Of a stretch of DNA of 64,000 nucleotides, positions 1 to 64,000 are shown in pieces. The number at the start of each line of letters is the position of its first letter. The stretch's first letter is position 1. Below the pieces are notes generated by a model that did not search any database, had not been told where the DNA came from, and was given only the letters and a program-made list of their open reading frames with translations. The DNA lies in contig NZ_AOLJ01000024.1 of assembly GCF_000336775.1 (NCBI RefSeq), positions 113,692-177,691 on the forward strand, in the 5' to 3' direction. The translations under genes were made by a program, and so were the position numbers. The DNA is from Haloferax gibbonsii ATCC 33959. GTDB lineage: Archaea > Halobacteriota > Halobacteria > Halobacteriales > Haloferacaceae.

Positions 1-143
1 CGTCCTCCGGCGACCACATGCTGATGGCCGAGGTCCGCGCCGTCGACGGCGACTCCCTCGGCGACGTCATCTCCGACGAGATTCTGTCTATCGACGGCGT
101 CACGGCCGCACACCCCTCGTTCCTGCAGGAGCGACTGAAGTAA
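1..143 (+). CDS. Lrp/AsnC-type regulator, C-terminal fragment
   Basis: This is the last 46 codons of a gene entering from the left edge, read from base 3 and ending TAA. The visible segment (SGDHMLMAEVRAVDGDSL, then an Ile-Leu-Ser-Ile-Asp-Gly-Val stretch) has the pattern of the ligand-binding RAM domain that closes Lrp/AsnC transcription regulators: a beta strand after a short Gly-Asp turn, then a helix and a final 'GV' strand. The DNA-binding half lies outside the window, so the family is inferred from this short tail. A 14-base sequence, GCCGCGACCGACCC, is directly repeated just after the stop codon. Confidence 0.55.
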   Translation, partial: SSGDHMLMAEVRAVDGDSLGDVISDEILSIDGVTAAHPSFLQERLK

Positions 144-264
144 CGCGACCGATTTCGTCCGCCGCGACCGACCCGCCGCGACCGACCCGCCGCGTCCTTC
201 CCCGTCGCTTTACTTTCGCCGCGCTATCTGAAGCTTCAGGTACGTCGCGCCCGTCACCTCTACC

Positions 265-1593
265 ATGGCGGAGGAGACGCTGCCGGGCACGACCGCCGAC
301 GACGGCCCCGACAGCATCGTCCTTCACGTCGACATGGACTGTTTTTACGCCGCCTGCGAGCGCCTGCGCGAGCCCGAGATCGAAGGCGAGCCGGTGGTGG
401 TGGGCATGGGCTACGAACCCGGCGAGGGCCACGGCGCGGTCGCCACGGCGAGCTACGAGGCCCGCGAGTTCGGCGTCGAGAGCGCCCAGCCGATTTCGAC
501 CGCACTCGAACGCCTCCCGCGAATCGAGGGCCTCGGCCCCGACGGCGACCCCGCGGCGGCGGGCCACTACCGCACCGTCGACCTCGAGTTCTACAAGGAG
601 GTCGCCGCCGACGTGAAGGCGATTCTCCACGACTGCGCCGACGTGGTTCGCGAGGTGAGCATCGACGAGGCCTACCTCGACGTGACCGACCGGACCGCGT
701 GGGACCTCGCGGCCTCGGGCGACCGGACGCTGGCGGAGGGCTTCGCCCGCTACGTGAAACAGCGCATCGCCCGTGAGGTCGGCGTCGCGGCCTCCATCGG
801 CGTCGCGCCGAACATGTCGACCGCGAAAATCGCCTCCGACTTCGACAAGCCCGACGGGCTGGTCGTCGTCCGCCCCGGCGAGGTGCGGTCCTTTCTCGCA
901 CCCATCCCTGTCGAGGAGGTCCACGGCGTCGGCCCCGTGACGGCTCGGAAGCTCGGCTCGCTCGGCATCGAGACGGCGGGCGACCTCGCCGAGGCCGACG
1001 CCTCGGTCCTCGAAGCCGAGTTCGGCTCCCGCGGCCGCGAACTCCACGAGCGGGCCCGCGGCTACGACGACCGGACGGTCACGCCGACGGGCCGGCCCAA
1101 GAGCCTCTCGCGGGAGTCGGCGTTCACCGAGCCGACCGACGACATCGAGGACAAGCGAGAGGTCGTCCGCGCCCTCGCGGCCGACGTGGCCGACCGGGCG
1201 AACTCCCGCGGGGCGATGTACCGGACCATCGGCATCAAGGTGGTCGTCCCGCCGTTCGACATCAACACGCGGGCCACGTCGCTTTCCGGCCCCGTAGACG
1301 ACCCGGAACTCGTCGAGTCGGTCGCGCTCGACTTACTCGACGCCGAGTTCGAAGAGACGACCGTCCGAAAGCTCGGCGTCCGCGTCTCGAAGCTCTCGTT
1401 CGCGGACGCGGACCAGTCGAGCCTCGACGGTTGGGAGTCGGCCGGGGCCGGCGGCGACGACATCTCAGACGATCGCGTCGGCGACGGCGCCAGCGACGAT
1501 ACCAGCGACGACGCCGGCGACGACGAGCCCCCGAACGACGGGGGTAAAACCCGCTCGCACGAAGGCCAGTCGTCGCTCGTCGAGTTCGACTGA
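265..1593 (+). CDS. dinB: DNA polymerase IV (Y-family translesion polymerase)
   Basis: This Y-family polymerase bypasses damaged template bases. The catalytic signatures are in place: HVDMDCFYAACE (residues 21-32, metal ligand D23) and SIDEAYLDVT (acidic pair D134/E135). A helix-hairpin-helix region (HGVGPVTARKLGSLGI) and a little-finger domain follow. After about residue 395 comes a low-complexity Asp/Gly/Ser tail. The protein ends QSSLVEFD (Q435), which fits a C-terminal PCNA-interacting box. A second similar motif, QSSLDGW (Q384), precedes the tail. At 442 residues it is longer than bacterial Pol IV because of this acidic linker, which suits a halophile. The ATG at 265 is close to the N-terminal motif. 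It is followed in the same direction by the HerA-like ATPase. Confidence 0.95.
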   Translation: MAEETLPGTTADDGPDSIVLHVDMDCFYAACERLREPEIEGEPVVVGMGYEPGEGHGAVATASYEAREFGVESAQPISTALERLPRIEGLGPDGDPAAAGHYRTVDLEFYKEVAADVKAILHDCADVVREVSIDEAYLDVTDRTAWDLAASGDRTLAEGFARYVKQRIAREVGVAASIGVAPNMSTAKIASDFDKPDGLVVVRPGEVRSFLAPIPVEEVHGVGPVTARKLGSLGIETAGDLAEADASVLEAEFGSRGRELHERARGYDDRTVTPTGRPKSLSRESAFTEPTDDIEDKREVVRALAADVADRANSRGAMYRTIGIKVVVPPFDINTRATSLSGPVDDPELVESVALDLLDAEFEETTVRKLGVRVSKLSFADADQSSLDGWESAGAGGDDISDDRVGDGASDDTSDDAGDDEPPNDGGKTRSHEGQSSLVEFD

Positions 1594-1656
1594 GTCTTCC
1601 GATGCGACGGTGCGAGGGGGAGGAACTATGGCCTCCGAGGGAGTCCACCAAACCGG

Positions 1657-3414
1657 ATGACGGATTCGGACACGGAAACCATCTCGGTCGCCGAGATCAG
1701 CGACGGTCCAGGGGGAGAGGGAGTCGAAGAGCCGGGGACGACGGTCGACCTGCCGGTGGTCGACATCCTCACCGGTCGGGGGTTCGTCACCGGCAAGTCC
1801 GGGTCGGGCAAGTCGAACACGGCGTCGGTCATCATCGAGAACCTGCTTTCGGCCAACTTCCCGGTGCTCATCGTCGACACGGACGGCGAGTACTACGGCC
1901 TCAAACAGGAGTTCGAACTGCTCCACGCCGGGGCCGACGAGGAGTGCGACATTCAGGTGAGCCCCGAGCACGCGGAGCGACTCGCCACGCTCGCGCTCGA
2001 ACAGAACGTCCCCATCATCCTCGACGTGTCCGGCTACCTCGACGACGCGGCCTCCGACGAACTGGTGACGGAGGTCGCGAAACACCTCTTCGCGAAGGAG
2101 AAGAAGCTCAAGAAACCGTTTTTGATGCTCATCGAGGAGTGCCACGAGTACATCCCCGAGAAGGGCGGGATGGACGAGGCGGGCAAGATGCTCATCAAAA
2201 TCGGAAAGCGCGGTCGCAAACACGGCCTCGGGGTCGTCGGCATCTCCCAGCGCCCCGCCGACGTGAAAAAGGACTTCATCACCCAGTGCGACTGGCTCGT
2301 CTGGCACCGCCTCACGTGGCGCAACGACACCAAGGTCGTCGGGCGCATCCTCGGGTCGGAGTACGCCGACGCCATCGAGGACATGGGCAACGGCGAGGGC
2401 TTCCTCGTCACCGACTGGTCCGAGTCGATTCGACGCGTACAGTTCCACAAGAAACAGACGTTCGACGCGGGCGCGACGCCGGGCCTCGACGACTTCGAGC
2501 GTCCGGACCTGAAGTCCGTCGACGGCGACCTCGTCTCCGACCTCAAGGAGATTTCCGACGAGAAGGCCAGACAGGAGAGCCGCATCGCCGACCTCAGACA
2601 GGAGATAGACAAGAAGGACGCGAAGATTCGACAGCTCGAACGCGAGTTGGAGGAGGCGCGAGACCTCTCGCGGATGGCCGACCAGTTCGCGCAGGCGATG
2701 TTCCAGAAGGCAGAAGCGCCCTACCGCGGCGGCGACGGCCGTAACCTCAACCGCCCCACCGAAAAGCAGGCCGCGCTCGGCGAGTACAACGAGGCCAGCG
2801 ACGGCGACGTGGCGAACGCGGCGGCCGACGCCGCCGCTGAGGGCGGCGACGGGACCGAGAACGCCGGCGATACACCGCCCCGACGACCGCTCGAAGCGCC
2901 GTCCGGGCCGCCGTGGCCGACGCACGGACTGCTCTCCGAGAGCGACGAGGCGGAGGCCGACGGCGCGGGCGACGCGGGCGCTGCGGCCGCACCGGCCGAC
3001 GACGAGTCGTGGATGGCGGCCGCCGAGATGGGCGACTTCGAGCCGGCGGAACTCCACCCCGCGCCGGGTGCCGAGAGCCGCCGCGACGTGGTCGACCGCA
3101 TGACGGCCATCGTGAACGCGCTGGGAGACGTCCACCACGGAATGCTCGCGCACTACCGGGAACGCGGCATCTCCGACCCGCTCGCCGCCCACGTCGCCGC
3201 GGGCGAGACCGGCGACCAGCACCTCGCCTACGGCCGGAACCGGTCGCTCCGCCGGGCGGGCTTCATCCGCCACGCCGGCCGCGGGAAGTACGAGTACGCG
3301 CTGCCGGATCTCGTGAGCGACGAGTACGCGGACCTCTTGGGCGACGACGAACTCCGGGAGACGGTCGCGGCTATCGAGGCGTCGTTCGTCGAAGAAGAAG
3401 CCGACGGCGAGTAG
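1657..3414 (+). CDS. HerA/VirB4-like ATPase (DUF87) with C-terminal winged-helix-like domain
   Basis: This is a 585-residue P-loop ATPase of the HerA/DUF87 class. Walker A is GKSGSGKS at about residue 46. Walker B is LMLIEECHEY at about residue 155, followed by GKRGRKHGLG and the sensor-like region SQRPADVKKDF. Residues around 290-345 form a charged heptad-like coiled coil. A long Ala/Asp/Gly linker (about 360-450) then leads to a compact C-terminal domain with a helix-turn-helix look (RDVVDRMTAIVNALG, then SLRRAGFIRHAGRGKYEY). HerA proteins move along DNA with NurA in end resection, but no nurA lies next to it, so a DNA-translocation role is inferred. The start is the ATG 64 bases after the dinB stop. 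Confidence 0.85.
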   Translation: MTDSDTETISVAEISDGPGGEGVEEPGTTVDLPVVDILTGRGFVTGKSGSGKSNTASVIIENLLSANFPVLIVDTDGEYYGLKQEFELLHAGADEECDIQVSPEHAERLATLALEQNVPIILDVSGYLDDAASDELVTEVAKHLFAKEKKLKKPFLMLIEECHEYIPEKGGMDEAGKMLIKIGKRGRKHGLGVVGISQRPADVKKDFITQCDWLVWHRLTWRNDTKVVGRILGSEYADAIEDMGNGEGFLVTDWSESIRRVQFHKKQTFDAGATPGLDDFERPDLKSVDGDLVSDLKEISDEKARQESRIADLRQEIDKKDAKIRQLERELEEARDLSRMADQFAQAMFQKAEAPYRGGDGRNLNRPTEKQAALGEYNEASDGDVANAAADAAAEGGDGTENAGDTPPRRPLEAPSGPPWPTHGLLSESDEAEADGAGDAGAAAAPADDESWMAAAEMGDFEPAELHPAPGAESRRDVVDRMTAIVNALGDVHHGMLAHYRERGISDPLAAHVAAGETGDQHLAYGRNRSLRRAGFIRHAGRGKYEYALPDLVSDEYADLLGDDELRETVAAIEASFVEEEADGE

Positions 3415-3459
3415 ACGTCGAGACGCGGGCCGTCGGTCGGAAGGAGAGTTTTGACGCGC

Positions 3460-4104
3460 TTACAGCCCGGAGACGAGGTCTTCGAGCGCCGCGCGCGGGT
3501 CGTCGGCCTTGGCGACGCCGGAGGCGAGCAGGATGCCGGACGCGCCGAGTTCCTCGGCGGTCACCACGTCGTCGCCGGTCGAGATGCCCGCGCCGCAGTA
3601 GACATCGACGTCGTCGTCCACGTTGGCCGCGGCGTCGACGGCGTCGGTGACGATGCCGGGGTCGGCCGTCGCCACGGAGACGTCGCCGCCGATGAGTTCC
3701 GGCGGCTCGACGGCGACCGAGTCGGGGCCGAGCGCGGAGACCGCGCCGATTTGGGCGGGGTTGTTGGCGCAGACGCAGGTTTCGAGGTCCGCTCGCTCGG
3801 CGGCCTGCACGGAGCCGTCGATGTCGGCGAGCTTCAGGCGCTTTTCGGAGTGGTTGATGAGCGTGCCGACCGCGCCGGCCTCGGCGACGGCCTCGGCGAG
3901 GGTGCTGCCGGTGTGGCTGCCGTGGCCGTTCGGGTCGACGTGCTGGGCCCACGTCTCGACGCCGGTGTCGGCGACGCGGGAGATGTCGGCCGCCTGCGGG
4001 GAGACGGCGATGCGGACGCCGGACTCCTCGGCCACGTCGCGCGCGGCGGTGGCGACTTCGATCGGGTCACACGGGTACGCCTTGAGGTTGACTAGGATGA
4101 ACAC
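3460..4104 (-). CDS. tpiA: Triosephosphate isomerase
   Basis: This enzyme interconverts dihydroxyacetone phosphate and glyceraldehyde 3-phosphate in central carbon metabolism. From the GTG start the 214-residue protein begins [10 protein letters not shown], with catalytic K8. It then shows INHSEKR (catalytic H85), [10 protein letters not shown] (catalytic Glu about 133) and the phosphate-binding [12 protein letters not shown]. The length matches the compact archaeal TIM form. The GTG is preferred over an upstream ATG at 4161 because homology starts there and a TATA-like box (4129-4139) lies 25-35 bases upstream, implying a nearly leaderless mRNA. It is convergent with the HerA-like ATPase and codirectional with the MBF1 gene. 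Confidence 0.95.
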
Positions 4105-4128
4105 AGTCGAAGTCGCGTCCGGCGAGAC

Positions 4129-4139
4129 TAATAAATTGG
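4129..4139 (-). promoter_or_regulatory. TATA-like box of tpiA
   Basis: On the minus strand this AT stretch (CCAATTTATTA) stands about 25-35 bases ahead of the GTG start. That is the spacing of an archaeal TATA box driving a leaderless transcript. Confidence 0.55.
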
Positions 4140-4278
4140 TTTTCGGGGCCGCGATTGCCACGAGACGGCGTCTCGCGGGCGGAAAATCGTGATAAACGGA
4201 ACCGGGGATTCGGTCGCGCGGTTCCCGCGACGGGTCGTCGACATCGGCGTCGGCGGCAGTCGCTGGGGCGGGGTCGCG

Positions 4279-4800
4279 TCAGTCCTTGCGCTTGACGACG
4301 TCGCCGAGAGTGGTCGTCGTGGAGCCGCCGCCGGACCACTCGGAGTCGTCGTCGCTCTCGCCTTCGACCAGCGAGATGTCGAGCTTGCGCTCGATTTTCT
4401 TCCGGACGGAGTCCGGCGGCATGATGTCGCCGCGTTCGAGCTTGCGGATGAGGCTCGCCTTTTCGTTGAGCGACTGGGCGAGCTCTTCTTGGCTCATTCC
4501 GCGGGACTCCCGCGCCTGCCGGATGCGGTCGTCGTAGTCGGTCGCGATTTCGTCCATGTCGTCGAACATGTCGCGGCGGCGCGTCTTCGACGACGAGGAA
4601 GAAGACGACCCCGAGGAGCGAGAGGAGTTCGAGCCCGACGAGGAGGAGGTGGAGTACTTCGTGCTCGTGCTGGAAGTCGACTCGGTGCGGACCTCCGTGC
4701 CGAACTCGGCGCAGTCGTCACACAGCTGCAGTTCTGCGCCTTCGACCTTCACAGTCTTCAGAGAGGCTTGGTCGGAGCCGCACATCTCGCACTGAGGCAT
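4279..4800 (-). CDS. mbf1: Multiprotein bridging factor 1 (MBF1) with serine-rich linker
   Basis: Archaeal MBF1 is a transcription-associated protein. The 173-residue protein starts MPQCEMCGSD and has an N-terminal zinc ribbon with Cys 4, 7, 27 and 30. The C-terminal HTH_3 domain begins about residue 105 (IRQARESRGMSQEELAQ, then SLIRKLERGD). Between them lies an extreme Ser/Thr-rich stretch of about 35 residues that includes a run of seven serines, followed by Arg-rich KTRRR. The start is set by the zinc-ribbon cysteines. A clear TATAAAA sits 25 bases upstream on the same strand, and longer upstream extensions would lie within or before this promoter. The role is inferred from the family. Confidence 0.93.
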   Translation of the reverse strand: MPQCEMCGSDQASLKTVKVEGAELQLCDDCAEFGTEVRTESTSSTSTKYSTSSSSGSNSSRSSGSSSSSSSKTRRRDMFDDMDEIATDYDDRIRQARESRGMSQEELAQSLNEKASLIRKLERGDIMPPDSVRKKIERKLDISLVEGESDDDSEWSGGGSTTTTLGDVVKRKD

Positions 4801-4823
4801 ACACTCACGTACCCGCCCGCCGC

Positions 4824-4832
4824 GTATAAAAG
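4824..4832 (-). promoter_or_regulatory. TATA box of the MBF1 gene
   Basis: TTTTATA on the minus strand is 25-30 bases before the ATG at 4800, so the transcript should begin within a few bases of the start codon. Confidence 0.7.
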
Positions 4833-4900
4833 GCACGCCACCGGCCACTAACCCGACGCGACCGAGGCGCAACTGACGCGACCGAACCGCGACCGCTCCC

Positions 4901-5338
4901 TCACTCGCGTCCGAGGCGCGTTCGAATCTGGCGACGGACGGGTCGCGTGACGACGCGGTGGCCTCGCCGGTAGACGACGACGTACGCAACCGGAAGGAGC
5001 GCGACGAACGCGACGATGAGCCAGCGCCCCTGCGTGAACGGGTCGGGTGGGAGCGTGAACGCGCCGGCGACGTACGAGGCGACACCGGCGAGCATCACGG
5101 CGAGCGCGGCGCGCTCGGTCCTCGACGGCGGTCGCCGCCTCGACGACCCGCTGACGAAAAGCAGCAGGTACGCGACCAGTCCGACCGGAACAAAGGCGAC
5201 GAGCGCCCCGAGGAGGTTCGGGAACCCGTGGCCGCGGGCGGCGGCGTTCTGCGAGACCCAAAGCGACGTGGCGACGAGGACGACGACCGGAACCAAAAAC
5301 AGCGTCGCCTCTGCCGGCGACGGAACGATGGAGGGCAC
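4901..5338 (-). CDS. Hypothetical four-helix membrane protein
   Basis: This 145-residue protein is not recognised as a named family. Four hydrophobic segments are visible at about residues 11-28, 44-64, 79-97 and 106-124. A basic loop (GSSRRRPPSRTER) separates the second and third, and the tail is strongly basic (YRRGHRVVTRPVRRQIRTR), predicted cytoplasmic by the positive-inside rule. There are no catalytic motifs. It lies alone between the MBF1 gene and the histidine kinase, all on the minus strand, but gaps of about 50-100 bases argue against tight coupling. Confidence 0.7.
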   Translation of the reverse strand: MPSIVPSPAEATLFLVPVVVLVATSLWVSQNAAARGHGFPNLLGALVAFVPVGLVAYLLLFVSGSSRRRPPSRTERAALAVMLAGVASYVAGAFTLPPDPFTQGRWLIVAFVALLPVAYVVVYRRGHRVVTRPVRRQIRTRLGRE

Positions 5339-5391
5339 GAATCGTCGTCGTTTGTGTCATCTCATAGTAGTTTTGGTGGGGGCCGAAACAG

Positions 5392-6828
5392 TCAGCACCG
5401 CGCCTCGTCCGCCAGCGGAAGCGCCAGTTGGACGGTGCTCCACCCGTCGCGTCGCTCGTAGTCGACTCGCCCGCCCGCGGACTCGACCACCCACTTGACG
5501 ACCCACAGCCCCAGCCCGGAGCCGTGGCTGAGTTGTGTGATGTCCTCGTCGCCGAAGACGGCCGCCCACTCGATTTCGGGGATACCGCCGCCATCGTCGC
5601 TGACGCGGAGCGTCGCGTCGCTCTCGCACGCCGCCGCCTCGATGCGGACCGTCACGTCGTCGGGGGTGTGTTCCAGCGCGTTCTCCACGACGTTGGCGAG
5701 CGCCTGCGCGAGTTTCGGCCCGACAGAGACCGGAAGCGACGGCGGGAGGTCGAGGTCGAACGTCGCCCCGGGGTATCGGGTTCGTCGCGACTCGACGACG
5801 GCGCGGACCGTCGCGGTTGCGTCGACCACCTCGTCGGGTCGTTGGTCGTCGAGCACGGCGGCGGCGGTCCGAGCCTTCTCGCTGACCCGCAGGAGGGTTT
5901 CGGTGTGCTGGGCGATTCGCGCGGCCGCGTGGTCGACGCGCGGGTCCGCCGTCGTCTCGCGTATCTCTTCCGCCATGCCGAGGACGACGTTCATCTCGTT
6001 TCGGAGGTTGTGCCGGAGGACGCGCTGGAGCACCTGTAAGTGCTCTCTGGCGCGGCGCTGACCGGTGATGTCCGAATAGATGGAAAACCCGTACCGCCTC
6101 CCGTCGCCGCGGCTGTAGGGGATGCCGCGATAGAGGAACTCCCGTCTCCCCCACGCGGTCTGGCGGGTGACGATGGCGTGGTTGGCCTTGCCGTCGGCGG
6201 TCCGCTGGTCGAAGTCGACCGCCTCGTCGTCGGCGTTCGGCGGGACGATGAAGTCGTTGAGCGACTCGCCGCGTACCTCGGCCGCGTCGTAGCCGAAGAC
6301 GGCCTCGAACCCCGGATTGACCGCCCGGATAATCGGTTCGACGCCGACGATTTCGAACTCGATGACCGCGTCGTCGACGAGGTCGAACAGGTGGTCGAAC
6401 CGGTCGCGCTCCGTGTGTAGTCGCGCGGCCGCCGGCTCCGGCAGTTCGCGACAGACCGCGCCGACGACCCGGCCCGCGCCCGTGGCGACGCTGTCGGCGT
6501 CTCCGCTTCCGTCACCGGCTCCGCCACTGCCGACTTCCCCGCCGGGGTACGGGGCGAACTCGATTTCGACCCCGACGGCTCCGGTCGCCCCGCCGCCGAC
6601 TCCCGAGAGCCGGCAGCGGCACCGACGACTCTCCCACCCGCTCGCCGCTCGCACGGCGTCCGCGGCCTCGCGAACCTCCGGCCAGTCCCCGTCGGCGAGG
6701 AGGTCCGAAAACGGTCGCCCGCGGAGCGCCTCGGTGTCCGTCCCGAGGTGTGCCGCGAATCCCTCTCCCGCGTGGACGACGACGCCCGCCGCGTCGAGGA
6801 CGAACATCACTCGACGAGGGCCGAGCAC
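5392..6828 (-). CDS. Soluble PAS-domain sensor histidine kinase
   Basis: This 478-residue kinase has no membrane segments, so it should sense a cytoplasmic cue. A first PAS-like segment occupies about residues 5-85 (MFVLDAAGVVVHAG). A second PAS/PAC is at about 140-255 (DHLFDLVDDAVIEFEIVG to YSDITGQRRA). A HisKA-like helix follows with phosphoacceptor H273 in RVLRHNLRNEMN, then a HATPase domain with N box NVVENALEH and G boxes DDGGGIP and GSGLGLWVVKW. RHNLRNE is the typical haloarchaeal H box. No response regulator is adjacent. The start is the GTG at 6828; an ATG at 6807 (MFVLD) is a real alternative. A TATA-like ACATATAAAT at 6954-6963 would give a leader of roughly 100 bases. Confidence 0.9.
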   Translation of the reverse strand: MLGPRRVMFVLDAAGVVVHAGEGFAAHLGTDTEALRGRPFSDLLADGDWPEVREAADAVRAASGWESRRCRCRLSGVGGGATGAVGVEIEFAPYPGGEVGSGGAGDGSGDADSVATGAGRVVGAVCRELPEPAAARLHTERDRFDHLFDLVDDAVIEFEIVGVEPIIRAVNPGFEAVFGYDAAEVRGESLNDFIVPPNADDEAVDFDQRTADGKANHAIVTRQTAWGRREFLYRGIPYSRGDGRRYGFSIYSDITGQRRAREHLQVLQRVLRHNLRNEMNVVLGMAEEIRETTADPRVDHAAARIAQHTETLLRVSEKARTAAAVLDDQRPDEVVDATATVRAVVESRRTRYPGATFDLDLPPSLPVSVGPKLAQALANVVENALEHTPDDVTVRIEAAACESDATLRVSDDGGGIPEIEWAAVFGDEDITQLSHGSGLGLWVVKWVVESAGGRVDYERRDGWSTVQLALPLADEARC

Positions 6829-7002
6829 CGAGGGCGCTCACTCTCGGTTCGAGAAAACAGATATCGTGGGGCCCGGTGGCGAAATTGCGCGAGTATGTGA
6901 GTGTGTGTTGCGCGGTTGTGTCTCATTCGATTCGTTCTCTGGTGATAATCTGAAACATATAAATCCGCGGTAGCGGGCAACATCCTCGGGCAGTCGGTCG
7001 GG

Positions 7003-7605
7003 TTACCTCAGGTCGCTCCACGCGCCCCAGAAGCGCTGGACGGCGGTGAGATGGCCGACGACGGCGAAGAAGACGAGCAGCCAGCCGACGAGCGTGAACC
7101 CGCCGAGCGTGCCGGTGTAGACGGCGGACGCGAGGCCGACGAGGCCCATGAGCGCCAGTCGGTCGGCGCGCCCGACGAGACCGCCGTAGGCGCGGCCGAG
7201 CCCGACCGCCTGAATCTGCGTGCCGAGGTAGGAGGTCATCAGGACGCCCGTGACGGCGGCGAGACCCAGCGCGAACGAGTCGATACCGGCGGCGAGGCCG
7301 ACGAGGACGACGATGTCGGCGTAGCGGTCGAGGACGTGGTCCAGCAGGTCGCCGGCCTTCGAGGAGACGCCCTGCTCGCGGGCGAGCGCGCCGTCGACGA
7401 GGTCGAGCCAGCCGTTACAGAAGACGAACACCGCGCCGAGGCCGTACCAAAGCGGGTCGGCGAGGCCGAAGGCGACGCCGGCGGCGACGGCGAACCCGAA
7501 GGCGACGACGCTCACGCCGTTCGGCGAGAGGCCGGCGGCGTCGGCGACCGAGACGAACGGGGCGAGCAGCTTGTCGGCGGTGTCGCGGTACTGGTCGAGC
7601 GTCAT
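7003..7605 (-). CDS. CDP-alcohol phosphatidyltransferase family protein
   Basis: This integral membrane enzyme of 200 residues makes a phospholipid headgroup linkage from a CDP-activated lipid and an alcohol or alcohol phosphate. The family signature D-x2-DG-x2-AR-x8-G-x3-D-x3-D is complete (starting LDLVDGALAREQG at about residue 68). Around it are about five or six hydrophobic segments. Archaeal members include archaetidylinositol-phosphate synthase, a plausible specificity not proven here. The start ATG (7605) overlaps the stop of the adenylate kinase-like gene by 4 bases (ATGA), so it is the third gene of the hisC operon and probably translationally coupled. Confidence 0.9.
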   Translation of the reverse strand: MTLDQYRDTADKLLAPFVSVADAAGLSPNGVSVVAFGFAVAAGVAFGLADPLWYGLGAVFVFCNGWLDLVDGALAREQGVSSKAGDLLDHVLDRYADIVVLVGLAAGIDSFALGLAAVTGVLMTSYLGTQIQAVGLGRAYGGLVGRADRLALMGLVGLASAVYTGTLGGFTLVGWLLVFFAVVGHLTAVQRFWGAWSDLR

Positions 7606-8111
7606 AGGTAGTCGATGAAGTCGACGGTCCCCGCCGAGGGTTCTCGCTCGCCCGCGACGACCGACGCGATGTCGTCGGCGACGGCGTCTGGGTCGCGGTC
7701 GGTCGTGTCTACCTCGTACACCGAGTCCTCGCCGTGGAACTCGACGGCCTCGCCGAGAATCACGTCCAACGCCTCCGATTCGCGGTTCTCGCGGGCCTTG
7801 GCCTCGGACTCGCCGCGGTCGAGGAGCCGCTGTTCGAGGATGTCGGGGCGACACCGAAGCACGACCACGCGGTCGGCCTCGAAGTGGTGTGCGAGGTGGC
7901 TCTCGACGAGTCCGTCCCAGTCCCCGAGGTGGTCGCGGGCGGCGTCGAGGTCGACGACGAGCGTGTCGCGCTCCTCGTCGCGTTCGCTCCAGAGGCCCTC
8001 GTCCTTCACGAGCCGGTTGAGGTGGACCACGTCGAGGTCGAGGTCGTCGGCGACGCGCTCGGTGGCGGTGGTCTTGCCGGTGCCGGGGGTGCCGGTGACG
8101 ACGACTCTCAC
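7602..8111 (-). CDS. Adenylate kinase-like P-loop NMP kinase (AK6/Fap7 type)
   Basis: From the GTG at 8111 the 169-residue protein begins RVVVTGTPGTGKTT (Walker A at residues 7-14). It then shows HLNRLVKDEGLW, a DTLVVDLD Walker B-like strand and VVVLRCRPDILEQRLLDRG, as in the AK6/Fap7 family of broad NMP kinases that also act in small-subunit ribosome maturation in eukaryotes. The GTG lies inside the hisC stop region (4-base overlap) and places the P-loop at the usual distance from the N terminus. Longer upstream reading would run into hisC. Its own stop overlaps the start of the CDP-alcohol phosphotransferase gene. Confidence 0.88.
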   Translation of the reverse strand: MRVVVTGTPGTGKTTATERVADDLDLDVVHLNRLVKDEGLWSERDEERDTLVVDLDAARDHLGDWDGLVESHLAHHFEADRVVVLRCRPDILEQRLLDRGESEAKARENRESEALDVILGEAVEFHGEDSVYEVDTTDRDPDAVADDIASVVAGEREPSAGTVDFIDYL

Positions 8112-9193
8112 GCCGGCGGCACCTCCGAGACGATTCGGTTGAGCACGTCCACGGCGCGCTCCGTCTGTGCTTCGGTGCCGCAGGAGACGCGGATGCACTC
8201 AGGCAGGCCGAAGCTCCCGCAGTCGCGGACGATGACGCCCTCGCGTTGGGCGGCCTCGGTGACGGCGGTCGCGTCGCCGACCTCGACGAGGACGAAGTTG
8301 CCCTCGCTTTCCCACGTCGGCGCGTCGAGCTGTTCGCGGAGGTACTCGCGGGACCACCGGGCCGACTCGACGGACTTCTCGACGTGTTCCTCGTCGTCGA
8401 GCGCGGCGAGCGCGGCGCGGCAGGCGACCTCGCTGGCGGCGAACGGCGTGTTCACGCGGGCGTAAGCGTCGGCCCACGCCTCGGGCACGCAGGCGTAGCC
8501 GATGCGGAGGCCGGCCAGCCCGTACGCCTTCGAGAACGTCCGCAGGACCGCGACGTTGTCGTACTCCGAGAGCAGGTCGATGGCCGAGGGCACGTCGGCG
8601 AACTCGCCGTAGGCCTCGTCGACGACGAGGAGCGTGTGGTCCTCGACGGACTCGGCGAGTTCGACGAGTTCCTCCCGCGGGAGCACGGAGCCCGTCGGGT
8701 TGTGCGGCGTCGTGAGGTAGACCATGCGCTCGCCGTCGTAGGCGTCGAGGACGAGGTCGGCGGTCTGTTCGAAATCGTCGCCCTTCGACACCTCGTACTG
8801 GACGGCGTCGCCGTGGTGGTACCGGGCGCTCATCGAGTAGTACGAGAAGCCGGGCGACGGTTCGAGAATCCGGTCATCGGGTTCGAGCATCGCGCGCGTC
8901 AGGTAGTCGATAGAGCCGTCTGCGCCGGGCGACACCCACACCTGTTCGGATTCGAGGCCCCACTTGTCGGCGAGGCGCTCGGTCAGGTCCGTGTGGGCCG
9001 TCTTCGGGTAGACGCTCACGGTCGGCGCGGCGTCCTCGATGGCGGCGACCGCCTTCGGACTCGGGCCGTGGGGGTTCTCGTTCGAGGAGAGTTTCGTCAG
9101 GTCCTCGGGGTCCATCCCGAGTTCGCGGGCGACCTCCTCTGTCCCGCGGCCGGGTACGTAGGGAGCGTGTGCGGAGAGGTCCCGTGGTTGCAT
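8108..9193 (-). CDS. hisC: Histidinol-phosphate aminotransferase
   Basis: This is a PLP enzyme of histidine biosynthesis. The 361-residue fold type I aminotransferase has the PLP lysine K222 in RTFSKAYGLAGLRIGY, TTPHNPTGS, VVDEAYGEF and the C-terminal IRVSCGTEAQTERA. The N terminus LSSNENPHGPSPKA is characteristic of HisC. It is first in a three-gene unit with GTGA and ATGA overlaps. A CTTAAG-type AT patch at about 9213-9222 (minus) is a candidate TATA box. The linkage of histidine biosynthesis with an NMP kinase and lipid synthesis looks like organisation rather than pathway. Confidence 0.95.
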   Translation of the reverse strand: MQPRDLSAHAPYVPGRGTEEVARELGMDPEDLTKLSSNENPHGPSPKAVAAIEDAAPTVSVYPKTAHTDLTERLADKWGLESEQVWVSPGADGSIDYLTRAMLEPDDRILEPSPGFSYYSMSARYHHGDAVQYEVSKGDDFEQTADLVLDAYDGERMVYLTTPHNPTGSVLPREELVELAESVEDHTLLVVDEAYGEFADVPSAIDLLSEYDNVAVLRTFSKAYGLAGLRIGYACVPEAWADAYARVNTPFAASEVACRAALAALDDEEHVEKSVESARWSREYLREQLDAPTWESEGNFVLVEVGDATAVTEAAQREGVIVRDCGSFGLPECIRVSCGTEAQTERAVDVLNRIVSEVPPA

Positions 9194-9250
9194 GGTCGGA
9201 AAATGCGGGTCGCGGTTCTTAAGCGTGCGTACTCCGGGACGGTGAGGTCC

Positions 9251-10831
9251 TCATTCGAGTTCGGCCCGAAGCGACTCGGCGAGTCGAAGCGAGAGCGCCG
9301 CGATGGTGAGCGTCGGGTTCATCGCCCCGCCGGTCGGGAAGACGCTCGACCCCGAAATCCAGAGGTTGTCGAGGTCGTGCGCGCGACACTCGGCGTCGAC
9401 GACGCTCGATTCGGGGTCGTCGCCCATCCGCGTCGTTCCCATGTGGTGGTACGCGGGGCCGGTCTCGTCGGGGCCGACCGTCCAGCGGTCCTCGACGCCG
9501 AGTTCGTCCAGCACGCGCGCCTGAATCTCGTTGGCCCGCGAGAGCGCGGCGTCAGTCTGTTCGTCGACGGACCAGTGTATTTCGGGGACGGGGTCGCCGA
9601 GGTCGTCGGTCGTCTCCCGGTCGAGGCCGACGTAGTTGTCCTCGCGGGGGAGCTGTTCGACCAGCGCGCCCATGGACACGTGCGTGCCGTAGCTCTCGTC
9701 CAACTGGTCGAGCAGGTCGTCGCCCCACGTGTCGGCGTGGAGGGCGTCGATGACCGGCGACGGCCCGGCGTAGTTGAGAAACTCCAGTTTGAGGCCGTTG
9801 ACCGGGTCGGCGTCGTCGTAGAACTGGTGGCACTCGCTGGTGTTGAAGCCGACGTGGTTCTGACGCGTGGGGCGGTCGAGGCGGCCGCCCATCCCGGCGA
9901 ACAGGTGGTCCATGAAGTACCGACCGACCGCGCCCGAGGAGTTGGCGAGGCCGTCGGGGTAGCGGTCGGAGTCGGACAGCAACAGCAGTCTGACGTTCTC
10001 GACGCCGCCGCAGGCGAGGACGAACTGGGTCGCCTCCTGTCTGTGGGTCTCGCCGCCGGGGGTCGTGTACGCCGCGGCGACGACGCGCTCGCCCGCCTCG
10101 TCGTGTTCGAGTCGCCGGACTCGCGCCCGGTCGATGACTCGCGCCCCCGCGGCCTCGGCCTTCTCGACGTGGGACTCGGCGGTGTACTTCGCGCCGGAGG
10201 GACACACCGGCTTGCACGTCCCGTAGCCGACGCAGGGCGACCGGTCGTCGTAGGGCTCGGAGTTGCGGGCGTTGCCCACCGAGTGCATGTCGATGCCGAG
10301 GCGCTCGCAGGCCTCGGCGAAGATGGAGTCCGAGTGCGACGGCCGGAAGGCCGGAAGCGGATAGGGCTCGTCCCGCGGCGGCGCGTAGGGGTTGTCGGCC
10401 GCGCCCGCGACGCCGAACTCGCGCTCCGCGGCGGCGTAGTACGGCCGGAGGTCGTCGTAGCCGACGGGCCAGTCGGCCCCGACGCCGTGTCTGGTGTCGA
10501 GTTCGAAGTCGCGCTCGTGGAGGCGCATCACCATCCCCTGCCAGTGGAGCGTCGACCCGCCGACGCCCTTCACGCGGGCGGCGTTCAGCGGGTAGAACGA
10601 CTCGCCGGTGGAGGAAAACGCGTCCCGCGGGCCGCCCATCTCCCACGGGCCGTCGAGGCCGGGGCGGATGTGCTGTTCCAGTTGCTCCCGCCTGTCGCCG
10701 TCGAACCGCGGCCCGGCTTCGAGGACGACGACCGTCGCGCCCGACTCGGCGAGCCGATGGGCCACGAGACCGCCGGCGGGCCCGGCACCGACGATACACA
10801 CGTCGGCGTCGGCGACGGGTGTCCTATCCAT
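9251..10831 (-). CDS. GMC-family FAD-dependent oxidoreductase (gluconate dehydrogenase-like large subunit)
   Basis: This 526-residue flavoprotein has the N-terminal FAD-binding CIVGAGPAGGLVAHRLAE and EAGPR. GVGGSTLHWQGM and a Cys-containing CVGYGTCKPVCPSGAK segment follow. The C-terminal GMC motif runs from HHMGTTRMG to FPTGGAMNPTLTI and contains the active-site His/Asn region. Such enzymes oxidise sugars, sugar acids or alcohols. Its start overlaps by 8 bases the stop of a gluconate 2-dehydrogenase subunit-3-like gene whose protein carries a Tat signal. The flavoprotein has no signal of its own, so it could be exported as a Tat passenger of its partner. No cytochrome subunit is adjacent. The substrate is unknown. 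Confidence 0.9.
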   Translation of the reverse strand: MDRTPVADADVCIVGAGPAGGLVAHRLAESGATVVVLEAGPRFDGDRREQLEQHIRPGLDGPWEMGGPRDAFSSTGESFYPLNAARVKGVGGSTLHWQGMVMRLHERDFELDTRHGVGADWPVGYDDLRPYYAAAEREFGVAGAADNPYAPPRDEPYPLPAFRPSHSDSIFAEACERLGIDMHSVGNARNSEPYDDRSPCVGYGTCKPVCPSGAKYTAESHVEKAEAAGARVIDRARVRRLEHDEAGERVVAAAYTTPGGETHRQEATQFVLACGGVENVRLLLLSDSDRYPDGLANSSGAVGRYFMDHLFAGMGGRLDRPTRQNHVGFNTSECHQFYDDADPVNGLKLEFLNYAGPSPVIDALHADTWGDDLLDQLDESYGTHVSMGALVEQLPREDNYVGLDRETTDDLGDPVPEIHWSVDEQTDAALSRANEIQARVLDELGVEDRWTVGPDETGPAYHHMGTTRMGDDPESSVVDAECRAHDLDNLWISGSSVFPTGGAMNPTLTIAALSLRLAESLRAELE

Positions 10832-11438
10832 CGGTCTCGCCCCCGGAGTCGGTCGTTTCGGGTTCGTCCATCGTCGCCCGCCGGTAGCTCTCGGCCCCGC
10901 CGGGGTGGCCGATGGGGTTCTCGATGCCGACGAGGCGGCCGCCGGTCGGCGAGGCGTAGAACGCGTAGAGCAGTTCGTTCACGACGTGAAACCGGAGGCG
11001 CTCGGAGAGCGTGCCGTCCGGAATCGGGTCGGCTGCGTCGACGCCGAGTTCGCGGAGCAGGCGGTCGCGGTCGGCCGCGGGGAGGTCGGCGAAGGCCGCG
11101 CCCTCCCAGTCGCGGGCGACGTCGTCCAACTCGGTCGCGGCGTCGACCATCGCGGCCCGACGCGAGTCGTCTCGCGCGCGCCCGACGACGTAGGCCTCGA
11201 CGAACTCCGAGACGCCCTCGGCCGCGCTCGGGTAGACCGCCTCGGCGGCGGCGACCATCGTGTCGCGCACCGCGGTCGGCGGGGTGTCGTCGCCGCCCGC
11301 TCCGTCCTCGCCAGTCGACCCGCCTTCGTTGCCGGTCGAATCGGCGGTCGGCGGGTCGAACTGCGTCAGCGACACGGCCCCGCCGGTGACGCCGAGACCG
11401 GCGAGCACGGCCAGCGCGTCCCGTCGAGTCAGTCGCAT
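10824..11438 (-). CDS. Gluconate 2-dehydrogenase subunit 3-like Tat protein
   Basis: This 204-residue protein begins MRLTRRDALAVLAGLGV, a twin-arginine signal. An Asp/Gly/Ser/Thr linker follows, then a helical domain of the gluconate 2-dehydrogenase subunit 3 family (AAAEAVYPSAAEGVSEFVE; the AFYASPTGGRLVGIENP segment that precedes a Gly-rich turn). In characterised dehydrogenases this small subunit is needed for export and assembly of the GMC flavoprotein. The 8-base overlap with that gene downstream supports a stable two-subunit complex. The start ATG gives a complete Tat signal. Confidence 0.88.
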   Translation of the reverse strand: MRLTRRDALAVLAGLGVTGGAVSLTQFDPPTADSTGNEGGSTGEDGAGGDDTPPTAVRDTMVAAAEAVYPSAAEGVSEFVEAYVVGRARDDSRRAAMVDAATELDDVARDWEGAAFADLPAADRDRLLRELGVDAADPIPDGTLSERLRFHVVNELLYAFYASPTGGRLVGIENPIGHPGGAESYRRATMDEPETTDSGGETDG

Positions 11439-11458
11439 TCGGCGGGAATTAGGCCAGC

Positions 11459-11872
11459 CTAATTATAGGGTTTGTCCTCTCGTCCCACGCGGTCGAGGAC
11501 GACGGCGACGACGCCGAACGTGACGACGACGGGGACGACCGCGACGAACATATCGAACCGCGCACCGAGGTTGTACGCGAGGACGAGCGCCTGCACGTAC
11601 GCGAGGAACGTCGCCAGTATCGTATCGAAGACGGGCGGAACGCTGGTTCCGCGTCCCGTCGCTCCGGCGAGTCGGGTGACGACGAGCGCGCCGACGCCGA
11701 CGACTGGGATGAGAAGCACGCCGAGCGGGGCGGCGACGAACGAGTCGGCCTCGCCGCCGGTTCCGAAGTGAACCGCGACCGAGGAGGGGAGTACGGGAAG
11801 GAGCGCGACGCCCGCGACGGCGCTGAGCGCGAGCATCGCGACGCCGACGAGTGTCAACCGGGGAACACGCAT
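11459..11872 (-). CDS. DUF1648-like membrane protein
   Basis: This 137-residue protein has four hydrophobic segments (about residues 7-28, 46-66, 80-102 and 108-126). After the first comes LPSSVAVHFGTGGEADSFVA, which matches the 'LP..v..Hf...G..d.w' pattern of DUF1648, a domain found next to the SdpI/immunity-like membrane domain in bacteria and archaea. Only the single DUF1648-like unit is present, so SdpI-type immunity function cannot be claimed. It is 20 bases upstream of the Tat subunit gene on the same strand. Confidence 0.75.
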   Translation of the reverse strand: MRVPRLTLVGVAMLALSAVAGVALLPVLPSSVAVHFGTGGEADSFVAAPLGVLLIPVVGVGALVVTRLAGATGRGTSVPPVFDTILATFLAYVQALVLAYNLGARFDMFVAVVPVVVTFGVVAVVLDRVGREDKPYN

Positions 11873-11920
11873 ACGGTCGGGTCGTGGCTCGACGATGAAA
11901 AAACGGACCGTCGGTCGGGG

Positions 11921-12652
11921 TCAGTCCTGTCTGACGCGGTGTTCGAGGACGCCGACGCCCTCGACTTCGACCTCGACGCGGTCGCCGTCTTCCAGCGGGC
12001 CGACGCCCTCGGGCGTGCCGGTCGAGATGACGTCGCCGGGTTCGAGCGTCATGTAGGACGTGATTTCGGCGACGAGGTCGGGAATCGAGAAGATGAGGTG
12101 TTCGATGCTGGAGTCCTGTCGCGTCTCGCCGTTCACGCGAAGCGAGATGCTCGCGTCATCGGGGAGGTGGTCGGGGTCGGCGAGGGCCGGCCCGAGGGGC
12201 GCGGAGCCGTCGAACGCCTTCCCGCGGACCCAGTTCGTCTCGATATCCTGGTCGTCGCGGTTGGACACGTCGTTCATGACGGTGTAGCCCGCGATGACCG
12301 CCTCGGCGTCCTCGGCCGCGACGTTCCGACACTGCTCGCCGATGACGACCGCGAGTTCGGCCTCGTGTTCGACGTTCTCCTTGCCCGCGGGGAGCGTCAC
12401 GGTGTCGCCGTGGCCGGCGACCGCGTTCGGCGGCTTGAGGAACAGGAGCGGCCGGTCGGGGACCTCCTCGTCGCGCTCCTCGGCGTGCTTGGCGTAGTTG
12501 CGGCCGATACAGACGATTTTCGACGGCTCGCACGGGGGAAGCACGTCGACCTCGTCGAGGTCGTAGCGCTCGCCGCCGAAGGAGACCGAATCGCCGTGCC
12601 ACTCGCCGGTTCGAACCGCGCCCGCGGGGTCGCGGAATCGGACGTGATGCAT
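11921..12652 (-). CDS. Fumarylacetoacetate hydrolase family protein
   Basis: This 243-residue protein has the FAH C-terminal catalytic domain. KIVCIGRNYAKHAEE is followed by PLLFLKPPNAV, the metal-binding HEAELAVVIG, then TVMNDVSNRDDQ and GKAFDGSAPLGPAL, and it ends GDVISTGTPEGVG. The family hydrolyses or decarboxylates beta-keto acids such as acylpyruvates or hydroxyhepta-dienedioates; which one is not visible. The N-terminal beta domain (HHVRFRDPAGAVRTGEWHGD) is present, so the protein is full length. A TATA-like TGTAAAAG at 12682-12690 sits about 30 bases before the ATG. Confidence 0.92.
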   Translation of the reverse strand: MHHVRFRDPAGAVRTGEWHGDSVSFGGERYDLDEVDVLPPCEPSKIVCIGRNYAKHAEERDEEVPDRPLLFLKPPNAVAGHGDTVTLPAGKENVEHEAELAVVIGEQCRNVAAEDAEAVIAGYTVMNDVSNRDDQDIETNWVRGKAFDGSAPLGPALADPDHLPDDASISLRVNGETRQDSSIEHLIFSIPDLVAEITSYMTLEPGDVISTGTPEGVGPLEDGDRVEVEVEGVGVLEHRVRQD

Positions 12653-12980
12653 GCCCCACGCGTCGGCGGGGGGCGTGATAGGCTTTTACATCGCGCGAGT
12701 CGCTCGGTGACGTGGGACATTCTTGCACGATTCTCATCCCTTTTGTGGTCGTGGGGTGACGGGCGTGTATCGGCCGTCCCGGACAGTTCGTTCGAGTGGA
12801 CTCGGGCGGCCGATTCTGCTGTCGGATTCGAGACGAGAGCGGCGGGGCCGGCTCCTCGAACGTCGCCACGAACTCCCGGAACGTCGCTACGAACCCCCGA
12901 CGAGCGCGCCCGCCGAAAAGCGGTCACACCGCCCCCTGCGAATAGCTTTTTGTGTATTTCGCGTGTAACGTTCGGGTGCT
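12653..12980. other. Divergent intergenic region with a 21-base tandem duplication
   Basis: This gap between the divergent FAH and UPF0173 genes holds a candidate TATA box for each: minus strand 12682-12690 and plus strand about 12945-12954 (CTTTTTGTGT). A 21-base sequence repeated twice in tandem lies between them at 12858-12878 and 12879-12899 (GAACGTCGCYACGAACYCCC core, two mismatches). No convincing coding sequence is seen; open frames here have no start-site support. Confidence 0.5.
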
Positions 12981-13697
12981 ATGGAACTCACCTGGCACGG
13001 TCACTCGACGTGGTACGTCACGGTCGGAGACACCTCGCTTCTCATCGACCCGTTCTTCGACAACCCCGCCACGTCTCTCGACCCGAGCGACGTGGAGACG
13101 CCGGACTACGTGCTTCTCACCCACGGGCACGCGGACCACATCGCCCACGCAGGCGAGTTCGACGGCGCGACGGTCGTGGGCACGCCCGAACTCACCGGCT
13201 ACGTCGAAGCCGAGATGGGCGTCGACGACACCATCGGCATGAACATCGGCGGGACGGTCGAACTCGGCGACGCGTTCGTCACGATGGTCCGGGCCGACCA
13301 CACCAACGGCATCAACACCGGCTACGAGCACGAGGCCGGGATGCCCGGCGGCTACATGATTAGCGATACGCTGCCGACACAGGAGACCGACGCCGACTCG
13401 ACGACCTTCTACCACGCCGGCGACACGGGACTCATGACCGACATGCGCGAGATTTTCGGCGCGTACTTCGAACCCGACGCGGCCGCGCTCCCGGTCGGCG
13501 ACCACTACACGATGGGCCCGTGGCAGGGCGCTGTCGCCGCCGATTGGCTCGGCGTCGACCACGTCTTCCCGATGCACTACAACACGTTCCCGGCCATCGA
13601 AATCGACGTGCGCGACTTCGAGCGCGAGGTGAAGGCCGCCGGCAGTCAGGCCGAGGTCCACGCCCTCGACGGCGACGAGTCGTTCACGCTCGAATAA
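12981..13697 (+). CDS. UPF0173-type metal-dependent hydrolase (metallo-beta-lactamase fold)
   Basis: This 238-residue protein starts [11 protein letters not shown]. The metallo-beta-lactamase metal site is THGHADH (about residues 51-57), with further histidines in [15 protein letters not shown] and the terminal FPMHYNTFP. This order is characteristic of the UPF0173 (YtkL-like) hydrolases, whose substrates are mostly unknown. The length matches the family. The ATG at 12981 is the only start ahead of the conserved N terminus and has an AT patch about 30 bases upstream. Confidence 0.92.
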
Positions 13698-13800
13698 CCC
13701 CTCGCCTCGCTCGGCGACGGCCCGTCTCGGGTCGTCGCTTGTGCACACCGTTGTCCTATTGAGGAACTTTTAGGGTCGGTCGCTCCTTTCCTCGGAACGA

Positions 13801-14199
13801 ATGTCCGACATCCAGACCTCTACTGTCAGCGAAGAAGGTTTCGCATGCACGAGCCAGGTCGGCGACTTCGACCTCCAGATCGACGCGACCGACGAGACGG
13901 GCCCGAACCCGAACGCCGCGCTCGTCGCGACGTACGCCTCCTGTTTCCTCCCCGCGTTCCGCGTCGGCGGTCAGAAGACGGGCTTCGACGACCTCGGTAA
14001 GGTCCAGATCGACGCCGACGCCGACCTCGACGACGGCGACGACCTCGAGCGCATCAGCTTCGACGTCTACGTGGAGTCCGACCTCGCGGACGACGAGTTC
14101 GCCGAAATCACGGAACTCGCCGAGGACATCTGCCACGTCCACGACGCGCTCCGCGGCGAACTGCAGGCCGACGTGACCGTCGTCGGCGACGCGTTCTAA
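13801..14199 (+). CDS. OsmC-family peroxiredoxin-like protein
   Basis: This 132-residue protein of the OsmC/Ohr fold reduces organic hydroperoxides through a cysteine pair in characterised members. Cysteines occur at FACTSQVGDFDL and at the conserved ATYASCFLPAFRVGG, followed by the LGKVQIDADADLDDGDDLERI strand and LAEDICHVHDALRG. The first OsmC cysteine appears displaced to the N terminus (C17) compared with Ohr, so catalysis is not certain. An AACTTTTAGG AT-rich element at 13764-13773 is a candidate promoter about 30 bases before the ATG. Confidence 0.85.
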   Translation: MSDIQTSTVSEEGFACTSQVGDFDLQIDATDETGPNPNAALVATYASCFLPAFRVGGQKTGFDDLGKVQIDADADLDDGDDLERISFDVYVESDLADDEFAEITELAEDICHVHDALRGELQADVTVVGDAF

Positions 14200-14295
14200 G
14201 CGTCGCTCGCCGCTCGGGCCGATACGCATTCTTTTCGCAGAAGTCGAAGCCGCCAGCGACGGGTGTCGCGGCGGGTTCGGAGACGCCCCGCCGGG

Positions 14296-14430
14296 TCAGT
14301 AGCGGCGCTTCTTATAGCTTCGAAGACTCATAGCCTCGCCTTCCACGATGATAACCTCGCGGTCTTGGGGGTCCGATTCGACGACGTCGTCGACCTGTTC
14401 GCGGAAGTATGGGCTGTTCGGCTCTTCCAT
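14296..14430 (-). CDS. Small basic-tailed hypothetical protein (44 aa)
   Basis: This short ORF reads MEEPNSPYFREQVDDVV at its start and SLRSYKKRRY at its end. The first two thirds are acidic and the last ten residues are basic. It has no membrane segment or cysteines. It is supported by a good TATA-like element (ATTTTTATTA on the minus strand at 14451-14460) at leaderless spacing and by strong codon bias. Its function is unknown. It sits between the OsmC gene (convergent) and the DJ-1/PfpI gene (same strand). Confidence 0.72.
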   Translation of the reverse strand: MEEPNSPYFREQVDDVVESDPQDREVIIVEGEAMSLRSYKKRRY

Positions 14431-14450
14431 ACCACTCCCTTCGTCGCACC

Positions 14451-14460
14451 TAATAAAAAT
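14451..14460 (-). promoter_or_regulatory. TATA-like box of the 44-residue protein gene
   Basis: ATTTTTATTA on the minus strand is 21-30 bases before the ATG at 14430, in an otherwise GC-rich region. Confidence 0.55.
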
Positions 14461-14508
14461 CTTTGTCAGACATTCTCACGCGTGATACCGCGTGAGCGCC
14501 GCGGCCAA

Positions 14509-15105
14509 TCAGTCGTCAGCGGCCGCGGCGGCCGGTTCGTGGCTGATTTCGGTGCCGAGCACGTCGAGGAACGCCGCCAACCACTCGGGGTGGTCCGGCC
14601 ACGCCTGCCCGGTGACGAGGTTGCCGTCGACGGTCACCTCGTCGACCCACGAACAGCCCGCGCGCTCGACTTCCGCGCGAACGGCCGGGTAGGCGGTCAT
14701 CTCGTAACCGTCGAGGACGCCCGCGGCGGCGAGAATCTGCGGCCCGTGACAGATTGCGGCGACCGGCTTCCCCTCGTCGAAGAAGTGCCGGACGGCGTCG
14801 AGCACCTCGTCGTAGCCGCGGAGGTACTCGGGGGCGCGCCCGCCGGGGACGACGAGCGCGTCGTAGTCCGCGGGGTCGATATCGGCGAACGTCGCGTTCA
14901 GCGCGAAGTCGTGGCCGCGGGTCTCCAGATACGTCTGGTCGCCGCGGAAGTCGTGGACGGCGGTCTTACACCGGTCGCCGTCCTCCTTTTCGGGACACAC
15001 CGCGTGGACCTCGTGACCCACCATCTGCAGCGCCTGGAACGGTACCATAATCTCGTAGTCCTCGACGAAGTCGCCGGCGAGGAGCAGAATCTTCTTTCCG
15101 GACAT
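14509..15105 (-). CDS. DJ-1/PfpI family protein
   Basis: This 198-residue protein starts [18 protein letters not shown]. It has the family nucleophile elbow [13 protein letters not shown] (C119), an upstream [13 protein letters not shown] oxyanion region and an Ala/Asp-rich tail. PfpI members are described as proteases, deglycases or hydratases; the sequence does not decide between these. Two other in-frame starts exist just upstream (ATG at 15111, GTG at 15114); MSGKK is chosen because the beta strand begins right after it. It stands alone, with the 44-residue gene downstream. Confidence 0.9.
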
Positions 15106-15213
15106 GGGCATCACCCACGCGGTAGTTGTCGCGTCAGAACGATAATGATTGTGTAGGTGGGAATAGCGGCGGCTCGGGAGTCAGGGTCTGGCCGCGAGAG
15201 CGGCTGAGGCCGG

Positions 15214-15996
15214 CTATTTCGAGATAATGCGCCCGATGTCACCGAGGTCGTCGAGGACGTGGTCGGGTTCGTACTCGCTCGCCGCGAGGGCCGCCTCGTC
15301 GGTCACGCCGGTTCGGACGAGCGCGGTGCCCATGCCCGCATCGAGGCCGAACGCGATGTCGGTATCGAGACGGTCGCCGACGATGAGGACTTCCTCGGGC
15401 GGCAGGCCCAACTTGTCGAGGACGAACTCTTGAGCGACCTTCGAGGGCTTGCCGAGAATCGCGTCGGGGTCGCACTCGGCGACGCCCGCGACGGCGTTGA
15501 TAATCGCGCCCGACCCGGGGATGTCGCCGTCCGCGGTCGGGATGATGACGTCGGGGTCGGTGCCGTAGAAGGCGGCCCCGGAGCGGAGCGCGTTGTTGGC
15601 GTCGCGGAGGTCGTCGTAGTGAAACTCGCGGTCGATGGCGACGACGACGACCTCGGGGTCGTCGCCGGCACGGACGAGTTCGAACCCGGCGTCACGAAGT
15701 TGGTCGTGGAAGCCCGGCTCGCCGATGCAGAAGGTCCGCGCGCCGGGGTGTCTGTCGGCGAGGTACGCCGTCGTCGTCGTGCCGGAGGTGACGACCTCGT
15801 CGGCGGTCGCGTCGATTCCGGCCCGACGGAGCCGCGCCTCGTAGGCGACGGGGGCCTTCGTCGGGTTGTTCGAGACGAACAGTCGGTCGAGCCCGGCGGC
15901 GTCGACGGCGGCGAGGCCGTCGAGCGCGCCGGGTATCGCTTCGTCGCCGCGGACGACCGTTCCGTCAACGTCGAAAACCACGCCTCGGTAGTCCAT
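15214..15996 (-). CDS. HAD-IIA sugar-phosphatase family hydrolase (NagD-like)
   Basis: This 260-residue phosphatase has motif I FDVDGTVVRGD at the N terminus (nucleophile Asp 8), FVSNNPTKAP as motif II with the family's Thr-Lys pattern, and the C-terminal LIVGDRLDTDIAFGLDAGM (motif IV acidic residues). The C2-type cap lies between them. The order matches NagD/PGP enzymes acting on small phosphates such as p-nitrophenyl phosphate, glycolate phosphate or glycerol phosphate; the substrate is unknown. The start ATG (MDYRGVVFD) is fixed by motif I. Reading further upstream gives basic, low-quality sequence. Confidence 0.92.
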   Translation of the reverse strand: MDYRGVVFDVDGTVVRGDEAIPGALDGLAAVDAAGLDRLFVSNNPTKAPVAYEARLRRAGIDATADEVVTSGTTTTAYLADRHPGARTFCIGEPGFHDQLRDAGFELVRAGDDPEVVVVAIDREFHYDDLRDANNALRSGAAFYGTDPDVIIPTADGDIPGSGAIINAVAGVAECDPDAILGKPSKVAQEFVLDKLGLPPEEVLIVGDRLDTDIAFGLDAGMGTALVRTGVTDEAALAASEYEPDHVLDDLGDIGRIISK

Positions 15997-16040
15997 CGTC
16001 CTCGGTAGGGAGGCGGGGCTGTTGAACGTTCGCCCGAGAG

Positions 16041-16049
16041 AACTATTAT
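16041..16049 (+). promoter_or_regulatory. TATA-like box before the 84-residue membrane protein
   Basis: AACTATTAT stands 26-34 bases ahead of the ATG at 16075. It covers the alternative upstream ATG at 16048 and so argues against that start. Confidence 0.55.
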
Positions 16050-16074
16050 GTTCATTGGTGGCATATGTCATCGT

Positions 16075-16329
16075 ATGGGTGTCTCTTCGAAGCGGTTGGT
16101 CGGGTGGCTGCGCGGGCCGGCGACCGGCAACAGCGCCATGGGCGTCTACGGGCTCGTGACGGCGATGGTCGCGCTGTTTTTGACCTACTCCATCGTGGCC
16201 ACGTTTTCCGTCGTCGTCCCGCTGTTGTCGACGACGGCCATCGTCCTCGCGGCGCTCGTCGTGTGGGTGCTGACGTGGGCGGTCCTCGACGTGGTCGCCA
16301 GCCGGACGATTCGCGAGTCGTCGACCTGA
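16075..16329 (+). CDS. Small two-helix membrane protein
   Basis: This 84-residue hypothetical protein starts MGVSSKRLVGWLRG. Two long hydrophobic segments (about residues 24-44 and 49-69) flank a short turn, and the tail is SRTIRESST. No known domain was recognised. The start at 16075 is chosen because a TATA-like box sits at leaderless distance and would overlap the longer alternative. It is divergent from the HAD phosphatase gene. Confidence 0.75.
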   Translation: MGVSSKRLVGWLRGPATGNSAMGVYGLVTAMVALFLTYSIVATFSVVVPLLSTTAIVLAALVVWVLTWAVLDVVASRTIRESST

Positions 16330-16438
16330 GTCGCCGACGACTCTGACGGCGTGACGCGCTCGCGTCGGCGGTGAGCGCGCCGCGAGCGTCACGTGCGTCG
16401 GGTTCGACGTAGCGGCGGAACCGTCACAGAACCAAAGA

Positions 16439-16447
16439 CCAATATGC
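16439..16447 (+). promoter_or_regulatory. TATA-like box of the pterin-type gene cluster
   Basis: CCAATATGC lies about 22-30 bases before the GTG start of the GTP cyclohydrolase gene and would drive the whole 16.47-19.74 kb gene run. Confidence 0.45.
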
Positions 16448-16468
16448 GCGTCGCCCTACTCGTCTACC

Positions 16469-17254
16469 GTGACGAACACGCAGCTGACACTCGTCCAAAT
16501 CGACAACTACGGGCCGTGGACGGTCACCCCGGACCCGCGGCGGGAGATGGACCTCCAGACGCTCCAGTCGCGGCTCTTCGCCGACTTGGCCCAGTTCGTC
16601 GGCTCTCGCGACGGGTACGCGTTTTTCACCCGGTTCGACAACATGGTCGCGGTCACGAACGGACTCGACCGCGACGACCACGAACTGCTGCAGGAATCTA
16701 TCGGAAATCGCTATCCCGTAACGCTCAGTCTCGGTATCGGCGTCGACCGGTCGCCCGCGGTCGCGCTCGAACGCGCCACCGACCGCATCCAGCGCGCCGG
16801 AAGCGCACAGGACGGCGACCGCCGCGAGGTGCTCTCCGGGGAGACGCTCCCCGAGGCCGACCGCTCGGCGACCGACCTCCAAATCGCGCACTTCGACGTG
16901 AACGACGCGACCGGCAAGTACACCGACCGCCTCAACGAGTTCGACACGTTCATCCACATCGAACAGGGCTACGCGTCGCTCATGCGCTACCTGCGTGAGG
17001 AACACGGCGCGCTGTCGTTCTTCGTCGGCGGCGACAACATCATCTCGGTCACGCCCGACCTCACCGAAGACCAGTACCGCGACGCCATCGACCACGTCGA
17101 GGCCGAGGCGGACGTGGAACTCAAAGTCGGCGTCGGCACGGCGTCGAACGCCCACGAGGCCGGCTTCGCGGCGAAGCACGCGCTCGAAGACTGCCGCCAC
17201 CGCGGCACGACCGTCGAGTTCGCCGACGCCGCGGTTGAGACCGCAGACGACTGA
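16469..17254 (+). CDS. arfA: Archaeal GTP cyclohydrolase III (IIa type)
   Basis: This enzyme converts GTP to the formamidopyrimidine FAPy-nucleotide, the first step toward riboflavin and coenzyme F420 in archaea. The 261-residue protein shows the two GGDEF/cyclase-like repeats typical of the family: TLVQIDNYGPWTVTPDPRR with FTRFDNMVAVTNG and LSLGIGV, then IAHFDVND with FFVGGDNIISV and KVGVGTA. The start is a GTG because the conserved TNTQLTLVQIDN begins there, with a TATA-like patch 25 bases upstream. It is followed after 3 bases by the MDR gene. The next enzyme in the pathway, ArfB, appears to be encoded at 60.6 kb. Confidence 0.93.
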   Translation: MTNTQLTLVQIDNYGPWTVTPDPRREMDLQTLQSRLFADLAQFVGSRDGYAFFTRFDNMVAVTNGLDRDDHELLQESIGNRYPVTLSLGIGVDRSPAVALERATDRIQRAGSAQDGDRREVLSGETLPEADRSATDLQIAHFDVNDATGKYTDRLNEFDTFIHIEQGYASLMRYLREEHGALSFFVGGDNIISVTPDLTEDQYRDAIDHVEAEADVELKVGVGTASNAHEAGFAAKHALEDCRHRGTTVEFADAAVETADD

Positions 17255-17257
17255 ACG

Positions 17258-18256
17258 ATGGAGGGTCGCGCGGTCTACTTCGTGGCCCCCGAACGCGTCG
17301 AGGTCCGCGACCGCGACGTTCCCGCCCCCGGACCGGAGGAGGTCCGCGTCCGCACCCTGACCTCCGCCGTGAGCTCCGGGACCGAGCGACTCGTCTACCG
17401 CGGCGAGGCCCCGACCGACCTCGCCGCCGACGAGTCCATCGCGGCACTCGACGGCGACCTCTCGTTTCCGCTCCGCTACGGCTACGCCGCCGTCGGCGAA
17501 ATCGAGGCCGTCGGCGACGACGTGCCCGACTCGCGGCTCGGAAGCCGCGTCTTCGCGTTCAACCCCCACGAGAGCCGATTTCTGGCGTCCCCCTCGGAAC
17601 TCATCTCCGTCCCCGACGACGTGACCGACGAGCGCGCCGCGCTCCTGCCGACGATGGAGACCGCGCTCAACTTCGTGATGGACGGTCGACCGCTCATCGG
17701 CGAACACGTCGTCGTCTTCGGACAGGGCGTCGTCGGCCTCGTGACCACCGCGCTCCTCGCGCAGTTCCCGCTCGGGAGCCTGACCGCGGTCGACTGCGTG
17801 GCCGAGCGCCGGGCCATCGCCGAGAGTCTGGGTGCCGACGAGGCGGTCCACCCCGAGTCGCTGGACGCCCCCGCCGACGGGGCCGACCTGACGCTCGAAC
17901 TCTCGGGCGACCCCGACGCGCTCGACGACGCCCTGTCGGTGACGCGGTACGACGGCCGGGTCGTCGTCGGGTCGTGGTACGGGACCAAGCCCGCCACGCT
18001 CGACCTCGGCGGGCGGTTCCACCGCTCGCGCATCAGCGTCGAGAGCAGTCAGGTCAGCACCATCGACCCCGACCTCCGTGGGCGCTGGGACGCCGACCGC
18101 CGTTTTTCGCTGGCGTGGGACCACCTCGAAGACCTCCCCTTGGACCCGCTCGTGACCCACCGAATCGGCGTCGAGTCCGCCGAGCGCGCCTACCGACTCC
18201 TCGAAGACGCCCCCGACGAGGCCGTCCAAATCCTCTTTACCTACCGGGACGCTTGA
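17258..18256 (+). CDS. MDR-superfamily oxidoreductase (zinc-site-less alcohol dehydrogenase-like)
   Basis: This 332-residue medium-chain dehydrogenase/reductase has the GroES-like N-terminal half (VSSGTERLVYRGE) and a Rossmann half with VVVFGQGVVGLVTTALLAQ and a following Asp in TAVDCVAERRAIAESLGAD. The cysteine of the catalytic zinc site is replaced in SSGTERL, as in BchC-like members, so it is unlikely to be a classical alcohol dehydrogenase. It starts 3 bases after the GTP cyclohydrolase stop and ends 6 bases before the PTPS-like gene. That position implies a step on a pterin or related intermediate, but its reaction is unknown. Confidence 0.85.
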   Translation: MEGRAVYFVAPERVEVRDRDVPAPGPEEVRVRTLTSAVSSGTERLVYRGEAPTDLAADESIAALDGDLSFPLRYGYAAVGEIEAVGDDVPDSRLGSRVFAFNPHESRFLASPSELISVPDDVTDERAALLPTMETALNFVMDGRPLIGEHVVVFGQGVVGLVTTALLAQFPLGSLTAVDCVAERRAIAESLGADEAVHPESLDAPADGADLTLELSGDPDALDDALSVTRYDGRVVVGSWYGTKPATLDLGGRFHRSRISVESSQVSTIDPDLRGRWDADRRFSLAWDHLEDLPLDPLVTHRIGVESAERAYRLLEDAPDEAVQILFTYRDA

Positions 18257-18262
18257 CAGTTC

Positions 18263-18640
18263 ATGTACCGCGTCTCGGTTCGCAGGGACCTCATCGCCCA
18301 GCACTACCTGACGGTTCCGAACCCCGGGCCGGAGGGTGAGCTCCACTCCCACGCGTTCACCGTCGAGGTCGAACTCTCGGGCCCCGAACTCGACGAGTAC
18401 GGCTATCTCGTCGATATCGACGACGTGAAGGCCGCGCTGGACGCGACGCTGTCTCGCTACCGCGACGAGACCATGAACGAACTCGTCGAGTTCGCCGGGC
18501 AGAACCCGAGCGTCGAGCGGTTCGCCCGCGAGGTGTGCGAACAGTTCGTCGAGGCGGCGTCACTCGACGCGCCCCAACACGTCTCCGTTCGCATCTGGGA
18601 GGACGACACCGCGAGCGCGACCTACGAGACCCCGCTCTGA
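18263..18640 (+). CDS. 6-pyruvoyl-tetrahydropterin synthase family protein lacking the usual cysteine
   Basis: This 125-residue protein of the PTPS/QueD fold has zinc ligands H14 (AQHYL), H28 and H30 (ELHSHAF). YGYLVDIDDVKAAL and ETMNELVEF match the family's later motifs. In QueD and PTPS-II a catalytic Cys lies four residues before the HxH pair; here that position is E24, as reported for PTPS-III-type enzymes. This suggests a reaction on 7,8-dihydroneopterin-like substrates different from queuosine synthesis. The gene lies between the MDR oxidoreductase and the glycosyltransferase with gaps of 6 and 1 bases. Confidence 0.88.
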   Translation: MYRVSVRRDLIAQHYLTVPNPGPEGELHSHAFTVEVELSGPELDEYGYLVDIDDVKAALDATLSRYRDETMNELVEFAGQNPSVERFAREVCEQFVEAASLDAPQHVSVRIWEDDTASATYETPL

Positions 18641-18641
18641 C

Positions 18642-19739
18642 GTGCGGGTCGGAATCGTCGTCTACGGCCCGCTCGACGACCGCTCGGGCGGTTATCGCTA
18701 CGACTCCGAACTCGTCGATGGGCTCCGCGCCGCCGGCGACGACGTGACCGTCGTCTCGCTCCCCGAGCGGTCGTACCGAAAGCGACTCCGAGACAACGTC
18801 TCCGCCGCGCGTCGCCTCCGCGGCCTCGACGTGGACGTGCTCTTGCAAGACGAACTGTGCCACCCCTCGCTGGTCGGCGCGAACGCCGCGCTCGACGACG
18901 ACGTCCCGGTCGTCTCTGTCGTCCACCACCTCAACTCGCTGGAGCGCTTCCGGGCGTGGCGACGACACGCCAGACGCGCCGTCGAGACCCGGTATCTCCG
19001 CTCCGCGGACGCGTTCGTGTTCAACAGCGAGACGACGAAGGAGACGGTCGCGGCCGTCACCGACCCCGAACCGAGCGTCGTGGCGCGCCCGGCCGGCGAC
19101 CGCTTTTCGTCGTTCGGCGCGCCCCTCGGGGACGACGAGATACGGGCCCGCGCCGCCGACGGGCCGCTCCGGGTCGTCACGGTCTGTAACCTCGAACCCC
19201 GGAAGAACGTCGACGGCCTGCTCCGCGGGCTGGCCCGCGTCCGCGGCGACTGGGAGCTGACGGTCGTCGGCGCGGCGGTCGACGCCGACTACGCCGACTC
19301 GCTTTCGGACCTCGCCGCCGACAGCGGCATCGACGACCGCGTGACCTTCGCGGGCCGGCTGTCGGACGCCGACCTCGCCGCGACGCTCCGGGAGTCCCAC
19401 CTGTTCGCGCTCCCCTCCCACTACGAGGGGTTCGGCATCGCCGCGGTCGAGGCGATGGGGTTCGGCCTGCCGGCGCTCGTCTCCTCGGCCGGCGGCGCGA
19501 GCGAACTCGTCACCCACCGACAGGACGGCTTCGTCGTGGACCCGACCGATTCGGCCGAACTCACCGACGCCGTGGCTCCGCTGTGTCGGAACCGTCGGCG
19601 ACTGCTGTCGCTCTCGCTTTCGGCCCGCGACCGCTTTCTCGCGCACCCGACGTGGGACGAGACGGCCGCGGAGATTCGCTCGTTTTTGTTAGACCTCGTC
19701 GACGCCGACGACGCGGGGTCGCACGGGGCCCACGAGTAG
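18642..19739 (+). CDS. Family 4 glycosyltransferase
   Basis: This 365-residue GT-B fold enzyme has the N-terminal VGIVVYGPLDDRSGGYRYD. Its C-terminal nucleotide-sugar domain shows VVTVCNLEPRKNVDGLLRG, VTFAGRLSDADLAATLRESHLFALPSHYEG and the EX7E element FGIAAVEAMGFGLPALVSS, followed by GGASELV. The start is a GTG one base after the PTPS-like stop, so the two are almost certainly co-translated. The sugar and acceptor are unknown. Its place in a pterin-type cluster raises the possibility that a pterin is glycosylated. Confidence 0.9.
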   Translation: MRVGIVVYGPLDDRSGGYRYDSELVDGLRAAGDDVTVVSLPERSYRKRLRDNVSAARRLRGLDVDVLLQDELCHPSLVGANAALDDDVPVVSVVHHLNSLERFRAWRRHARRAVETRYLRSADAFVFNSETTKETVAAVTDPEPSVVARPAGDRFSSFGAPLGDDEIRARAADGPLRVVTVCNLEPRKNVDGLLRGLARVRGDWELTVVGAAVDADYADSLSDLAADSGIDDRVTFAGRLSDADLAATLRESHLFALPSHYEGFGIAAVEAMGFGLPALVSSAGGASELVTHRQDGFVVDPTDSAELTDAVAPLCRNRRRLLSLSLSARDRFLAHPTWDETAAEIRSFLLDLVDADDAGSHGAHE

Positions 19740-19794
19740 CCGCCGCGGGCGCAGAAACGCACAGGGGGCGCACTCGGAGGCGACCGGTACGGTC

Positions 19795-20280
19795 TCAGTC
19801 GAGGTCGACGCGGACCCACTCTTGGAGCGTGAAGCCCTCGTAGTCGGTTTCGTCGTCGAGTTCCCACTCGTCGTCGTCCCACTCGGGGTAGAACGTGTCG
19901 CCCTCGTACTCGCCGGGGACGCGGCTCAGCACCATCCGGTCGAGGTGCGGTTGGAACAGCGCGTAGATGGCGGCCCCGCCGATGACGTAGGCCGTCTCCG
20001 CGCCCAGCGACTCCGCGATGTCGACCGCGTCCTCGACGCTCGCCGCGCGGTGAGCGGTGTCGACCGAAAACGACCGCTCGCTTCGGCTCATGACGATTTG
20101 GGCGCTCCCCGGCAGGTCGTCGAGCATCGACTCGAACGTCGTCCGACCGAGCACCACCGGGTCGTCGGCGATGCGGGCGCGGTACTGCTCCTTGTCGGCG
20201 GGGATGCTCGGCCACGGGAGTTCGCCGTCGCGGCCGATGACGCGGTTCTCGGCGAGCGCGGCGACAGAGACGAGTTCCAT
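19795..20280 (-). CDS. folA: Dihydrofolate reductase
   Basis: This enzyme reduces dihydrofolate to tetrahydrofolate with NADPH. The 161-residue protein begins [23 protein letters not shown], the invariant N terminus of DHFR. Next come [19 protein letters not shown] and the nucleotide-binding [13 protein letters not shown], and it closes with a highly acidic halophilic tail. It is convergent with the glycosyltransferase of the pterin-type cluster, so the pterin theme runs through both transcription units. Confidence 0.96.
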
Positions 20281-20383
20281 CACTCTCACGTCGGGCGCGT
20301 GAGAGAAAATCGTTGTGCAGCGCCGGCGTCGCCCGGGGACCGTCCCGGCGTCGTCGGACCTTCGACAACCAACGGACCGAGGC

Positions 20384-20764
20384 TCAGCCGCCCCGGTCGA
20401 CGATTCGCCGGCAGTCCTCGATGAACTGGAGGAGGTCCGTCCCGGCGTCGGTCCCGATGCTGATGATGATTCGCTCCGCCTCGGAGAAGGGAAACTGCAG
20501 GACGAACGCGTTCTCGTAGTAGTGGACCACGGCGCGGCGCTCGCCGATGGGATGGGTGTCGATGCCGGGCGTCGCAAACGGCGTCTCGACGCGGAGGTCG
20601 GAGACGACTTCGGTCAACGTCTCTTTGGTGTATCGCTCCGAGAGGTCGTCGCGGAGATACTCCAGTTCGTACCCGTCGTCGTCGGCGATGACAACCGTCC
20701 GGAGTCCGTCGCCGATTCGCCTGCTCAGATACGCCGCGAGTCGGCGCGCTGTGTCCCGTACCAT
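20384..20764 (-). CDS. Hypothetical soluble protein
   Basis: This 126-residue protein is of a family I do not recognise by name. It begins [19 protein letters not shown] and continues with predicted alpha/beta structure ([20 protein letters not shown], then [16 protein letters not shown] and [13 protein letters not shown]). There are no cysteines or transmembrane segments. The ATG at 20764 is preferred over one at 20845 because an AT-rich box on the minus strand (about 20787-20797, around AAACTATA) stands 25-30 bases upstream of it. It is divergent from the small membrane protein gene at 20869. Confidence 0.7.
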
Positions 20765-20868
20765 ACCGCGCCGTCGCTCCAAGCGCCTATAGTTTATTGG
20801 TATCTTTGTGGTATCGGAACCGAACCGAACGCCAATAGTTTTCAAACGAGCGACAACAACTGCGGGGT

Positions 20869-21126
20869 ATGGAGAAGCAACCGCGGGACGTCCGGCGCGA
20901 CGGCGCGTTAGTCCTCCTCGGGCTCGCGGGGTTGGTCGCGCTTCAGGTGTTGGTCCCCAGGGACTCGGTCACGGGGGTTGCCGAGATGTTTCGGGGCGGC
21001 CTCTTCGGCGGGTCCATCTCGGTGATGGCGGCGGGCGTCTTCCGCGTGCCCGACGAGCAGGCGTTTCGGTTGACGGCCGCGGTGGCCGTGGGGTTCGCGC
21101 TGGGTTCCCTCGTGTTTCTACTGTGA
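20869..21126 (+). CDS. Small membrane protein
   Basis: This 85-residue protein starts with a charged MEKQPRDVRRDG. A hydrophobic segment (about residues 13-28), a Gly-rich middle (FRGGLFGGSISVMAAGV) and a last hydrophobic segment (about 68-85) follow. Its family is unknown. An AT element (CAATAGTTTTC, about 20833-20843) precedes it at about 30 bases, supporting the ATG start. Confidence 0.65.
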   Translation: MEKQPRDVRRDGALVLLGLAGLVALQVLVPRDSVTGVAEMFRGGLFGGSISVMAAGVFRVPDEQAFRLTAAVAVGFALGSLVFLL

Positions 21127-21321
21127 GGGTCGCTTCGTGGCTCTCGGGGATAACCTGTGCTGGCTGGCCTACCGAGCTGTTAATCCGTCCTCCACAACGG
21201 CGCTGCCGCTCTTCTCTGGTGGAGAATCGCTCACAGAGAACGCACCTCCCGGTTTCCGCTAAACCGGCGGTACAGCGCTGCTGCTCCTTGTTAAAACCCT
21301 GCGAAAGGATTAAGGTTAGAG
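21127..21321. other. Non-coding stretch beside tRNA-Trp, with hairpin and possible transposon remnant
   Basis: The 195 bases between the small membrane protein and the tRNA 3' end contain a perfect 7-bp hairpin, CCGGTTT-CCGCT-AAACCGG, at 21249-21267. On the minus strand, bases just past the hairpin read as a short open frame ending in SAVVEDGLTAR and a stop. This resembles the tail of haloarchaeal TnpB-type transposases with their structured 3' RNA, but no protein core is left. The resemblance is from memory and weak. Confidence 0.25.
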
Positions 21322-21498
21322 TGGGGCCGGAGGGATTTGAACCCCCGATCGACTGATATCTCCGGTGGGCACCTCGGAACTCCAGAGGGTCGTCAACACG
21401 ACCGATGATCAGTCGGCCGCTCAGTATATCAGCTGGAGTGTCGTCCCGGGCGCCAAGCCTCTGGAGTCAGTCGCCATGCCGGGCTTGGCCACAGCCCC
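21322..21498 (-). tRNA. trnW: tRNA-Trp (anticodon CCA) with 103-base intron
   Basis: On the minus strand the acceptor GGGGCTG (21498-21492) pairs with CGGCCCC followed by discriminator A (21322). The D arm is GCCA/TGGC, the anticodon stem ACTGA/TCAGT carries loop CT-CCA-G/A, and the T arm GGGGG/CCCTC carries TTCAAAT. The exons are 21461-21498 (38 nt) and 21322-21357 (36 nt). The intron (21358-21460) splits positions 37 and 38, the standard archaeal site cut by the tRNA endonuclease at a bulge-helix-bulge. CCA is not encoded. Only the CCA anticodon fits Trp. Confidence 0.96.
21358..21460 (-). ncRNA. tRNA-Trp intron acting as box C/D methylation guide
   Basis: The intron of halophile pre-tRNA-Trp is known to guide its own 2'-O-methylation. 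Here the boxes can be placed as a C-like GGGACGA (21441-21447), D' CTGA (21421-21424), C' GTTGACGA (21390-21397) and D-like CCGA (21374-21377). The 7 nt before D' (21426-21432, CTGATAT) pair with the 3' splice-site region so that the fifth base upstream of D' faces U39. The 7 nt at 21379-21385 (CTGGAGT) pair with ACTCCAG of the anticodon loop so that the fifth base before D faces C34. The predicted products are Um39 and Cm34, as reported for Haloferax. Confidence 0.85.
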
Positions 21499-21554
21499 GA
21501 TTCGTGCTGTCTGCACTCTCTCGTATGGCGATTTTTCTTAAAGGGGTTTCGATT

Positions 21555-21782
21555 CTACTCGTCGCGGTCGTCGTCGGCCCAGTCGCACTCCTGGCACTTG
21601 TAGGCCGTCACGAACTCCGTCACGCTCGGCATGTAGCCCACCTGGATGACGTTCTCGCCGCACTCCGGGCAGTCGAAGTCGGCGTCCTGAATCGGCTCGG
21701 CGTCCATCGGGCGCTCGCCCTCGACGAGTTCGGCGAGCGTCTCGGGCGTGACCATCCGTCCTTGTACGACGCGGTTGCTCAT
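21555..21782 (-). CDS. Small zinc-ribbon protein (DUF5795-like)
   Basis: This 75-residue protein starts MSNRVVQGRMVTPETLAELV. The second half has two Cys pairs, CPECG (C38/C41) and CQEC (C64/C67), about 23 residues apart with beta-strand spacing typical of a zinc ribbon, and it ends acidic. From memory it corresponds to a haloarchaeal DUF5795 family of the same size; its function is unknown. The start at MSNRV excludes a basic N-terminal extension encoded upstream. It lies 57 bases beyond the tRNA 5' end and is read in the same direction. Confidence 0.78.
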   Translation of the reverse strand: MSNRVVQGRMVTPETLAELVEGERPMDAEPIQDADFDCPECGENVIQVGYMPSVTEFVTAYKCQECDWADDDRDE

Positions 21783-21875
21783 ACCCGTGCAACCGTCCCG
21801 AAGTAAGTAAGCCCTCCGCCAGCGGTTGGAGTCCACGTCGCCGCGGGCGTCCGCGCGGCCGCACCCCGGTCCGGT

Positions 21876-22262
21876 TCAGGGCGTCGCAACCGTCACGGAC
21901 CGGGTGCGCGGGCCGTCGCACTCCACGAGGAGGACGGACTGCCACCGACCGAGGTCGAGGCCGCCGTCCGCGACCGGTATCGAGACGCCGTTGCCGACGA
22001 GGAGCGCCCGGAGGTGCGAGTCGGCGTTGTCGTCGAGTTCGTCGTGGTCCCAGCCGTCGTCGGGGACCGCCTCGGCGAGCATCGACTCGATGTCGCCGAG
22101 CAGCCGCGATTCGGCCTCGTTGACGCAGACGCCGGCGGTGGTGTGTTTCGAGAAAACCGTACAGACGCCGTCGTAGCTCGCGGGCACCGCGTCGGCGACT
22201 TCGTCCGTCACGTCGATGACCTGAAGCCGGCGCTCGGTTCGAACGTCGAAGGTCCGTCGCAT
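21876..22262 (-). CDS. YjbQ/UPF0047 family protein (secondary thiamine-phosphate synthase type)
   Basis: This 128-residue protein has the family motifs VCTVFSKHTTAGVCVNEAE (His and Glu of the putative metal site) and PDDGWDHDELDDNADSHLRALLVGNGVSIPV (HD..H pattern). It ends GRWQSVLLVECDGPRTRSV. Members show weak thiamine-phosphate synthase activity in bacteria, so the annotated function is provisional. The length is complete for the family. It is 42 bases downstream of the membrane protein gene at 22305 on the same strand. Confidence 0.9.
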   Translation of the reverse strand: MRRTFDVRTERRLQVIDVTDEVADAVPASYDGVCTVFSKHTTAGVCVNEAESRLLGDIESMLAEAVPDDGWDHDELDDNADSHLRALLVGNGVSIPVADGGLDLGRWQSVLLVECDGPRTRSVTVATP

Positions 22263-22304
22263 GCGACGGGGTTCGTCGGCCGGGAGAAAAAGTCGACCGG
22301 CGGA

Positions 22305-23279
22305 TTACAGCCAGGGCGCGCGGGACTCCTCTTCGCCGGGGTAGCCGTACCCCGGCTCCGAGTCGTCGTCGGTCTCGTCCGCGTTGTCGACCAACGCCTC
22401 GTAGTCCTCGGACGACTCGACGTCGTCGCCGCCGTCTGCGACCGGGCCGGCCGCGGCCGCGCCGTTCGCGTTCGGCGTGGCCGATTCGGGGTCGGACGCG
22501 TCGTCGACGAACTCGTCGAGGTCCGCACCGTCGGAGCCGGGGTCGAACGCGAACAGCGCGGTGACGCCGAGGACGCCGAGAGCGACGGGGGCCTGCGTCG
22601 GCATCAGGCCGAGCACGTCGAGCGCCAGCATGCCGAGGGCGACCGAGCTACCGAAGCGGAAGAGGTCGATGTCGACGTTGCCGCGGAGCCGCGGGGCGAA
22701 CAGCGCGATGGCACCGGCGAAGCCGACGCCCGTGCCGGCCGCCGCGCCGGCGCTGAGCAGGCGCATCGGGTCGGGGTTGACGATGAGCTCGAACCCGGCG
22801 GGATTGAAGCTCGCGACGAGGCCGAGACCGATGATGATGCTCGGCGACGGCAGGTACTCGCCGACCTTCGAGGAGGCCGTCTTCGCCGCCACGGCCAGGA
22901 TGACGAGGCCGGCGAAGCGGTGGAACACCTCGAAGTTCAGGAGCGTCTCGATGGTCTCCGCGACGGCGGCCTCGGCGACCGCGACCGGGATGAGCAACGC
23001 GCCGAGCAGGAGGATGGACGTGAGCTGTTCGCGGCGCGTGCCGTCCATCTCGGCGAGGATGACCGCGACCGTCGCGGACCCACCGAAGATGAGCAGGCCG
23101 GTCTGGAGGATGCCCGCGACCGAGGGGTCGCCCGCTGAGGTCGTCAGCGCCCCCGCGATGATGAGCGCGGGGAAGATGCCGTCGATGAGGGGAAGCCCCA
23201 TGACGGTTGCGAGCAGACGGGTGGCACCCCCTACCTGTTGCTCGAGGCGAAGGGCGACCGGGTGGCGTGAGACACTCAT
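22305..23279 (-). CDS. Haloarchaeal polytopic membrane protein (DUF5794-like)
   Basis: This 324-residue protein has about seven hydrophobic segments spread over residues 20-250 (for instance LPLIDGIFPALIIAGAL, ILLLGALLIPVAVAEAA, VALGMLALDVLGLMP). A long acidic, disordered C-terminal tail (about 255-324) is rich in Asp, Ser and Glu and ends YGYPGEEESRAPWL. No transporter signature is visible. From memory it fits DUF5794, known only in halophiles. The tail suggests a cytoplasmic interaction segment, but nothing more can be inferred. The 600 bases upstream are gene-free. Confidence 0.78.
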   Translation of the reverse strand: MSVSRHPVALRLEQQVGGATRLLATVMGLPLIDGIFPALIIAGALTTSAGDPSVAGILQTGLLIFGGSATVAVILAEMDGTRREQLTSILLLGALLIPVAVAEAAVAETIETLLNFEVFHRFAGLVILAVAAKTASSKVGEYLPSPSIIIGLGLVASFNPAGFELIVNPDPMRLLSAGAAAGTGVGFAGAIALFAPRLRGNVDIDLFRFGSSVALGMLALDVLGLMPTQAPVALGVLGVTALFAFDPGSDGADLDEFVDDASDPESATPNANGAAAAGPVADGGDDVESSEDYEALVDNADETDDDSEPGYGYPGEEESRAPWL

Positions 23280-23879
23280 TCGATGTTACTGGCCTTCACC
23301 ATGGCCCAAGCGGCGATACGAACGCAATTCGGACAGGGGCGTGCTGGCGCTCTGCACGCGAAGCCCATTTCGTCCGAAATTGAACTCCCGTTTAAATGTC
23401 TGCCACATCGCTGTAAAGAGAATGCCGGAGTCGGAGGTCGTTTGACCGGCAATGCGCGATGCGGCGGGACGCGTGGAGTCCATACAAGATTACATTAGGA
23501 CAGGAGTATTAAACGTTGTGTGGGATACGACCGCATGGACCATAGGTATCTCTGTCTACCTTATAAAAAGAGCTGAAGATTCGTCGGATATAGATTGAAA
23601 TCTCGAAGATACCGTGGTACAAGTTCGTGAATATGGTGATTATTCACGATGGTCTTGTGGTTCGGTACACCGTGACGAGGGGACGAACACCCCCGAGCGG
23701 TCGCGGCCGACGGCGTCCGTCGCTCGCGGGTGTCGTCACGTGTTCTGGCGGTCGTCTCGGTCCGCCGGCGATGCGAAGAATAATCACGCACATGCATATA
23801 TCACCGAACTGGTTTGCGATACATCGACACGCCCGTGCTATCTCGCAACCCTTTTGTCGTCGCCGCAACCACGCTTGAT
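23280..23879. other. 600-base gene-free region upstream of guaB
   Basis: This is the longest non-coding gap in the window. Bases 23480-23660 are AT-richer than the surroundings and contain a strong TATA-like CTTATAAAAAG (23559-23569, plus strand) without a convincing gene behind it. A TTTAAA patch near 23390 could serve the membrane protein on the minus strand, and AACCCTTTTG (23847-23856) stands about 25-33 bases before guaB. Short frames exist (for example 23627-23878) but run through the guaB promoter and have poor codon usage. An unannotated RNA is possible. Confidence 0.45.
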
Positions 23880-25376
23880 ATGGCGAACGACGTTCCTGAC
23901 CGAGAACCCTTCACCGAGAAGCTACGGGTACCCGAATCCCTCACATTCGACGACGTGCTGCTCCGCCCGATGGAGAGCCGCGTCGAACCCGACGACGCCG
24001 ACGTGTCGACGCGCGTCTCGAAGAACGTCGAACTCAACATTCCCATCCTTTCGGCGGCGATGGACACCGTCACCGAGAGCGGGATGGCCATCGGGATGGC
24101 TCGCGAGGGCGGCATCGGCGTGCTCCACCGCAACATGAACGCCGAGCAGATGGTCCACGAAATCGAGCGCGTCAAGCGCGCCGACGAACTCGTCATCCGC
24201 CGCGAAGACGTGGTCACGGCCAACCCCGGCCAGACCATCAGCGAGGTCGACGAGATGATGGAGCGCGCCGGCGTCTCCGGCGCGCCCGTCGTCGACGACG
24301 ACGACGTGGTCCTCGGCATCATCTCCGGCACCGACATCCGCCCGTACCTCGAGGTCGGCGAGTCCGACGAGGTCAGCGAGGCCATGACGGACGAGGTCAT
24401 CACGGCCGAGCGCGAGGTCACCGCCCGCGACGCGCTCGAACTCATGTACGACCACAAGATTGAGCGCGTCCCCATCGTCGACGACGACAGCCGCCTCGTC
24501 GGCCTCGTCACGATGCAGGGCATCCTCCAGCGCCGCGAACACGAGAACGCCGCCCGCGACGACGACGGTCGCCTCGTCTGCGGCGTCGCCGTCGGTCCGT
24601 TCGACGGTGAGCGCGCGCAGATGGCCGACGACGCCGGCGTCGACGTCATCTTCATCGACTGCGCCCACGCGCACAACCTCAACGTCATCGACACCGCCCG
24701 CGAGATCAAGGAGTCCGTCGAGGCGGACGTCGTCGTCGGGAACGTCGGCACGCGCGAGGCCGCGGCCGAACTCGTCGACTTCGCGGACGGCATCAAGGTC
24801 GGCATCGGCCCCGGCTCCATCTGTACGACCCGCGTCGTCTCCGGCTCCGGTATGCCCCAGATTTCGGCCGTCGCGGAGGTCGCCGACGTCGCCGCCGAGT
24901 ACGATATCCCGGTCATCGCCGACGGCGGCATCCGCTACTCCGGCGACGCCATCAAGGCGGTCGCCGCCGGAGCCGACGCCGTCATGCTCGGTTCCTACTT
25001 CGCCGGCACCGACGAGGCCCCCGGCCGCGTCATCACGATGAACGGCAAGAAGTACAAGCAGTACCGCGGCATGGGCTCCGTCGGCGCGATGCAGTCCGGC
25101 GGTGCCGACCGCTACCTCAAGGAGGACAACGAGGACGAGGAGTACGTCCCCGAGGGCGTCGAGGCCGCGACGCCGTACAAGGGCTCGCTCGCGTCCGAGC
25201 TCCACCAGCTCGTCGGCGGCATGCAGTCCGGCATGGGCTACGTCGGCGCCGAGACCATCCCCGAGGTCAAAGAGCGCGCCCGCTTCGTCCGCGTCTCCGC
25301 CGCCGGCCAGACCGAAGGCCACCCCCACGACGTGATGATTACCGACGAAGCGCCGAACTACAGCCCGAGCGAGTAA
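23880..25376 (+). CDS. guaB: IMP dehydrogenase
   Basis: This enzyme oxidises IMP to XMP with NAD in guanine nucleotide synthesis. The 498-residue protein has the N-terminal [10 protein letters not shown] and two CBS domains inserted at about residues 100-215 ([21 protein letters not shown]). The barrel carries VVGNVGT, the catalytic loop [11 protein letters not shown] (C315) and [23 protein letters not shown], and the flap has YRGMGS. The ATG at 23880 (MANDVPDRE) is chosen over an in-frame ATG 66 bases upstream because the conserved region starts soon after it and the promoter-like AT patch lies between the two. Confidence 0.97.
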
Positions 25377-25529
25377 CGCGCTCTCCCGCACCCCGGCTTC
25401 GTCGCCCCCGAACCGTTCCCCGACGTACCTCGTTTTGCCGGTCGCCGCTCCGCTGTTCTTTCTCTCGCCGCACGCTCCGCCCCCGTCTGCGGCCACTTCC
25501 TGTCACGCGAGCGGGACGAGGACATGGGA

Positions 25530-25538
25530 TAATTAATA
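25530..25538 (+). promoter_or_regulatory. TATA-like box of the TrmB-type regulator gene
   Basis: TAATTAATA stands 28-36 bases before the ATG at 25566 and directly in front of an alternative ATG at 25542, which it disfavours. Confidence 0.6.
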
Positions 25539-25565
25539 CGGATGTATGTCGTGCATCTACAAGCG

Positions 25566-26654
25566 ATGGATACCGCGGAGCTACGGACCGCACTTCGGAA
25601 CGCCGGGTTGTCACAGTATCAGGCGGAGGCTTACGTCGCGCTTCTGCAGCTCGGCGCGGCGAGTGCGACCGAACTCGCCGACGCCTGCGCCGTACCGACT
25701 GCCCGTATCTACGATGTTCTCCGCGACCTCGAGGCCAAAGGCTACATCGAGACCTACGAACAGGACAGTTTGCACGCGCGGGCGTGCGACCCGAAGTCGG
25801 TGATGGAGGACCTCAAGAGCCGCGCCGTCCAGCTCGACGAGGCCGCCTCCGAGATAGAGACGCGCTGGCAGCAGCCCGCGGTCGACCGACACATGCTGAG
25901 CATCGTCAAGCGCTTCGAGACGGTGTTCAACCGAGCCGAGGAGATGATTCGGGAGGCGGACGGCGAGGTGCAACTGTCCGTCACCCCCGAGCAGTTCGAC
26001 GAACTCAAGCCGGCGCTCTCGGAGGCGTACGAGAACGGCGCGCTGGTGAAGGTCGTGTTGCATCCCGAGCGGACCGACGAACTCGAACCGCTCGCAGAAC
26101 AGGAGTACGAGGGAGTCGCCACGGAGGTCAGACACCGAACCCTCCCGACGCCGTTCGTCGCTATCGTCGACCGGACGGGCGCGTGTTTCGCGCCGCACGA
26201 CAGCTCGATGAACCAGTACGGCGTCCTCGTCGACGACTACACGCTGGCGTACGTCTTCCACTGGTACTTCCAGACGGCGCTGTGGGAGGTCTGGGAAGTC
26301 GTCTACGACGCACAGACGGACGAACCCCCGTTCGTGTATTCAGACATCAGACACTTCGTGCAGGACACGGAGCCGCTCATCCGCGACGGGAAGCGTATCA
26401 TCACCCACATCAAAGGCTACGAGACCGACGAGCGCGACCCGATAGAGTTCACCGGCGAAGTGACCGACGTGTACTACACGGCGGTCTCCGCGCCGACGGA
26501 CACGCTGTCGTTTTCCGAACTCGCGGGACAGGTCTGTCTGACCGTCGAGACCGACGAGGGGACATACACCGTCGGCGGGTGGGGCGCGGTCTTGGAGGAC
26601 GTCGAGGCGAACCGAATCACCGTCGAAGAGATATCAGAGACATCTGACAGGTGA
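25566..26654 (+). CDS. TrmB-family sugar-responsive transcription regulator
   Basis: This 362-residue protein has an N-terminal winged helix (residues 4-75: NAGLSQYQAEAYVALLQLG, then PTARIYDVLRDLEAKGYIETYEQ) of TrmB type. A coiled segment and the large C-terminal sugar-binding region follow (VQLSVTPEQFDELKPALSEAYENGALVKVVLHPE; later VYYTAVSAPTDTLSF and VGGWGAVLEDVEANRI). TrmB proteins switch glycolytic and gluconeogenic genes in archaea by binding sugars. The start at 25566 follows a well-placed TATA box. It is monocistronic between guaB and a response regulator. Confidence 0.88.
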   Translation: MDTAELRTALRNAGLSQYQAEAYVALLQLGAASATELADACAVPTARIYDVLRDLEAKGYIETYEQDSLHARACDPKSVMEDLKSRAVQLDEAASEIETRWQQPAVDRHMLSIVKRFETVFNRAEEMIREADGEVQLSVTPEQFDELKPALSEAYENGALVKVVLHPERTDELEPLAEQEYEGVATEVRHRTLPTPFVAIVDRTGACFAPHDSSMNQYGVLVDDYTLAYVFHWYFQTALWEVWEVVYDAQTDEPPFVYSDIRHFVQDTEPLIRDGKRIITHIKGYETDERDPIEFTGEVTDVYYTAVSAPTDTLSFSELAGQVCLTVETDEGTYTVGGWGAVLEDVEANRITVEEISETSDR

Positions 26655-26807
26655 AATCTGTTCGATTCGCCGGAATGTATAACAACTCCGGGGGGCAATT
26701 AGTGCGCACAAGCGCAGTTTCGGACGGCGTTAGACAAGAGGTATTTTGATATACCACTGCACGACATTGAGTTTCGTGAGCGTCCCCGGAACACCCCTAC
26801 ACTACCA

Positions 26808-27398
26808 ATGAGCGCAGAACAGCCACTGGTGCTCATCGTTGAAGATGAGCCTGACCTCGCCGATCTGTACGCAACCTGGCTTAGGAACGACTACAGCGTT
26901 CGTGTCGCCTACGGCGGCCGCGAGGCGCTCGATAAGCTCGACGACGAGGTTGACGTTGTTCTCCTCGACCGTCGAATGCCCGACCTCTCGGGCGACGAAG
27001 CGCTCTCGGAGATTCGGGACCGTGGCTTCGAGTGCCGCGTCGCGATGGTGACCGCGGTCGAGCCCGACTTCGATATCATCGCCATGGGCTTCGACGACTA
27101 CCTCGTCAAGCCCGTCTCGCGCGAAGCGCTGACTGACACCGTCTCTAACCTCATCCTGCGAAACGCTTACGACGTAGGGATTCAGGACCTGTTTTCCCTC
27201 GCGTCGAAGAAGGCGCTCTTAGAGTCCGAAAAGGACGAAGCGGCGCTCGAAGAAAACGAGGAGTATCAACAGCTCACCGCCCGGTTGACCGAACTCCGGC
27301 GCGAGCTCGACGAGACGCTCGGCCAACTCGACGAGACCGAGGGAATCTCCGCAGTCTACCGAGACATCGGCGGCGAAGTCGACATCGACAGCTCCTAA
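26808..27398 (+). CDS. HalX-type response regulator
   Basis: This 196-residue protein has a receiver domain at residues 7-120. The acidic pocket is VEDEPDLA, the phosphoacceptor D54 lies in VVLLDRRMPDLSG, then come MVTAV and the Lys in YLVKPVSRE. The C terminus (about 125-190: DLFSLASKKALLESEKDE with a heptad-rich helix) is the haloarchaeal HalX domain, whose output is unknown. An AT stretch, TATTTTGATATA (26742-26753), is a likely promoter, giving a short leader of about 30 bases. No cognate kinase is adjacent; the CHAT locus begins 180 bases downstream. Confidence 0.93.
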   Translation: MSAEQPLVLIVEDEPDLADLYATWLRNDYSVRVAYGGREALDKLDDEVDVVLLDRRMPDLSGDEALSEIRDRGFECRVAMVTAVEPDFDIIAMGFDDYLVKPVSREALTDTVSNLILRNAYDVGIQDLFSLASKKALLESEKDEAALEENEEYQQLTARLTELRRELDETLGQLDETEGISAVYRDIGGEVDIDSS

Positions 27399-27543
27399 TC
27401 GGGTGCGGGCGTTCCGGTCGCCGACCCCTTTCACCTCTCTTTCCCGCTTTCGCGCGCCTACAGCGCCGTTTGCGACCTCGACGATTACTTGCGACACGTG
27501 TTCACTTAATTAAGTTATTTTCATATCAGATATACACGAAAAA

Positions 27544-27551
27544 TTATATTT
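27544..27551 (+). promoter_or_regulatory. TATA-like box of the 46-residue membrane peptide
   Basis: TTATATTT is the core of a longer AT run (27539-27551), 28-35 bases ahead of the ATG at 27579. It is among the clearest promoter-like elements in the window. Confidence 0.6.
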
Positions 27552-27578
27552 CGCGCTCGCTCCTTGGGGTAAGTGCAC

Positions 27579-27719
27579 ATGTCCGACGACAGCAACCAGA
27601 TGGTCGCGTACCTCCGTCAGAACCCCCGCATGATGGGCGTCCTGTTCACGCTCACGCTCCTGCTCTCACAGGCGGGAAGCGTGGCAGCCGGCAACACCGG
27701 AATCATCTACGGTCCGTAA
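27579..27719 (+). CDS. 46-residue membrane peptide next to CHAT protease (DUF7503-like)
   Basis: This micro-ORF begins MSDDSNQMVAYLRQNPRMMG and ends NTGIIYGP. Residues about 19-37 form one hydrophobic helix (VLFTLTLLLSQ, then small Ala/Gly/Ser residues) behind a short charged N terminus, so it could be a single-span membrane peptide or a secreted precursor. The run AGSVAAGN after the helix would suit cleavage. A good TATA box and consistent codon usage support expression. From memory, similar 45-50 residue haloarchaeal proteins form DUF7503. Its stop is immediately followed by the stop codon of the opposing CHAT gene with no base between, a striking arrangement. Confidence 0.78.
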   Translation: MSDDSNQMVAYLRQNPRMMGVLFTLTLLLSQAGSVAAGNTGIIYGP

Positions 27720-29822
27720 TCACGGAAGGAATTCGCAATCCCAGTAGACGGTATCGTCGTAGACGACCGGAATCTGTTCTAACGCGAGGAAGTCTCGAAG
27801 TTCTTGGGTCGATAGCCTGATGTCCGAGAGAGACTGTGATGAGAGGAAATACTCGGAGTTGTTCGGTAATGCAGGTATGATTAGCGAACCGAGCCCACTC
27901 CGAGATGTGGGGTACGCGTTGTACGACAGTTCGTACGTGTCCGAGTCAATGTGCTCGACCTCGCAGAGTATCGCGACTCCGCTTTCGGCTTGGACTACAG
28001 AGAGGCTCCCGTCCCCGACCACGCCGTACTGGTGGGCGATGTCGCTGTCGGTTCGGACCACGTCGAGGGACGCCTGCAGCGGGAATCCCCCGTTAAGCAG
28101 TCGGGCCAGCGTGCGCCCCACGCCGACCGCCTGACTGTTGATGACCTCGCTGAACGTGACGATACCGCCGATAGCGCCGGCCTCGACGAGCGCGAGTCCC
28201 TGGTCGTACGACTGGCAGGCGTTGAGGAAGAACGCCCCCGTCCCGACGTGGTCGAGCGTCTCGGCGTCGACCCTGCCGTCGCGACACTGGAAGCCGTCGT
28301 CGTCGATGTGGCCGATGTAGTGGAGGAAGTCCGTCGGCTCGGCGAGTATCTCCCGAAGCTCCGCCCGGCTGAGGTCGTAGTGGGCGTCGACGTCGAACGA
28401 CAGCCCGTCGCGCGAGCCGTAGACGTCGTCGACGATGTCCGTCTCGGCGAGCATCTCCGGGTCGTTGCAGACGACCGTGATACCGATGTCTCCCTGCGTC
28501 GGCTTGCGCTGAAGCCGGTTCCGGTAGGCGGCGGGAGTGGTCTTGCTCGCGCCGACCGGCGTTCCGTCGCTTATCCACGCCTGCTCGACCGAGTCGGTCG
28601 AACTGGGCTTGACGTACGTCTCGTTCGGGGTCGTCGCGCCCGCGCTCCTGACGATGTCGTCGCGGAGGAAATCGTCGACGACGGCGGCTTGCACCTCCGA
28701 GTGGGGGACTTCGGTCCCCGTGGGCGTCCTGACGACCGCGAGGTCGTTCGTGATGAACGGCAGGAGCTCGATGTTGTCGGTCTGCGGCGCGACGTGCGTC
28801 GTCAGCTTCCACTCCGGGACGAGGTCGGCGATGTGCTCGTAGGGTATCTCGAAGTACGCCGAGAGCTGTTCGCCGAGCGACGCGTCGTACAGCCGCTCGA
28901 CGTCGATGTCCGTCCGCGACTCGACCGTCTGGCGCTCGTGGAGCGGCACGTCGTAGATGCCCTCCGTCCGAACGACGCAGTCGAGGAAGAACGTCCGTTT
29001 GAGCGCGCGCGCGACCGACTCCTCGAAGCCGTGGGGGCCGTCGAAGTCGTGGACGAACCCGTCTTCGGCGACGAGTCGGGGGGCGTCACCGGGGACGAGT
29101 CTCGCGCCGAGGTAGTACGCCAGCGGCGTCGCCACGAAGATGTGACTCAGCGTCGGCGGGAGTTCGATTCGGACGCCGGTCTCGGGGACGTGAAGCCCCT
29201 CCGGGATGTCGAGTTCGTCGCCCAACTCGAGAAGCGGCGGGTGACCTCGGAGCGTGGGGTACGACCGCTCGACGCTCGTGGTCTTGAGCGCGGAGCTGAA
29301 CGCCGAGACGGCCTCCATCACGTCCAGCGGGTCGTCGGTCGTCGTGACCGTCGTCGCGGGGCTCTCGTGCGACGACCGCGCGCCGACGTACACCGTCTGC
29401 GGCTCCTCGAACGAGAGGACGGTTTCGAGCGGCTTCGCGTCGACAGTCAGCGGTCCCTCGACTCTGAGGTACGTCTTGACCGCACCGAAGAGCTCGATGC
29501 TGTAGGTTGCCGCGTCGAGTTCCTCGTGTCCCTGCTGGTCGACCTGCGCGAGCATCGACCCCGCCTCGTCGCGGACGCAGACGACCGTGTTCGCCGCCAA
29601 CCCGATACGGTCGGTCTCGATGCGGACCGCCGCGTCCGTCGGGAGCGAGAACCGACGCCGGTCGGCCGGCTCGGGCGCGACAGGCGACGGCGTGCGAAGC
29701 ATGAACTGGTGGCGTTCGACGTTATCCCGAACGACCAACCCCGCGCCTTCCGAAGGGAGCGAAAAGCCGACTTCCAGCGTGGAAGACGCGTCAGCTCGCT
29801 TGCCCTGCCCGGACGATTCCAT
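27720..29822 (-). CDS. CHAT-domain caspase-like protease
   Basis: CHAT proteins are cysteine proteases of the caspase/separase clan. In this 700-residue protein the catalytic pair is FLHYIGHIDDDGF (H505) and FFLNACQSYDQG (C536). Around it are the usual VTFSEVINSQAVGVGRTLARLL and QYGVVGDGSLSV. The first 450 residues are beta-rich (SLPTDAAVRIETDRIGLAANT) with no recognised repeats, transmembrane helix or signal, so it should be cytoplasmic. It lies 50 bases downstream of a RecA-fold gene on the same strand and abuts a membrane-peptide gene tail to tail. Substrate and trigger are unknown; the neighbours are candidate partners. Confidence 0.88.
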   Translation of the reverse strand: MESSGQGKRADASSTLEVGFSLPSEGAGLVVRDNVERHQFMLRTPSPVAPEPADRRRFSLPTDAAVRIETDRIGLAANTVVCVRDEAGSMLAQVDQQGHEELDAATYSIELFGAVKTYLRVEGPLTVDAKPLETVLSFEEPQTVYVGARSSHESPATTVTTTDDPLDVMEAVSAFSSALKTTSVERSYPTLRGHPPLLELGDELDIPEGLHVPETGVRIELPPTLSHIFVATPLAYYLGARLVPGDAPRLVAEDGFVHDFDGPHGFEESVARALKRTFFLDCVVRTEGIYDVPLHERQTVESRTDIDVERLYDASLGEQLSAYFEIPYEHIADLVPEWKLTTHVAPQTDNIELLPFITNDLAVVRTPTGTEVPHSEVQAAVVDDFLRDDIVRSAGATTPNETYVKPSSTDSVEQAWISDGTPVGASKTTPAAYRNRLQRKPTQGDIGITVVCNDPEMLAETDIVDDVYGSRDGLSFDVDAHYDLSRAELREILAEPTDFLHYIGHIDDDGFQCRDGRVDAETLDHVGTGAFFLNACQSYDQGLALVEAGAIGGIVTFSEVINSQAVGVGRTLARLLNGGFPLQASLDVVRTDSDIAHQYGVVGDGSLSVVQAESGVAILCEVEHIDSDTYELSYNAYPTSRSGLGSLIIPALPNNSEYFLSSQSLSDIRLSTQELRDFLALEQIPVVYDDTVYWDCEFLP

Positions 29823-29872
29823 TGAGTCTATGTGACACGATTAGGGTAAAAAACGTATTGGTCGCGAGAACG

Positions 29873-30589
29873 TCACGGCTCCAACGGAAACCAGCCGGAC
29901 GAGACCTCCTTCCGCCGGAGGTGCCAGCGTTGGCGGACTTCCGCGCCCTCGACGTCGAGTTCGACGACGGCGTCGAACAGCGGTTCGAGCATCCGATTAA
30001 TCTCGTCCTCGCGGCCGCCGGGGGACCAGACGTGGACCATCCCGTTTCGCGCGCGGACGTGAGACGTCATGACGTGGAGGAATCGAAACACGTGGTCCCG
30101 CTCGTACCGCGAGAGGAGCGACGGCAGACAGTCGAACGCGACGCGGAGTTCGGCCGGAGAGAGCCCCCCGGCGAGGCTGTCGAACTCGGTCACGTCGGTC
30201 GCGAGTTCCGCGCCGAGTTGGCCGAGGCCTCCGCTCACCCGGCGTTCGCAGGTCTCGACCGCAGTCGGTACGGCGGCCGACGGTGACGGCGACGCCGCTG
30301 CGCTCCGTTCGAGCGTCGAGTACCGCACCACGCGGGTCCACTCCTTCGAGCGTTGGATGTCCGTGTCGAGGCGGGTGTCGAGCGGCGTCGAGTCGTTGAG
30401 AACTAACAGGCGGCGTCGAGGCTCGTCGGGAGCGCCGAGCATCTGCTTGGACGCGCGCGAGTAGAGTTCAGTCGGAACCGACCCGACGACGAGGAGCGCG
30501 CTCCCTCGTCGCTTGAGGTCGTCCAGCCCGAGTTGGAACGTGGACGTGTCCTCCGTCACGGCGATGTCCGTGTCACCTCCCGAAACCAT
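29873..30589 (-). CDS. RecA/KaiC-fold signalling protein without a P-loop (DUF7504-like)
   Basis: This 238-residue protein has the outline of a RecA core: a strand and turn ALLVVGSVPTELYSRASKQ where Walker A would be but without GKT, RLLVLNDSTPLDT, and a Walker B-like strand ELRVAFDCLPSLLSRY. The closing strands are FDAVVELDVEGAEVRQRWHLRR. ATP binding is therefore unlikely. From memory it matches the haloarchaeal DUF7504 family, often seen near signalling genes. It is the first gene of a probable two-gene unit with the CHAT protease and could act as its sensor or scaffold. Confidence 0.75.
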   Translation of the reverse strand: MVSGGDTDIAVTEDTSTFQLGLDDLKRRGSALLVVGSVPTELYSRASKQMLGAPDEPRRRLLVLNDSTPLDTRLDTDIQRSKEWTRVVRYSTLERSAAASPSPSAAVPTAVETCERRVSGGLGQLGAELATDVTEFDSLAGGLSPAELRVAFDCLPSLLSRYERDHVFRFLHVMTSHVRARNGMVHVWSPGGREDEINRMLEPLFDAVVELDVEGAEVRQRWHLRRKEVSSGWFPLEP

Positions 30590-30610
30590 TCGTGTTGCAC
30601 GACGAAACCA

Positions 30611-30620
30611 TATTTAATAA
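30611..30620 (-). promoter_or_regulatory. TATA-like box of the RecA-fold/CHAT unit
   Basis: TTATTAAATA on the minus strand is 22-31 bases before the ATG at 30589, consistent with a leaderless transcript covering both genes. Confidence 0.6.
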
Positions 30621-30728
30621 TACTTTGCGTGTTGGTCTCTCGAAATGTGCCACCAAGTGTCATTATCGATGGTGCACTCTGATTGGGGCGTGTTCGGCCG
30701 CTTCGACCGCCCGAGACGGCGGGTCAGA

Positions 30729-31154
30729 CTACCCCGTCGCCCGGACGGTCAGCACGGGAACCGGCGCGGTCCGGACGACGCGCTCGGTGACGCTCCCGAG
30801 GAGCACGCGTTCGACGCCCGTCCGGCCGTGCGTCGCCATCGCGATGACCTCCGCGCCGTGTTCCGTCGCGTAGTCGAGGATGGTCTCGTGGGGCGCGCCC
30901 CGCCGCACGGCCCCGACCGTCTCGATGCCGCGGCTCTCGCCGCGTTCGACGACCTCGTCGACGACGCGTTGGCCCTCCTGCTCCAGGGTTTCGAGGACCG
31001 TCCCGCCGATGATACCCGCGTTGTCCCGCGTCGTGTTCACGACGAACAACACGTGTACCGTCGCGTCGTACCGCTCCGCGAGGTCGAACACGTGCGGTAT
31101 CGCCTGTTCGGCCGCCGGACTCCCGTCGACGGGGAGCAGGATTTCGTCGTACAT
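30729..31154 (-). CDS. Universal stress protein (UspA family)
   Basis: This 141-residue single-domain Usp begins MYDEILLPVDGSPAAEQAIPHV and has the nucleotide-binding signature ATHGRTGVERVLLGSVTERVV, close to G-x2-G-x9-G(S) with Ala in place of the first Gly. VPVLTVRA closes the fold. Usp proteins bind ATP and modulate stress responses; no partner domain is present. The start is fixed by the first beta strand. Long upstream reading in this frame is an antisense shadow of the aminotransferase gene. Confidence 0.93.
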   Translation of the reverse strand: MYDEILLPVDGSPAAEQAIPHVFDLAERYDATVHVLFVVNTTRDNAGIIGGTVLETLEQEGQRVVDEVVERGESRGIETVGAVRRGAPHETILDYATEHGAEVIAMATHGRTGVERVLLGSVTERVVRTAPVPVLTVRATG

Positions 31155-31291
31155 CGCTGGATGTACGCGCCCCAACCGCGTGAATCCTTCGCACACCCCG
31201 GTGCGCCGCTCGGTCGGCCAAAAAACGGAGTTGCCGGCAGGTCGGGGCGGACGGGTGGGGCCGACGGGCGGGGTGGACGGATGGGGTCGGC

Positions 31292-32443
31292 TCAGTCGCT
31301 GACGTATGCCTCGATACGGTCCATCGCCTCGCGGAGTTCGCGCATCCCCGTCGCATAAGAGACTCGGAGGTGGCCCTCGCCGCCCTCGCCGAAGACGCTC
31401 CCCGGGACGAGCGCGACGTTCTGCTCTTCGAGGAGGCCCTCGGCGAACGCCTCGTCGTCGCCGTCGGGGGCCTCCGGGAAGACGTAGAACGCCCCTTTCG
31501 CCTCGAAGCAGTCGAGTCCCATCTCCTCGAAGCGGGCGAGGACGAACCGACGGCGGCGGTCGTACTCGCGGCGCATCTCGTCGACGGAGTCGTCGCACGA
31601 CCGCAGCGCTTCGAGCGCCGCGTACTGCGCCGTCGTGGGCGCCGAAAGCATCGCGTACTGGTGGACCTTGTTCATCGCGTCGATGGCTCCGGCAGGCCCC
31701 ATGGCGTAGCCGAGTCGCAGCCCCGTCATCGCGTAGGCCTTCGAGAAGCCGTTGAACACGATGGTCCGCTCGCGCATGCCGGGGTGGGTGGCGATGGAGG
31801 CGTGGTCGTCCTCGTACCGGAGGTCCGAGTAGATTTCGTCGGAGAGCACGACGAGGTCGTGGTCCCTGACGAACGAGGCCACGTCGGCGAGTTCGTCGTC
31901 GGACATCACCGCGCCGGTCGGGTTGTTCGGGTAGCAGAGCACCAGCACGTCGGCCTCGTCGGCCCCGGCGGCTTCGAGCGCCTCGGGAGTGAGCGTGAAC
32001 TCGTCTTCGGCGCGGGTCGGCACCGGCAGCGGTTCGCCGCCGGCGAAGATGGCTCCCGGCGTGTACGAGATGTACGACGGCTGGGGAATCGCCACCACGT
32101 CGCCGGGGTCGACGAACGCCCGGAACGCGAGGTCGACCGCCTCGCTCGCGCCCGTCGTGACGATAATCTCGTCTTCGGGGTCGTACTCCTGGCCGTAGCG
32201 GGTGACGCGCTCCGAGATGGCCTCGCGGAGTTCGCGCATCCCGCGGTTCGACGTGTAGGAGGTCTTGCCGCGTTCGAGCGAGTCGATGGCGGCGGTCCGG
32301 GCGGCCCACGGCGCGGAGAAGTCGGGTTCGCCGACGCCGAGGGAGATGACGTCGTCGACCTCCTCGGCGAGTTCGAAGAACTTCCGAATCCCCGACGGCG
32401 GCACCTGTTTGACGCGGTCCGAAAGCTGGTCGCCGAGCGTCAT
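31292..32443 (-). CDS. PLP-dependent aminotransferase, class I/II (aspartate aminotransferase-like)
   Basis: This 383-residue enzyme has ISLGVGEPDFSAPWA near the N terminus, SYISYTPG, CYPNNPTGAVMS, VVLSDEIYSDLRYED and the PLP lysine in VFNGFSKAYAMTGLRLGYAMGP. Its close is RVSYATGMRELREAMDRI. The group accepts aspartate, aromatic or branched amino acids in archaea; specificity is not visible. Its ATG overlaps the stop of an Lrp/AsnC gene by 4 bases (ATGA), so the regulator probably controls it in response to an amino acid. Confidence 0.93.
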   Translation of the reverse strand: MTLGDQLSDRVKQVPPSGIRKFFELAEEVDDVISLGVGEPDFSAPWAARTAAIDSLERGKTSYTSNRGMRELREAISERVTRYGQEYDPEDEIIVTTGASEAVDLAFRAFVDPGDVVAIPQPSYISYTPGAIFAGGEPLPVPTRAEDEFTLTPEALEAAGADEADVLVLCYPNNPTGAVMSDDELADVASFVRDHDLVVLSDEIYSDLRYEDDHASIATHPGMRERTIVFNGFSKAYAMTGLRLGYAMGPAGAIDAMNKVHQYAMLSAPTTAQYAALEALRSCDDSVDEMRREYDRRRRFVLARFEEMGLDCFEAKGAFYVFPEAPDGDDEAFAEGLLEEQNVALVPGSVFGEGGEGHLRVSYATGMRELREAMDRIEAYVSD

Positions 32444-32925
32444 GGCGACACTGAGAGCCGGTCGTCGTCGTCGCCGTCGCCGAGTTCGATGCCCTCCTCC
32501 TTGTAGGAGTCCATCACGAAGTGCGTGACCGTCTTCGTGACCTCGGGGATGGGGGCGATGCGCTCGGAGACGAAGTTCGAGACGGCGTGCATCGACGCGC
32601 CCTCGACCTCGATGAAGAAGTCGTAGTCGCCGGAGACGAGTCGCAGCGTGGCGACTTCGGGGAACCGCGCGATGCGGCGGGCGATCTCCTCGTAGCCCGT
32701 CTCGCGGTCGAGTTCGACGTCGACTTCGACCTGCGCCCGGACGTGTTCCTCGTCGACGTTGTTCCAGTCGACGACCGCCTGGTAGCCGCGGATGACCCCG
32801 TCTTCTTCGAGTTCCTCGAGCGCTGCTGCCACTGCTTCGGCGTCTGCGCCCAGCTGGCGGGCGATGTCATCTACGCTCTCGCGAGCGTCGTGACGCAGCA
32901 AGTCGAGCAGTGACTGCTTGTCCAT
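32440..32925 (-). CDS. Lrp/AsnC-family transcription regulator
   Basis: This 161-residue regulator starts MDKQSLLDLLRHDARESVDDIARQLG. A winged helix (EAVAAALEELEEDGVIRGYQAVVDW) is followed by the RAM domain (VDVELDRETGYEEIARRIARFPEV, then LVSGDYDFFIEVEGASM) and an acidic tail. It is upstream of and overlaps the aminotransferase gene by 4 bases, the common arrangement for local amino-acid-responsive control. The ATG at 32925 is chosen because Lrp proteins begin directly at the first helix; the upstream extension has no support. Confidence 0.92.
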   Translation of the reverse strand: MDKQSLLDLLRHDARESVDDIARQLGADAEAVAAALEELEEDGVIRGYQAVVDWNNVDEEHVRAQVEVDVELDRETGYEEIARRIARFPEVATLRLVSGDYDFFIEVEGASMHAVSNFVSERIAPIPEVTKTVTHFVMDSYKEEGIELGDGDDDDRLSVSP

Positions 32926-33064
32926 GGACAGTCCGTTGCAGGCATCCGTAAAATGGTTTGCCCAACCGGGCGGAATTGTCGTGTCACTCAGTGTCATGCG
33001 ACGGGCGTCGTCGCCGACCCGTCCGGCGGAACACTATTCCGCCGCCGGCGGAAACGTGTCCGCC

Positions 33065-33700
33065 ATGAACGCCGAGTTCGATTGGCTCACCCTCGACGGC
33101 GACGAAGAGGTACTCTGGGCCGACACCCCGCATCCCTACAGCCTCGTGCCCTCCTTCATCGTCGGCGTCCCGCTCTCGCTCGTCCTCGTGGGCATCCCGC
33201 TTCTCGTCGGGTCGTACCTCTCGCACAAGAACACGAACTACGTCGTCACGTCCGACGCGCTCTACCGGAAGTCGGGCGTCCTCTCTCGGAGCGTCCAGCG
33301 CATCGAGTTCGACAAGGTCCAAGACACCTCCTACAGCCAGACGTTCCTCGGCGCGCAGTTCGGCTACGGCTCCGTCAACATCAGCACCGCCGGTGGGAGC
33401 GGCATCGAGATGAGCTTCCAGAACGTCGCCGAACCGCAGTCGCTCCAGTCGCTCATCAACGAGCGAATCAAGCGCCGCGCGGGGCCGGAGACCGACGCCG
33501 AGGGGAAGGCCGCCGTCCTCGACGACATCCTGACCGAACTCCGCGCGATTCGGCGGGCCGTCGAAGGCGATGAGGGCGCCGCCGCGGGCGACGACGGTCC
33601 CGACGAGGGCGGAACCGACTCCGACTCCGACGCCGACGCGTCGGCCGACGCGCTCGAACCGAGCGACTTCGAGTTCGACGCGACGACCGACGAGCGATGA
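33065..33700 (+). CDS. Membrane PH-domain protein (DUF304/bPH2-like), first of a pair
   Basis: This 211-residue protein starts MNAEFDWLTLDGDEEVLWADTPHPYSL. A hydrophobic segment (residues about 30-55) is followed by the bacterial PH-like unit TNYVVTSDALYRKSGVLSRSVQRIEFDKVQDTSYSQTFLGAQFGYGSVNI, and the acidic tail is disordered. This is the YdbS/YdbT-type arrangement. Its stop overlaps the next gene's ATG by 4 bases. The two proteins share DALYRKSGVLSR / RALYRKSGVLSR, so they are paralogues. The ligand is unknown, perhaps membrane lipid or protein. Confidence 0.88.
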   Translation: MNAEFDWLTLDGDEEVLWADTPHPYSLVPSFIVGVPLSLVLVGIPLLVGSYLSHKNTNYVVTSDALYRKSGVLSRSVQRIEFDKVQDTSYSQTFLGAQFGYGSVNISTAGGSGIEMSFQNVAEPQSLQSLINERIKRRAGPETDAEGKAAVLDDILTELRAIRRAVEGDEGAAAGDDGPDEGGTDSDSDADASADALEPSDFEFDATTDER

Positions 33701-34326
33701 CGGGCGGCGATTCGAGCCCCGCGGACTCGCCGTCCGAGCGCGCCGCGACCGACTCGACGGCCGGCGACGCCGATGCTGCGCCCGCCGCGGCCATCGACGA
33801 CTGGCTGGCCCGCGGCGACGACGAGACCGTCCGCTGGGCGGGTCGCCCGCGGATACAGACCGTCATCCCCGCCGCGGTCGTCGGGGGCGCAATCGCCGTC
33901 GCGGCCGTCGCCGTGGCCGTCGTGAACGACGCGCCGGCGCTCGCGCTCGCGGCCCTCGTCGGACTCCTCCTGCCGGCGTGGTCGTACCTCCGCGTCACCA
34001 ACACGCGCTTCGTCGTCACCGACAGGGCGCTCTACCGGAAGTCGGGCGTCCTGTCTCGGACCGTCCAGCGCGTCTCCCTCGACCGCGTCCAGAACAGCGC
34101 GCTCTCGCAGGGCGTCGCGGGGTCGCTGTTCGGCTACGGGACCGTCTCGGTCGAGGCCGCGGGCGGCGGCGCAATCCGCTTCGAGGACGTTGACGACCCC
34201 GGTGCCGTCCGCGACCGAATCGAGGGACGCGACGACCGCGATGGCGACGAACTCCCCGGTACGGTCGAACAGTGGGTCGCCGTCCGCGACGAGGTGCGGG
34301 CGCTCAGGGCGGCCTTAGAGCGGTAG
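33697..34326 (+). CDS. Membrane PH-domain protein, second of a pair
   Basis: This 209-residue paralogue of the preceding protein has an Asp/Ser/Ala-rich N terminus and WAGRPRIQTVIP. Two hydrophobic helices lie at about residues 53-90, followed by NTRFVVTDRALYRKSGVLSRTVQRVSLDRVQNSALSQGVAGSLFGYGTVSVEAAGG. The C terminus is a short charged helix (REVEQ-type VRDEVRALRAALER). The ATGA overlap with the first gene argues for a heteromeric complex. It ends at a small AAAAC/GTTTT inverted repeat before the convergent antiporter gene. Confidence 0.88.
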   Translation: MTGGDSSPADSPSERAATDSTAGDADAAPAAAIDDWLARGDDETVRWAGRPRIQTVIPAAVVGGAIAVAAVAVAVVNDAPALALAALVGLLLPAWSYLRVTNTRFVVTDRALYRKSGVLSRTVQRVSLDRVQNSALSQGVAGSLFGYGTVSVEAAGGGAIRFEDVDDPGAVRDRIEGRDDRDGDELPGTVEQWVAVRDEVRALRAALER

Positions 34327-34342
34327 AAAAACGGGAGTTTTC
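34327..34342. terminator. Short bidirectional terminator-like element
   Basis: AAAAAC-GGGA-GTTTT separates the convergent PH-domain and NhaC genes. The T-rich stretch falls at the end of either transcript. The stem is short, so support is moderate. Confidence 0.4.
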
Positions 34343-34368
34343 GGTTCGGTTCGCGGCGCGGGTTCGCG

Positions 34369-35826
34369 TCAGTCGTCGTCCGCCGCCGGAGCGGCGGGAC
34401 CGGGCTGTGCCGTGCTGTTCCCCGAGAAGCCGACGCCCGCGAGGACGAAGGCGAACAGCACGAGCGGCGAGAGGTAGCCGAAGAAGTAGTACCACATGTA
34501 GTCGAACGTCGCCACACCCAAGACACCGGCCATGTACGCGCCGCCGGCGTGCCACGGGAGGAGCGCGCCGGTCGGCGTCCCGGCGGACTCGATGGCCTGC
34601 GAGAGGTCCGAACTGTCGAGGCCGAACTCGTCGTAGGTGTCGCGGAGCGTCATGCCGGGGACGACGATACTCATGTACTGCTGGGCGGTGAGCGCGTTGG
34701 TCAGTATCGCCGAGAGACCGGTGGAGGCGACGAGCAGGCGCGGGCTCCGAATACCGCGCTGGAGGCGGTGGGCGAGGACGGCGAGCACGCCGGTCTGTTC
34801 GAGCAGGCCGCCGAGCGTCAGCGCCGCGACGACGACGGCGATAGTCCACGCGGAGCCGGAGACGCCGCCGGAGGCGAGCAGGCTGTTGACGAGTTCGGAG
34901 CCGGTTTCGGGGCCGGTGCCGCTCATGAACGTCTGCCACGCCGTGACGAACGACGCGCCCTGCACGAGGATGCTCGTGAACGCGCCGGCGAACGCGCCCG
35001 CCAGGAGGACCGTCAGCGCGGGATAGCCCGCCGCGGCGAGGCCGAACGTGACCGCGAGCGGCAGGAACGCGAGGAGCGTGATGTCGTACGAGGAGGCGAG
35101 GGCGGTCTGAATCTCGGCGATTTGGCCGGCCGGAATCGCGCCGGTGATGCCGAGGCTGAGGAGGACGAAGCCGACGAGCGAGAGGCCGAACGCGACGGCC
35201 GTCCCGCTTCGCATCGCGCGGATGTGGTCGTAGAGGTCGGTGTTCGTGACGGCGGCTGCGAGGTTCGTCGTGTCGGACAGCGGCGACTGCTTGTCGCCCG
35301 CGTACGCACCGGAGAGAATCGCGCCGGCCGTCATGGGCTCGGGGACGCCGAGGCCGGAGCCGATGCCGATGAAGGCGACGCCGAGCGTGCCGACCGCGGT
35401 CCACGACGAGCCGATGGCGAAGGTGGCGATGCCGACGAGGAGCGCCGTCGCGGGCAGGAACACCTGCGGCGACAGCAGGTCGAGACCGTAGTACATCAGC
35501 GCCGGAATCGTCCCCGCGGCGACCCACGTCGAGACGACGCCGTAGATGACAAACAGGATGAGAATCGCCTGTAGCCCCATCGCCAGGCTGCGTTCGATGC
35601 CCTCGTAGAGGTCCTCCCAGGTGTAGCCCCAGACGAAACGACCGAGGAGACCGACCAGCGCGATACTCCAGATGAGCGGGATGTGCGGGTCGAGTCCCAG
35701 CCACGCCGACCCGAGACCGAGGAAGGCGACGAGTCCGAGCACCGGAACGAGCGCCTGTTTGAGCGTCGGGCGCTGCTCCGGGGCGATGTCGTCGTACGAC
35801 CGCGGTGTGTACCTATCAGTTCCCAT
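34369..35826 (-). CDS. NhaC-family Na+/H+ antiporter-like transporter
   Basis: This 485-residue integral membrane protein has about eleven to twelve hydrophobic segments. Conserved family stretches are FAIGSSWTAVGTLGVAFIGIG, GAILSGAYAGDKQSPLSDTTNLAA and PWHAGGAYMAGVLGV. These match NhaC, which also includes malate/lactate- and tyrosine-type exchangers, so the exact substrate is open. In a halophile, Na+ extrusion is plausible. The start ATG (MGTDRYTPRS) follows AT-rich ATTTTATGC at 35853-35861 at promoter spacing. Confidence 0.92.
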   Translation of the reverse strand: MGTDRYTPRSYDDIAPEQRPTLKQALVPVLGLVAFLGLGSAWLGLDPHIPLIWSIALVGLLGRFVWGYTWEDLYEGIERSLAMGLQAILILFVIYGVVSTWVAAGTIPALMYYGLDLLSPQVFLPATALLVGIATFAIGSSWTAVGTLGVAFIGIGSGLGVPEPMTAGAILSGAYAGDKQSPLSDTTNLAAAVTNTDLYDHIRAMRSGTAVAFGLSLVGFVLLSLGITGAIPAGQIAEIQTALASSYDITLLAFLPLAVTFGLAAAGYPALTVLLAGAFAGAFTSILVQGASFVTAWQTFMSGTGPETGSELVNSLLASGGVSGSAWTIAVVVAALTLGGLLEQTGVLAVLAHRLQRGIRSPRLLVASTGLSAILTNALTAQQYMSIVVPGMTLRDTYDEFGLDSSDLSQAIESAGTPTGALLPWHAGGAYMAGVLGVATFDYMWYYFFGYLSPLVLFAFVLAGVGFSGNSTAQPGPAAPAADDD

Positions 35827-36056
35827 CGTAGCTCGACAAATAACTTTAGAGCATAAAATTGTGTCGTGTTATGCTTTGAGTGCATTGTTATGCAATGACG
35901 TACTTTCGCTTGACAATATAATTCCCGGCAGTAATCCTACGGGTGAGTCGCCGCGGGCGGTCGCTCCGAACAGTCACGTATTCCGATAGGTCGATATTTC
36001 GGAACGTGTCAACAAATAGGGAAACAGACATACCGGAGGCGCGCCACGGGTCGGGC

Positions 36057-37853
36057 ATGGCCCTCGACGAGTTCTTCTTGTTTCCCCTCGGGTTGGTCGC
36101 CCTCTTGGGGGCGGTCCCCCTCGTCATCCTCTATCTGCTGCGGCCGGAGCCGGTCCGGCGCACCCTCCCGACCTTCCGGTTCCTCGCGGACTCGGCGGGA
36201 CGAAACGCGTCGAACCCCATCTTCGACCGCCTGCTCCGGAGCCTACTCCTCCTCATCCAACTGCTCGCGCTCGTCGCGCTCGTCGGCTCGCTGGCGACGC
36301 CGTACGTGATGGTTCCCGAGTCGGAGACGGTCCAAGAGACCGTCCTCGTCGTGGACACGAGCGCGAGCATGGGCGTCCGCGACGGCGGCGGGACTCGATT
36401 CGACAGCGCCCTCGCGGCGGCGCGAGACGAGGTCTCCGGCACGACCTCAGTCGTCGCGGCGGGGTCGAACGCGAACGTGGTGCTCCGCCGGGGGAGCGCG
36501 ACCGACGCCCGCGCCGCCCTCGACGGCCTGCGCGCGAGCGCGGCACCCGGCGACCTCCGCTCCGCGATTACCGCCGCCGCCTCCATCGCCGGCGAGGACG
36601 CCCGCGTCGTCGTCCTGAGCGACTTCGCCGACGACTCGCCGTGGAGCGACGCGGTCCGCGAGGCCCGCGCCCGCGGCCTCGTGGTCGAACTCCGGCAGTT
36701 CGCGGGCGGCGGACAGGGCAACGTCGGCATCGTCGACCGGCGCTTCTCGGGCACGAACGTCACCGTGACGGTGAAGAACTACGGCGACTCGGCGGCGACT
36801 CGGACGCTCTCTCTCGCCGGCGTCACGCGGGAGATCCGGATGGACCCCGGCGACGTGACGACCGCGACGCTTCCGGTCCCCGCGGGCGGCGGGCGCGCCG
36901 AACTCTCGCCGGGCGACGCCTTCCCGACCGACGACGCGCTGTACGTCGCGGCACCCGAGGACGCCTCGGTGGACGTGCTCGTCCTCACGAACGACGAGAA
37001 CCGCTACCTGACGGCCGCGCTGTCGGTCATCCCCGAGGTGTCGCTGACCGTTGACAACCCGCCGACGGCCGTCTCGACGAACTACGACGTGGTCATCTAC
37101 AGCAACGTCAACCCCGGTCGCCTGCTCTCGGGCAACGTCGAGGCCGGCCGCGAGGTCGTCGCCGACGGCGGCGGCGTGGCGATTCAGGCACAGGAGGAGT
37201 CGCCGAACTACGGCGACCTGCAGCTCGTCTCGCAGGCGAGCATCGAGACGAACCCGACCATCGGGACCGTCGAGAGCCACCAGATAACCCGCGACATCAC
37301 CTTCCCGCCGCCGACCGAGTACGTTGCCGGCGACCTCCGGTCGGGTCAGTCGCTCGTGACCACGACCGGCGGCACCTCGCTCGTCGCCGTCGAGCGCCGC
37401 GGAGCCGGCCGCGTCCTCTACTACGGCTTCATGGAGGACAGCTCGGCGTTCAAGTACAACTACCAGTACCCCGTGTTCTGGAAGCGCTCGGTGTTCTACC
37501 TCGCCGGGCGCTCGACGCTCTCCGAACTGAACCGGGCGACCGGCGGGTCGCTCGCGGCGGGCGCGAACCAGACCGTCGAGACGCCCGCGGGCGAGGCGAC
37601 CGGCCCGGAGGTCCGCCTCGCCGACGCCGGCTTCTACCGCCTCGGCGACGAGCGGTTCGCGGCGTCGCTCCTCAGCGAGGCCGAGTCCGACGTGGTCGCC
37701 GCGCCGCTCGACGGCGAGTCGGCCCCCTCGGACTACCCGACGCGGGTCGAAGAGCGCGAGGTTCCGGACCCGCTGACCAAGTGGGCCGCGCTGGTCGCGC
37801 TCGCGGCGACGATGGTCGAGTTGGCCTACCTGCGCCGGCGGGGTGACCTCTGA
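36057..37853 (+). CDS. BatA-like membrane-anchored VWA protein
   Basis: This 598-residue protein is first of a six-gene unit. The N-terminal BatA module has a hydrophobic segment, LLRPEPVRRTLPTFRFL, then a second helix (LLLLIQLLALVALVGSL). The VWA domain carries MIDAS DTSAS in VLVVDTSASMGVRDG (about residue 100), and VVLSDFADD follows. The middle looks like a GATase1-like beta/alpha region (VLVLTNDENRYLTAAL). The last helix (about 575-590) anchors it again, so most of the chain faces one side of the membrane. Its stop codon overlaps the next ATG by one base. MoxR-associated VWA proteins assist folding or metal insertion in bacteria. Confidence 0.9.
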   Translation: MALDEFFLFPLGLVALLGAVPLVILYLLRPEPVRRTLPTFRFLADSAGRNASNPIFDRLLRSLLLLIQLLALVALVGSLATPYVMVPESETVQETVLVVDTSASMGVRDGGGTRFDSALAAARDEVSGTTSVVAAGSNANVVLRRGSATDARAALDGLRASAAPGDLRSAITAAASIAGEDARVVVLSDFADDSPWSDAVREARARGLVVELRQFAGGGQGNVGIVDRRFSGTNVTVTVKNYGDSAATRTLSLAGVTREIRMDPGDVTTATLPVPAGGGRAELSPGDAFPTDDALYVAAPEDASVDVLVLTNDENRYLTAALSVIPEVSLTVDNPPTAVSTNYDVVIYSNVNPGRLLSGNVEAGREVVADGGGVAIQAQEESPNYGDLQLVSQASIETNPTIGTVESHQITRDITFPPPTEYVAGDLRSGQSLVTTTGGTSLVAVERRGAGRVLYYGFMEDSSAFKYNYQYPVFWKRSVFYLAGRSTLSELNRATGGSLAAGANQTVETPAGEATGPEVRLADAGFYRLGDERFAASLLSEAESDVVAAPLDGESAPSDYPTRVEEREVPDPLTKWAALVALAATMVELAYLRRRGDL

Positions 37854-40300
37854 TGGCGGCGCTCGGATCGACGTCGGCCGCGCTGACCGCGCTCGGCTCT
37901 GTCGCCTCCGGCTCCCCGCTGACTCCCCTCGCGTGGACCGTCGAGGCCGCCGGTCGGACAATCGGCGTGCAGCGCCCGCTGTTCCTCGTCGCGCTCCCGG
38001 TGGCCGCGCTCCTCGCGTGGGCACTCATCTTCCGCGGGGCGGACGGGACCGCCGGCGGGCGCTCCCGGCGACTCCTGTTCGCGTCCCGATTCCTCGTCGT
38101 CCTGTGCTTGGTCGTCGCGGCCGCGGGCCCGTACACCGTCACGACGCGGATGACCGACGGCGACCCGCAGGTGACGCTCCTCGTCGACGACTCCGACAGC
38201 GCGGCCGTCACCGAGGACGTGTCGTCGCAGCTCGCGGCGGACATCGAGGCCGAGGGCGTCCCCGTCACGACCTCGACGGTCGCCCGCGGCGAGGAGTCGC
38301 CCATCGGCGACGCCGTCGCGGCCAACCTCAGACCGGACGGGACGGTCGTCCTCGTCTCGGACGGGCGGGTCACTTCGGGGCGGAGCCTCGCGTCCGCGAC
38401 GACGCTCGCCCGCGACCTCAACGCGACCGTGAGCGCGGTCGCGCTCGAACCGACCCAGGCCGAACACTACGTCACCGTCAGCGGCCCGTCGAAGACCAGC
38501 GTCGGCGTCGAGAACGCGTTCCTCGCGCAGGTCGACGGGGTCGTTCCCGAGGACGCCGAGGGCGCGACCGTCGAACTCGTCGTGGATGTCGACGGCGAGG
38601 AAGTCGCCCGCGAGGTGGTCAACACGACCGGCGGCGTCGAGTTCTCCCAGACGTTCGAGACCACCGGCACCCACCGCGTCACCGCCCGCATCGAGAGCGA
38701 CGACCGCTTCCAGACGAACGACGTGTTCCGCAAGACCGTCCGCGTGGTCGAGCCGCCGCGGGTGCTGTACGTCTCCCGTGGGGACTACCCGTTCCGCGAC
38801 TACCTCTCGGAGCTGTACGACGTGGAGACCGCCGAGGCCGTCCCCGCCGACCTCTCGGCGTACCACGCCGTCGTCTTGCAGGACATCCGGGCCGAGGACG
38901 TTGGCAACACAGAATCGCTCCAGCGGTTCGTCATCGACGGCGGCGGTCTCCTGACCGTCGGCGGGCGCAACTCGTTCGAAAACGGCGGCTACGACGGGTC
39001 GAGCCTCGCGTCGATGCTCCCGGTCACGACCGGCGAGGGCACGTCCCAGCAGACGAACCTCGTCTTCGCCATCGACGTGTCCGGCAGCGCGGAAAGCGGC
39101 ATGCGCGTCCAGAAGTCGGTCGCGCTCGACGCGCTCGACCAGCTCGGCGACGAGAACCAGGTCGGCATCGTCGGCTTCAACTACCGCGCCTACGAGGTCT
39201 CGCCGCTCCGCCCGCTCGGGCCGAACCGCGAGTCGACAGCCGACCTCATCCGCCGGCTCCAGTCCGGCGGCGCGACCGACATCTCCGTCGGCCTCGAGGG
39301 CGCGGCCCAGCAACTCGGCGACAGGCGCGGGACGATTATCCTCATCAGCGACGGACACGACCGGTTCCAGGACGCCGCGAGGGTCGCGGACCAACTCGGC
39401 CGCGACGGGGTCCGCGTCATCACCATCGGGACCGGGCCGAGCCCGAACGAACAGACCCTCCGGACCATCGCGCGGGCGTCCGGCGGGAACTACCTCAGGG
39501 CCGACGAGACCGACCGACTCCGCATCCTCTTCGGCGGGTCGAACCGCCAGTACGCCGGCGACGGCCTCACGGTCGTCGACCAGAACGACTTCGTCACCGC
39601 CGGCGTCGAACTGACCGCGAACCCCGGCAGCGTCAACGACGTGTCGGTCAGGAGCGGCGCGAACTTCCTCGTCGCGGCCGACGACGGGACCCCCGCAGTC
39701 GCCTCGTGGCGCTACGGCCTCGGCCGCGTCGCCACCATCACCACGTACGCGGGCGACGGCACGCTCGACGGCCTGCTCCGGAGCCCCGACTCGCTCCTGC
39801 TCACGAAGTCCACGAACTACGTCATCGGCGACCCGGAGCGGAAGGCGACCGGCGTCGCCGAGGTGGCGGACACCCGCGTCGACCAGCCGACGACCGTCGT
39901 CTACCGCGGCGGCGAGCGCCCGCGGGGCGTCGAGGGGCTGTCCTTCTCGGCGGTCGATTCCGGCGTCTACGAGGCGACGGTCGTCCCCACGGAGACGGGC
40001 TACCGGAACGTGCTCGACACGGCCTTCGCGGTGAACTACCCCGCCGAGTACGCCGGGTTCGGTCGGTCGGCCGCGCTCGAAGCCGCCGTCTCCGACAGCG
40101 GCGGGACGATGTACGACTCCGAGGACGCGGCCGAAATCGCCGCCTCCGCCCGCGACAACGCCGCCGGCGTCCAACCCGTCCGCGACGACTGGGCGGCCGC
40201 GTTCGTCGCCGCCGCGTTCCTCCTCTACCTCGCCGAGGTGCTCGTCCGGCGTCTTCAAGTGTATCGGGGTCGAACGCAAAGTGAAGGTGGTCTGATATGA
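37853..40300 (+). CDS. Large membrane VWA protein with GATase1-like domain
   Basis: This 815-residue protein has two N-terminal hydrophobic helices (about residues 40-60 and 75-92) and a segment RVLYVSRGDYPFRDYLSEL to GGGLLTVGGRNSF like class I amidotransferase folds. A VWA domain follows with MIDAS DVSGS in VFAIDVSGSAESGMR (about residue 409) and IILISDGHDR, then beta-rich domains, and a C-terminal helix AAFVAAAFLLYLAEVLVRR. Two metal-dependent adhesion-type VWA domains in neighbouring proteins suggest a hetero-oligomer. The ATG overlaps the preceding TGA; its own stop overlaps the coiled-coil gene by 4 bases. Confidence 0.9.
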   Translation: MAALGSTSAALTALGSVASGSPLTPLAWTVEAAGRTIGVQRPLFLVALPVAALLAWALIFRGADGTAGGRSRRLLFASRFLVVLCLVVAAAGPYTVTTRMTDGDPQVTLLVDDSDSAAVTEDVSSQLAADIEAEGVPVTTSTVARGEESPIGDAVAANLRPDGTVVLVSDGRVTSGRSLASATTLARDLNATVSAVALEPTQAEHYVTVSGPSKTSVGVENAFLAQVDGVVPEDAEGATVELVVDVDGEEVAREVVNTTGGVEFSQTFETTGTHRVTARIESDDRFQTNDVFRKTVRVVEPPRVLYVSRGDYPFRDYLSELYDVETAEAVPADLSAYHAVVLQDIRAEDVGNTESLQRFVIDGGGLLTVGGRNSFENGGYDGSSLASMLPVTTGEGTSQQTNLVFAIDVSGSAESGMRVQKSVALDALDQLGDENQVGIVGFNYRAYEVSPLRPLGPNRESTADLIRRLQSGGATDISVGLEGAAQQLGDRRGTIILISDGHDRFQDAARVADQLGRDGVRVITIGTGPSPNEQTLRTIARASGGNYLRADETDRLRILFGGSNRQYAGDGLTVVDQNDFVTAGVELTANPGSVNDVSVRSGANFLVAADDGTPAVASWRYGLGRVATITTYAGDGTLDGLLRSPDSLLLTKSTNYVIGDPERKATGVAEVADTRVDQPTTVVYRGGERPRGVEGLSFSAVDSGVYEATVVPTETGYRNVLDTAFAVNYPAEYAGFGRSAALEAAVSDSGGTMYDSEDAAEIAASARDNAAGVQPVRDDWAAAFVAAAFLLYLAEVLVRRLQVYRGRTQSEGGLI

Positions 40301-40920
40301 GTTCCCTGGGTCGGTCCCTGAACCTCGGTCTCGTCCTCGTCGTCGTCCTCCTCACCGCCGGAACCGTCGGCGCGACGATGTTCTACCAGTACTCGGTCGA
40401 TTCGCTCGACCAGCAAAACGAGCAACTGCGCGAGCGAAACGAGGCGCTGGAACAGGACCTTTCGCAAACCCGACAGAATCTGTCGGCGACGCAAGCGGAG
40501 CTCCAGGAGCTGAACAGCAGCCTCGAACGCACCCGCGGCGACGTCTCGCAGGTCGCGAACAACCTCGAAGACACGGAGTCGCAGCTCGAATCGACCCAAA
40601 GCGAGCTGTCGTCGACGCGGAGCGAACTCCAAGAGACCGAAAGCAATCTCCGAGACGCCCGCAACCGTATCAGCGAACTCACGGCGACGCTCGACGAACT
40701 CGAAGAACAGCGCAACCGGCTCGAAAACCAGATAGACGACCTCGAAACGGATAACGAGGAACTGGAGGAGACGAACGCCGAACTGGAGGCCCAGATAGAG
40801 ACGCTCCAGTCCGACATCGACGACCTCGAAGACCGGGTCGACGACCTCGAATCCGACCTCCGGCGGGCCTGTTCCGAGTTCGAAGACGGCAACGAACCGG
40901 CGGTGTGCAGCGGTGTCTGA
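40297..40920 (+). CDS. Membrane-anchored coiled-coil protein
   Basis: This 207-residue protein has one N-terminal hydrophobic helix (about residues 10-32), then an almost uninterrupted heptad-repeat coiled coil from about 36 to 195 (patterns like LEDTESQLESTQSELSST and LEEQRNRLENQIDDLETD). It ends with two cysteines in ACSEFED and AVCSGV that could form a disulfide between chains. There is no enzymatic motif. It sits within the VWA/MoxR operon with overlaps on both sides, so a structural or tethering role in that complex is the natural inference. Confidence 0.85.
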   Translation: MSSLGRSLNLGLVLVVVLLTAGTVGATMFYQYSVDSLDQQNEQLRERNEALEQDLSQTRQNLSATQAELQELNSSLERTRGDVSQVANNLEDTESQLESTQSELSSTRSELQETESNLRDARNRISELTATLDELEEQRNRLENQIDDLETDNEELEETNAELEAQIETLQSDIDDLEDRVDDLESDLRRACSEFEDGNEPAVCSGV

Positions 40921-41881
40921 ATCACCCCCGCCCGAACCGGGCACCGACGGCAGCGACGTTCCTGATGCTTCCGACGCACCCGACGCGTCCGACGCACCAG
41001 ACACGGCCGCCGGCTCGGAATCGGGAGCGACCCGCCGCGAGGCGATGGCCGACGCCGTCAGCGAGGTCCGCCGCGAGGCGGTGAAGGCCGCCGTCGTCTC
41101 CAGCGTCGTCGACGCCGCGGTCGCGACGCTGTTGGCGAACATCGCGTTCCGGGTCGTCGAGTTACCCGTCCAGTCGTCGGTGTCGCTCGGCTTCCTCCCG
41201 CGGGTCGACCCGGCCGTCTCGGTCCACGTCGCCGTCCCGATCGCCCTCGCGGTGGGCCTCCTCGTCGGCGTCGCGGAGTACCTCATCCTGATGCGGGTAC
41301 CGCCGGTCGAGCAGTTCGAGGCGGTGAACCCCTCGGTCGCCGAGGCGCTTCGGACCGCCCGCGACCTCGTCGCCGACGAGGGGAACCCGAACCGCGACTC
41401 GCGCATGTCGGTCGCGCTCTACGACGACGTGCTGTCCCGCCTGCGGGAGTCGTCGTCGGTTGAGCTCCTGCCGACCCGCCGCATCGTCGGCGCGCTGCTC
41501 GTCGCCTTGCTCCTCTCGGCGGGGAGCATCCAGGTGGCCGTCTCGGACATCCAGTTCGAGGGACTCGCCGGCGACGGCGGGCCGGCGGGCGAGGGCCTCG
41601 ACCAACCCGACGAGGAGACGGGGCTCCAGAACGGGAGCTCGATTCTCGGCGACCCCGAGGACGTGGACGCCGGCTCGGAGCAGTTGAACGCCACCGTCGC
41701 CGGGACCGGCGGGAGCGGCGACGGACCGGAGTCGTCGGCCGCGGCCTACGACTCGACCGGCTACGGCGGCGACAGCGCCGTCGAGAGCCAGCGCGCCGGC
41801 TACCTCGCCGACGACACGCTCGAAGAGGCCGACCTGATTCGCGACTACACCCTGAAGATACGAGAGAACGACGATGAGTGA
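40913..41881 (+). CDS. Membrane protein of the MoxR operon (DUF7502-like)
   Basis: This 322-residue protein starts at a GTG inside the previous gene's end (8-base overlap). It has a Pro/Asp/Ala-rich N terminus, then a helix-rich region (EAMADAVSEVRREAVKAAVV), and hydrophobic segments at about residues 47-67, 97-122 and 186-204. The rest is acidic and likely outside or disordered, closing with EEADLIRDYTLKIREN. From memory this family is named DUF7502 and accompanies MoxR genes in halophiles. Its stop overlaps the MoxR start by 8 bases. Confidence 0.8.
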   Translation: MSESPPPEPGTDGSDVPDASDAPDASDAPDTAAGSESGATRREAMADAVSEVRREAVKAAVVSSVVDAAVATLLANIAFRVVELPVQSSVSLGFLPRVDPAVSVHVAVPIALAVGLLVGVAEYLILMRVPPVEQFEAVNPSVAEALRTARDLVADEGNPNRDSRMSVALYDDVLSRLRESSSVELLPTRRIVGALLVALLLSAGSIQVAVSDIQFEGLAGDGGPAGEGLDQPDEETGLQNGSSILGDPEDVDAGSEQLNATVAGTGGSGDGPESSAAAYDSTGYGGDSAVESQRAGYLADDTLEEADLIRDYTLKIRENDDE

Positions 41882-42896
41882 CAAACGAGACTGGCTCGGA
41901 GACGACGGACAGCAGACCGCGGCCGAAGGCGATATCGCGGTCGAGACAGACGACGACCTTGACCTCAGCATCGAGGACCTCCAGGCGAGCGTCGCGGCGG
42001 TCAAAGACGAGGTCGGAAAGCGCATCATCGGCCAGCACGACGTGGTCGAGCGACTCCTCGTCTGCGTCCTCTGCGACGGCAACGCGCTGCTCGAATCGAA
42101 CCCCGGACTGGGGAAGACGACGCTCGTGCGCGCCCTCTCGGACGCGACGGACCTGCAGTTCTCGCGGGTGCAGAACACGCCCGACCTGATGCCCTCGGAC
42201 ATCACGGGCACCGAGATCATCCGCGAGACGCCGGACGGTCGGGACTTCGTGTTCGAGCGCGGGCCAATCTTCGCCAACGTCGTCCTCGCCGACGAGATAA
42301 ACCGGGCGACGCCGAAGACGCAGGCCGCGCTCCTCGAAGCCATGCAGGAAAAGCAGGTGACCGCCGCGGGCGAGACCTACGAGCTTCCGGACCCCTTCTT
42401 CGTCCTCGCGACGCAGAACCCCATCGACCAGGGCGGAACCTACCCGCTCCCCGAGGCGCAGACCGACCGCTTCCTGATGAAGATTCTCGTCGACTACCCC
42501 GAGTTCGACGAGGAGCGGTCCATCGTCAAGCAGTACGCCGAGGGCGGCGCGTCGCCCGAAGTCGAGCGCGTCCTGCCGCGGACCCACCTGCTCGCGGCCC
42601 AACGGCTCGTGCGGCAGGTCCCCATCTCCGACGACATCCGCGACCGGACCATCGAACTGGTCCGCAAGACCCGCGAAGACGAGCAGGTCGAGTTCGGCGC
42701 GAGCCCCCGCGCGAGCATGGCGCTCGTCCTCGCCGCGAAGGCGCGGGCGTTCGTCCACGGGCGCACCCACGTCTCGTGGGAGGACGTGGTCGAGATGGCC
42801 CCACCGGTCATCAGACACCGCATCATCCTCGACTTCCGGGCGGAGCGCGAGGGGCTCGACCCCGACGACGTGATTGCGCGGCTGTTGAACGAGTGA
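41874..42896 (+). CDS. MoxR-family AAA+ ATPase
   Basis: This 340-residue AAA+ ATPase has Walker A NPGLGKTTL at about residue 76, Walker B VVLADEINRATPKTQAALLEAM, sensor 1 in FVLATQNPIDQGGTYPLPEAQTDRF and the AAA_lid C-terminal region. MoxR proteins work as chaperones with VWA partners to activate or assemble enzymes and cell-surface complexes. Here it stands just before a DUF58 gene, the usual pair, and after two VWA genes. The start overlaps the preceding gene by 8 bases. Confidence 0.95.
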   Translation: MSDKRDWLGDDGQQTAAEGDIAVETDDDLDLSIEDLQASVAAVKDEVGKRIIGQHDVVERLLVCVLCDGNALLESNPGLGKTTLVRALSDATDLQFSRVQNTPDLMPSDITGTEIIRETPDGRDFVFERGPIFANVVLADEINRATPKTQAALLEAMQEKQVTAAGETYELPDPFFVLATQNPIDQGGTYPLPEAQTDRFLMKILVDYPEFDEERSIVKQYAEGGASPEVERVLPRTHLLAAQRLVRQVPISDDIRDRTIELVRKTREDEQVEFGASPRASMALVLAAKARAFVHGRTHVSWEDVVEMAPPVIRHRIILDFRAEREGLDPDDVIARLLNE

Positions 42897-42903
42897 CGAA
42901 CCG

Positions 42904-43794
42904 ATGATAGACCCCGGCTTCCTCGACGAACTCGACCGCTTCGACACCTCGCTGAAGCGCGTCTCGAACGCCCGACGGCAGGGCGACCAAGAGTCGCCGG
43001 ACGTGGGCGAGGGGCTCACCTTCAGCGACCACCGGCGGTACGCCGCCGGCGACGACCCGCGGCTCATCGACTGGAAAGTGTACGCCCGGACCGAGGAGCT
43101 GTTCATCAAGCGGTTCGAGGCCGAGCGGAACCTGACGGTCCACGTCCTCCTCGACGCCTCGGCCTCGATGGACTTCGGCGAGGGCGACGCGAACAAGTTC
43201 GAGTACGGCGCGAAGCTCGGCCTCGGCTTTTGCCACCTCACGGCCGAGGAGAACAACGACTTCCGCTTTTCGCTCCTCGGCGACCTGCCCGACCGCATCG
43301 ACACCGACGCGTCGAGCCGCGGCGAGGTGCTCCGGCTCGTCGAGCGCCTCAACGAGACGACGCCCGGCGGCGACGGCGACATCACGGCCGCGCTCTCGAC
43401 CTACGCCGAGACCATCCGCTCGCGGTCGCTCGTGGTGGTCGTGAGCGACCTGCTTTTCGACCCCGACGACGTCGCTTCCGGCCTCGCCGCGCTCGCGCGG
43501 AACGACGTGCTCGTCGCGCAGGTGCTCACCCCCGAGGAACTCGGCCCGGAGGCGACGGGCGACGCCATCTTCGAGGACCCCGAGTCCGAGGCGACCCGCC
43601 GGACCTACTTCGGCGGGTCGGCGGCGCGGCAGTACACGGACCGACTCCAATCGCATCTCGCGGCGGTGGACGAGCGGTGTCAGGCGCTCGGCATCGAGCG
43701 CGAACTCGTCGACACCGGCGCGGACTTCTTCGACACGTTCGCCGACCTCTGGCTCGGCGCGCGCCTCGGCGGGGAACGTCGCGGCCGCGGCTAA
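42904..43794 (+). CDS. DUF58 protein (VWA-like partner of MoxR)
   Basis: This 296-residue protein contains the DUF58 signature YAAGDDPRLIDWKVYARTEELFIKRFEAE (about residues 49-77). A VWA-type strand VHVLLDASASMDFGEGD (DxSxS) and LVVVVSDLLFD follow. No transmembrane helix is visible, so it is presumably cytoplasmic with MoxR. The ATG is 7 bases after the MoxR stop, making it the last gene of the VWA/MoxR operon. Together the six products would make a MoxR-driven, membrane-bound VWA assembly whose client is unknown. Confidence 0.93.
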   Translation: MIDPGFLDELDRFDTSLKRVSNARRQGDQESPDVGEGLTFSDHRRYAAGDDPRLIDWKVYARTEELFIKRFEAERNLTVHVLLDASASMDFGEGDANKFEYGAKLGLGFCHLTAEENNDFRFSLLGDLPDRIDTDASSRGEVLRLVERLNETTPGGDGDITAALSTYAETIRSRSLVVVVSDLLFDPDDVASGLAALARNDVLVAQVLTPEELGPEATGDAIFEDPESEATRRTYFGGSAARQYTDRLQSHLAAVDERCQALGIERELVDTGADFFDTFADLWLGARLGGERRGRG

Positions 43795-43860
43795 TCCGAC
43801 CCCGGGACCAACATCGCCGCGGACCGCGGGCTTTTCACGAATCACCCCCCATTGGCCGGT

Positions 43861-45099
43861 GTGACGGAGACACAGGAGCGCCGCGTGGTCGGCCTCGTCG
43901 CGGGCTCGCACGTCGTCAACCACGCCTACCTCGTCGCGCTCGCGCCCGTCATCGGCCTCGTCGCCGACGACTTCGGCGTGAGTATCGCCGCCGTCGGCCT
44001 CGCCATCGGCGTTCAGGGCGGGGTCGTGACGCTCCTGCAACTCCCCTTCGGCTACCTCTCGGACGCGCGGAGTCGGACGCTCGTCCTCGCGGTCTCGCTC
44101 GTCGTCGGCGCGGTGGGAATCGCCGCGACCGCGCTCGCGCCCTCGTACCCGTGGCTCCTCGCCTCGCAGGCGCTCCTCGGCGTCGGCATCGCGGGCCACC
44201 ACCCCGCGCACTACCCGCTTTTGGCGACCGCCTCCTCGGAGACGAACCGTGGGCGGGCGTACTCGCTGCACGCCCTCGGCGGGTCGCTCGGCTTCGCCGT
44301 CTCGTACGCCATCGCCGCCGGCGTCGGCGCGCTCGGGTTCGGCTGGCGCTGGACCGTCGCGGCCATCGCCGTCTTCGGCGCGGCGTTCGCGCTCGTCGCG
44401 CTCCCGGTCGCCCGCGGCTTCCCCGAGCGAATCAAGAAGCCGGCGACGGAGGACCGCCCGTCGTCTCGCCCCACGCTCGCGGGCGTTCGGCGGGGCGCGT
44501 CGGCACTCCTCTCGTCGGCGGGGCTGATGGGCCTCGCGCTCCTCTCGTTTCTCACCTCGGCGGCCGCGTGGTGCATCCGGACGTACTCGCCGCAACTGCT
44601 CACCGCCGGCTACGAACTCGCGCCGGGGACGGCGAACCTCCTCGTCTCGGGGATGCTCGTCGTCGGCGCGGGGACGATTCTCGTCGGCGGCGCGCTCACC
44701 GACCGCGTCGGCCCCGGCAACGTCGCCCTCGGCGGCTACGCCGCGCTCGCCGGACTGGCGGCGCTCCTGGCGAGCGGGTCGCTCCCGCTCGCGCTCGTCG
44801 TGTTGATTCTCCCCTTCAGCGGGACCATCAGCGTCTCCCGGCCGGCGCGGTCGACCCTCGCGGACCGCCTCTCGGAGCGCGCCGACCTCGGCAAGAACTT
44901 CGCCGTCGTCACCATCGGCATCTCGCTCGGCGGGGCCGTCGCGCCACCGGCGTTCGGGGCGCTCATCGACCTCGCCGGCGTGCGCGTCACCTTCGGCGTC
45001 GTGGCGGTCCTCGGCCTGCTCTCGTTCGGGTTGACCCGGTGGCTCCTCGGCCGGGTCGACGGGTCGGCGCGGCGGCCGCAGGCGACCCCGAGCGACTGA
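43861..45099 (+). CDS. Major facilitator superfamily transporter
   Basis: This 412-residue protein has twelve hydrophobic segments in the 6+6 MFS pattern. The loop 2-3 motif is FGYLSDARSRT, and GHHPAHYPLLATASSETNRGRAYSLHALGGSLGF is a fosmidomycin-resistance/sugar-type feature. The loop between helices 6 and 7 is charged (PERIKKPATEDRP). The substrate is unknown. The GTG (VTETQERR) is taken as start; a TTG at 43852 and longer forms are possible. It follows the DUF58 gene by 66 bases and is not obviously part of that operon. Confidence 0.88.
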   Translation: MTETQERRVVGLVAGSHVVNHAYLVALAPVIGLVADDFGVSIAAVGLAIGVQGGVVTLLQLPFGYLSDARSRTLVLAVSLVVGAVGIAATALAPSYPWLLASQALLGVGIAGHHPAHYPLLATASSETNRGRAYSLHALGGSLGFAVSYAIAAGVGALGFGWRWTVAAIAVFGAAFALVALPVARGFPERIKKPATEDRPSSRPTLAGVRRGASALLSSAGLMGLALLSFLTSAAAWCIRTYSPQLLTAGYELAPGTANLLVSGMLVVGAGTILVGGALTDRVGPGNVALGGYAALAGLAALLASGSLPLALVVLILPFSGTISVSRPARSTLADRLSERADLGKNFAVVTIGISLGGAVAPPAFGALIDLAGVRVTFGVVAVLGLLSFGLTRWLLGRVDGSARRPQATPSD

Positions 45100-45142
45100 C
45101 GACGGCGCGTTCGCTCGCGGCGGTTACTCCGGTGGTTCGCGC

Positions 45143-45295
45143 TCAGTACTCGTCTCCTCGACCCACGAGCACCCCGAGCGCGATGCCGACGGCCGCGCCG
45201 AACCCGGCACCGAACGGCCCCAGAAACGCGAACCCCGCGCCGCCGAAGACGAGCGCCGGAACGAACACCGCAATCGGCGAGACAGCAGCGGACAT
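45143..45295 (-). CDS. Small glycine-rich membrane protein (50 aa)
   Basis: This short protein starts MSAAVSPIAVFVPALVFGG. It is almost entirely hydrophobic and Gly/Ala-rich (GFGAAVGIALGVLVG), with one helix hairpin possible, and ends GRGDEY. An AT element GGAATTAT on the minus strand (about 45320-45328) is placed 25-33 bases upstream, which supports the ATG at 45295 rather than longer forms. Function unknown; convergent with the MFS gene. Confidence 0.65.
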   Translation of the reverse strand: MSAAVSPIAVFVPALVFGGAGFAFLGPFGAGFGAAVGIALGVLVGRGDEY

Positions 45296-45444
45296 GCCCC
45301 GCGATTTCGTCTCCGCGGTGATAATTCCATTGACACTTCGCGGTCGCGGGAGCCCGAATCCCGATTCCCTTCTCCGGCCACGTTCATGATGACAACAATT
45401 CATAACTAAGCGGTCGCCTCGCGTCTCTCCGAACGGTGGTGGAA

Positions 45445-45891
45445 ATGGCAGCAACATCCGAGAAAGAACAACAGCACCGAGCGTCGTTCCTGCGCGTGGC
45501 GGACGAACTGTGGAACAAACGCGACTACGAGGTCATCAGGGAGGAGTACGACCCGCTGGTCGAGGTCCACGCCTTCTCTGACCCCGACGGCATCATCGGG
45601 ACCGACGCGGTCGAGGAGTGGGCCCGGCGGTACCACGACGCCTTCTCCGACTTCCACGTGGAACTGTTCGACGTGGCGGCGCGGGACGACAGCGTGTACG
45701 CCCGGTATCACCTGACCGGCACCCACGACGGGACGCTCCGAAGCGCCCGCGGCGACATCCCCGCGACCCACCGCAAGATGGACACGTGGGGTATGGTGCA
45801 GGCACGCTACGAGGGCGGCCTGTGCGTCGAAGAGTGGAACAGCACCGACATCATGACCATGCTGTCGCAACTCGGCGTCGCTCCCGAGTGA
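45445..45891 (+). CDS. SnoaL-like / ester cyclase-like protein (NTF2 fold)
   Basis: This 148-residue protein starts MAATSEKEQQHRASFLRVADELWNKRDYEVI. DGIIGTDAVEEWARRYHDAFSDFHVELFDVAARDDSVYARYHLTGTHDG follows, the pattern of SnoaL-type polyketide cyclases and NTF2-like domains (His and Asp in the cavity), and it ends ENWNSTDIMTMLSQLG-like. Many members are of unknown substrate. The ATG at 45445 is chosen; a GTG pair starting at 45436 is an alternative. It is convergent with a small Cys-rich gene, separated by a terminator-like inverted repeat. Confidence 0.82.
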   Translation: MAATSEKEQQHRASFLRVADELWNKRDYEVIREEYDPLVEVHAFSDPDGIIGTDAVEEWARRYHDAFSDFHVELFDVAARDDSVYARYHLTGTHDGTLRSARGDIPATHRKMDTWGMVQARYEGGLCVEEWNSTDIMTMLSQLGVAPE

Positions 45892-45906
45892 GCCGACCGA
45901 GTCGCG

Positions 45907-45922
45907 AAAAACGACCGTTTTT
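45907..45922. terminator. Bidirectional terminator-like inverted repeat
   Basis: AAAAACG-AC-CGTTTTT is a perfect 7-bp inverted repeat with a two-base gap between the convergent genes ending at 45891 and 45929. Read in either direction it ends in a run of T, as expected for archaeal termination. Confidence 0.55.
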
Positions 45923-45928
45923 GGCCGC

Positions 45929-46126
45929 CTATCCGGACCACTCGCCGCGAACGTCGTCGGCGACCGCGTCGCGCCACATGCCGAACCCCTGTTGACAGAT
46001 GGGGCTCTCTTCGAGGTGGTTCATGAACCCCTCTCCTTCGCTCTCCAGTTCGTCGAGACAGAACGGACACCGAGTCGGGTCGTCCCACGTGTGCGCGATG
46101 ACCGAGGGTTGTACTTCCTGGGACAT
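45929..46126 (-). CDS. Small zinc-finger-like protein (65 aa)
   Basis: This protein starts MSQEVQPSVIAHTWDDPTRCPFC and contains a C2HC-type pattern: C20 and C23 in CPFC, H37 in MNHLEESPIC and C44. That would bind one zinc. It ends WRDAVADDVRGEWSG. Haloarchaea have many such mini zinc-finger proteins, some linked to biofilm or stress phenotypes; no family name was recognised for this one. The TATA-like TTTTTATCAAG (46150-46160, minus) at the right spacing excludes an upstream start at 46165. Confidence 0.78.
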   Translation of the reverse strand: MSQEVQPSVIAHTWDDPTRCPFCLDELESEGEGFMNHLEESPICQQGFGMWRDAVADDVRGEWSG

Positions 46127-46149
46127 ACACACCAATATGCGATAATACT

Positions 46150-46160
46150 TGATAAAAATT
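46150..46160 (-). promoter_or_regulatory. TATA-like box of the 65-residue zinc-finger gene
   Basis: AATTTTTATCAAG on the minus strand is 24-34 bases before the ATG at 46126. Confidence 0.55.
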
Positions 46161-46293
46161 TGCACGTGGCCCGTATGTGGTCTACTTCGTCTACTTGGAG
46201 GAGAATTTTGTACTTGATTCTAAACCGAGTACTCCGATTCCGTCCCCGTGTTATCCCGGCTCGTTCGCGCGGTTTCGACGCCGAATCGTAACC

Positions 46294-46299
46294 CTATAC
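46294..46299 (+). promoter_or_regulatory. TATA-like box of the half-size DMT gene
   Basis: CTATAC is 25-30 bases before the GTG at 46324, consistent with leaderless transcription and with that start codon. Confidence 0.45.
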
Positions 46300-46323
46300 A
46301 CGACTCGGGACCCCGTTCTATCC

Positions 46324-46749
46324 GTGAACTACATCTCGTGGGCGGTCGTCGCGCTCGGGGCCTACTCCCTCGTCGCGCCGCTGATGAAAGTGGCGACGAC
46401 GGGACAGGGGAAGATTCCGAGCGACGTGGCCGCGCTGGTCGCTAACAGCGTGCTCGTCGTGGGAACCGTCGGGGTCATCGTCGTCTCCGGGCAGAGCGTC
46501 ACGGACTCGGTCGTGAGTTCGAAGCTCCCCTACGTCCTCGGCGCTGGCGTCTGCCTCGCGGTCGGCATCCTCGCGTACTACCGGGCGCTCGCGCTCGGTC
46601 CCGTCTCCATCGTCGCCCCCATCTTCGGGATGTTCCTCGCGCTCTCGTCGGTCGTCGGCATCGTCGCGCTCGGCGAGCCGCTGACGGTTCGTAAGGCGGC
46701 CGGTATCGGCTTCGCCGTCCTCGCGATCGCCCTCGTCTCCATCGACTGA
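46324..46749 (+). CDS. Half-size DMT-superfamily (EamA-like) membrane protein
   Basis: This 141-residue protein has five hydrophobic segments (residues about 4-22, 37-57, 69-88, 92-112 and 118-137). The helix AYYRALALGPVSIVAPIFGMFLALSSVVGIVALGEPLTVRKAAGIGFAVLAIALVSI is typical of one EamA repeat. Full EamA transporters have two fused repeats, so this would act as a dimer or be an ancestral-type half transporter. The start is a GTG with a TATA box 25 bases upstream. No second repeat is adjacent. Confidence 0.82.
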   Translation: MNYISWAVVALGAYSLVAPLMKVATTGQGKIPSDVAALVANSVLVVGTVGVIVVSGQSVTDSVVSSKLPYVLGAGVCLAVGILAYYRALALGPVSIVAPIFGMFLALSSVVGIVALGEPLTVRKAAGIGFAVLAIALVSID

Positions 46750-46830
46750 GCGGGCTCACACCGCCGCCGAAGGCGACGCGGAACTGCCGCGGGCCAACCG
46801 CTTTTGATGCTCGCGGGCCAACGCGCCGAC

Positions 46831-47394
46831 ATGGTACTCCTGGAATCCGACTCCGAACTCGAACGCGGCGACGCCGCACCCGACTTCGAACTCCCCGGCA
46901 CCGACGGCGAGACGTACTCCCTCTCGTCGTTCGCCGACGACGACGCGCTCCTCCTCGTCTTCACCTGTAACCACTGCCCGTACGCGAAGGCGAAGTTCGA
47001 GGAACTGAACCACCTCGCGAGCGCCTACGACGACCTCGCGGTCGTCGGCATCAACCCGAACGACGCCGAGGACCGCCCCGAAGACTCCTTCGAGAAGATG
47101 CAGGAACTCGTCGAGGACGGCACGATTGGGTACACCGCCTACCTCCGCGACGAGTCGCAGGCAGTCGCCGCCGAGTACGGCGCGGTCTGCACGCCCGACC
47201 CGTTCCTCTTCGAGAACACCGGCGACGGGTTCGAACTCGCGTTCCACTCCCGCATCGACGACGCGATGAGCCCCGACGACGAGGTGACCGACTACGAGAT
47301 GCGCACGGCCGTCGAGGCGCTCCTCGCCGGCGACGACATCCCCGTCGAGGAGTCCCCCTCGCAGGGCTGTTCCATCAAGTGGAAAGACCAGTAA
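46831..47394 (+). CDS. Thioredoxin-fold (AhpC/TSA-like) redox protein
   Basis: This 187-residue protein starts MVLLESDSELERGDAAPDFELPG, the redoxin N terminus. The active site is LVFTCNHCPYAKAKFEEL (Cys about 45 and 48), and GINPNDAEDRPEDSFEKMQEL and YGAVCTPDPFLFE complete the fold. This is the 'CNHCPY' redoxin group, related to alkyl hydroperoxide reductases and thiol-disulfide proteins. The C terminus EESPSQGCSIKWK is conserved in it. The ATG at 46831 is chosen over one 27 bases upstream because the family begins there. Confidence 0.9.
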   Translation: MVLLESDSELERGDAAPDFELPGTDGETYSLSSFADDDALLLVFTCNHCPYAKAKFEELNHLASAYDDLAVVGINPNDAEDRPEDSFEKMQELVEDGTIGYTAYLRDESQAVAAEYGAVCTPDPFLFENTGDGFELAFHSRIDDAMSPDDEVTDYEMRTAVEALLAGDDIPVEESPSQGCSIKWKDQ

Positions 47395-47427
47395 AATAGC
47401 GCGACCGCACTCGTCCGACTTGCGGCC

Positions 47428-47856
47428 CTACTCGTCGCCGAGGAGGGCTTCCCGGGCGTTCTCCACCGCGGCTTCTTTCTTCGCCGGATAGGCTTCGACT
47501 TTTGCGCGGAGCGTGAGCCCGCCGCCGCGGCGGGCCTCGCCCTTGAACGCGGCCTGTTTGTCCAGCCGCAGGAAGAACTCCGTGTTGTCCGTGACGCGCT
47601 GGTCGAGTTCGTCGAGGAGCGTCTCGAAGTCGGGGAGGTCGCGAATCTTGGCGAGGACGTGCCGCACGTCGTTCGCGCGCTCGACGCGCGCGGAGAAGAC
47701 GATGATGCGGTCGCCGTGGTGGCCGGTGCTCTCGACGCGGTCGACGTCGAACTCGTCGGGGAGGAACGTCCGCAGCGCCTCCTCGACCCGTTTTTCGTCT
47801 TCCGTCTCGTAACAGAACGTTCGGAGGTCGATGTAGTGGAACGGAACGCGTGGCAT
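47428..47856 (-). CDS. RNA-binding protein, predicted archaeal exosome-associated (COG1325)
   Basis: This 142-residue protein starts MPRVPFHYIDLRTFCYETEDEKRVEEALRTFLP. It continues STGHHGDRIIVFSARVERANDVRHVLAKI and ends DKQAAFKGEARRGGGLTLRAKVEAYPAKKEAA, an arrangement like the COG1325 RNA-binding family. The first half resembles a ribosomal-L5-like alpha/beta fold. Archaeal exosome gene neighbourhoods often contain it, but no exosome genes are near here. It is preceded by an SH3-like small protein on the same strand. Confidence 0.85.
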   Translation of the reverse strand: MPRVPFHYIDLRTFCYETEDEKRVEEALRTFLPDEFDVDRVESTGHHGDRIIVFSARVERANDVRHVLAKIRDLPDFETLLDELDQRVTDNTEFFLRLDKQAAFKGEARRGGGLTLRAKVEAYPAKKEAAVENAREALLGDE

Positions 47857-47891
47857 AGTGGGTCTAAGAGGCGTCGGTCGGTGTCGGTCGC

Positions 47892-48095
47892 TTACTCTTC
47901 GTCGGCTTCGTCGTCGGCGTCGGCGGCTTCGAGCTGGTCCTGCGCGATGCCGACCTCCTGGCCCTCGTCGAAGCTGATGGTGTAGGTCGGCTCGCCGAAC
48001 ATGCTCTCGATGACCTGCGTGACCGTCCCGGTCTCGCCGTCGAACTCGCTGTGCTTGTCGTGCAGAACGACCTTGTCGTCTTTCTCGAAGCTCAT
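47892..48095 (-). CDS. Small SH3/KOW-like protein (DUF1918-like)
   Basis: This 67-residue protein starts MSFEKDDKVVLHDKHSEFDGETGTVTQVIESMFGEPTYTISFDEGQEVGIAQDQLE and ends with a run of Asp/Glu/Ala. The pattern of short strands with Gly turns and a central DGETGTV resembles a KOW/SH3 barrel. From memory it is annotated DUF1918 in related genomes. The role is unknown. It lies 35 bases upstream of the RNA-binding protein gene on the same strand, so co-transcription is likely and a link to RNA metabolism plausible. Confidence 0.78.
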   Translation of the reverse strand: MSFEKDDKVVLHDKHSEFDGETGTVTQVIESMFGEPTYTISFDEGQEVGIAQDQLEAADADDEADEE

Positions 48096-48256
48096 ACGCA
48101 CAGGTTCCGCGTCACCGGATAAAAGGGCGATGATTGGCCGCGAAGTCGCCGGCTCCACCTCGCGACGGCGCGTGTCGAAGCCGATTTGTGGAGCCGCGCC
48201 GAACCGTGAGCTATGCCGAGTCGCCCGCTCGCACATCGACCGCCGGCCGTGCGCCG

Positions 48257-48832
48257 ATGACGGTCGACGACCTGTGGTTCCTCGCCGACGAGGCGCGCCA
48301 GCGCGCCGAGCAGGCCTACCACCGCCTGCGCCGGAGCCACGCCGACGCCGACTACCTCGAACCGGTCCACACCCGCCGCGTCTCCCGCCCGCGGTTTCGC
48401 ACGCTCGCCGCCCGCGTGAAGTCCACGGGGACGCCCTACGGCGTCCACACCGTCGTCCGCCGCCGCGACGACGAGATACTGCTCGTCCGCCACGAGGGCG
48501 TCGACCTCTGGGTCCTCCCCGGCGGCGGCGTCGACGGCGACGAGGGGTTCACCGAGGCCGCCCGGCGCGAACTCGCCGAGGAGGCCGGCATCACCGCCGA
48601 CTACGGCGGCCTCGCGATGGCCACCCGCGTCGACATCCGCTGCGACGGCCACCAGACGTGGGGCGTGATGCCCGTCTACCGCGCCCGCGCCGACGAGGCC
48701 GCGGAGCTCAGCGTGAACGACCCCGACGAGGAAATATCGGCCGCGCGGTGGTTCCGCGTCTCGGAGCTCCCGCCGGACACCCGCGACCGCGACGACCTGC
48801 TGTCGTGGTACGACCACGTCGCCGGCGACTGA
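48257..48832 (+). CDS. NUDIX hydrolase
   Basis: This 191-residue protein has a helical N-terminal segment (LADEARQRAEQAYHRLRR) and the complete Nudix box G-x5-E-x7-REL-x-EE-x-G-I around residues 92-114 (GGGVDGDEGFTEAARREL). The family cleaves nucleoside diphosphates linked to another moiety; the substrate is not evident. The start ATG (MTVDDLWFLADEA) follows basic, non-conserved sequence. It is convergent with the ferredoxin gene. Confidence 0.9.
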   Translation: MTVDDLWFLADEARQRAEQAYHRLRRSHADADYLEPVHTRRVSRPRFRTLAARVKSTGTPYGVHTVVRRRDDEILLVRHEGVDLWVLPGGGVDGDEGFTEAARRELAEEAGITADYGGLAMATRVDIRCDGHQTWGVMPVYRARADEAAELSVNDPDEEISAARWFRVSELPPDTRDRDDLLSWYDHVAGD

Positions 48833-48845
48833 CCGGGCCGCCGGC

Positions 48846-49223
48846 TCAGCCGGTCGGTCCCTGCGCGTCTTCCGCGTCCTGCGCGTCTCCCGTTTCGCTC
48901 TCGTCGGCTTCGACGCGTTGGCCCCAGAACCCGGGGTACTTCTCCACCCAGAGGTCGCCGAGGACGACCGTCTGGCACGCGAGTCGGAGCCCCGAGTCGG
49001 AGTCGTGCGGCGGGAACCGGAGCCGGCGGCGCTCCTTTTTCGTCCGATAGGTCACAGGGCCGCGAACCCGGACGGCGCAGGTGCCACACGAGCCCCCGCC
49101 GCGGCAGTTGAACCACGACGAGTGACCGTTGTGCGGCGGTTCGCCGGCCGCTCGAAGCACGTCGCGGAGCACGTCCCCGCGGTCGCACTCGATTTCCCGG
49201 CCGCGAAAGTGGACGGTTGGCAC
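48846..49223 (-). CDS. 2Fe-2S ferredoxin
   Basis: This 125-residue plant-type ferredoxin has cluster ligands C40, C46, C49 (NCRGGGSCGTCAV) and C83 (LACQT). The first motif is C-x5-C-x2-C, one residue longer than C-x4-C-x2-C, but the fold signature is clear. The N terminus (MPTVHFRGREIECDRGDVLRDVL) is standard, and the C terminus is acidic (SETGDAQDAED). It lies beside, but divergent from, the DsbA/TlpA/CcdA redox genes. Confidence 0.9.
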   Translation of the reverse strand: MPTVHFRGREIECDRGDVLRDVLRAAGEPPHNGHSSWFNCRGGGSCGTCAVRVRGPVTYRTKKERRRLRFPPHDSDSGLRLACQTVVLGDLWVEKYPGFWGQRVEADESETGDAQDAEDAQGPTG

Positions 49224-49416
49224 GTGTCGGGTGACGCCACGCGAGGCTTAAGCGGTGTCGTTCGAGCGACGACGGGAGAGAGCCGGCAAAAGGCCGCCGA
49301 CCGTCCACCGCGCCGCCGCCGCGGTTCCCGAACCGAACCACGAAAAGCGGCAAGGGCCTCCGAAACCCCGCGATTCGCCTCGGAGAATCTAAGTTCGTTC
49401 GTCCCCGACCCCGACC

Positions 49417-50100
49417 ATGCGCAACACACGACGCGCGTACCTCGCCGCCACGGCGGGTGCGCTGACGCTGGGAACCGCCGGCTGTCTCGGCGGCGGAAGC
49501 GGCGGTTCCGGCGACGACGCCGTCGCCGCCATCGGTTGCGAGGTCCCCGCACGCGACACGGTCGATTCGCTCCCCACGCCCGTCATCGGGGCCGAGGACG
49601 CGAGCGTCGTCGTCGACGTCTGGGAGGACTTCGCCTGCCCTCACTGCGCGACCTTCGCGGTCGAGGTCGCTCCGCAACTCCGGTCCGAGTACGTCTCGGA
49701 GGGCGTCGTCCGCTACCGCCACCACGACCTCCCGATTCCGGTCGACGACTGGTGGTCGTGGAAGGGCGCTTCGGCAGCCCGCGCCGTCCAGGACGAGGCC
49801 GACGACGAGACCTTCTTCGAGTTCGCCCACACGCTCTACGAGAACCAGTCGGAGTTCACCGGCGGCGACGCCGAGGGCTCGCTCTCGACGCTCCGGTCGC
49901 TCGCGGACGACGCCGACCTCGACGGCTGTTCGGTCGCCGCGGCCGCCTCCCGGGAACGCTACCGCCCGCTCATCGAGGCCGAACGAACCGATGCCGTCGA
50001 CGAGCGTGGATTCCAGGGGACGCCGACCGTCCTCGTCGACGGCGAGCAGGTCCCCCCGCGGTGGTCCGACCTCCAGAGCGCCGTCGAGGACGCTCGATAA
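49417..50100 (+). CDS. Tat lipoprotein, DsbA-like thiol oxidoreductase
   Basis: This 227-residue protein begins RNTRRAYLAATAGALTLGTAGC, a twin-arginine signal with lipobox Cys 23, so it is exported folded and lipid-anchored. The thioredoxin domain has the active site FACPHCATF (C74/C77) and the cis-Pro loop GFQGTPTVLVDG. It would oxidise or isomerise disulfides on the outer face. Upstream no clear TATA is seen. It heads a line of redox genes (TlpA-like, CcdA) on the same strand. Confidence 0.92.
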   Translation: MRNTRRAYLAATAGALTLGTAGCLGGGSGGSGDDAVAAIGCEVPARDTVDSLPTPVIGAEDASVVVDVWEDFACPHCATFAVEVAPQLRSEYVSEGVVRYRHHDLPIPVDDWWSWKGASAARAVQDEADDETFFEFAHTLYENQSEFTGGDAEGSLSTLRSLADDADLDGCSVAAAASRERYRPLIEAERTDAVDERGFQGTPTVLVDGEQVPPRWSDLQSAVEDAR

Positions 50101-50233
50101 CCGGTTTCGACTCGCACACTACCTCTCTCGCGGGATTCGCGCACGACACCAGCGACTCTTTACGCAGAGATTCACTAGCCACGAGTATGCACGCGACGCG
50201 ACCGCTCCGCCGACCCCGACGAGGTGACGACCG

Positions 50234-50830
50234 GTGAGACGACGCGCCCTCCTCTCTCTTCTCGCGGGCGCGGGCGTCGCCGGCCTCGCGGGCTGTCTCG
50301 GCGACGGTTCGACCCCCGAGGGGTCCGCCGAGACGACCACAGCGACCGCCGGAACCGGAGACGACGGCACCGGAACTGCCTCGGCAACCGCGTCGCCCGA
50401 CTCCGGCGACCTCCCGCTCGTCGTCGACACCGTGGAGGCGCAGGGCTCGACGGCCGGCGAGGCTCGAATCCCGGCGGACGGGACGCCGACCGTCCTCGAC
50501 CTCTTCGCGACGTGGTGTGCGCCCTGCGTCGCCCAGATGGAGTCGCTTCGGACGCTCCACGAGGAGTTCGGCGACGACGTGGCGTTCGTCTCGGTGACGA
50601 ACGAGCGCCTCGGCGGCGGCCTCACGATGGACGACATCCGCGATTGGTGGGCGGAACACGACGGGAACTGGACGGTCGGCCACGACCCCGACAGTAACCT
50701 GATGCGCGCGGTCCGCGCGAACGGCCTCCCGTACCTCGTCGTCTTCGACGCCGACGGCGAGGTGTCGTGGACCCACCGCGGCCTCGCCAGCGAGGAGAAC
50801 CTCCGCGCCGCCGTCGAGGACGTCGCCTGA
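50234..50830 (+). CDS. Tat lipoprotein, TlpA/ResA-like thiol-disulfide reductase
   Basis: This 198-residue protein starts at a GTG and carries RRRALLSLLAGAGVAGLAGC (lipobox C21), a Thr/Gly/Ser linker and a thioredoxin domain with FATWCAPCVAQ (C95/C98), VLDLFAT and GLPYLVVFDADG. TlpA/ResA proteins reduce disulfides in apo-cytochromes or CuA centres using electrons from CcdA. Its stop shares one base with the start of the ccdA gene, supporting that partnership. Confidence 0.93.
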   Translation: MRRRALLSLLAGAGVAGLAGCLGDGSTPEGSAETTTATAGTGDDGTGTASATASPDSGDLPLVVDTVEAQGSTAGEARIPADGTPTVLDLFATWCAPCVAQMESLRTLHEEFGDDVAFVSVTNERLGGGLTMDDIRDWWAEHDGNWTVGHDPDSNLMRAVRANGLPYLVVFDADGEVSWTHRGLASEENLRAAVEDVA

Positions 50831-51522
50831 TGCCCGGGTTCGGTCTCGGTCCCGTGCTGGGACTCGACCCCGGGTTCGCGGGCACGCTCGCGTTCGCCGT
50901 CAGCGCGGGCGTCGCCACCTTCTTCGCGCCCTGCGCCTACCCGCTTCTCCCGGGCTACGTCGGCTACTACCTCTCCCGCGAGGAGGCCGACCTCGGCGGC
51001 GCGGCCGTCCGCGGGTCGGTCGCCTCGCTCGCCGCCCTGCTCGTCCTCGGCGCTATCGGGAGCGCGCTCGCGGTCGTCGGCGGCCGCATCGCCTCGCACC
51101 TCGCGCTCCTCGAACCGCTCGTCGGCGTGGCCCTCGTCGGCTTCGGCGTCCTCATGTTCTCCGGTCGCGCGCCGAGCCTCCACGTCGTCCTCCCGGAGTA
51201 CCGGTCGTCGGTGACCGGCTTCGGCGTCTTCGGCGCGGTGTACGGCCTCGCGGCCGCCGGCTGCGTCGTCCCGATTTTCCTCGGCGTCGTCACGCAGTCG
51301 CTCGCGCTCCCGACCCCGCAGGCGGTCGTCTCGCTGGGGGCCTACGCCGCGGCCGCCGCGCTCCCGCTCGCGGTCGTCACCGTCGCGGCCGCGCTCGGCG
51401 GCGACCGAATCCGGTCGCTGTCGGGCCACGTCGGCTCGGTCCAGAAGGTCGCCGCGGGCGTGATGGTGCTCGCCGGTCTCTGGCAGATTTGGCTGGCGCT
51501 GTCGTTCTTGGGACACGTCTGA
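50830..51522 (+). CDS. ccdA: CcdA-family thiol-reducing membrane protein
   Basis: This 230-residue protein has six hydrophobic segments. The catalytic cysteines are C35 in FFAPCAYPLLPGY and C145 in AAGCVVPIFLG, placed in helices 1 and 4 as in CcdA/DsbD. It moves electrons from cytoplasmic thioredoxin to exported thiol proteins, here probably the TlpA-like lipoprotein encoded just before it (1-base overlap). Together with DsbA-like and SCO proteins nearby it suggests cytochrome or CuA maturation. Confidence 0.93.
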   Translation: MPGFGLGPVLGLDPGFAGTLAFAVSAGVATFFAPCAYPLLPGYVGYYLSREEADLGGAAVRGSVASLAALLVLGAIGSALAVVGGRIASHLALLEPLVGVALVGFGVLMFSGRAPSLHVVLPEYRSSVTGFGVFGAVYGLAAAGCVVPIFLGVVTQSLALPTPQAVVSLGAYAAAAALPLAVVTVAAALGGDRIRSLSGHVGSVQKVAAGVMVLAGLWQIWLALSFLGHV

Positions 51523-51564
51523 GGGGGCGGGCGGTCGGCCGCCCGATAGCCCGCGGCGGCCGAC

Positions 51565-52863
51565 TCAGTCGCCCAGCCCCGGAGCCTCGCCGGTCGGCGT
51601 CGGCAGCGACCGAATCTCCCGCGGCGGCACGAGGAAGTTGCCGCGGCGCTTGACGAAGATGTACTCCAGAATGCCGTTGTTGACGCGCTGGCGGACGGTC
51701 GGCACGTCGGTCAGGTCGGTGCCGTTCATCGCCTCGCGGACCGCCTCGAACTCGGAGATGCCGCGCTGGAGCGACGGGAAGTGCAGGCTCGCCACGCCGT
51801 CGTCGGCCGACTCGAAGTGTCTGCGGAGCAGTTTGACGTTGCCCTCGTCGTCGCGGTTGGCGCGGGCGGCCTTCTGGGCGTGGCCGACGTGGCCGAACTC
51901 GAAGGCGTCGTCGCGGAGGCTGTCGAGCATCGCGTCGATGCCGCTGTCGTCGCCGAGGTTGTCGCCGACGCCTTCGACGAGGTCCTGCTCGGCGTGGGCA
52001 GGCGAAAACAGCTTCATGACCCGATGGTAGCGGTCTTCCTCGTCGTACCAGTCCGAGAGGCGCTGGCGGACGTTCGCCACGTGCTTCGTGGTCGCGCCCG
52101 CGAACGGCCCCTCGTCGATGGTGACGTACTCCTCGGTGGCCTGATTCTTGGCGAAGCCGGCTTTGAACCCCATGAACAGCGGCGACTCCTCGGGGACGGG
52201 GTTCCCGTCGGGGACGCCGTTCAGGTCGGACTGGTGTTCCGCCGGGAGGCCGGCCCCGACGAAGCCCGTCCGTCTGGAGTCCACTGAGAAGACCCCCGAG
52301 AGGTCGGCGTCGACGGCGACGCCGTTGGCCTCGTCGACCTCGCCGCGGAGCGCCTGTTCGGCTTCGAGGACCGCGTCGGCGCGGTCGGACGCGAGGTGGA
52401 CGAGCGCGTCCTGCCGGTCGAACTCGGGTGTCTCGAAGGGTGACAGCGCCCGCGGTTCGGGCAGGTCCACGCCCGCCGGGAGCGGGTCGTCGAAGCGGTC
52501 GAAGTACCGCGGGGAGTAGGCGACCGACCAGATGACGCCCTCGTGGCTCCGCTCGTAGGCGCGGTCGAGGACGCGGAAGGCGTTCTCGACGGCCTCGCGG
52601 TCGGCCTCGGCGGGCGGTCCCTCGCCCGCGAGGTCGAGGTAGAGAAGCACCTGATGCCGGGGCATCTCGACGTTGCCGTGGTCGTCAGCCCGGCAGAACT
52701 CGTTCCACGCGTGCTGTCTGCTCGGGAGCGTCTCGAACGCGTCGGTCCCCGCCGGGACGGGGTCGTCCGGTGCCCTGTCGAGGCAGGCGGAGAGCGCCGC
52801 CGCGCCCCCGGCCGCGACCGCGGCCTTCAGGAACTCCCGGCGGGACGGAGACCCGTCGAACAT
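51565..52863 (-). CDS. Tat lipoprotein of the DyP-peroxidase superfamily lacking the catalytic Asp (DUF7405-like)
   Basis: This 432-residue protein has SRREFLKAAVAAGGAAALSAC (Tat, lipobox C27). The region from about residue 195 looks like a DyP peroxidase half: a GFKAG motif (232-236) stands where DyPs have GxxDG with catalytic Asp, GHAQKAARANRDD (327-339) stands where the heme-ligand His region lies, and GVASLHFPSLQRGISEF matches the closing strands. With Ala instead of Asp, peroxidase activity is doubtful, though heme or iron binding could remain. It is convergent with the CcdA gene and divergent from the SCO gene. Confidence 0.75.
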   Translation of the reverse strand: MFDGSPSRREFLKAAVAAGGAAALSACLDRAPDDPVPAGTDAFETLPSRQHAWNEFCRADDHGNVEMPRHQVLLYLDLAGEGPPAEADREAVENAFRVLDRAYERSHEGVIWSVAYSPRYFDRFDDPLPAGVDLPEPRALSPFETPEFDRQDALVHLASDRADAVLEAEQALRGEVDEANGVAVDADLSGVFSVDSRRTGFVGAGLPAEHQSDLNGVPDGNPVPEESPLFMGFKAGFAKNQATEEYVTIDEGPFAGATTKHVANVRQRLSDWYDEEDRYHRVMKLFSPAHAEQDLVEGVGDNLGDDSGIDAMLDSLRDDAFEFGHVGHAQKAARANRDDEGNVKLLRRHFESADDGVASLHFPSLQRGISEFEAVREAMNGTDLTDVPTVRQRVNNGILEYIFVKRRGNFLVPPREIRSLPTPTGEAPGLGD

Positions 52864-53008
52864 ACCCCGGCTAGGGACCTCTCGGGGAAGTCCGTTCTGG
52901 TGTGTGCGTCGAAGATTTCGCCGCGGTCGTGCGAGACGAGAACACGCGCGCTGGCGTTCGAAACGCACACCAAACGGCATTTGAGTATCGGGCCGCTAGC
53001 GGTGGGTA

Positions 53009-53680
53009 ATGAAACGACGAACGTATCTCCGCGCCGCGGGGGCGGGCGCGGCGCTCGGTCTCGCGGGCTGTCTCGGCGGCGGCGACGCCAATCCCAACGT
53101 CTCGCTGTCGAAGCCCGACCGCGAGAACGACGTGTCCAGCGAGGACCTCCCCTACCCGGCGTGGGGACAGCAGGTCCCCGACGTGACGCTCGCGGACCCC
53201 ATCGCGGGGGGCGAGGTGTCGGTGCGCGACATCGACGTGCCGCACTTCCACACGTACTTTTTCACCAACTGCATGACCGTCTGTCCGGTCCTCATCAGCG
53301 CGCTCCGAGAGGTCCAGATTCACTCGGTCAGCGAGGGCTACGCCGACGAGGTGTCGTTCTACCCCATCACGTTCGACCCCGCCCGCGACGACGCCGACGC
53401 CTTCCGCGCGGAGGCCGACCAGATGAACGTCGACATGGACGCGGGCAACTGGCACTTCCTCCGCCCCGCCGACGAGGCCGAGGCGAAGTCGGTCGTCGAA
53501 GACCAGTTCGGCGTCTTCTTCCAGAAGAACGAGCCGAACGACGAGGGCAACTACATGTTCACCCACCTCGGGCTCGTCTCGCTCGTCAACGACGACGGCT
53601 ACGTCGAGCGGACCTACCGCGGCAACCAACCGGACGAACAGACGCTCATCGACGACCTCACCGCGCTCCGGGAGGCATGA
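53009..53680 (+). CDS. SCO1/SenC-family Tat lipoprotein
   Basis: This 223-residue protein has a MKRRTYLRAAGAGAALGLAGC Tat/lipobox signal (C21). The copper-binding SCO motif is FTNCMTVCPV (C88/C92) and the ligand H186 lies in YMFTHLGLV. SCO proteins deliver copper to, or reduce, the CuA centre of terminal oxidases. Its stop overlaps the Tp34-like gene by 4 bases, linking copper handling with another metal lipoprotein. Confidence 0.93.
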   Translation: MKRRTYLRAAGAGAALGLAGCLGGGDANPNVSLSKPDRENDVSSEDLPYPAWGQQVPDVTLADPIAGGEVSVRDIDVPHFHTYFFTNCMTVCPVLISALREVQIHSVSEGYADEVSFYPITFDPARDDADAFRAEADQMNVDMDAGNWHFLRPADEAEAKSVVEDQFGVFFQKNEPNDEGNYMFTHLGLVSLVNDDGYVERTYRGNQPDEQTLIDDLTALREA

Positions 53681-54738
53681 CGAGTCGGCGTCGGTTTCTC
53701 GCGGCGAGCGGGACCGTCGCAACCGCCGGGCTCTCCGGCTGTCTCGCCGAACTCGGTCGACTCTACACGTCGAACGAACCGCCGGTCGTCTCGAACCGCC
53801 CCGACGAGGTGTACGTCCCGACCCACACCGAGGGGATGCGCATGGTCGGGAGCGCGGACGCCGGCGACCTCCGGGTGGGGGTCTTCTACAGCTACCCCCA
53901 CCGGTTCTGGGTGATGTCCGACGAGGGCGACGGCTTCGGCACGTCGAAAATCTCGGTCGAGGCCGGCGACGACGTGCATCTCATGGCGTCCGTCTGGGAC
54001 GCCGAGACGGGCGTCGTCGTCCCCGACACCGGCCTCTCGCTCGAAATCGCCCGCGACGGCGACCTCGTGAGCGAGGAGGTCGTCTACGCGATGCTCTCCC
54101 AGCGGATGGGCTTTCACTACGGCTCGAACTTCGGCCTCGACGGCGACGGGACCTACGAGGTGACGGTGGACGTGGGCGCGCCCTCCCTGCGCCTGTTCGG
54201 CGACCTCGTCGGCCGGTTCGACTCCCCGGCGACCGCGACGCTGGACTTCGAGTACAGCGCCCGCGACCGCGACGACCTCCCGTACACGACGCTCGACGAC
54301 CAGCAGGGCGACCTCGGCGCGGTCAAGCCGATGGAGATGGACGGGCTTCCCCTCGGCCGCGCCCCCGAGACGCTTCCGGGGACGGCGCTCGGGTCGGCGA
54401 CGACGGGCAGCCTCCGACTCGTCGGCACCGTCCTCGATGCCGACCGCTTCGGCGACGACCCCTACCTCGCTGTCTCCCCGCAGACGCCCTACAACCGCCT
54501 TCTCGTCCCGCGGCTGGGGCTCACCGCGACCGTCGCGTCCGGCGGGTCGACCCGCTTCGACGGCCGGCTCGAACCCGGCCTCGACGCCGACCTCGGCTTC
54601 CACTACGGCGCGTCGGTTCCGGGGCTCGCCGGCGACGACGCGACCGCGGACCTCGCGGTGGACGTGCCGCCGCAGGTCGCCCGCCACGAGGGCTACGAGA
54701 CGGCCTTTCTCGAATTCGACCCCGTTCGCCTCGGGTAA
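53677..54738 (+). CDS. Tat lipoprotein with Tp34/P19-like iron/copper-binding fold (DUF7350-like)
   Basis: This 353-residue protein has TSRRRFLAASGTVATAGLSGC (lipobox C22). The first domain has HTEGMRMVG, YPHRFWVMSDEGD and RMGFHYGSNFGLDGDGTYEVTVDVGAP, resembling the Tp34/P19 family ('HYG.N..l...G.Y.vt..v..P') that binds metal by His and Met. The second half repeats a similar beta-sandwich with FHYGASVPG at about residue 320, so it may be a tandem two-domain form. P19 homologues feed iron permeases; no FTR1 permease is seen here. Confidence 0.8.
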   Translation: MTSRRRFLAASGTVATAGLSGCLAELGRLYTSNEPPVVSNRPDEVYVPTHTEGMRMVGSADAGDLRVGVFYSYPHRFWVMSDEGDGFGTSKISVEAGDDVHLMASVWDAETGVVVPDTGLSLEIARDGDLVSEEVVYAMLSQRMGFHYGSNFGLDGDGTYEVTVDVGAPSLRLFGDLVGRFDSPATATLDFEYSARDRDDLPYTTLDDQQGDLGAVKPMEMDGLPLGRAPETLPGTALGSATTGSLRLVGTVLDADRFGDDPYLAVSPQTPYNRLLVPRLGLTATVASGGSTRFDGRLEPGLDADLGFHYGASVPGLAGDDATADLAVDVPPQVARHEGYETAFLEFDPVRLG

Positions 54739-54794
54739 CGGCAACCGAGTCGAACAAGGACAGGGCTATTTTCGTCCGGACCGACCGACCCCGT

Positions 54795-56012
54795 ATGGAC
54801 TCGACGCGCCGCGAACGAGCGACACTCGCCCTCGCCGTCTGGGGCGTCCTCGTCTCGCAGGTGCTCCTCTACCCGGGCGTCTCCGACCTCGTGACCGCCC
54901 TCGGCGGCGGACAGGGGGAGTACGACCTCTCGGCCGGGATGCTGTTTCTCGTCGCGGAGTTCGCCTCGTTCGTCGCCTTCTCCAGCGTCTGGGGCGCGCT
55001 CTCGGACGCCCTCGGTCGGCGGACGTGGCTCATCGTCGCGGGCGCGCTCGGCGGCGCGGCCAGCTACGTCGCGCTCCTCGCGCTCGCGACGCTCCCGTGG
55101 CTCGACGCGACCTTCGGCGCGGTCCTCGCCGTCCGCCTCGTCGGCGGCGCGATGACCATCGGCGCGTTCTCGCTGTCGATTACGATGCTCGCGGACCTCT
55201 CCGGAGGCAACGGACGGAACATGGGCGCGGCGGGCATCGCCATCGGCCTCGGCGCGGCGCTCGGCTCGGTCGTCGGCGGCCAACTCACCACCATCGACCC
55301 GCTCGCGCCGCTGTACGCGTCCGCCGCGGCGCTCACCGCCGTCGCGCTGCTCGTCACGACCGTCACCGACCGGACGCCCGATTCGACCCGCGTCGGCGTC
55401 GGCGTCGTCCTCAAGAAACTGGCCGCGCGCCCGGCGTTCGCGGTCCCCTACGCCTTCGGCTTCATCGACCGCATGACGGCCGGCTTCTTCGCCCTCGTCG
55501 GCGTGTACTACTTCCGCGAGACGTTCGGCGCGAACGCCGCCGTCGCGGGCGGGGTGCTGGCGCTCTTTTTCGTCCCCTTCGCGCTCCTGCAGTACCCCCT
55601 CGGGTCGCTGTCCGACCGCGTCGGCCGGTTCGTCCCCGTCGTCGCGGGGTCGATGCTCTACGGGGTTGCCATCATCGCGGTCGGGCTCGCCCCCGTCTTC
55701 GAACTCGCGGCGGGCCTGATGGTCGTCGTCGGCGTCTTCGGCGCGCTCGTCGCGCCCGCGACGATGGCGCTCGTGACCGACCTCGCCGAGCCGGGCGAGC
55801 GCGGGGCGGCCCTCGGTGGGTTCAACGTCTTCGGAAGCCTCGGCTTCCTCGCCGGCTTCCTCGTCGGGGGCGTCGTCGCCGACGCGGTCGGCTACCTCCC
55901 GTCGTTCCTCGTCGTCGGCTTCGCCGAGGTCGCAATCGCCGTCGTCGCGCTCCGGGCGGTGAAGCGACTCGACGGCATCGGCGCGGCTCAGACCCCGTCG
56001 AGCGCCGACTGA
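54795..56012 (+). CDS. Major facilitator superfamily transporter
   Basis: This 405-residue protein has twelve hydrophobic helices. Motif A is in SSVWGALSDALGRRTWLIVAG and again in PLGSLSDRVGRF. GIAIGLGAALGSVVGGQLTT lies in helix 5 and a basic loop in the middle (VLKKLAARPAFAV). It is of drug:H+ antiporter or multidrug type by general appearance; the substrate is unknown. The ATG (MDSTRRERATLALAVWGV) is the obvious start. Its last 25 bases overlap the opposite-strand membrane protein gene at 55988. Confidence 0.92.
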   Translation: MDSTRRERATLALAVWGVLVSQVLLYPGVSDLVTALGGGQGEYDLSAGMLFLVAEFASFVAFSSVWGALSDALGRRTWLIVAGALGGAASYVALLALATLPWLDATFGAVLAVRLVGGAMTIGAFSLSITMLADLSGGNGRNMGAAGIAIGLGAALGSVVGGQLTTIDPLAPLYASAAALTAVALLVTTVTDRTPDSTRVGVGVVLKKLAARPAFAVPYAFGFIDRMTAGFFALVGVYYFRETFGANAAVAGGVLALFFVPFALLQYPLGSLSDRVGRFVPVVAGSMLYGVAIIAVGLAPVFELAAGLMVVVGVFGALVAPATMALVTDLAEPGERGAALGGFNVFGSLGFLAGFLVGGVVADAVGYLPSFLVVGFAEVAIAVVALRAVKRLDGIGAAQTPSSAD

Positions 56013-56482
56013 AGCTCGGCGTTCACGACGAGCCACATCCCGCGGAGGCAGACGACCACGGCGAGGCCGACGCCCGCGAGGACGAACGCCAAGAACAGGC
56101 CGACGAAGACGCCGCCGCCCCGCGGGTCGGGGACGGTCGCCGCGAACTCGCCGAGCTGGACCGCGAACGCGACGATGCCGGCGACGAGAAACGCGAGCAG
56201 CAGTTCGAGGAGCCGCCAGAACGTCTCGATTCGCAGACCGCCGCGGCCGGTGAGAAGGAGGGCGATTCGCCGCGACGCGGCCAGGAGCGAGGCGACCGTG
56301 AGAAGCACCGTCGCGGCGGCCGCGAGCCCGAAGCCGACGTCTGCGAGCGGGAGCGACGACGCGAGCGGCGAGACGAGCGTCAGCGCGACGCCGAGGAGGA
56401 CGCCGGCCGCGAGGAGCGACTCGACGCCGAGAATCGCCGTCTCCGGCTCGTCGCGGGCGATTCGAGCGAGTGTCCGGTACAC
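55988..56482 (-). CDS. Four-helix membrane protein
   Basis: This 164-residue protein starts MYRTLARIARDEPETAILGVE. Hydrophobic segments lie at about residues 20-42, 46-70, 88-108 and 122-145, with a basic loop RRIALLLTGRG. It carries no recognised domain. It overlaps the last 25 bases of the MFS gene tail to tail, so the two transcripts must share sequence. Its function is unknown. Confidence 0.72.
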   Translation of the reverse strand: MYRTLARIARDEPETAILGVESLLAAGVLLGVALTLVSPLASSLPLADVGFGLAAAATVLLTVASLLAASRRIALLLTGRGGLRIETFWRLLELLLAFLVAGIVAFAVQLGEFAATVPDPRGGGVFVGLFLAFVLAGVGLAVVVCLRGMWLVVNAELQSALDGV

Positions 56483-56525
56483 AACCGACGCTCTCGGCGG
56501 GTGCTGAAGGCTGTTTCCCTTGGCC

Positions 56526-57500
56526 CTAGTCGTGCCCGGAGACGCGAACCGGACGGTAGGGCGCTTCGAGGTAGTCGATGTCGGAGTCCGAGAGCTTGAT
56601 GTCGAGGGCCTCGACCGCGTCTTCGAGGTGTTCGATACTGCTCGTGCCGACGATGGGCGCGTCCACCCAGTCCTTGTGGAGCACCCACGAGAGGGCGAGT
56701 TGCGCCATCTTGACGCCCTTCTCGTCGGCGAGTTCCTCGACGCGCTCGTTCACTTCGCGGCCGCCGCCCTCGAAGTACGGATGGCCCTTGGCGTGCTCGT
56801 CGGTCCGGCCGCGGGTCGTCGCCTCGAACTCCTCGTGGGGGCGGGTGAGGTAGCCGCGGGCGAGCGGCGACCACGGCATGACGCCGACGCCCTGCTTCTC
56901 GCAGAGGGGGAGCATCTCGCGTTCCTCCTCGCGGTAGAGCAGGTTGTAGTGGTTCTGCATCGTGGCGAAGCGGTCCAGTCCGAGCGAGTCGGCGGTGTAC
57001 TGCGCCTCGGCGAACTGGTGGGCCCACATCGACGACGCGCCGACGTAGCGCGTCTTGCCGCGGCGAACCGCGTCGTCGAGCGCGCGCATCGTCGTCTCGA
57101 TGGGCGTGTCGTCGTCGTAGCGGTGAATCTGCAGCAGGTCGAGGCTGTCCATCCCGAGGCGGTCCAGCGAGTTGTCGAGTTCCTGCTCGATGGCCTTCCG
57201 CGAGAGGCCGCCGGAGTTCGGGTCGGTTTCGTCCATCTGGAAGTACACCTTCGAGGCGACGACGGCCTCGTCTCGGCGGCCCTCCAGCGCCTTCCCGAGG
57301 ACGCGCTCGGACTCGCCGTTCGAGTACATGTTCGCGGTGTCGAAGAAGTTGATACCGAGTTCGATGGCGCGGTCGACCAGTTCGAGGCCCGCCTCCTCCT
57401 CTAAGACCCACTCGCGCCACTCCGGGGTGCCGAAGCTCATACAGCCGAGACAGATGCGGGAGACCTCCATGCCGGTGTTTCCGAGCGTCGTGTACTCCAT
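56526..57500 (-). CDS. Aldo/keto reductase
   Basis: This 324-residue (alpha/beta)8 enzyme starts MEYTTLGNTGMEVSRICLGCMSFG. The catalytic tetrad is visible: INFFDTANMYSNGESE (Asp and Tyr), VVASKVYF (Lys) and LLQIHRYDDDTPI (His). NADPH-binding APIVGTSSIEHLEDAVEAL follows near the C terminus. It is like the YajO/AKR11-12 group; the substrate is unknown. The ATG is fixed by the MEYTTLG N terminus; the longer frame upstream is unsupported. It is convergent with nothing and divergent from the bactofilin-like gene. Confidence 0.92.
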   Translation of the reverse strand: MEYTTLGNTGMEVSRICLGCMSFGTPEWREWVLEEEAGLELVDRAIELGINFFDTANMYSNGESERVLGKALEGRRDEAVVASKVYFQMDETDPNSGGLSRKAIEQELDNSLDRLGMDSLDLLQIHRYDDDTPIETTMRALDDAVRRGKTRYVGASSMWAHQFAEAQYTADSLGLDRFATMQNHYNLLYREEEREMLPLCEKQGVGVMPWSPLARGYLTRPHEEFEATTRGRTDEHAKGHPYFEGGGREVNERVEELADEKGVKMAQLALSWVLHKDWVDAPIVGTSSIEHLEDAVEALDIKLSDSDIDYLEAPYRPVRVSGHD

Positions 57501-57693
57501 GCCGGAACATCCCCGCGAGTCGGCAAAAAGGTGGACCAAGCGGTAGCCGCGGCGGGGACCCTCCCTTCTCGGCCGGTCGTCGACTCACGAGATTCAGGTA
57601 AAACGGCCGTTTCTCGGGGTTTGAAACCGTCTCTCTCGATTTATGCCGCTGCGAGTCGTATCATTCATCCGAGGCGTTGCCTCGGTGATTCCG

Positions 57694-58815
57694 ATGTTCA
57701 CAACGAAACAACTGGTCGCGGTCCTCCTGAGTCTCCTCGTGGTGGGGTCGCTCGCGGGCGTCGCGGCCGCACAACAAGGGCCGGCGGCCGGCGGGACCGT
57801 CGTCGTCGGCGAAGGCGAGACCGTCGACGGCGACCTCGAAGCCGTCGGCGGCACGGTCGTCATCGCCGGGACGGTGACCGGCGACGTGTCGGCGACGGCC
57901 GGGACCGTCCTCCTGACTGAGACCGGAACCGTCGACGGGAACCTCGACGGCGTCGCGGGCTCCGCGACCCTCGAAGGGACCGTCGGCGGCGACGTGAGCC
58001 TCGCGGGCGGCGCGGTGTTCGTCCGCGACACCGCCGACATCGGCGGGTCGTTAGACGCCGCCGGCGGCACCGTCCAGCTCGACGGCGCGGTCGCCGGAAA
58101 CGTCCGCGTCGGGGCCGACGAGTTCGCCGTCGGCCCGACCGCTCGGGTCGGCGGCTCGCTCGAATACGACGCGACGACCGCGACCGTCGACTCCGCGGCC
58201 GTCGTCGACGGCGGCGTGCGACAGGTCGACGACCTCGTGGTCGCCAGTCCCGTCGTCGCCGGCGCGCCGTTCCAGTTCGGCCAGTTCGAAGCCCCGGTCA
58301 TCCCCGGCTGGGTGGTCTCGGGCTACTGGCTGCTCGCCAACTTCGTCCTCGGCGCGATTATCGTCCTCGTCGCTCCCGACTTCGCCCGCCGCGTGACGGG
58401 CCTCGGGACGAAGAAGGCCGTGCGGAGCGGCGGTGTCGGCCTCCTCGCCATCGTCGCGATACCCATCGTCCTGCTGCTCCTGCTGTTGACCATCGTGGGC
58501 ATCCCGCTCTCGCTGGCCGGCGGGGTCGGATTCGTCCTCGCCCTCTGGGTCGCGGGCATCTACGGCGCGCTCGTCCTCGGGACGTGGCTCCTGTCGCTCG
58601 CGGACTACGACAACCGCTGGGCCGCGCTGTTCTCCGGCCTGTTCGTCCTCGCCGTCCTCGACTTCGTCCCCCTCGGGGGAATCCTCGAATTCGTCGTCCT
58701 CCTCGTCGGCCTCGGCGCGTTCGCGCTGGCGCTCCGCGGGGAGTCCGCCGACGACGGCGACGAGGGCGTGAGCGCCCCCGGTGAGGGCCCCCAGGAAGGC
58801 TCGCCGATGGCCTGA
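57694..58815 (+). CDS. Bactofilin-like polymer-forming domain with membrane domain
   Basis: This 373-residue protein starts with a hydrophobic helix ending AGVAAAQQG (signal or anchor). It then has a repeated beta-helix of short strands with the 'GTVxGDVxxxxGTVxLxxTGTVDGNL' rhythm (about residues 30-180), as in bactofilins. At about 205-360 come about five hydrophobic helices and an acidic tail. Here the beta-helix is probably outside, unlike cytoplasmic bactofilins. The ATG at 57694 is preferred because GATTTATG at 57638-57645 resembles a TATA box; an ATG at 57643 would fall on it. Confidence 0.8.
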   Translation: MFTTKQLVAVLLSLLVVGSLAGVAAAQQGPAAGGTVVVGEGETVDGDLEAVGGTVVIAGTVTGDVSATAGTVLLTETGTVDGNLDGVAGSATLEGTVGGDVSLAGGAVFVRDTADIGGSLDAAGGTVQLDGAVAGNVRVGADEFAVGPTARVGGSLEYDATTATVDSAAVVDGGVRQVDDLVVASPVVAGAPFQFGQFEAPVIPGWVVSGYWLLANFVLGAIIVLVAPDFARRVTGLGTKKAVRSGGVGLLAIVAIPIVLLLLLLTIVGIPLSLAGGVGFVLALWVAGIYGALVLGTWLLSLADYDNRWAALFSGLFVLAVLDFVPLGGILEFVVLLVGLGAFALALRGESADDGDEGVSAPGEGPQEGSPMA

Positions 58816-58847
58816 CGGCTCGGCGACCTCGCACAATCCGGACGAAC

Positions 58848-58856
58848 AATTATTAT
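58848..58856 (+). promoter_or_regulatory. TATA-like box of the acyl-CoA synthetase gene
   Basis: AATTATTAT lies 23-31 bases before the ATG at 58879 and covers the alternative in-frame ATG at 58855, which is thereby excluded. Confidence 0.6.
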
Positions 58857-58878
58857 GGTCTGTTCTGTCTGTCGAGCC

Positions 58879-60486
58879 ATGGCAGTCGAGTACGAGGCCG
58901 AGTCGGAATCGTTCGAGTGGGACATCCCCGAGGACTACAACATCCCCGCGGTCATCGAATCGCACGCCGACGCCTTCGGCGACCGCGTCGCCCTGAAGTT
59001 CCGCGACGCCGACGGCGGCCGCGAGGAGCGGACCTACGGCGACCTCCGGGACGACATGAACCGCTTCGCCAACGCGCTCGAATCCATGGGCGTCGGGAAG
59101 GGCGACCGGCTCATCCACCTGCTTCCCCGCGACCCCGACGTGTTCGCCGTCCAGCTCGGCGCGCTCAAGCGCGGCGCGCTGCTCGTCCCCAGTTCCTCGA
59201 TGCTCAAGCCCAAGGACATCGCGTTCCGCGCGAACGACTGCGAGGCGACGACCGCCGTCGTCCACGAGTCGCTCGTCGGCATGGTCGACGAGGTGCGCGA
59301 CGAGACGCCGCTTTCGAACTTCGTCGTCCTCGGCGGCGACGCCGACGGCTGGACCTCGTTTTCCGACCTCGTCGCCGACGAGTCCGCCGACCACGACGGC
59401 CCCGACCTCCGGGCCGAAGACCCGATGTCCATCAACTACACGTCGGGGACGACCGGCCAGCCCAAGCCGGTCCGCCACCGCCACCGCTGGATGCGCTGTT
59501 TCGAACTCGTCAACGCCCCCTACTGGTGGGGCGTCACGGCCGACGACGACCTCTCCGACGAACTGCTCTGGGCGACGACCGGAACCGGCTGGGCCAAGTG
59601 GTTCTGGAGCCCCGTCGGCGTCGGCCTGACGACCGGCGCGACCCAGTTCGTCTACCGCGGCGACTTCGAACCGGGCGCGTTCCTCGACATCATGGAAGAA
59701 GAGGGCGTCACCCGCCTCTGCGCCGTCCCGACCCAGTACCGGATGTTCGCCCAGCGCGACCTCGGCTCGTACGACCTCCGACTGAAAGAGGCGCTGTCGG
59801 CGGGCGAACCGCTCAACCGCGAACCCATCGAGGCGTTCCGCGAGGCGTTCGGCGTCATCCCGCGAGACGGCTACGGCCAGACCGAGACGGTCGCGCTCCT
59901 CACGAACTACCCCGGCATCGACGTGAAACCCGGCAGCATGGGCAAGCCGACGCCCGGCCTCGGCACGACCATCATCGACGAGAACGAGGCGGAGGTCGGC
60001 GTCGACGAAATCGGCGAAATCGCCGTCCCGGTCGGCTGTCCCGGCATCTTCGACGGCTACTACGAGAAGCCGAACCTCGACGAGAAGACGTTCTCGGGCG
60101 ACTACTACCGCACCGGCGACCTCGCCTCCCGCGACGAGGACGGCTACTTCTTCTTCGAGGGGCGCGCCGACGACATCATCATCTCGGCGGGCTACCGGAT
60201 CGGCCCCTTCGAGGTCGAAGACGCGCTCGTCTCCCACGAGGCGGTCGCGGAAGCCGCCGCGGTCGCCAGCCCGCACGAGGAGCGCGGCAGCATCGTCAAG
60301 GCGTTCGTCGTCCTCACCGACGGCTACGAGGGCTCCGACGACCTCGTGGACGAACTCCAGTCGTTCATGAAAGCGCAGACGGCCCCGTACAAGTACCCGC
60401 GCGAAATCGAGTTCGTCGCCGAACTGCCGAAGACCTCCTCGGGGAAGATTCGCCGCATCGAACTGCGCTCGCAGGAACGGGACTGA
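58879..60486 (+). CDS. AMP-forming acyl-CoA synthetase
   Basis: This 535-residue ANL-superfamily enzyme activates an acid to acyl-AMP and then acyl-CoA. Motifs are MSINYTSGTTGQPKPV (P-loop-like A3, about residue 188), GYGQTET (A5), YYRTGDLASRDEDGYFFFEGRADDIIISAGYRIGP (A7-A8) and the catalytic lysine region TSSGKIRRIELR at the end (A10). It belongs to the acetyl/medium-chain type common in haloarchaea; the exact acid is not evident. The start is set by a TATA box and by MAVEYEAESESFEWD. Confidence 0.94.
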   Translation: MAVEYEAESESFEWDIPEDYNIPAVIESHADAFGDRVALKFRDADGGREERTYGDLRDDMNRFANALESMGVGKGDRLIHLLPRDPDVFAVQLGALKRGALLVPSSSMLKPKDIAFRANDCEATTAVVHESLVGMVDEVRDETPLSNFVVLGGDADGWTSFSDLVADESADHDGPDLRAEDPMSINYTSGTTGQPKPVRHRHRWMRCFELVNAPYWWGVTADDDLSDELLWATTGTGWAKWFWSPVGVGLTTGATQFVYRGDFEPGAFLDIMEEEGVTRLCAVPTQYRMFAQRDLGSYDLRLKEALSAGEPLNREPIEAFREAFGVIPRDGYGQTETVALLTNYPGIDVKPGSMGKPTPGLGTTIIDENEAEVGVDEIGEIAVPVGCPGIFDGYYEKPNLDEKTFSGDYYRTGDLASRDEDGYFFFEGRADDIIISAGYRIGPFEVEDALVSHEAVAEAAAVASPHEERGSIVKAFVVLTDGYEGSDDLVDELQSFMKAQTAPYKYPREIEFVAELPKTSSGKIRRIELRSQERD

Positions 60487-60555
60487 GCCGCGTCGCCCGG
60501 GGAACCCATTTCCCCTTTGTCACCTTTCTTTAGGCGTCGTCGCTTGGTGACGCCC

Positions 60556-61350
60556 ATGTACATCGCGGACCAGACGTGGCCCGAACTCGGCGACTACGTG
60601 GCCGAATCGTCGCTCGCGGTCGTGCCGCTCGGCTCGACGGAACAGCACGGCCCGCACCTCCCGCTCGCCACAGACCACCTCATCGCGGAGGCGTTGGCCC
60701 GCGAGGCGGCCGACCGGACCGGCTACCTCTGCACGCCGACCGTCAACGTGGGCGTCAGCCCGCACCACCGCCAGTTCCACGGGACCATGTGGGTGGACGC
60801 GCCGCAGTTCCGCGACTACGTGGAGTCGATGACGCGGAACCTCGCGTACCACGGCGTCGACCGGGTCGTGTTCGTCAACGCCCACGGCGGCAACGTCCAG
60901 CACCTCCGGGAGGTCGGTCGCCGCCTCCGCGACGACGGCACCATGTACGCCATCGAGTGGATGTGGGACGAGTCGATTCCGGACCTCGTGACGGACCTGT
61001 TCGACCACCCCGGCCCCCACGGCGGGCCGAAGGAGACCTCGATGATCATGCACATCGCCCGCGACCTCGTCCGCGAGGGCGAACTCGACTCGGCCCGCGA
61101 CGGCGGCGTCGTGGACCTGAGCGACGCCCACCTCCGCGAACACGGCGCGCGGACGTTCTACGACGCCGTCGAGAACTCCGGAAACGGCGTCTTCGGCGAC
61201 CAGACCGACGCGTCGCCCGAAGCCGGCGAGGAACTGTTCGAGGCCGCGGCGGACCAGCTCGTCCGCCTGCTGTCGTGGCTCGACGACCAGCCGATTGCGG
61301 ACCTGCTCGCGCCCGCGCACGTCGACCCGCAACCGGGCTCGCGTCGCTAA
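60556..61350 (+). CDS. arfB: Creatininase-family amidohydrolase, probable ArfB (FAPy deformylase)
   Basis: This 264-residue protein starts MYIADQTWPELGDYV. Metal-site motifs are PLGSTEQHGPHLPLATDHL (E29, H31, D40) and NAHGGNVQHLREV, and GGPKETSMIMHIARDLV completes the creatininase fold. In archaea this family includes ArfB, which removes the formyl group from the product of GTP cyclohydrolase III en route to riboflavin/F420. The arfA-type gene is present at 16.5 kb, supporting the call, but mammalian-type creatininase activity cannot be formally excluded. It is 70 bases after the acyl-CoA synthetase gene. Confidence 0.8.
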   Translation: MYIADQTWPELGDYVAESSLAVVPLGSTEQHGPHLPLATDHLIAEALAREAADRTGYLCTPTVNVGVSPHHRQFHGTMWVDAPQFRDYVESMTRNLAYHGVDRVVFVNAHGGNVQHLREVGRRLRDDGTMYAIEWMWDESIPDLVTDLFDHPGPHGGPKETSMIMHIARDLVREGELDSARDGGVVDLSDAHLREHGARTFYDAVENSGNGVFGDQTDASPEAGEELFEAAADQLVRLLSWLDDQPIADLLAPAHVDPQPGSRR

Positions 61351-61399
61351 TCAATCGACTGGCCGACACGCTCTTTTCTCCGCCGCCGAAGGGACGCCT

Positions 61400-62896
61400 A
61401 TGACCGTCTGGGTCCTCGGCGACCAACTCGACCCGTCGGCCGCGCCGCTGCAGTCCGACGACCGCGTGCTGATGATAGAGGCCCACGCCTTCGGCGACCG
61501 ACTGCCGTACCACCCCCAGAAGCTCGCGCTCGTCTTCTCGGCGATGCGGCACTTCCGCGACGACCTCCGCGAGCGCGGGTACGAGGTGACCTACGTCGAA
61601 GCCGAGACGTTCGGCGAGGGGCTCGACCGCTACTTCGACGCCGCGCCGGGTGACGACCTCGTCGCGATGGACCCGCCCAGTCACGGCGCGGGCGAGCGGC
61701 TTCGGGAACTCGTCGCCGCCCGCGGCGGGTCGCTCACGCTCGTCGAGAACGACCTGTTTCTCACGACGCCCGCCGACTTCGACGACTGGGCCGGCGACGC
61801 CGACGCCTACCGACAGGAACACTGGTACCGGCACGCCCGCCGGGAGACGGGCGTCCTGATGGACGGCGACGGCCCCGTCGGCGGCGAGTGGAACTACGAC
61901 GACCGGAACCGAGAGACGCCGCCGGAGGGGTGGACGCCGCCCGAGGCCCCGCGGTTCGAACCGGACGAGACGACGCGCGAGGTCATCGGGTTCGTCCGCG
62001 AGCGCTACCCCGACGCGTGGGGGTCGCCAGAACCGTTCGTCTGGCCGGTGACGCGCGAGGAGGCGAAGCAGGCGCTGTCGCACTTCGTCGAGGTCCGCCT
62101 TCCCGAGTTCGGCCCGTATCAGGACGCGATGGTCGACGGCGAGTGGGCGCTCTGTCACTCCCTGCTGTCGGCGGCCATCAACCTCGGCCTGCTCCACCCG
62201 CGCGAGGCGGTCGAGGCGGTCGAGGAAGCTTACGAGGCGGGCGACGCCCCGCTCAACAGCGCCGAGGGGTTCGTCCGGCAGGTCCTCGGCTGGCGGGAGT
62301 TCGTGCGGCACGTCTACCGGCGGTCGATGCCCGAACTGGCCGCGGCGAACCAACTCGACCAGACCGAATCGCTCCCGGAGGCGTACTGGACCGGCGAGAC
62401 GGACATGCGCTGTCTCTCGGAGGCCGTGGGTCACGTCCGCGACCGCGGCTACGCCCACCACATCGAGCGCCTGATGGTGCTTTCGAACTTCGCGCTCGTC
62501 TACGGGGTCGACCCGGCGGAACTCGACCGCTGGTTCCACCTCGGCTTCGTCGACGCGTACCACTGGGTGACGACGCCGAACGTGGTCGCCATGGGCTCGT
62601 TCGGCACCGACGTGCTCTCGTCGAAGCCCTACGCCTCGTCGGGGAACTACGTCAACGAGATGTCCGACTACTGCTCGTCGTGTCCCTACGCGGTGTCGAA
62701 GACGACCGGCGAGAACGCCTGCCCGTTCAACGCGCTCTACTGGGACTTCCTGAAGGAGAACGAAGAACGCCTCCGGGGAACGGGCCGGATGGGGCTCATG
62801 TACTCCCACGTCGACCGGAAGGACGACGACGAGTGGGACGCCATCCGGGCGCGGGCCGACGAGATTCGGCGGATGGGCCGAGCGGGAACGCTCTGA
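61400..62896 (+). CDS. Iron-sulfur photolyase/cryptochrome (FeS-BCP, (6-4) type)
   Basis: This 498-residue flavoprotein starts MTVWVLGDQLDPSAAPLQSDDRVLMIE. Four cysteines C338 (MRCLSEA), C425 and C428 (YCSSCPY) and C441 (NACPF) have almost the same spacing (87, 3, 13) as the [4Fe-4S] ligands of bacterial PhrB. NRETPPEGWTPP and WREFVRHVYRR are also typical. This group repairs (6-4) photoproducts using FAD and a ribolumazine-type antenna. The start is the ATG beside that N terminus. It follows ArfB by 49 bases on the same strand; a functional link through flavin or lumazine cofactors is suggestive only. Confidence 0.94.
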   Translation: MTVWVLGDQLDPSAAPLQSDDRVLMIEAHAFGDRLPYHPQKLALVFSAMRHFRDDLRERGYEVTYVEAETFGEGLDRYFDAAPGDDLVAMDPPSHGAGERLRELVAARGGSLTLVENDLFLTTPADFDDWAGDADAYRQEHWYRHARRETGVLMDGDGPVGGEWNYDDRNRETPPEGWTPPEAPRFEPDETTREVIGFVRERYPDAWGSPEPFVWPVTREEAKQALSHFVEVRLPEFGPYQDAMVDGEWALCHSLLSAAINLGLLHPREAVEAVEEAYEAGDAPLNSAEGFVRQVLGWREFVRHVYRRSMPELAAANQLDQTESLPEAYWTGETDMRCLSEAVGHVRDRGYAHHIERLMVLSNFALVYGVDPAELDRWFHLGFVDAYHWVTTPNVVAMGSFGTDVLSSKPYASSGNYVNEMSDYCSSCPYAVSKTTGENACPFNALYWDFLKENEERLRGTGRMGLMYSHVDRKDDDEWDAIRARADEIRRMGRAGTL

Positions 62897-63035
62897 GGCG
62901 AGCGACCGAAGCGACGACGAGCGACCACGACCCGACCGAGACCGGCGACCGCGGGGCGCGAACGCCGCGGCTGGCGGGGTGAAAATGCAGAACTCTGTTC
63001 GCTGTCGAGTCGTCGTCGGGCGGAACGCGCCGGAC

Positions 63036-63230
63036 TCAGAGTCGCGTGACGTTGACCGCTCGCGGGCCCTTGTCGGCCTGCTCGATGTCGAACTCCACTT
63101 CCTGACCCTCTTCGAGGTCGGGGCCGCCGATGTCCTCCATGTGGAAGAACACGTCGTCGTCGTGGTCTTCGGTCTCGATGAAGCCGTAGCCGCCGGAGGA
63201 CTTGAAGAATGCAACCTTACCTTTCGCCAT
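63036..63230 (-). CDS. cspA: Cold-shock domain protein
   Basis: This 64-residue CSD protein starts MAKGKVAFFKSSGGYGFIETEDHDDDVFFHMEDIGG. RNP1 is represented by GGYGFIE and RNP2 by DVFFHME, followed by LEEGQEVEFDIEQADKGPRAVNVTRL. It binds single-stranded RNA/DNA and melts structure at low temperature. It has more acidic residues than bacterial CspA, in keeping with halophily. A TATA-like CCTTATGG at 63258-63265 (minus) supports the start. It is monocistronic. Confidence 0.95.
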   Translation of the reverse strand: MAKGKVAFFKSSGGYGFIETEDHDDDVFFHMEDIGGPDLEEGQEVEFDIEQADKGPRAVNVTRL

Positions 63231-63429
63231 TGCGTGTCGAAATGCACCGCTATCGGCCATAAGGATTCCGTCGATTGATACCACAGACCGTGGTACTGTT
63301 TACTACCCTCCGAGTCAGTCGTCGCGCGGCTCTCGGCCGAGCGTGTGGAACTCATCCCTGTACACTTTGTTGTGAAGGGAATACTGACGATAACCCCCCA
63401 GCCACAGAGGAGGTGAAGTGATATTTATT

Positions 63430-63873
63430 TTATACGTTAGACTGGTACGTCTCTTCCTTCGCTTCCTGAATGTCATCGTCTTCCACGATCTCCGAACCAC
63501 TACGGTTCTTATTTCGATGCGCGACAGACGAGATTGTGTCAAGCTTCTCTGAAAAGCCAGGGTCTAATTTCCCCAACCCTCTTTTGATTCCTGACGCTAC
63601 CTGTCTCCCCTTCGACGTAATTCTGAAAATGTGAATTGGTTCGTCGTCAGAATTATCAGTCAGATTCAAGTCGTCCATCGAGTCCATGATACTAGTGAAC
63701 CCTGGGTCGGTTGGTCCCCATTGTTCTCTTTTAAATGCCCAGTTTTCTTCAGAGACTGCTCTGTGTCGATACTGATACAGGCTTTTATTGAACTTGAGCT
63801 CGCCCTCAATCTCACCACCAAACTCATCCAACATCAAAAGATGAGGATGGTTCTTTCCTTCTCGGTCCTTCAT
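63430..63873 (-). CDS. Hypothetical protein in low-GC region
   Basis: This 147-residue protein is unlike its neighbours in base composition: clearly AT-richer, with less third-position G/C. It begins MKDREGKNHPHLLMLDEFGGEIEGEL and shows a possible winged-helix start (a hydrophobic helix then LKFNKSLYQYRHR). It continues with FRITSKGRQVASGIKRGL, like the 'PxIYxxTxxG' end of some transcription regulators, and finishes with an acidic tail. No name can be given. Its ATG overlaps the stop of the gene entering from the right edge by 4 bases (ATGA), so both form one operon. Confidence 0.7.
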   Translation of the reverse strand: MKDREGKNHPHLLMLDEFGGEIEGELKFNKSLYQYRHRAVSEENWAFKREQWGPTDPGFTSIMDSMDDLNLTDNSDDEPIHIFRITSKGRQVASGIKRGLGKLDPGFSEKLDTISSVAHRNKNRSGSEIVEDDDIQEAKEETYQSNV

Positions 63874-64000
63874 TCAGAAAACCTCCCAAGTGATGCTTGT
63901 ATCGTTTGACGCGTTAGCTCTCCGAACATTGGGAAATGAGACTTCAACGCTTCCTCTGATGAAGTGCAAATGAACTGTTCGTCTGCGTCCTCTATGAACT
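63870..64000 (-). CDS. Partial hypothetical protein at right edge
   Basis: The last 42 codons of a minus-strand gene are visible, in the frame that ends at 63870-63872. They read FIEDADEQFICTSSEEALKS and then MFGELTRQTIQASLGRF. The stop TGA overlaps the next gene's ATG (ATGA). The low GC matches that neighbour. No domain is recognisable. The tail is too short to assign. Confidence 0.55.
   Translation of the reverse strand, partial: FIEDADEQFICTSSEEALKSHFPMFGELTRQTIQASLGRFSE

What the first reader, a model, noticed from the sequence alone, without database searches (positions are those of the whole stretch)
27579..30589. Candidate undescribed system: micro membrane peptide + CHAT protease + P-loop-less RecA-fold protein
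Seen: a 46-residue single-helix peptide with its own TATA box stands tail to tail with a CHAT protease (H505/C536 intact, no other known domain). Upstream of the protease, in the same unit, is a RecA-fold protein that has lost Walker A. Known: CHAT proteases (caspase clan) can cleave partners such as gasdermins in bacterial cell-suicide defence. Inference: the RecA-fold protein may sense a signal and switch on CHAT, which would cut or release the membrane peptide as effector. The peptide could also be an inhibitor or membrane anchor. A HalX response regulator lies just upstream, without proven connection.
Basis: partly seen in the sequence, partly recalled or inferred. Interest (0 to 1): 0.8.

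Follow-up and report, generated by a model that had tools for sequence, protein, structure and literature searches.

The report
Archaeal caspase-like protease with peptide partner
Most sampled salt-loving archaea carry a caspase-like protease gene that ends head-on against a tiny gene whose product looks like a precursor of a roughly nine-residue peptide ending in Gly-Pro, which may be an unrecognised archaeal peptide-signal or protease-control system.

Summary
Peptide (27579-27719 +), CHAT protein (27720-29822 -) and P-loop-less KaiC-like protein (29873-30589 -) are conserved genes: DUF7503, a divergent clan-CD protease with its His-Cys dyad in 64 of 64 aligned proteins, and DUF7504. Peptide plus CHAT is the core: all 250 sampled haloarchaeal genomes with DUF7503 also have the CHAT homologue, and all 61 peptide loci examined have it tail to tail. 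DUF7504 (56 of 135 loci) and a HalX regulator (30, all beside DUF7504) are additions in some lineages. What persists is the C-terminus: a leader with a signal-peptidase-like site, then usually 8-9 mostly uncharged residues ending Gly-Pro (119 of 128). In Haloplanus the peptide is a soluble polymer of such a tail; in the 13-unit case every unit differs in DNA yet all are identical in protein (435 of 754 synonymous, 0 of 2054 nonsynonymous). So the tail is probably the working part. Best reading: a propeptide whose GP-ended tail is the ligand of, or otherwise coupled to, the CHAT protease. Direction and substrate are unknown. No paper naming DUF7503/DUF7504 was found in the open-access library.

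The parts
27539..27551 (+). candidate BRE/TATA element of the peptide gene, about 30 nt before the ATG; would give a leaderless transcript
   Evidence: read from sequence; AT-rich block at -40..-27 in 127 loci, strict TATA pattern 78 of 127 against 57 in a control window
27579..27719 (+). 46-aa DUF7503 peptide precursor
   Evidence: PF24335 E 7.4e-22, 77.1 bits vs cut-off 27; DUF7503 in 250 of 292 haloarchaeal genomes
27579..27689 (+). leader: n-region with conserved [HN]P[RK], about 13-residue hydrophobic stretch, V-A-A before the tail (signal-peptidase-like -3/-1 pattern)
   Evidence: weighted column statistics over 128 peptides: -3 V/A 95%, -1 A/G 99%; cleavage itself is inferred
27690..27716 (+). 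predicted functional tail GNTGIIYGP (9 residues)
   Evidence: 119 of 128 end in GP, all four Gly and four Pro codons used; tail 8-9 aa in 114 of 128; similar unit repeated under selection in Haloplanus
27720..29822 (-). 700-aa CHAT-type clan-CD protease
   Evidence: homologue in 271 of 292 genomes
27987..28502 (-). caspase-like catalytic domain (about residues 441-612) with H505 (28308-28310) and C536 (28215-28217)
   Evidence: VIA Z 18.2 to SAVED-CHAT 8tl0_D over 441-611, Z 20.0 to gingipain R 4ief_D over 337-648; dyad invariant in 64 of 64
29873..30589 (-). 238-aa DUF7504, KaiC/RecA-fold protein without P-loop; optional partner
   Evidence: PF24336 E 9.1e-54; model pLDDT 89.6; KaiC fold; P-loop in 0 of 71
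26808..27398 (+). HalX response regulator, upstream of and on the same strand as the peptide; lineage-restricted addition
   Evidence: PF08663 and PF00072; same position in 30 of 135 distinct loci, in two separate parts of the CHAT tree, all DUF7504-positive

Best explanation
The core is a two-gene pair: a divergent CHAT (caspase-like) protease and, tail to tail, a micro-gene for a pre-propeptide. The working part of the peptide is its last eight to nine residues, small, mostly uncharged and ending in Gly-Pro. In most haloarchaea the leader would send it through Sec and signal peptidase would free the tail; in a few lineages the leader is lost and the tail is made soluble, in Haloplanus as many tandem copies. 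The GP-ended peptide then controls, or is sensed through, the CHAT protein, the only constant partner: directly (binding inside the cell, after re-uptake where it is exported) in the manner of a pheromone-receptor pair whose receiver is a protease. DUF7504 (a KaiC-like protein without P-loop) and a HalX regulator are accessory control parts in some lineages. Shown: the pairing, the catalytic dyad, the conserved GP tail, protein-level selection on the repeats, the signal-peptidase-like pattern. Inferred: cleavage, export, binding to CHAT, direction of the signal, cellular outcome.
For: Pairing: all 250 DUF7503 genomes hold the CHAT homologue and all 21 CHAT-less genomes lack DUF7503 (handles cross-tabulated); 61 of 61 peptide loci have the convergent CHAT; 72 of 80 CHAT-anchored loci have DUF7503. 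GP end: 119 of 128, all four Gly and four Pro codons, against 6 of 1563 neighbour ORFs picked by a rough composition score; dN/dS of the GP codons 0.02 or less. Beyond the Pfam family: a convergent GP-ending ORF at 145 of 176 distinct intact CHATs, and at 28 of 51 where the DUF7503 profile is silent (26 after inspection: one looks like chance, one is masked). Controls: 3 and 4 of 176 in shifted antisense windows, 14 and 4 in sense windows; 10 of the 14 are one reading frame in Haloferax relatives. Haloplanus repeats: 13 units, 13 DNA versions, one protein version, pS 0.577, pN 0. Signal-peptidase pattern; R/K 220 before and 10 after the hydrophobic stretch, tail 8-9 aa in 114 of 128. Soluble forms beside other CHATs end in tails that can be read with the same length: GNGTVITGP, GSSSPYTGP.
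Against: The tail is constrained between close relatives, dN/dS about 0.23-0.25, with no sign of diversifying selection. Soluble forms have no known export route, so 'exported signal' cannot hold everywhere. 23 of 51 CHATs without a DUF7503 hit have no GP ORF either, so CHAT can stand alone; five of these are second CHATs beside a peptide-bearing one. Nine of 128 peptides do not end in GP. The closest leader-bearing relative of the Haloplanus repeats, L039, ends NGAATSGP, only loosely like the unit. I saw no transporter or receptor among the neighbour families I annotated, 20 representatives; most neighbour clusters were not annotated. Nothing here measures cleavage, secretion or binding.
Confidence: 0.42

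Rival explanations
1. CHAT is the maturation protease: it cuts the precursor (or separates the tandem units) and the GP-ended peptide acts elsewhere, as a secreted signal, antimicrobial or modified (RiPP-like, possibly cyclised) peptide.
For: A multi-copy precursor with each unit under selection suggests a processing enzyme; CHAT folds like clan-CD processing enzymes, gingipain Z 20.0 and legumain Z 11.4. In nearly all Haloplanus units the residue before GN is Asp (TAD|GN), and in L182 and L183 LD|GS.
Against: Most precursors carry a signal-peptidase-like site of their own and would not need CHAT; no cleavage residue is shared by all forms; one Haloplanus leader (L166) has no basic residue and the 128 tails hold only 5 acidic residues in all.
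Confidence: 0.2
2. The peptide is an inhibitor or pseudosubstrate of CHAT (securin-like or antitoxin-like), its GP C-terminus docking near the active site.
For: One-to-one convergent pairing and a nearly invariant short C-terminal motif; separase, a fold match that has an inhibitor partner, Z 17.8; soluble forms fit a cytosolic target.
Against: The usual leader would place the tail outside the cell (basic residues 220 before, 10 after); second CHATs and other paralogues live without a recognisable peptide.
Confidence: 0.18
3. One reading: CHAT cuts the membrane peptide and releases a small membrane-damaging effector for cell suicide.
For: One hydrophobic segment in the window peptide; an invariant basic residue before it, R 79% or K 21%, is a possible cut site.
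Against: Clearly soluble forms keep only the GP tail (13 of the 28 loci listed, plus L092); the basic residue is missing in a Haloplanus form; no defence-family hit.
Confidence: 0.1
4. The Gly-Pro-stop end is a ribosome-arrest or slow-termination signal, so the act of translation, not the peptide, is what matters.
For: C-terminal Pro before a stop slows termination in bacteria (recalled, no call); the amino acids, not the codons, are conserved.
Against: Internal Haloplanus units are conserved through all 12 residues although they do not end at a stop; the convergent CHAT cannot be regulated in cis by an upstream arrest.
Confidence: 0.05

Closest known systems
RRNPP-type peptide signalling (Phr, PapR, AimP precursors; recalled, no call)
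   Same: precursor of about 45 aa with a signal-peptide-like leader, short C-terminal peptide, one dedicated partner gene next door
   Different: partner is a caspase-like protease with no TPR hit; genes are convergent; tail has a GP end; archaeal
Yeast alpha-factor-type multi-copy pheromone precursor (recalled, no call)
   Same: tandem copies of a short peptide with single-residue spacers, copy number varying between loci (2 to 13)
   Different: no signal peptide in these forms and no dibasic spacers; seen only in the Haloplanus-type loci among those examined
CHAT-gasdermin and Craspase (Csx29-Csx30) systems
   Same: caspase-clan CHAT protease with an intact dyad and a dedicated neighbour (fold Z 14.0 to TPR-CHAT 8d9f)
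   Different: no TPR or SAVED domain found; partner is a micropeptide; no PADLOC hit for the three proteins
Separase-securin
   Same: fold of the protease (Z 17.8) with a small dedicated partner
   Different: partner is 46 aa, secreted-looking or repetitive; the securin comparison is recalled
Haloferax volcanii caspase-like activity of unknown gene (PMC3615174; abstract start, passages)
   Same: caspase-like enzyme sought in haloarchaea; the abstract says gene homologues were lacking in archaea
   Different: the reported activity acts on LEVD and VEID substrates and not on ARR-AMC; whether this CHAT causes it is untested

Membership tests
DUF7503 (PF24335) | profile score over the curated cut-off | tested here: met
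   77.1 bits against 27
DUF7504 (PF24336) | profile score over the curated cut-off | tested here: met
   183.1 bits against 27
KaiC/RecA ATPase | RecA-like fold | tested here: met
   Foldseek E 3.6e-8 to KaiC 4tlc_E; VIA Z 17.0, rmsd 3.1 over 184 to 7s65_A
KaiC/RecA ATPase | Walker A P-loop | tested here: not met
   absent in the window protein; present in 0 of 71 DUF7504 ORFs of the fetched loci
CHAT protease (clan CD) | caspase-like fold of the catalytic domain | tested here: met
   Z 18.2, rmsd 2.3 over 170 residues to SAVED-CHAT 8tl0_D; Z 20.0, rmsd 2.7 over 242 to 4ief_D
CHAT protease (clan CD) | catalytic His-Cys dyad | tested here: met
   H505 and C536 invariant in 64 of 64
CHAT protease (clan CD) | Pfam PF12770 match | tested here: inconclusive
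   no hit for the window protein; 16 of 64 aligned proteins hit at E up to 0.1, best 3.7e-4
CHAT protease (clan CD) | proteolytic activity | not testable with these tools
   needs purified protein
CHAT-gasdermin or other listed defence system | a listed defence protein among the linked genes | tested here: not met
   no PADLOC hit for the three window proteins; the five window proteins scanned belong to other families or none. Neighbours of other loci were annotated only in part
RRNPP peptide signalling | leader plus short C-terminal peptide precursor beside its partner | tested here: met
   by sequence pattern only
RRNPP peptide signalling | TPR receptor | tested here: not met
   no TPR family for any of 64 CHAT proteins at E up to 0.1
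small hydrophobic (type I-like) toxin | hydrophobic membrane peptide in all members | tested here: not met
   Haloplanus-type forms at the same place have hydropathy maxima of -0.06 to -0.26

The most novel reading that the evidence does not exclude
A first genetically encoded peptide-signal system in archaea: GP-ended nonapeptides, exported by Sec or made as alpha-factor-like multi-copy polymers, gate (or are matured by) a caspase-clan protease present in most haloarchaea, linking cell-cell communication to archaeal caspase-like activity.
Probability: 0.3. Interest if true: 0.93.

Novelty: categorically new. Interest (0 to 1): 0.78.

Why it matters
The pair is in most sampled haloarchaeal species, including Haloferax, a genus with good genetics (recalled), yet the peptide and KaiC-like protein are DUFs, and the CHAT gene is called hypothetical in 22 of the 25 plasmid records that hold a homologue. 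If the GP tail is a signal it would be a new class of archaeal peptide communication; if it is an inhibitor or substrate it would still give a defined partner for a caspase-clan enzyme in a group where caspase-like activity has been reported without a gene (PMC3615174, abstract start and passages seen). The main steps can be tested in a tractable harmless organism.

Tried and rejected
Known defence system: PADLOC gave no hit for the three window proteins, phage records no match, viral contigs none confirmed of 20 candidates; 25 plasmid records, all listed as non-mobilizable, carry a CHAT homologue. The defence-island reading was therefore not pursued.

HalX as unrelated neighbour: rejected in part, because it recurs at the same place in two separate parts of the CHAT tree (30 of 135). 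In four Natrialbales-type loci that I read, its receiver part is degenerate (receiver scores of the three scanned below the Pfam cut-off).

An apparent conserved gene upstream of CHAT in Haladaptatus-type loci (cluster c10) has no Pfam hit and lies opposite a glyoxalase; I take it as spurious. A DNA-level reason for the GP end: rejected, since 24 of 25 peptides whose stop is more than 60 nt from the CHAT stop also end in GP and all codons occur. Diversifying selection on the tail: tested, not found. Arg/Lys as the general CHAT cut site: invariant in DUF7503 leaders but not in all soluble forms. 'No membrane segment' is clear for the Haloplanus-type and seven paralogue forms (hydropathy 0.11 or less) but not for the Halococcus (1.16) and Halomarina (1.12, 1.22) forms, close to the DUF7503 minimum of 1.2. 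Neighbour clustering used a composition score to pick ORFs and is rough.

Papers: searches; none holds DUF7503, DUF7504 or their Pfam accessions; none joins 'CHAT domain' with Haloferax volcanii. Subscription papers and preprints were not searchable. Of papers I saw search listings, and passages of PMC3615174 only.
Full report
WHAT IS THERE. The peptide is MSDDSNQMVAYLRQNPRMMGVLFTLTLLLSQAGSVAAGNTGIIYGP, DUF7503. Its stop codon abuts that of the 700-aa CHAT protein on the other strand. Upstream of CHAT, same strand, 50 nt away, is the 238-aa DUF7504 protein. A HalX response regulator (26808-27398 +) and a TrmB-type regulator precede the peptide. The nearest named relatives of the CHAT are Haloferax, 97% identity in H. 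prahovense.

THE PROTEASE. AlphaFold model pLDDT 88.6, pTM 0.89. The C-terminal part matches gingipain R (Z 20.0, rmsd 2.7 over 242), SAVED-CHAT (Z 18.2), separase (Z 17.8) and TPR-CHAT (Z 14.0). H505 and C536 are invariant in 64 of 64 aligned proteins. Pfam CHAT does not see the window protein and sees 16 of 64 family members weakly; 22 of 25 plasmid records name the gene hypothetical. The N-terminal half holds motifs as conserved as the active site (for example GHPP at 193-196), and its fold was not resolved.

DISTRIBUTION. In one even sample of 292 Halobacteria genomes: DUF7503 in 250, CHAT homologue in 271, DUF7504 in 292, most with several copies. In a phylum sample of 148, DUF7503 is in 18 of 24 Halobacteria and in none of the other 124; CHAT homologues are in 19 of 24 and in 4 of 124, all of one family.

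NEIGHBOURHOOD. I took 60 peptide loci by hand from the top-scoring rows, one or a few per genus, plus the window: 61 of 61 have CHAT convergent and adjacent. From the other side, 80 named CHAT loci (the best 80 of 465 found): 72 have DUF7503. Merged to 135 distinct CHATs: peptide 127, DUF7504 adjacent and co-directional 56, HalX beyond the peptide 30; the 30 all lie among the 56, none among the other 79. HalX-positive loci form two separate parts of the CHAT tree, a Haloferacaceae part (25, by my count of the printed tree) and a Natrialbales part (5). So the core is peptide plus CHAT, with DUF7504 and then HalX as additions. The tree is a FastTree with warnings about long branches, so I use it only for this broad split.

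THE PEPTIDE. Over 128 distinct sequences: leader with [HN]P[RK], a hydrophobic stretch of about 13, then position -3 V or A in 95%, -1 A or G in 99%, -2 free, which is the signal peptidase I pattern (the rule is recalled). R/K: 220 before the stretch, 10 after. The remaining tail is 9 residues in 80, 8 in 34, 7 in 7, 10 in 7 and ends in Gly-Pro in 119; three end in GT and six otherwise; all Gly and Pro codons are used and the rough background is 6 of 1563. dN/dS among 33 independent close pairs: leader 0.14-0.24, tail 0.23, GP 0.02. An AT-rich block at -40 to -27 is partly conserved in 127 loci; a strict TATA pattern occurs there in 78, against 57 in a control window; Shine-Dalgarno-like motifs are in 17 of 127. 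This fits, without proving, a leaderless gene with its own promoter.

THE DECISIVE OBSERVATION. The eight CHAT loci without a DUF7503 hit were read by eye. Two Halomarina loci have a diverged leader-bearing form ending GP. Two Halococcus loci have an ORF ending TYSGP with no clear leader. Two Haloplanus loci have a soluble ORF made of 12- to 13-residue units ending GP. One locus is masked and one is at a contig end. Of the 21 genomes with CHAT but no DUF7503, the best CHAT locus shows, by eye, a convergent GP-ending ORF in 11 (six Haloplanus-type repeats; L167, L168, L175, L177 leader-bearing; L179 soluble), none in 8 with intact CHAT (L171 has an arginine-rich GP-ending frame 258 nt away that I count as chance), none in 2 with a broken CHAT. 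Twenty further stretches, four of them from outside Halobacteria, gave 8 loci with a plausible GP ORF (a 170-aa overlapping frame in L197 I treat as chance). A uniform count over 176 distinct intact CHATs (24 rows dropped: 8 little flank, 6 duplicates, 5 without dyad motif, 5 short) gives a convergent GP-ending ORF at 145: 117 of 125 with a DUF7503 hit and 28 of 51 without. Controls: 3 and 4 of 176 in shifted antisense windows, 14 and 4 in sense windows. Listing them shows that of the 28 one is L171 and one is masked (L109), leaving 26; and that 10 of the 14 sense hits are one homologous frame in the window and its Haloferax relatives. Of the 28, 13 are clearly soluble (six Haloplanus-type, seven beside paralogous CHATs).

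In Haloplanus ruber (L101; L162 is the same sequence) the 13 units all differ from each other in DNA yet encode one identical 12-mer, TADGNSGGISGP: 435 of 754 synonymous and 0 of 2054 nonsynonymous differences summed over unit pairs. Five other Haloplanus-type loci have 4 to 10 units with the same trend (pS 0.20-0.42, pN 0-0.067; part of the pN is Ser TCN/AGY codon paths), though there some units are identical in DNA; one two-unit locus (L092) is too short to tell. Selection therefore keeps each unit, not only the last. The unit resembles tails of leader-bearing relatives, for example VAAGNHVGISGP in L027, though the nearest leader-bearing form, L039, ends VVASNGAATSGP. Tails of soluble forms beside other CHATs can be read with the same shape and length: GNGTVITGP, GSSSPYTGP. 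This is why I take the tail, not the hydrophobic stretch, as the functional part.

HOW IT MAY WORK. Shown: the items above. Inferred: in most species the tail is exported and freed by signal peptidase; in soluble lineages it acts or is processed inside. The constant partner is CHAT, so either the tail controls CHAT (best reading), inhibits it, is matured by it, or is cut by it as effector. In nearly all Haloplanus units and in L182 and L183 an Asp precedes the tail, which a caspase-like enzyme could cut; this is a lead only. DUF7504, a KaiC-fold protein without P-loop (0 of 71), is a plausible pseudo-ATPase scaffold; the other copies in the window's genome keep remnants of the P-loop or have lost it.

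KNOWN OR NEW. No paper in the library holds DUF7503, DUF7504 or their Pfam accessions; no paper joins 'CHAT domain' and Haloferax volcanii; none joins haloarchaea, quorum sensing and peptide pheromone. PMC3615174 (abstract start, passages) reports strong caspase-like activity in H. volcanii extracts on LEVD and VEID and none measurable on ARR; its abstract notes a lack of gene homologues in archaea. Whether this CHAT is the enzyme is open. H. volcanii has both DUF7503 and DUF7504 (control rows); its CHAT was not looked up directly. I rate the system as not matching a known kind, with the mechanism unproven.

Noticed in passing
   Followed up: partly
L201 (G023:C1:414500-426000): Three CHAT genes in tandem with an FLNGCRSY active-site motif and no convergent GP peptide.
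   Followed up: partly
L069, L071, L077, L150, L160: Natrialbales-type loci with a second CHAT on the far side of the peptide that has no recognisable peptide of its own.
   Followed up: no
L057:8165-8866, L064:9306-9902, L077:9285-9890, L160:10320-10925: HalX genes beside the peptide with a degenerate receiver part; HalX part retained.
   Followed up: partly
G012:C1:486534-486796: Two DUF7503 matches in tandem beside one CHAT.
   Followed up: no
window:27579-27689 and homologues: Synonymous divergence is lower in the leader codons (pS 0.24-0.32) than in the tail (0.56), hinting at a DNA- or RNA-level constraint in the leader.
   Followed up: no
L197-L200 (phylum sample, family code f19): CHAT homologues outside Halobacteria (E 1e-35 to 1e-49) without a DUF7503 hit.
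   Followed up: partly
G000 loci L192, L193, L194, L195, L196: The other DUF7504 matches of the window's genome lie on other contigs; those read in full keep degenerate P-loops or none.
   Followed up: no
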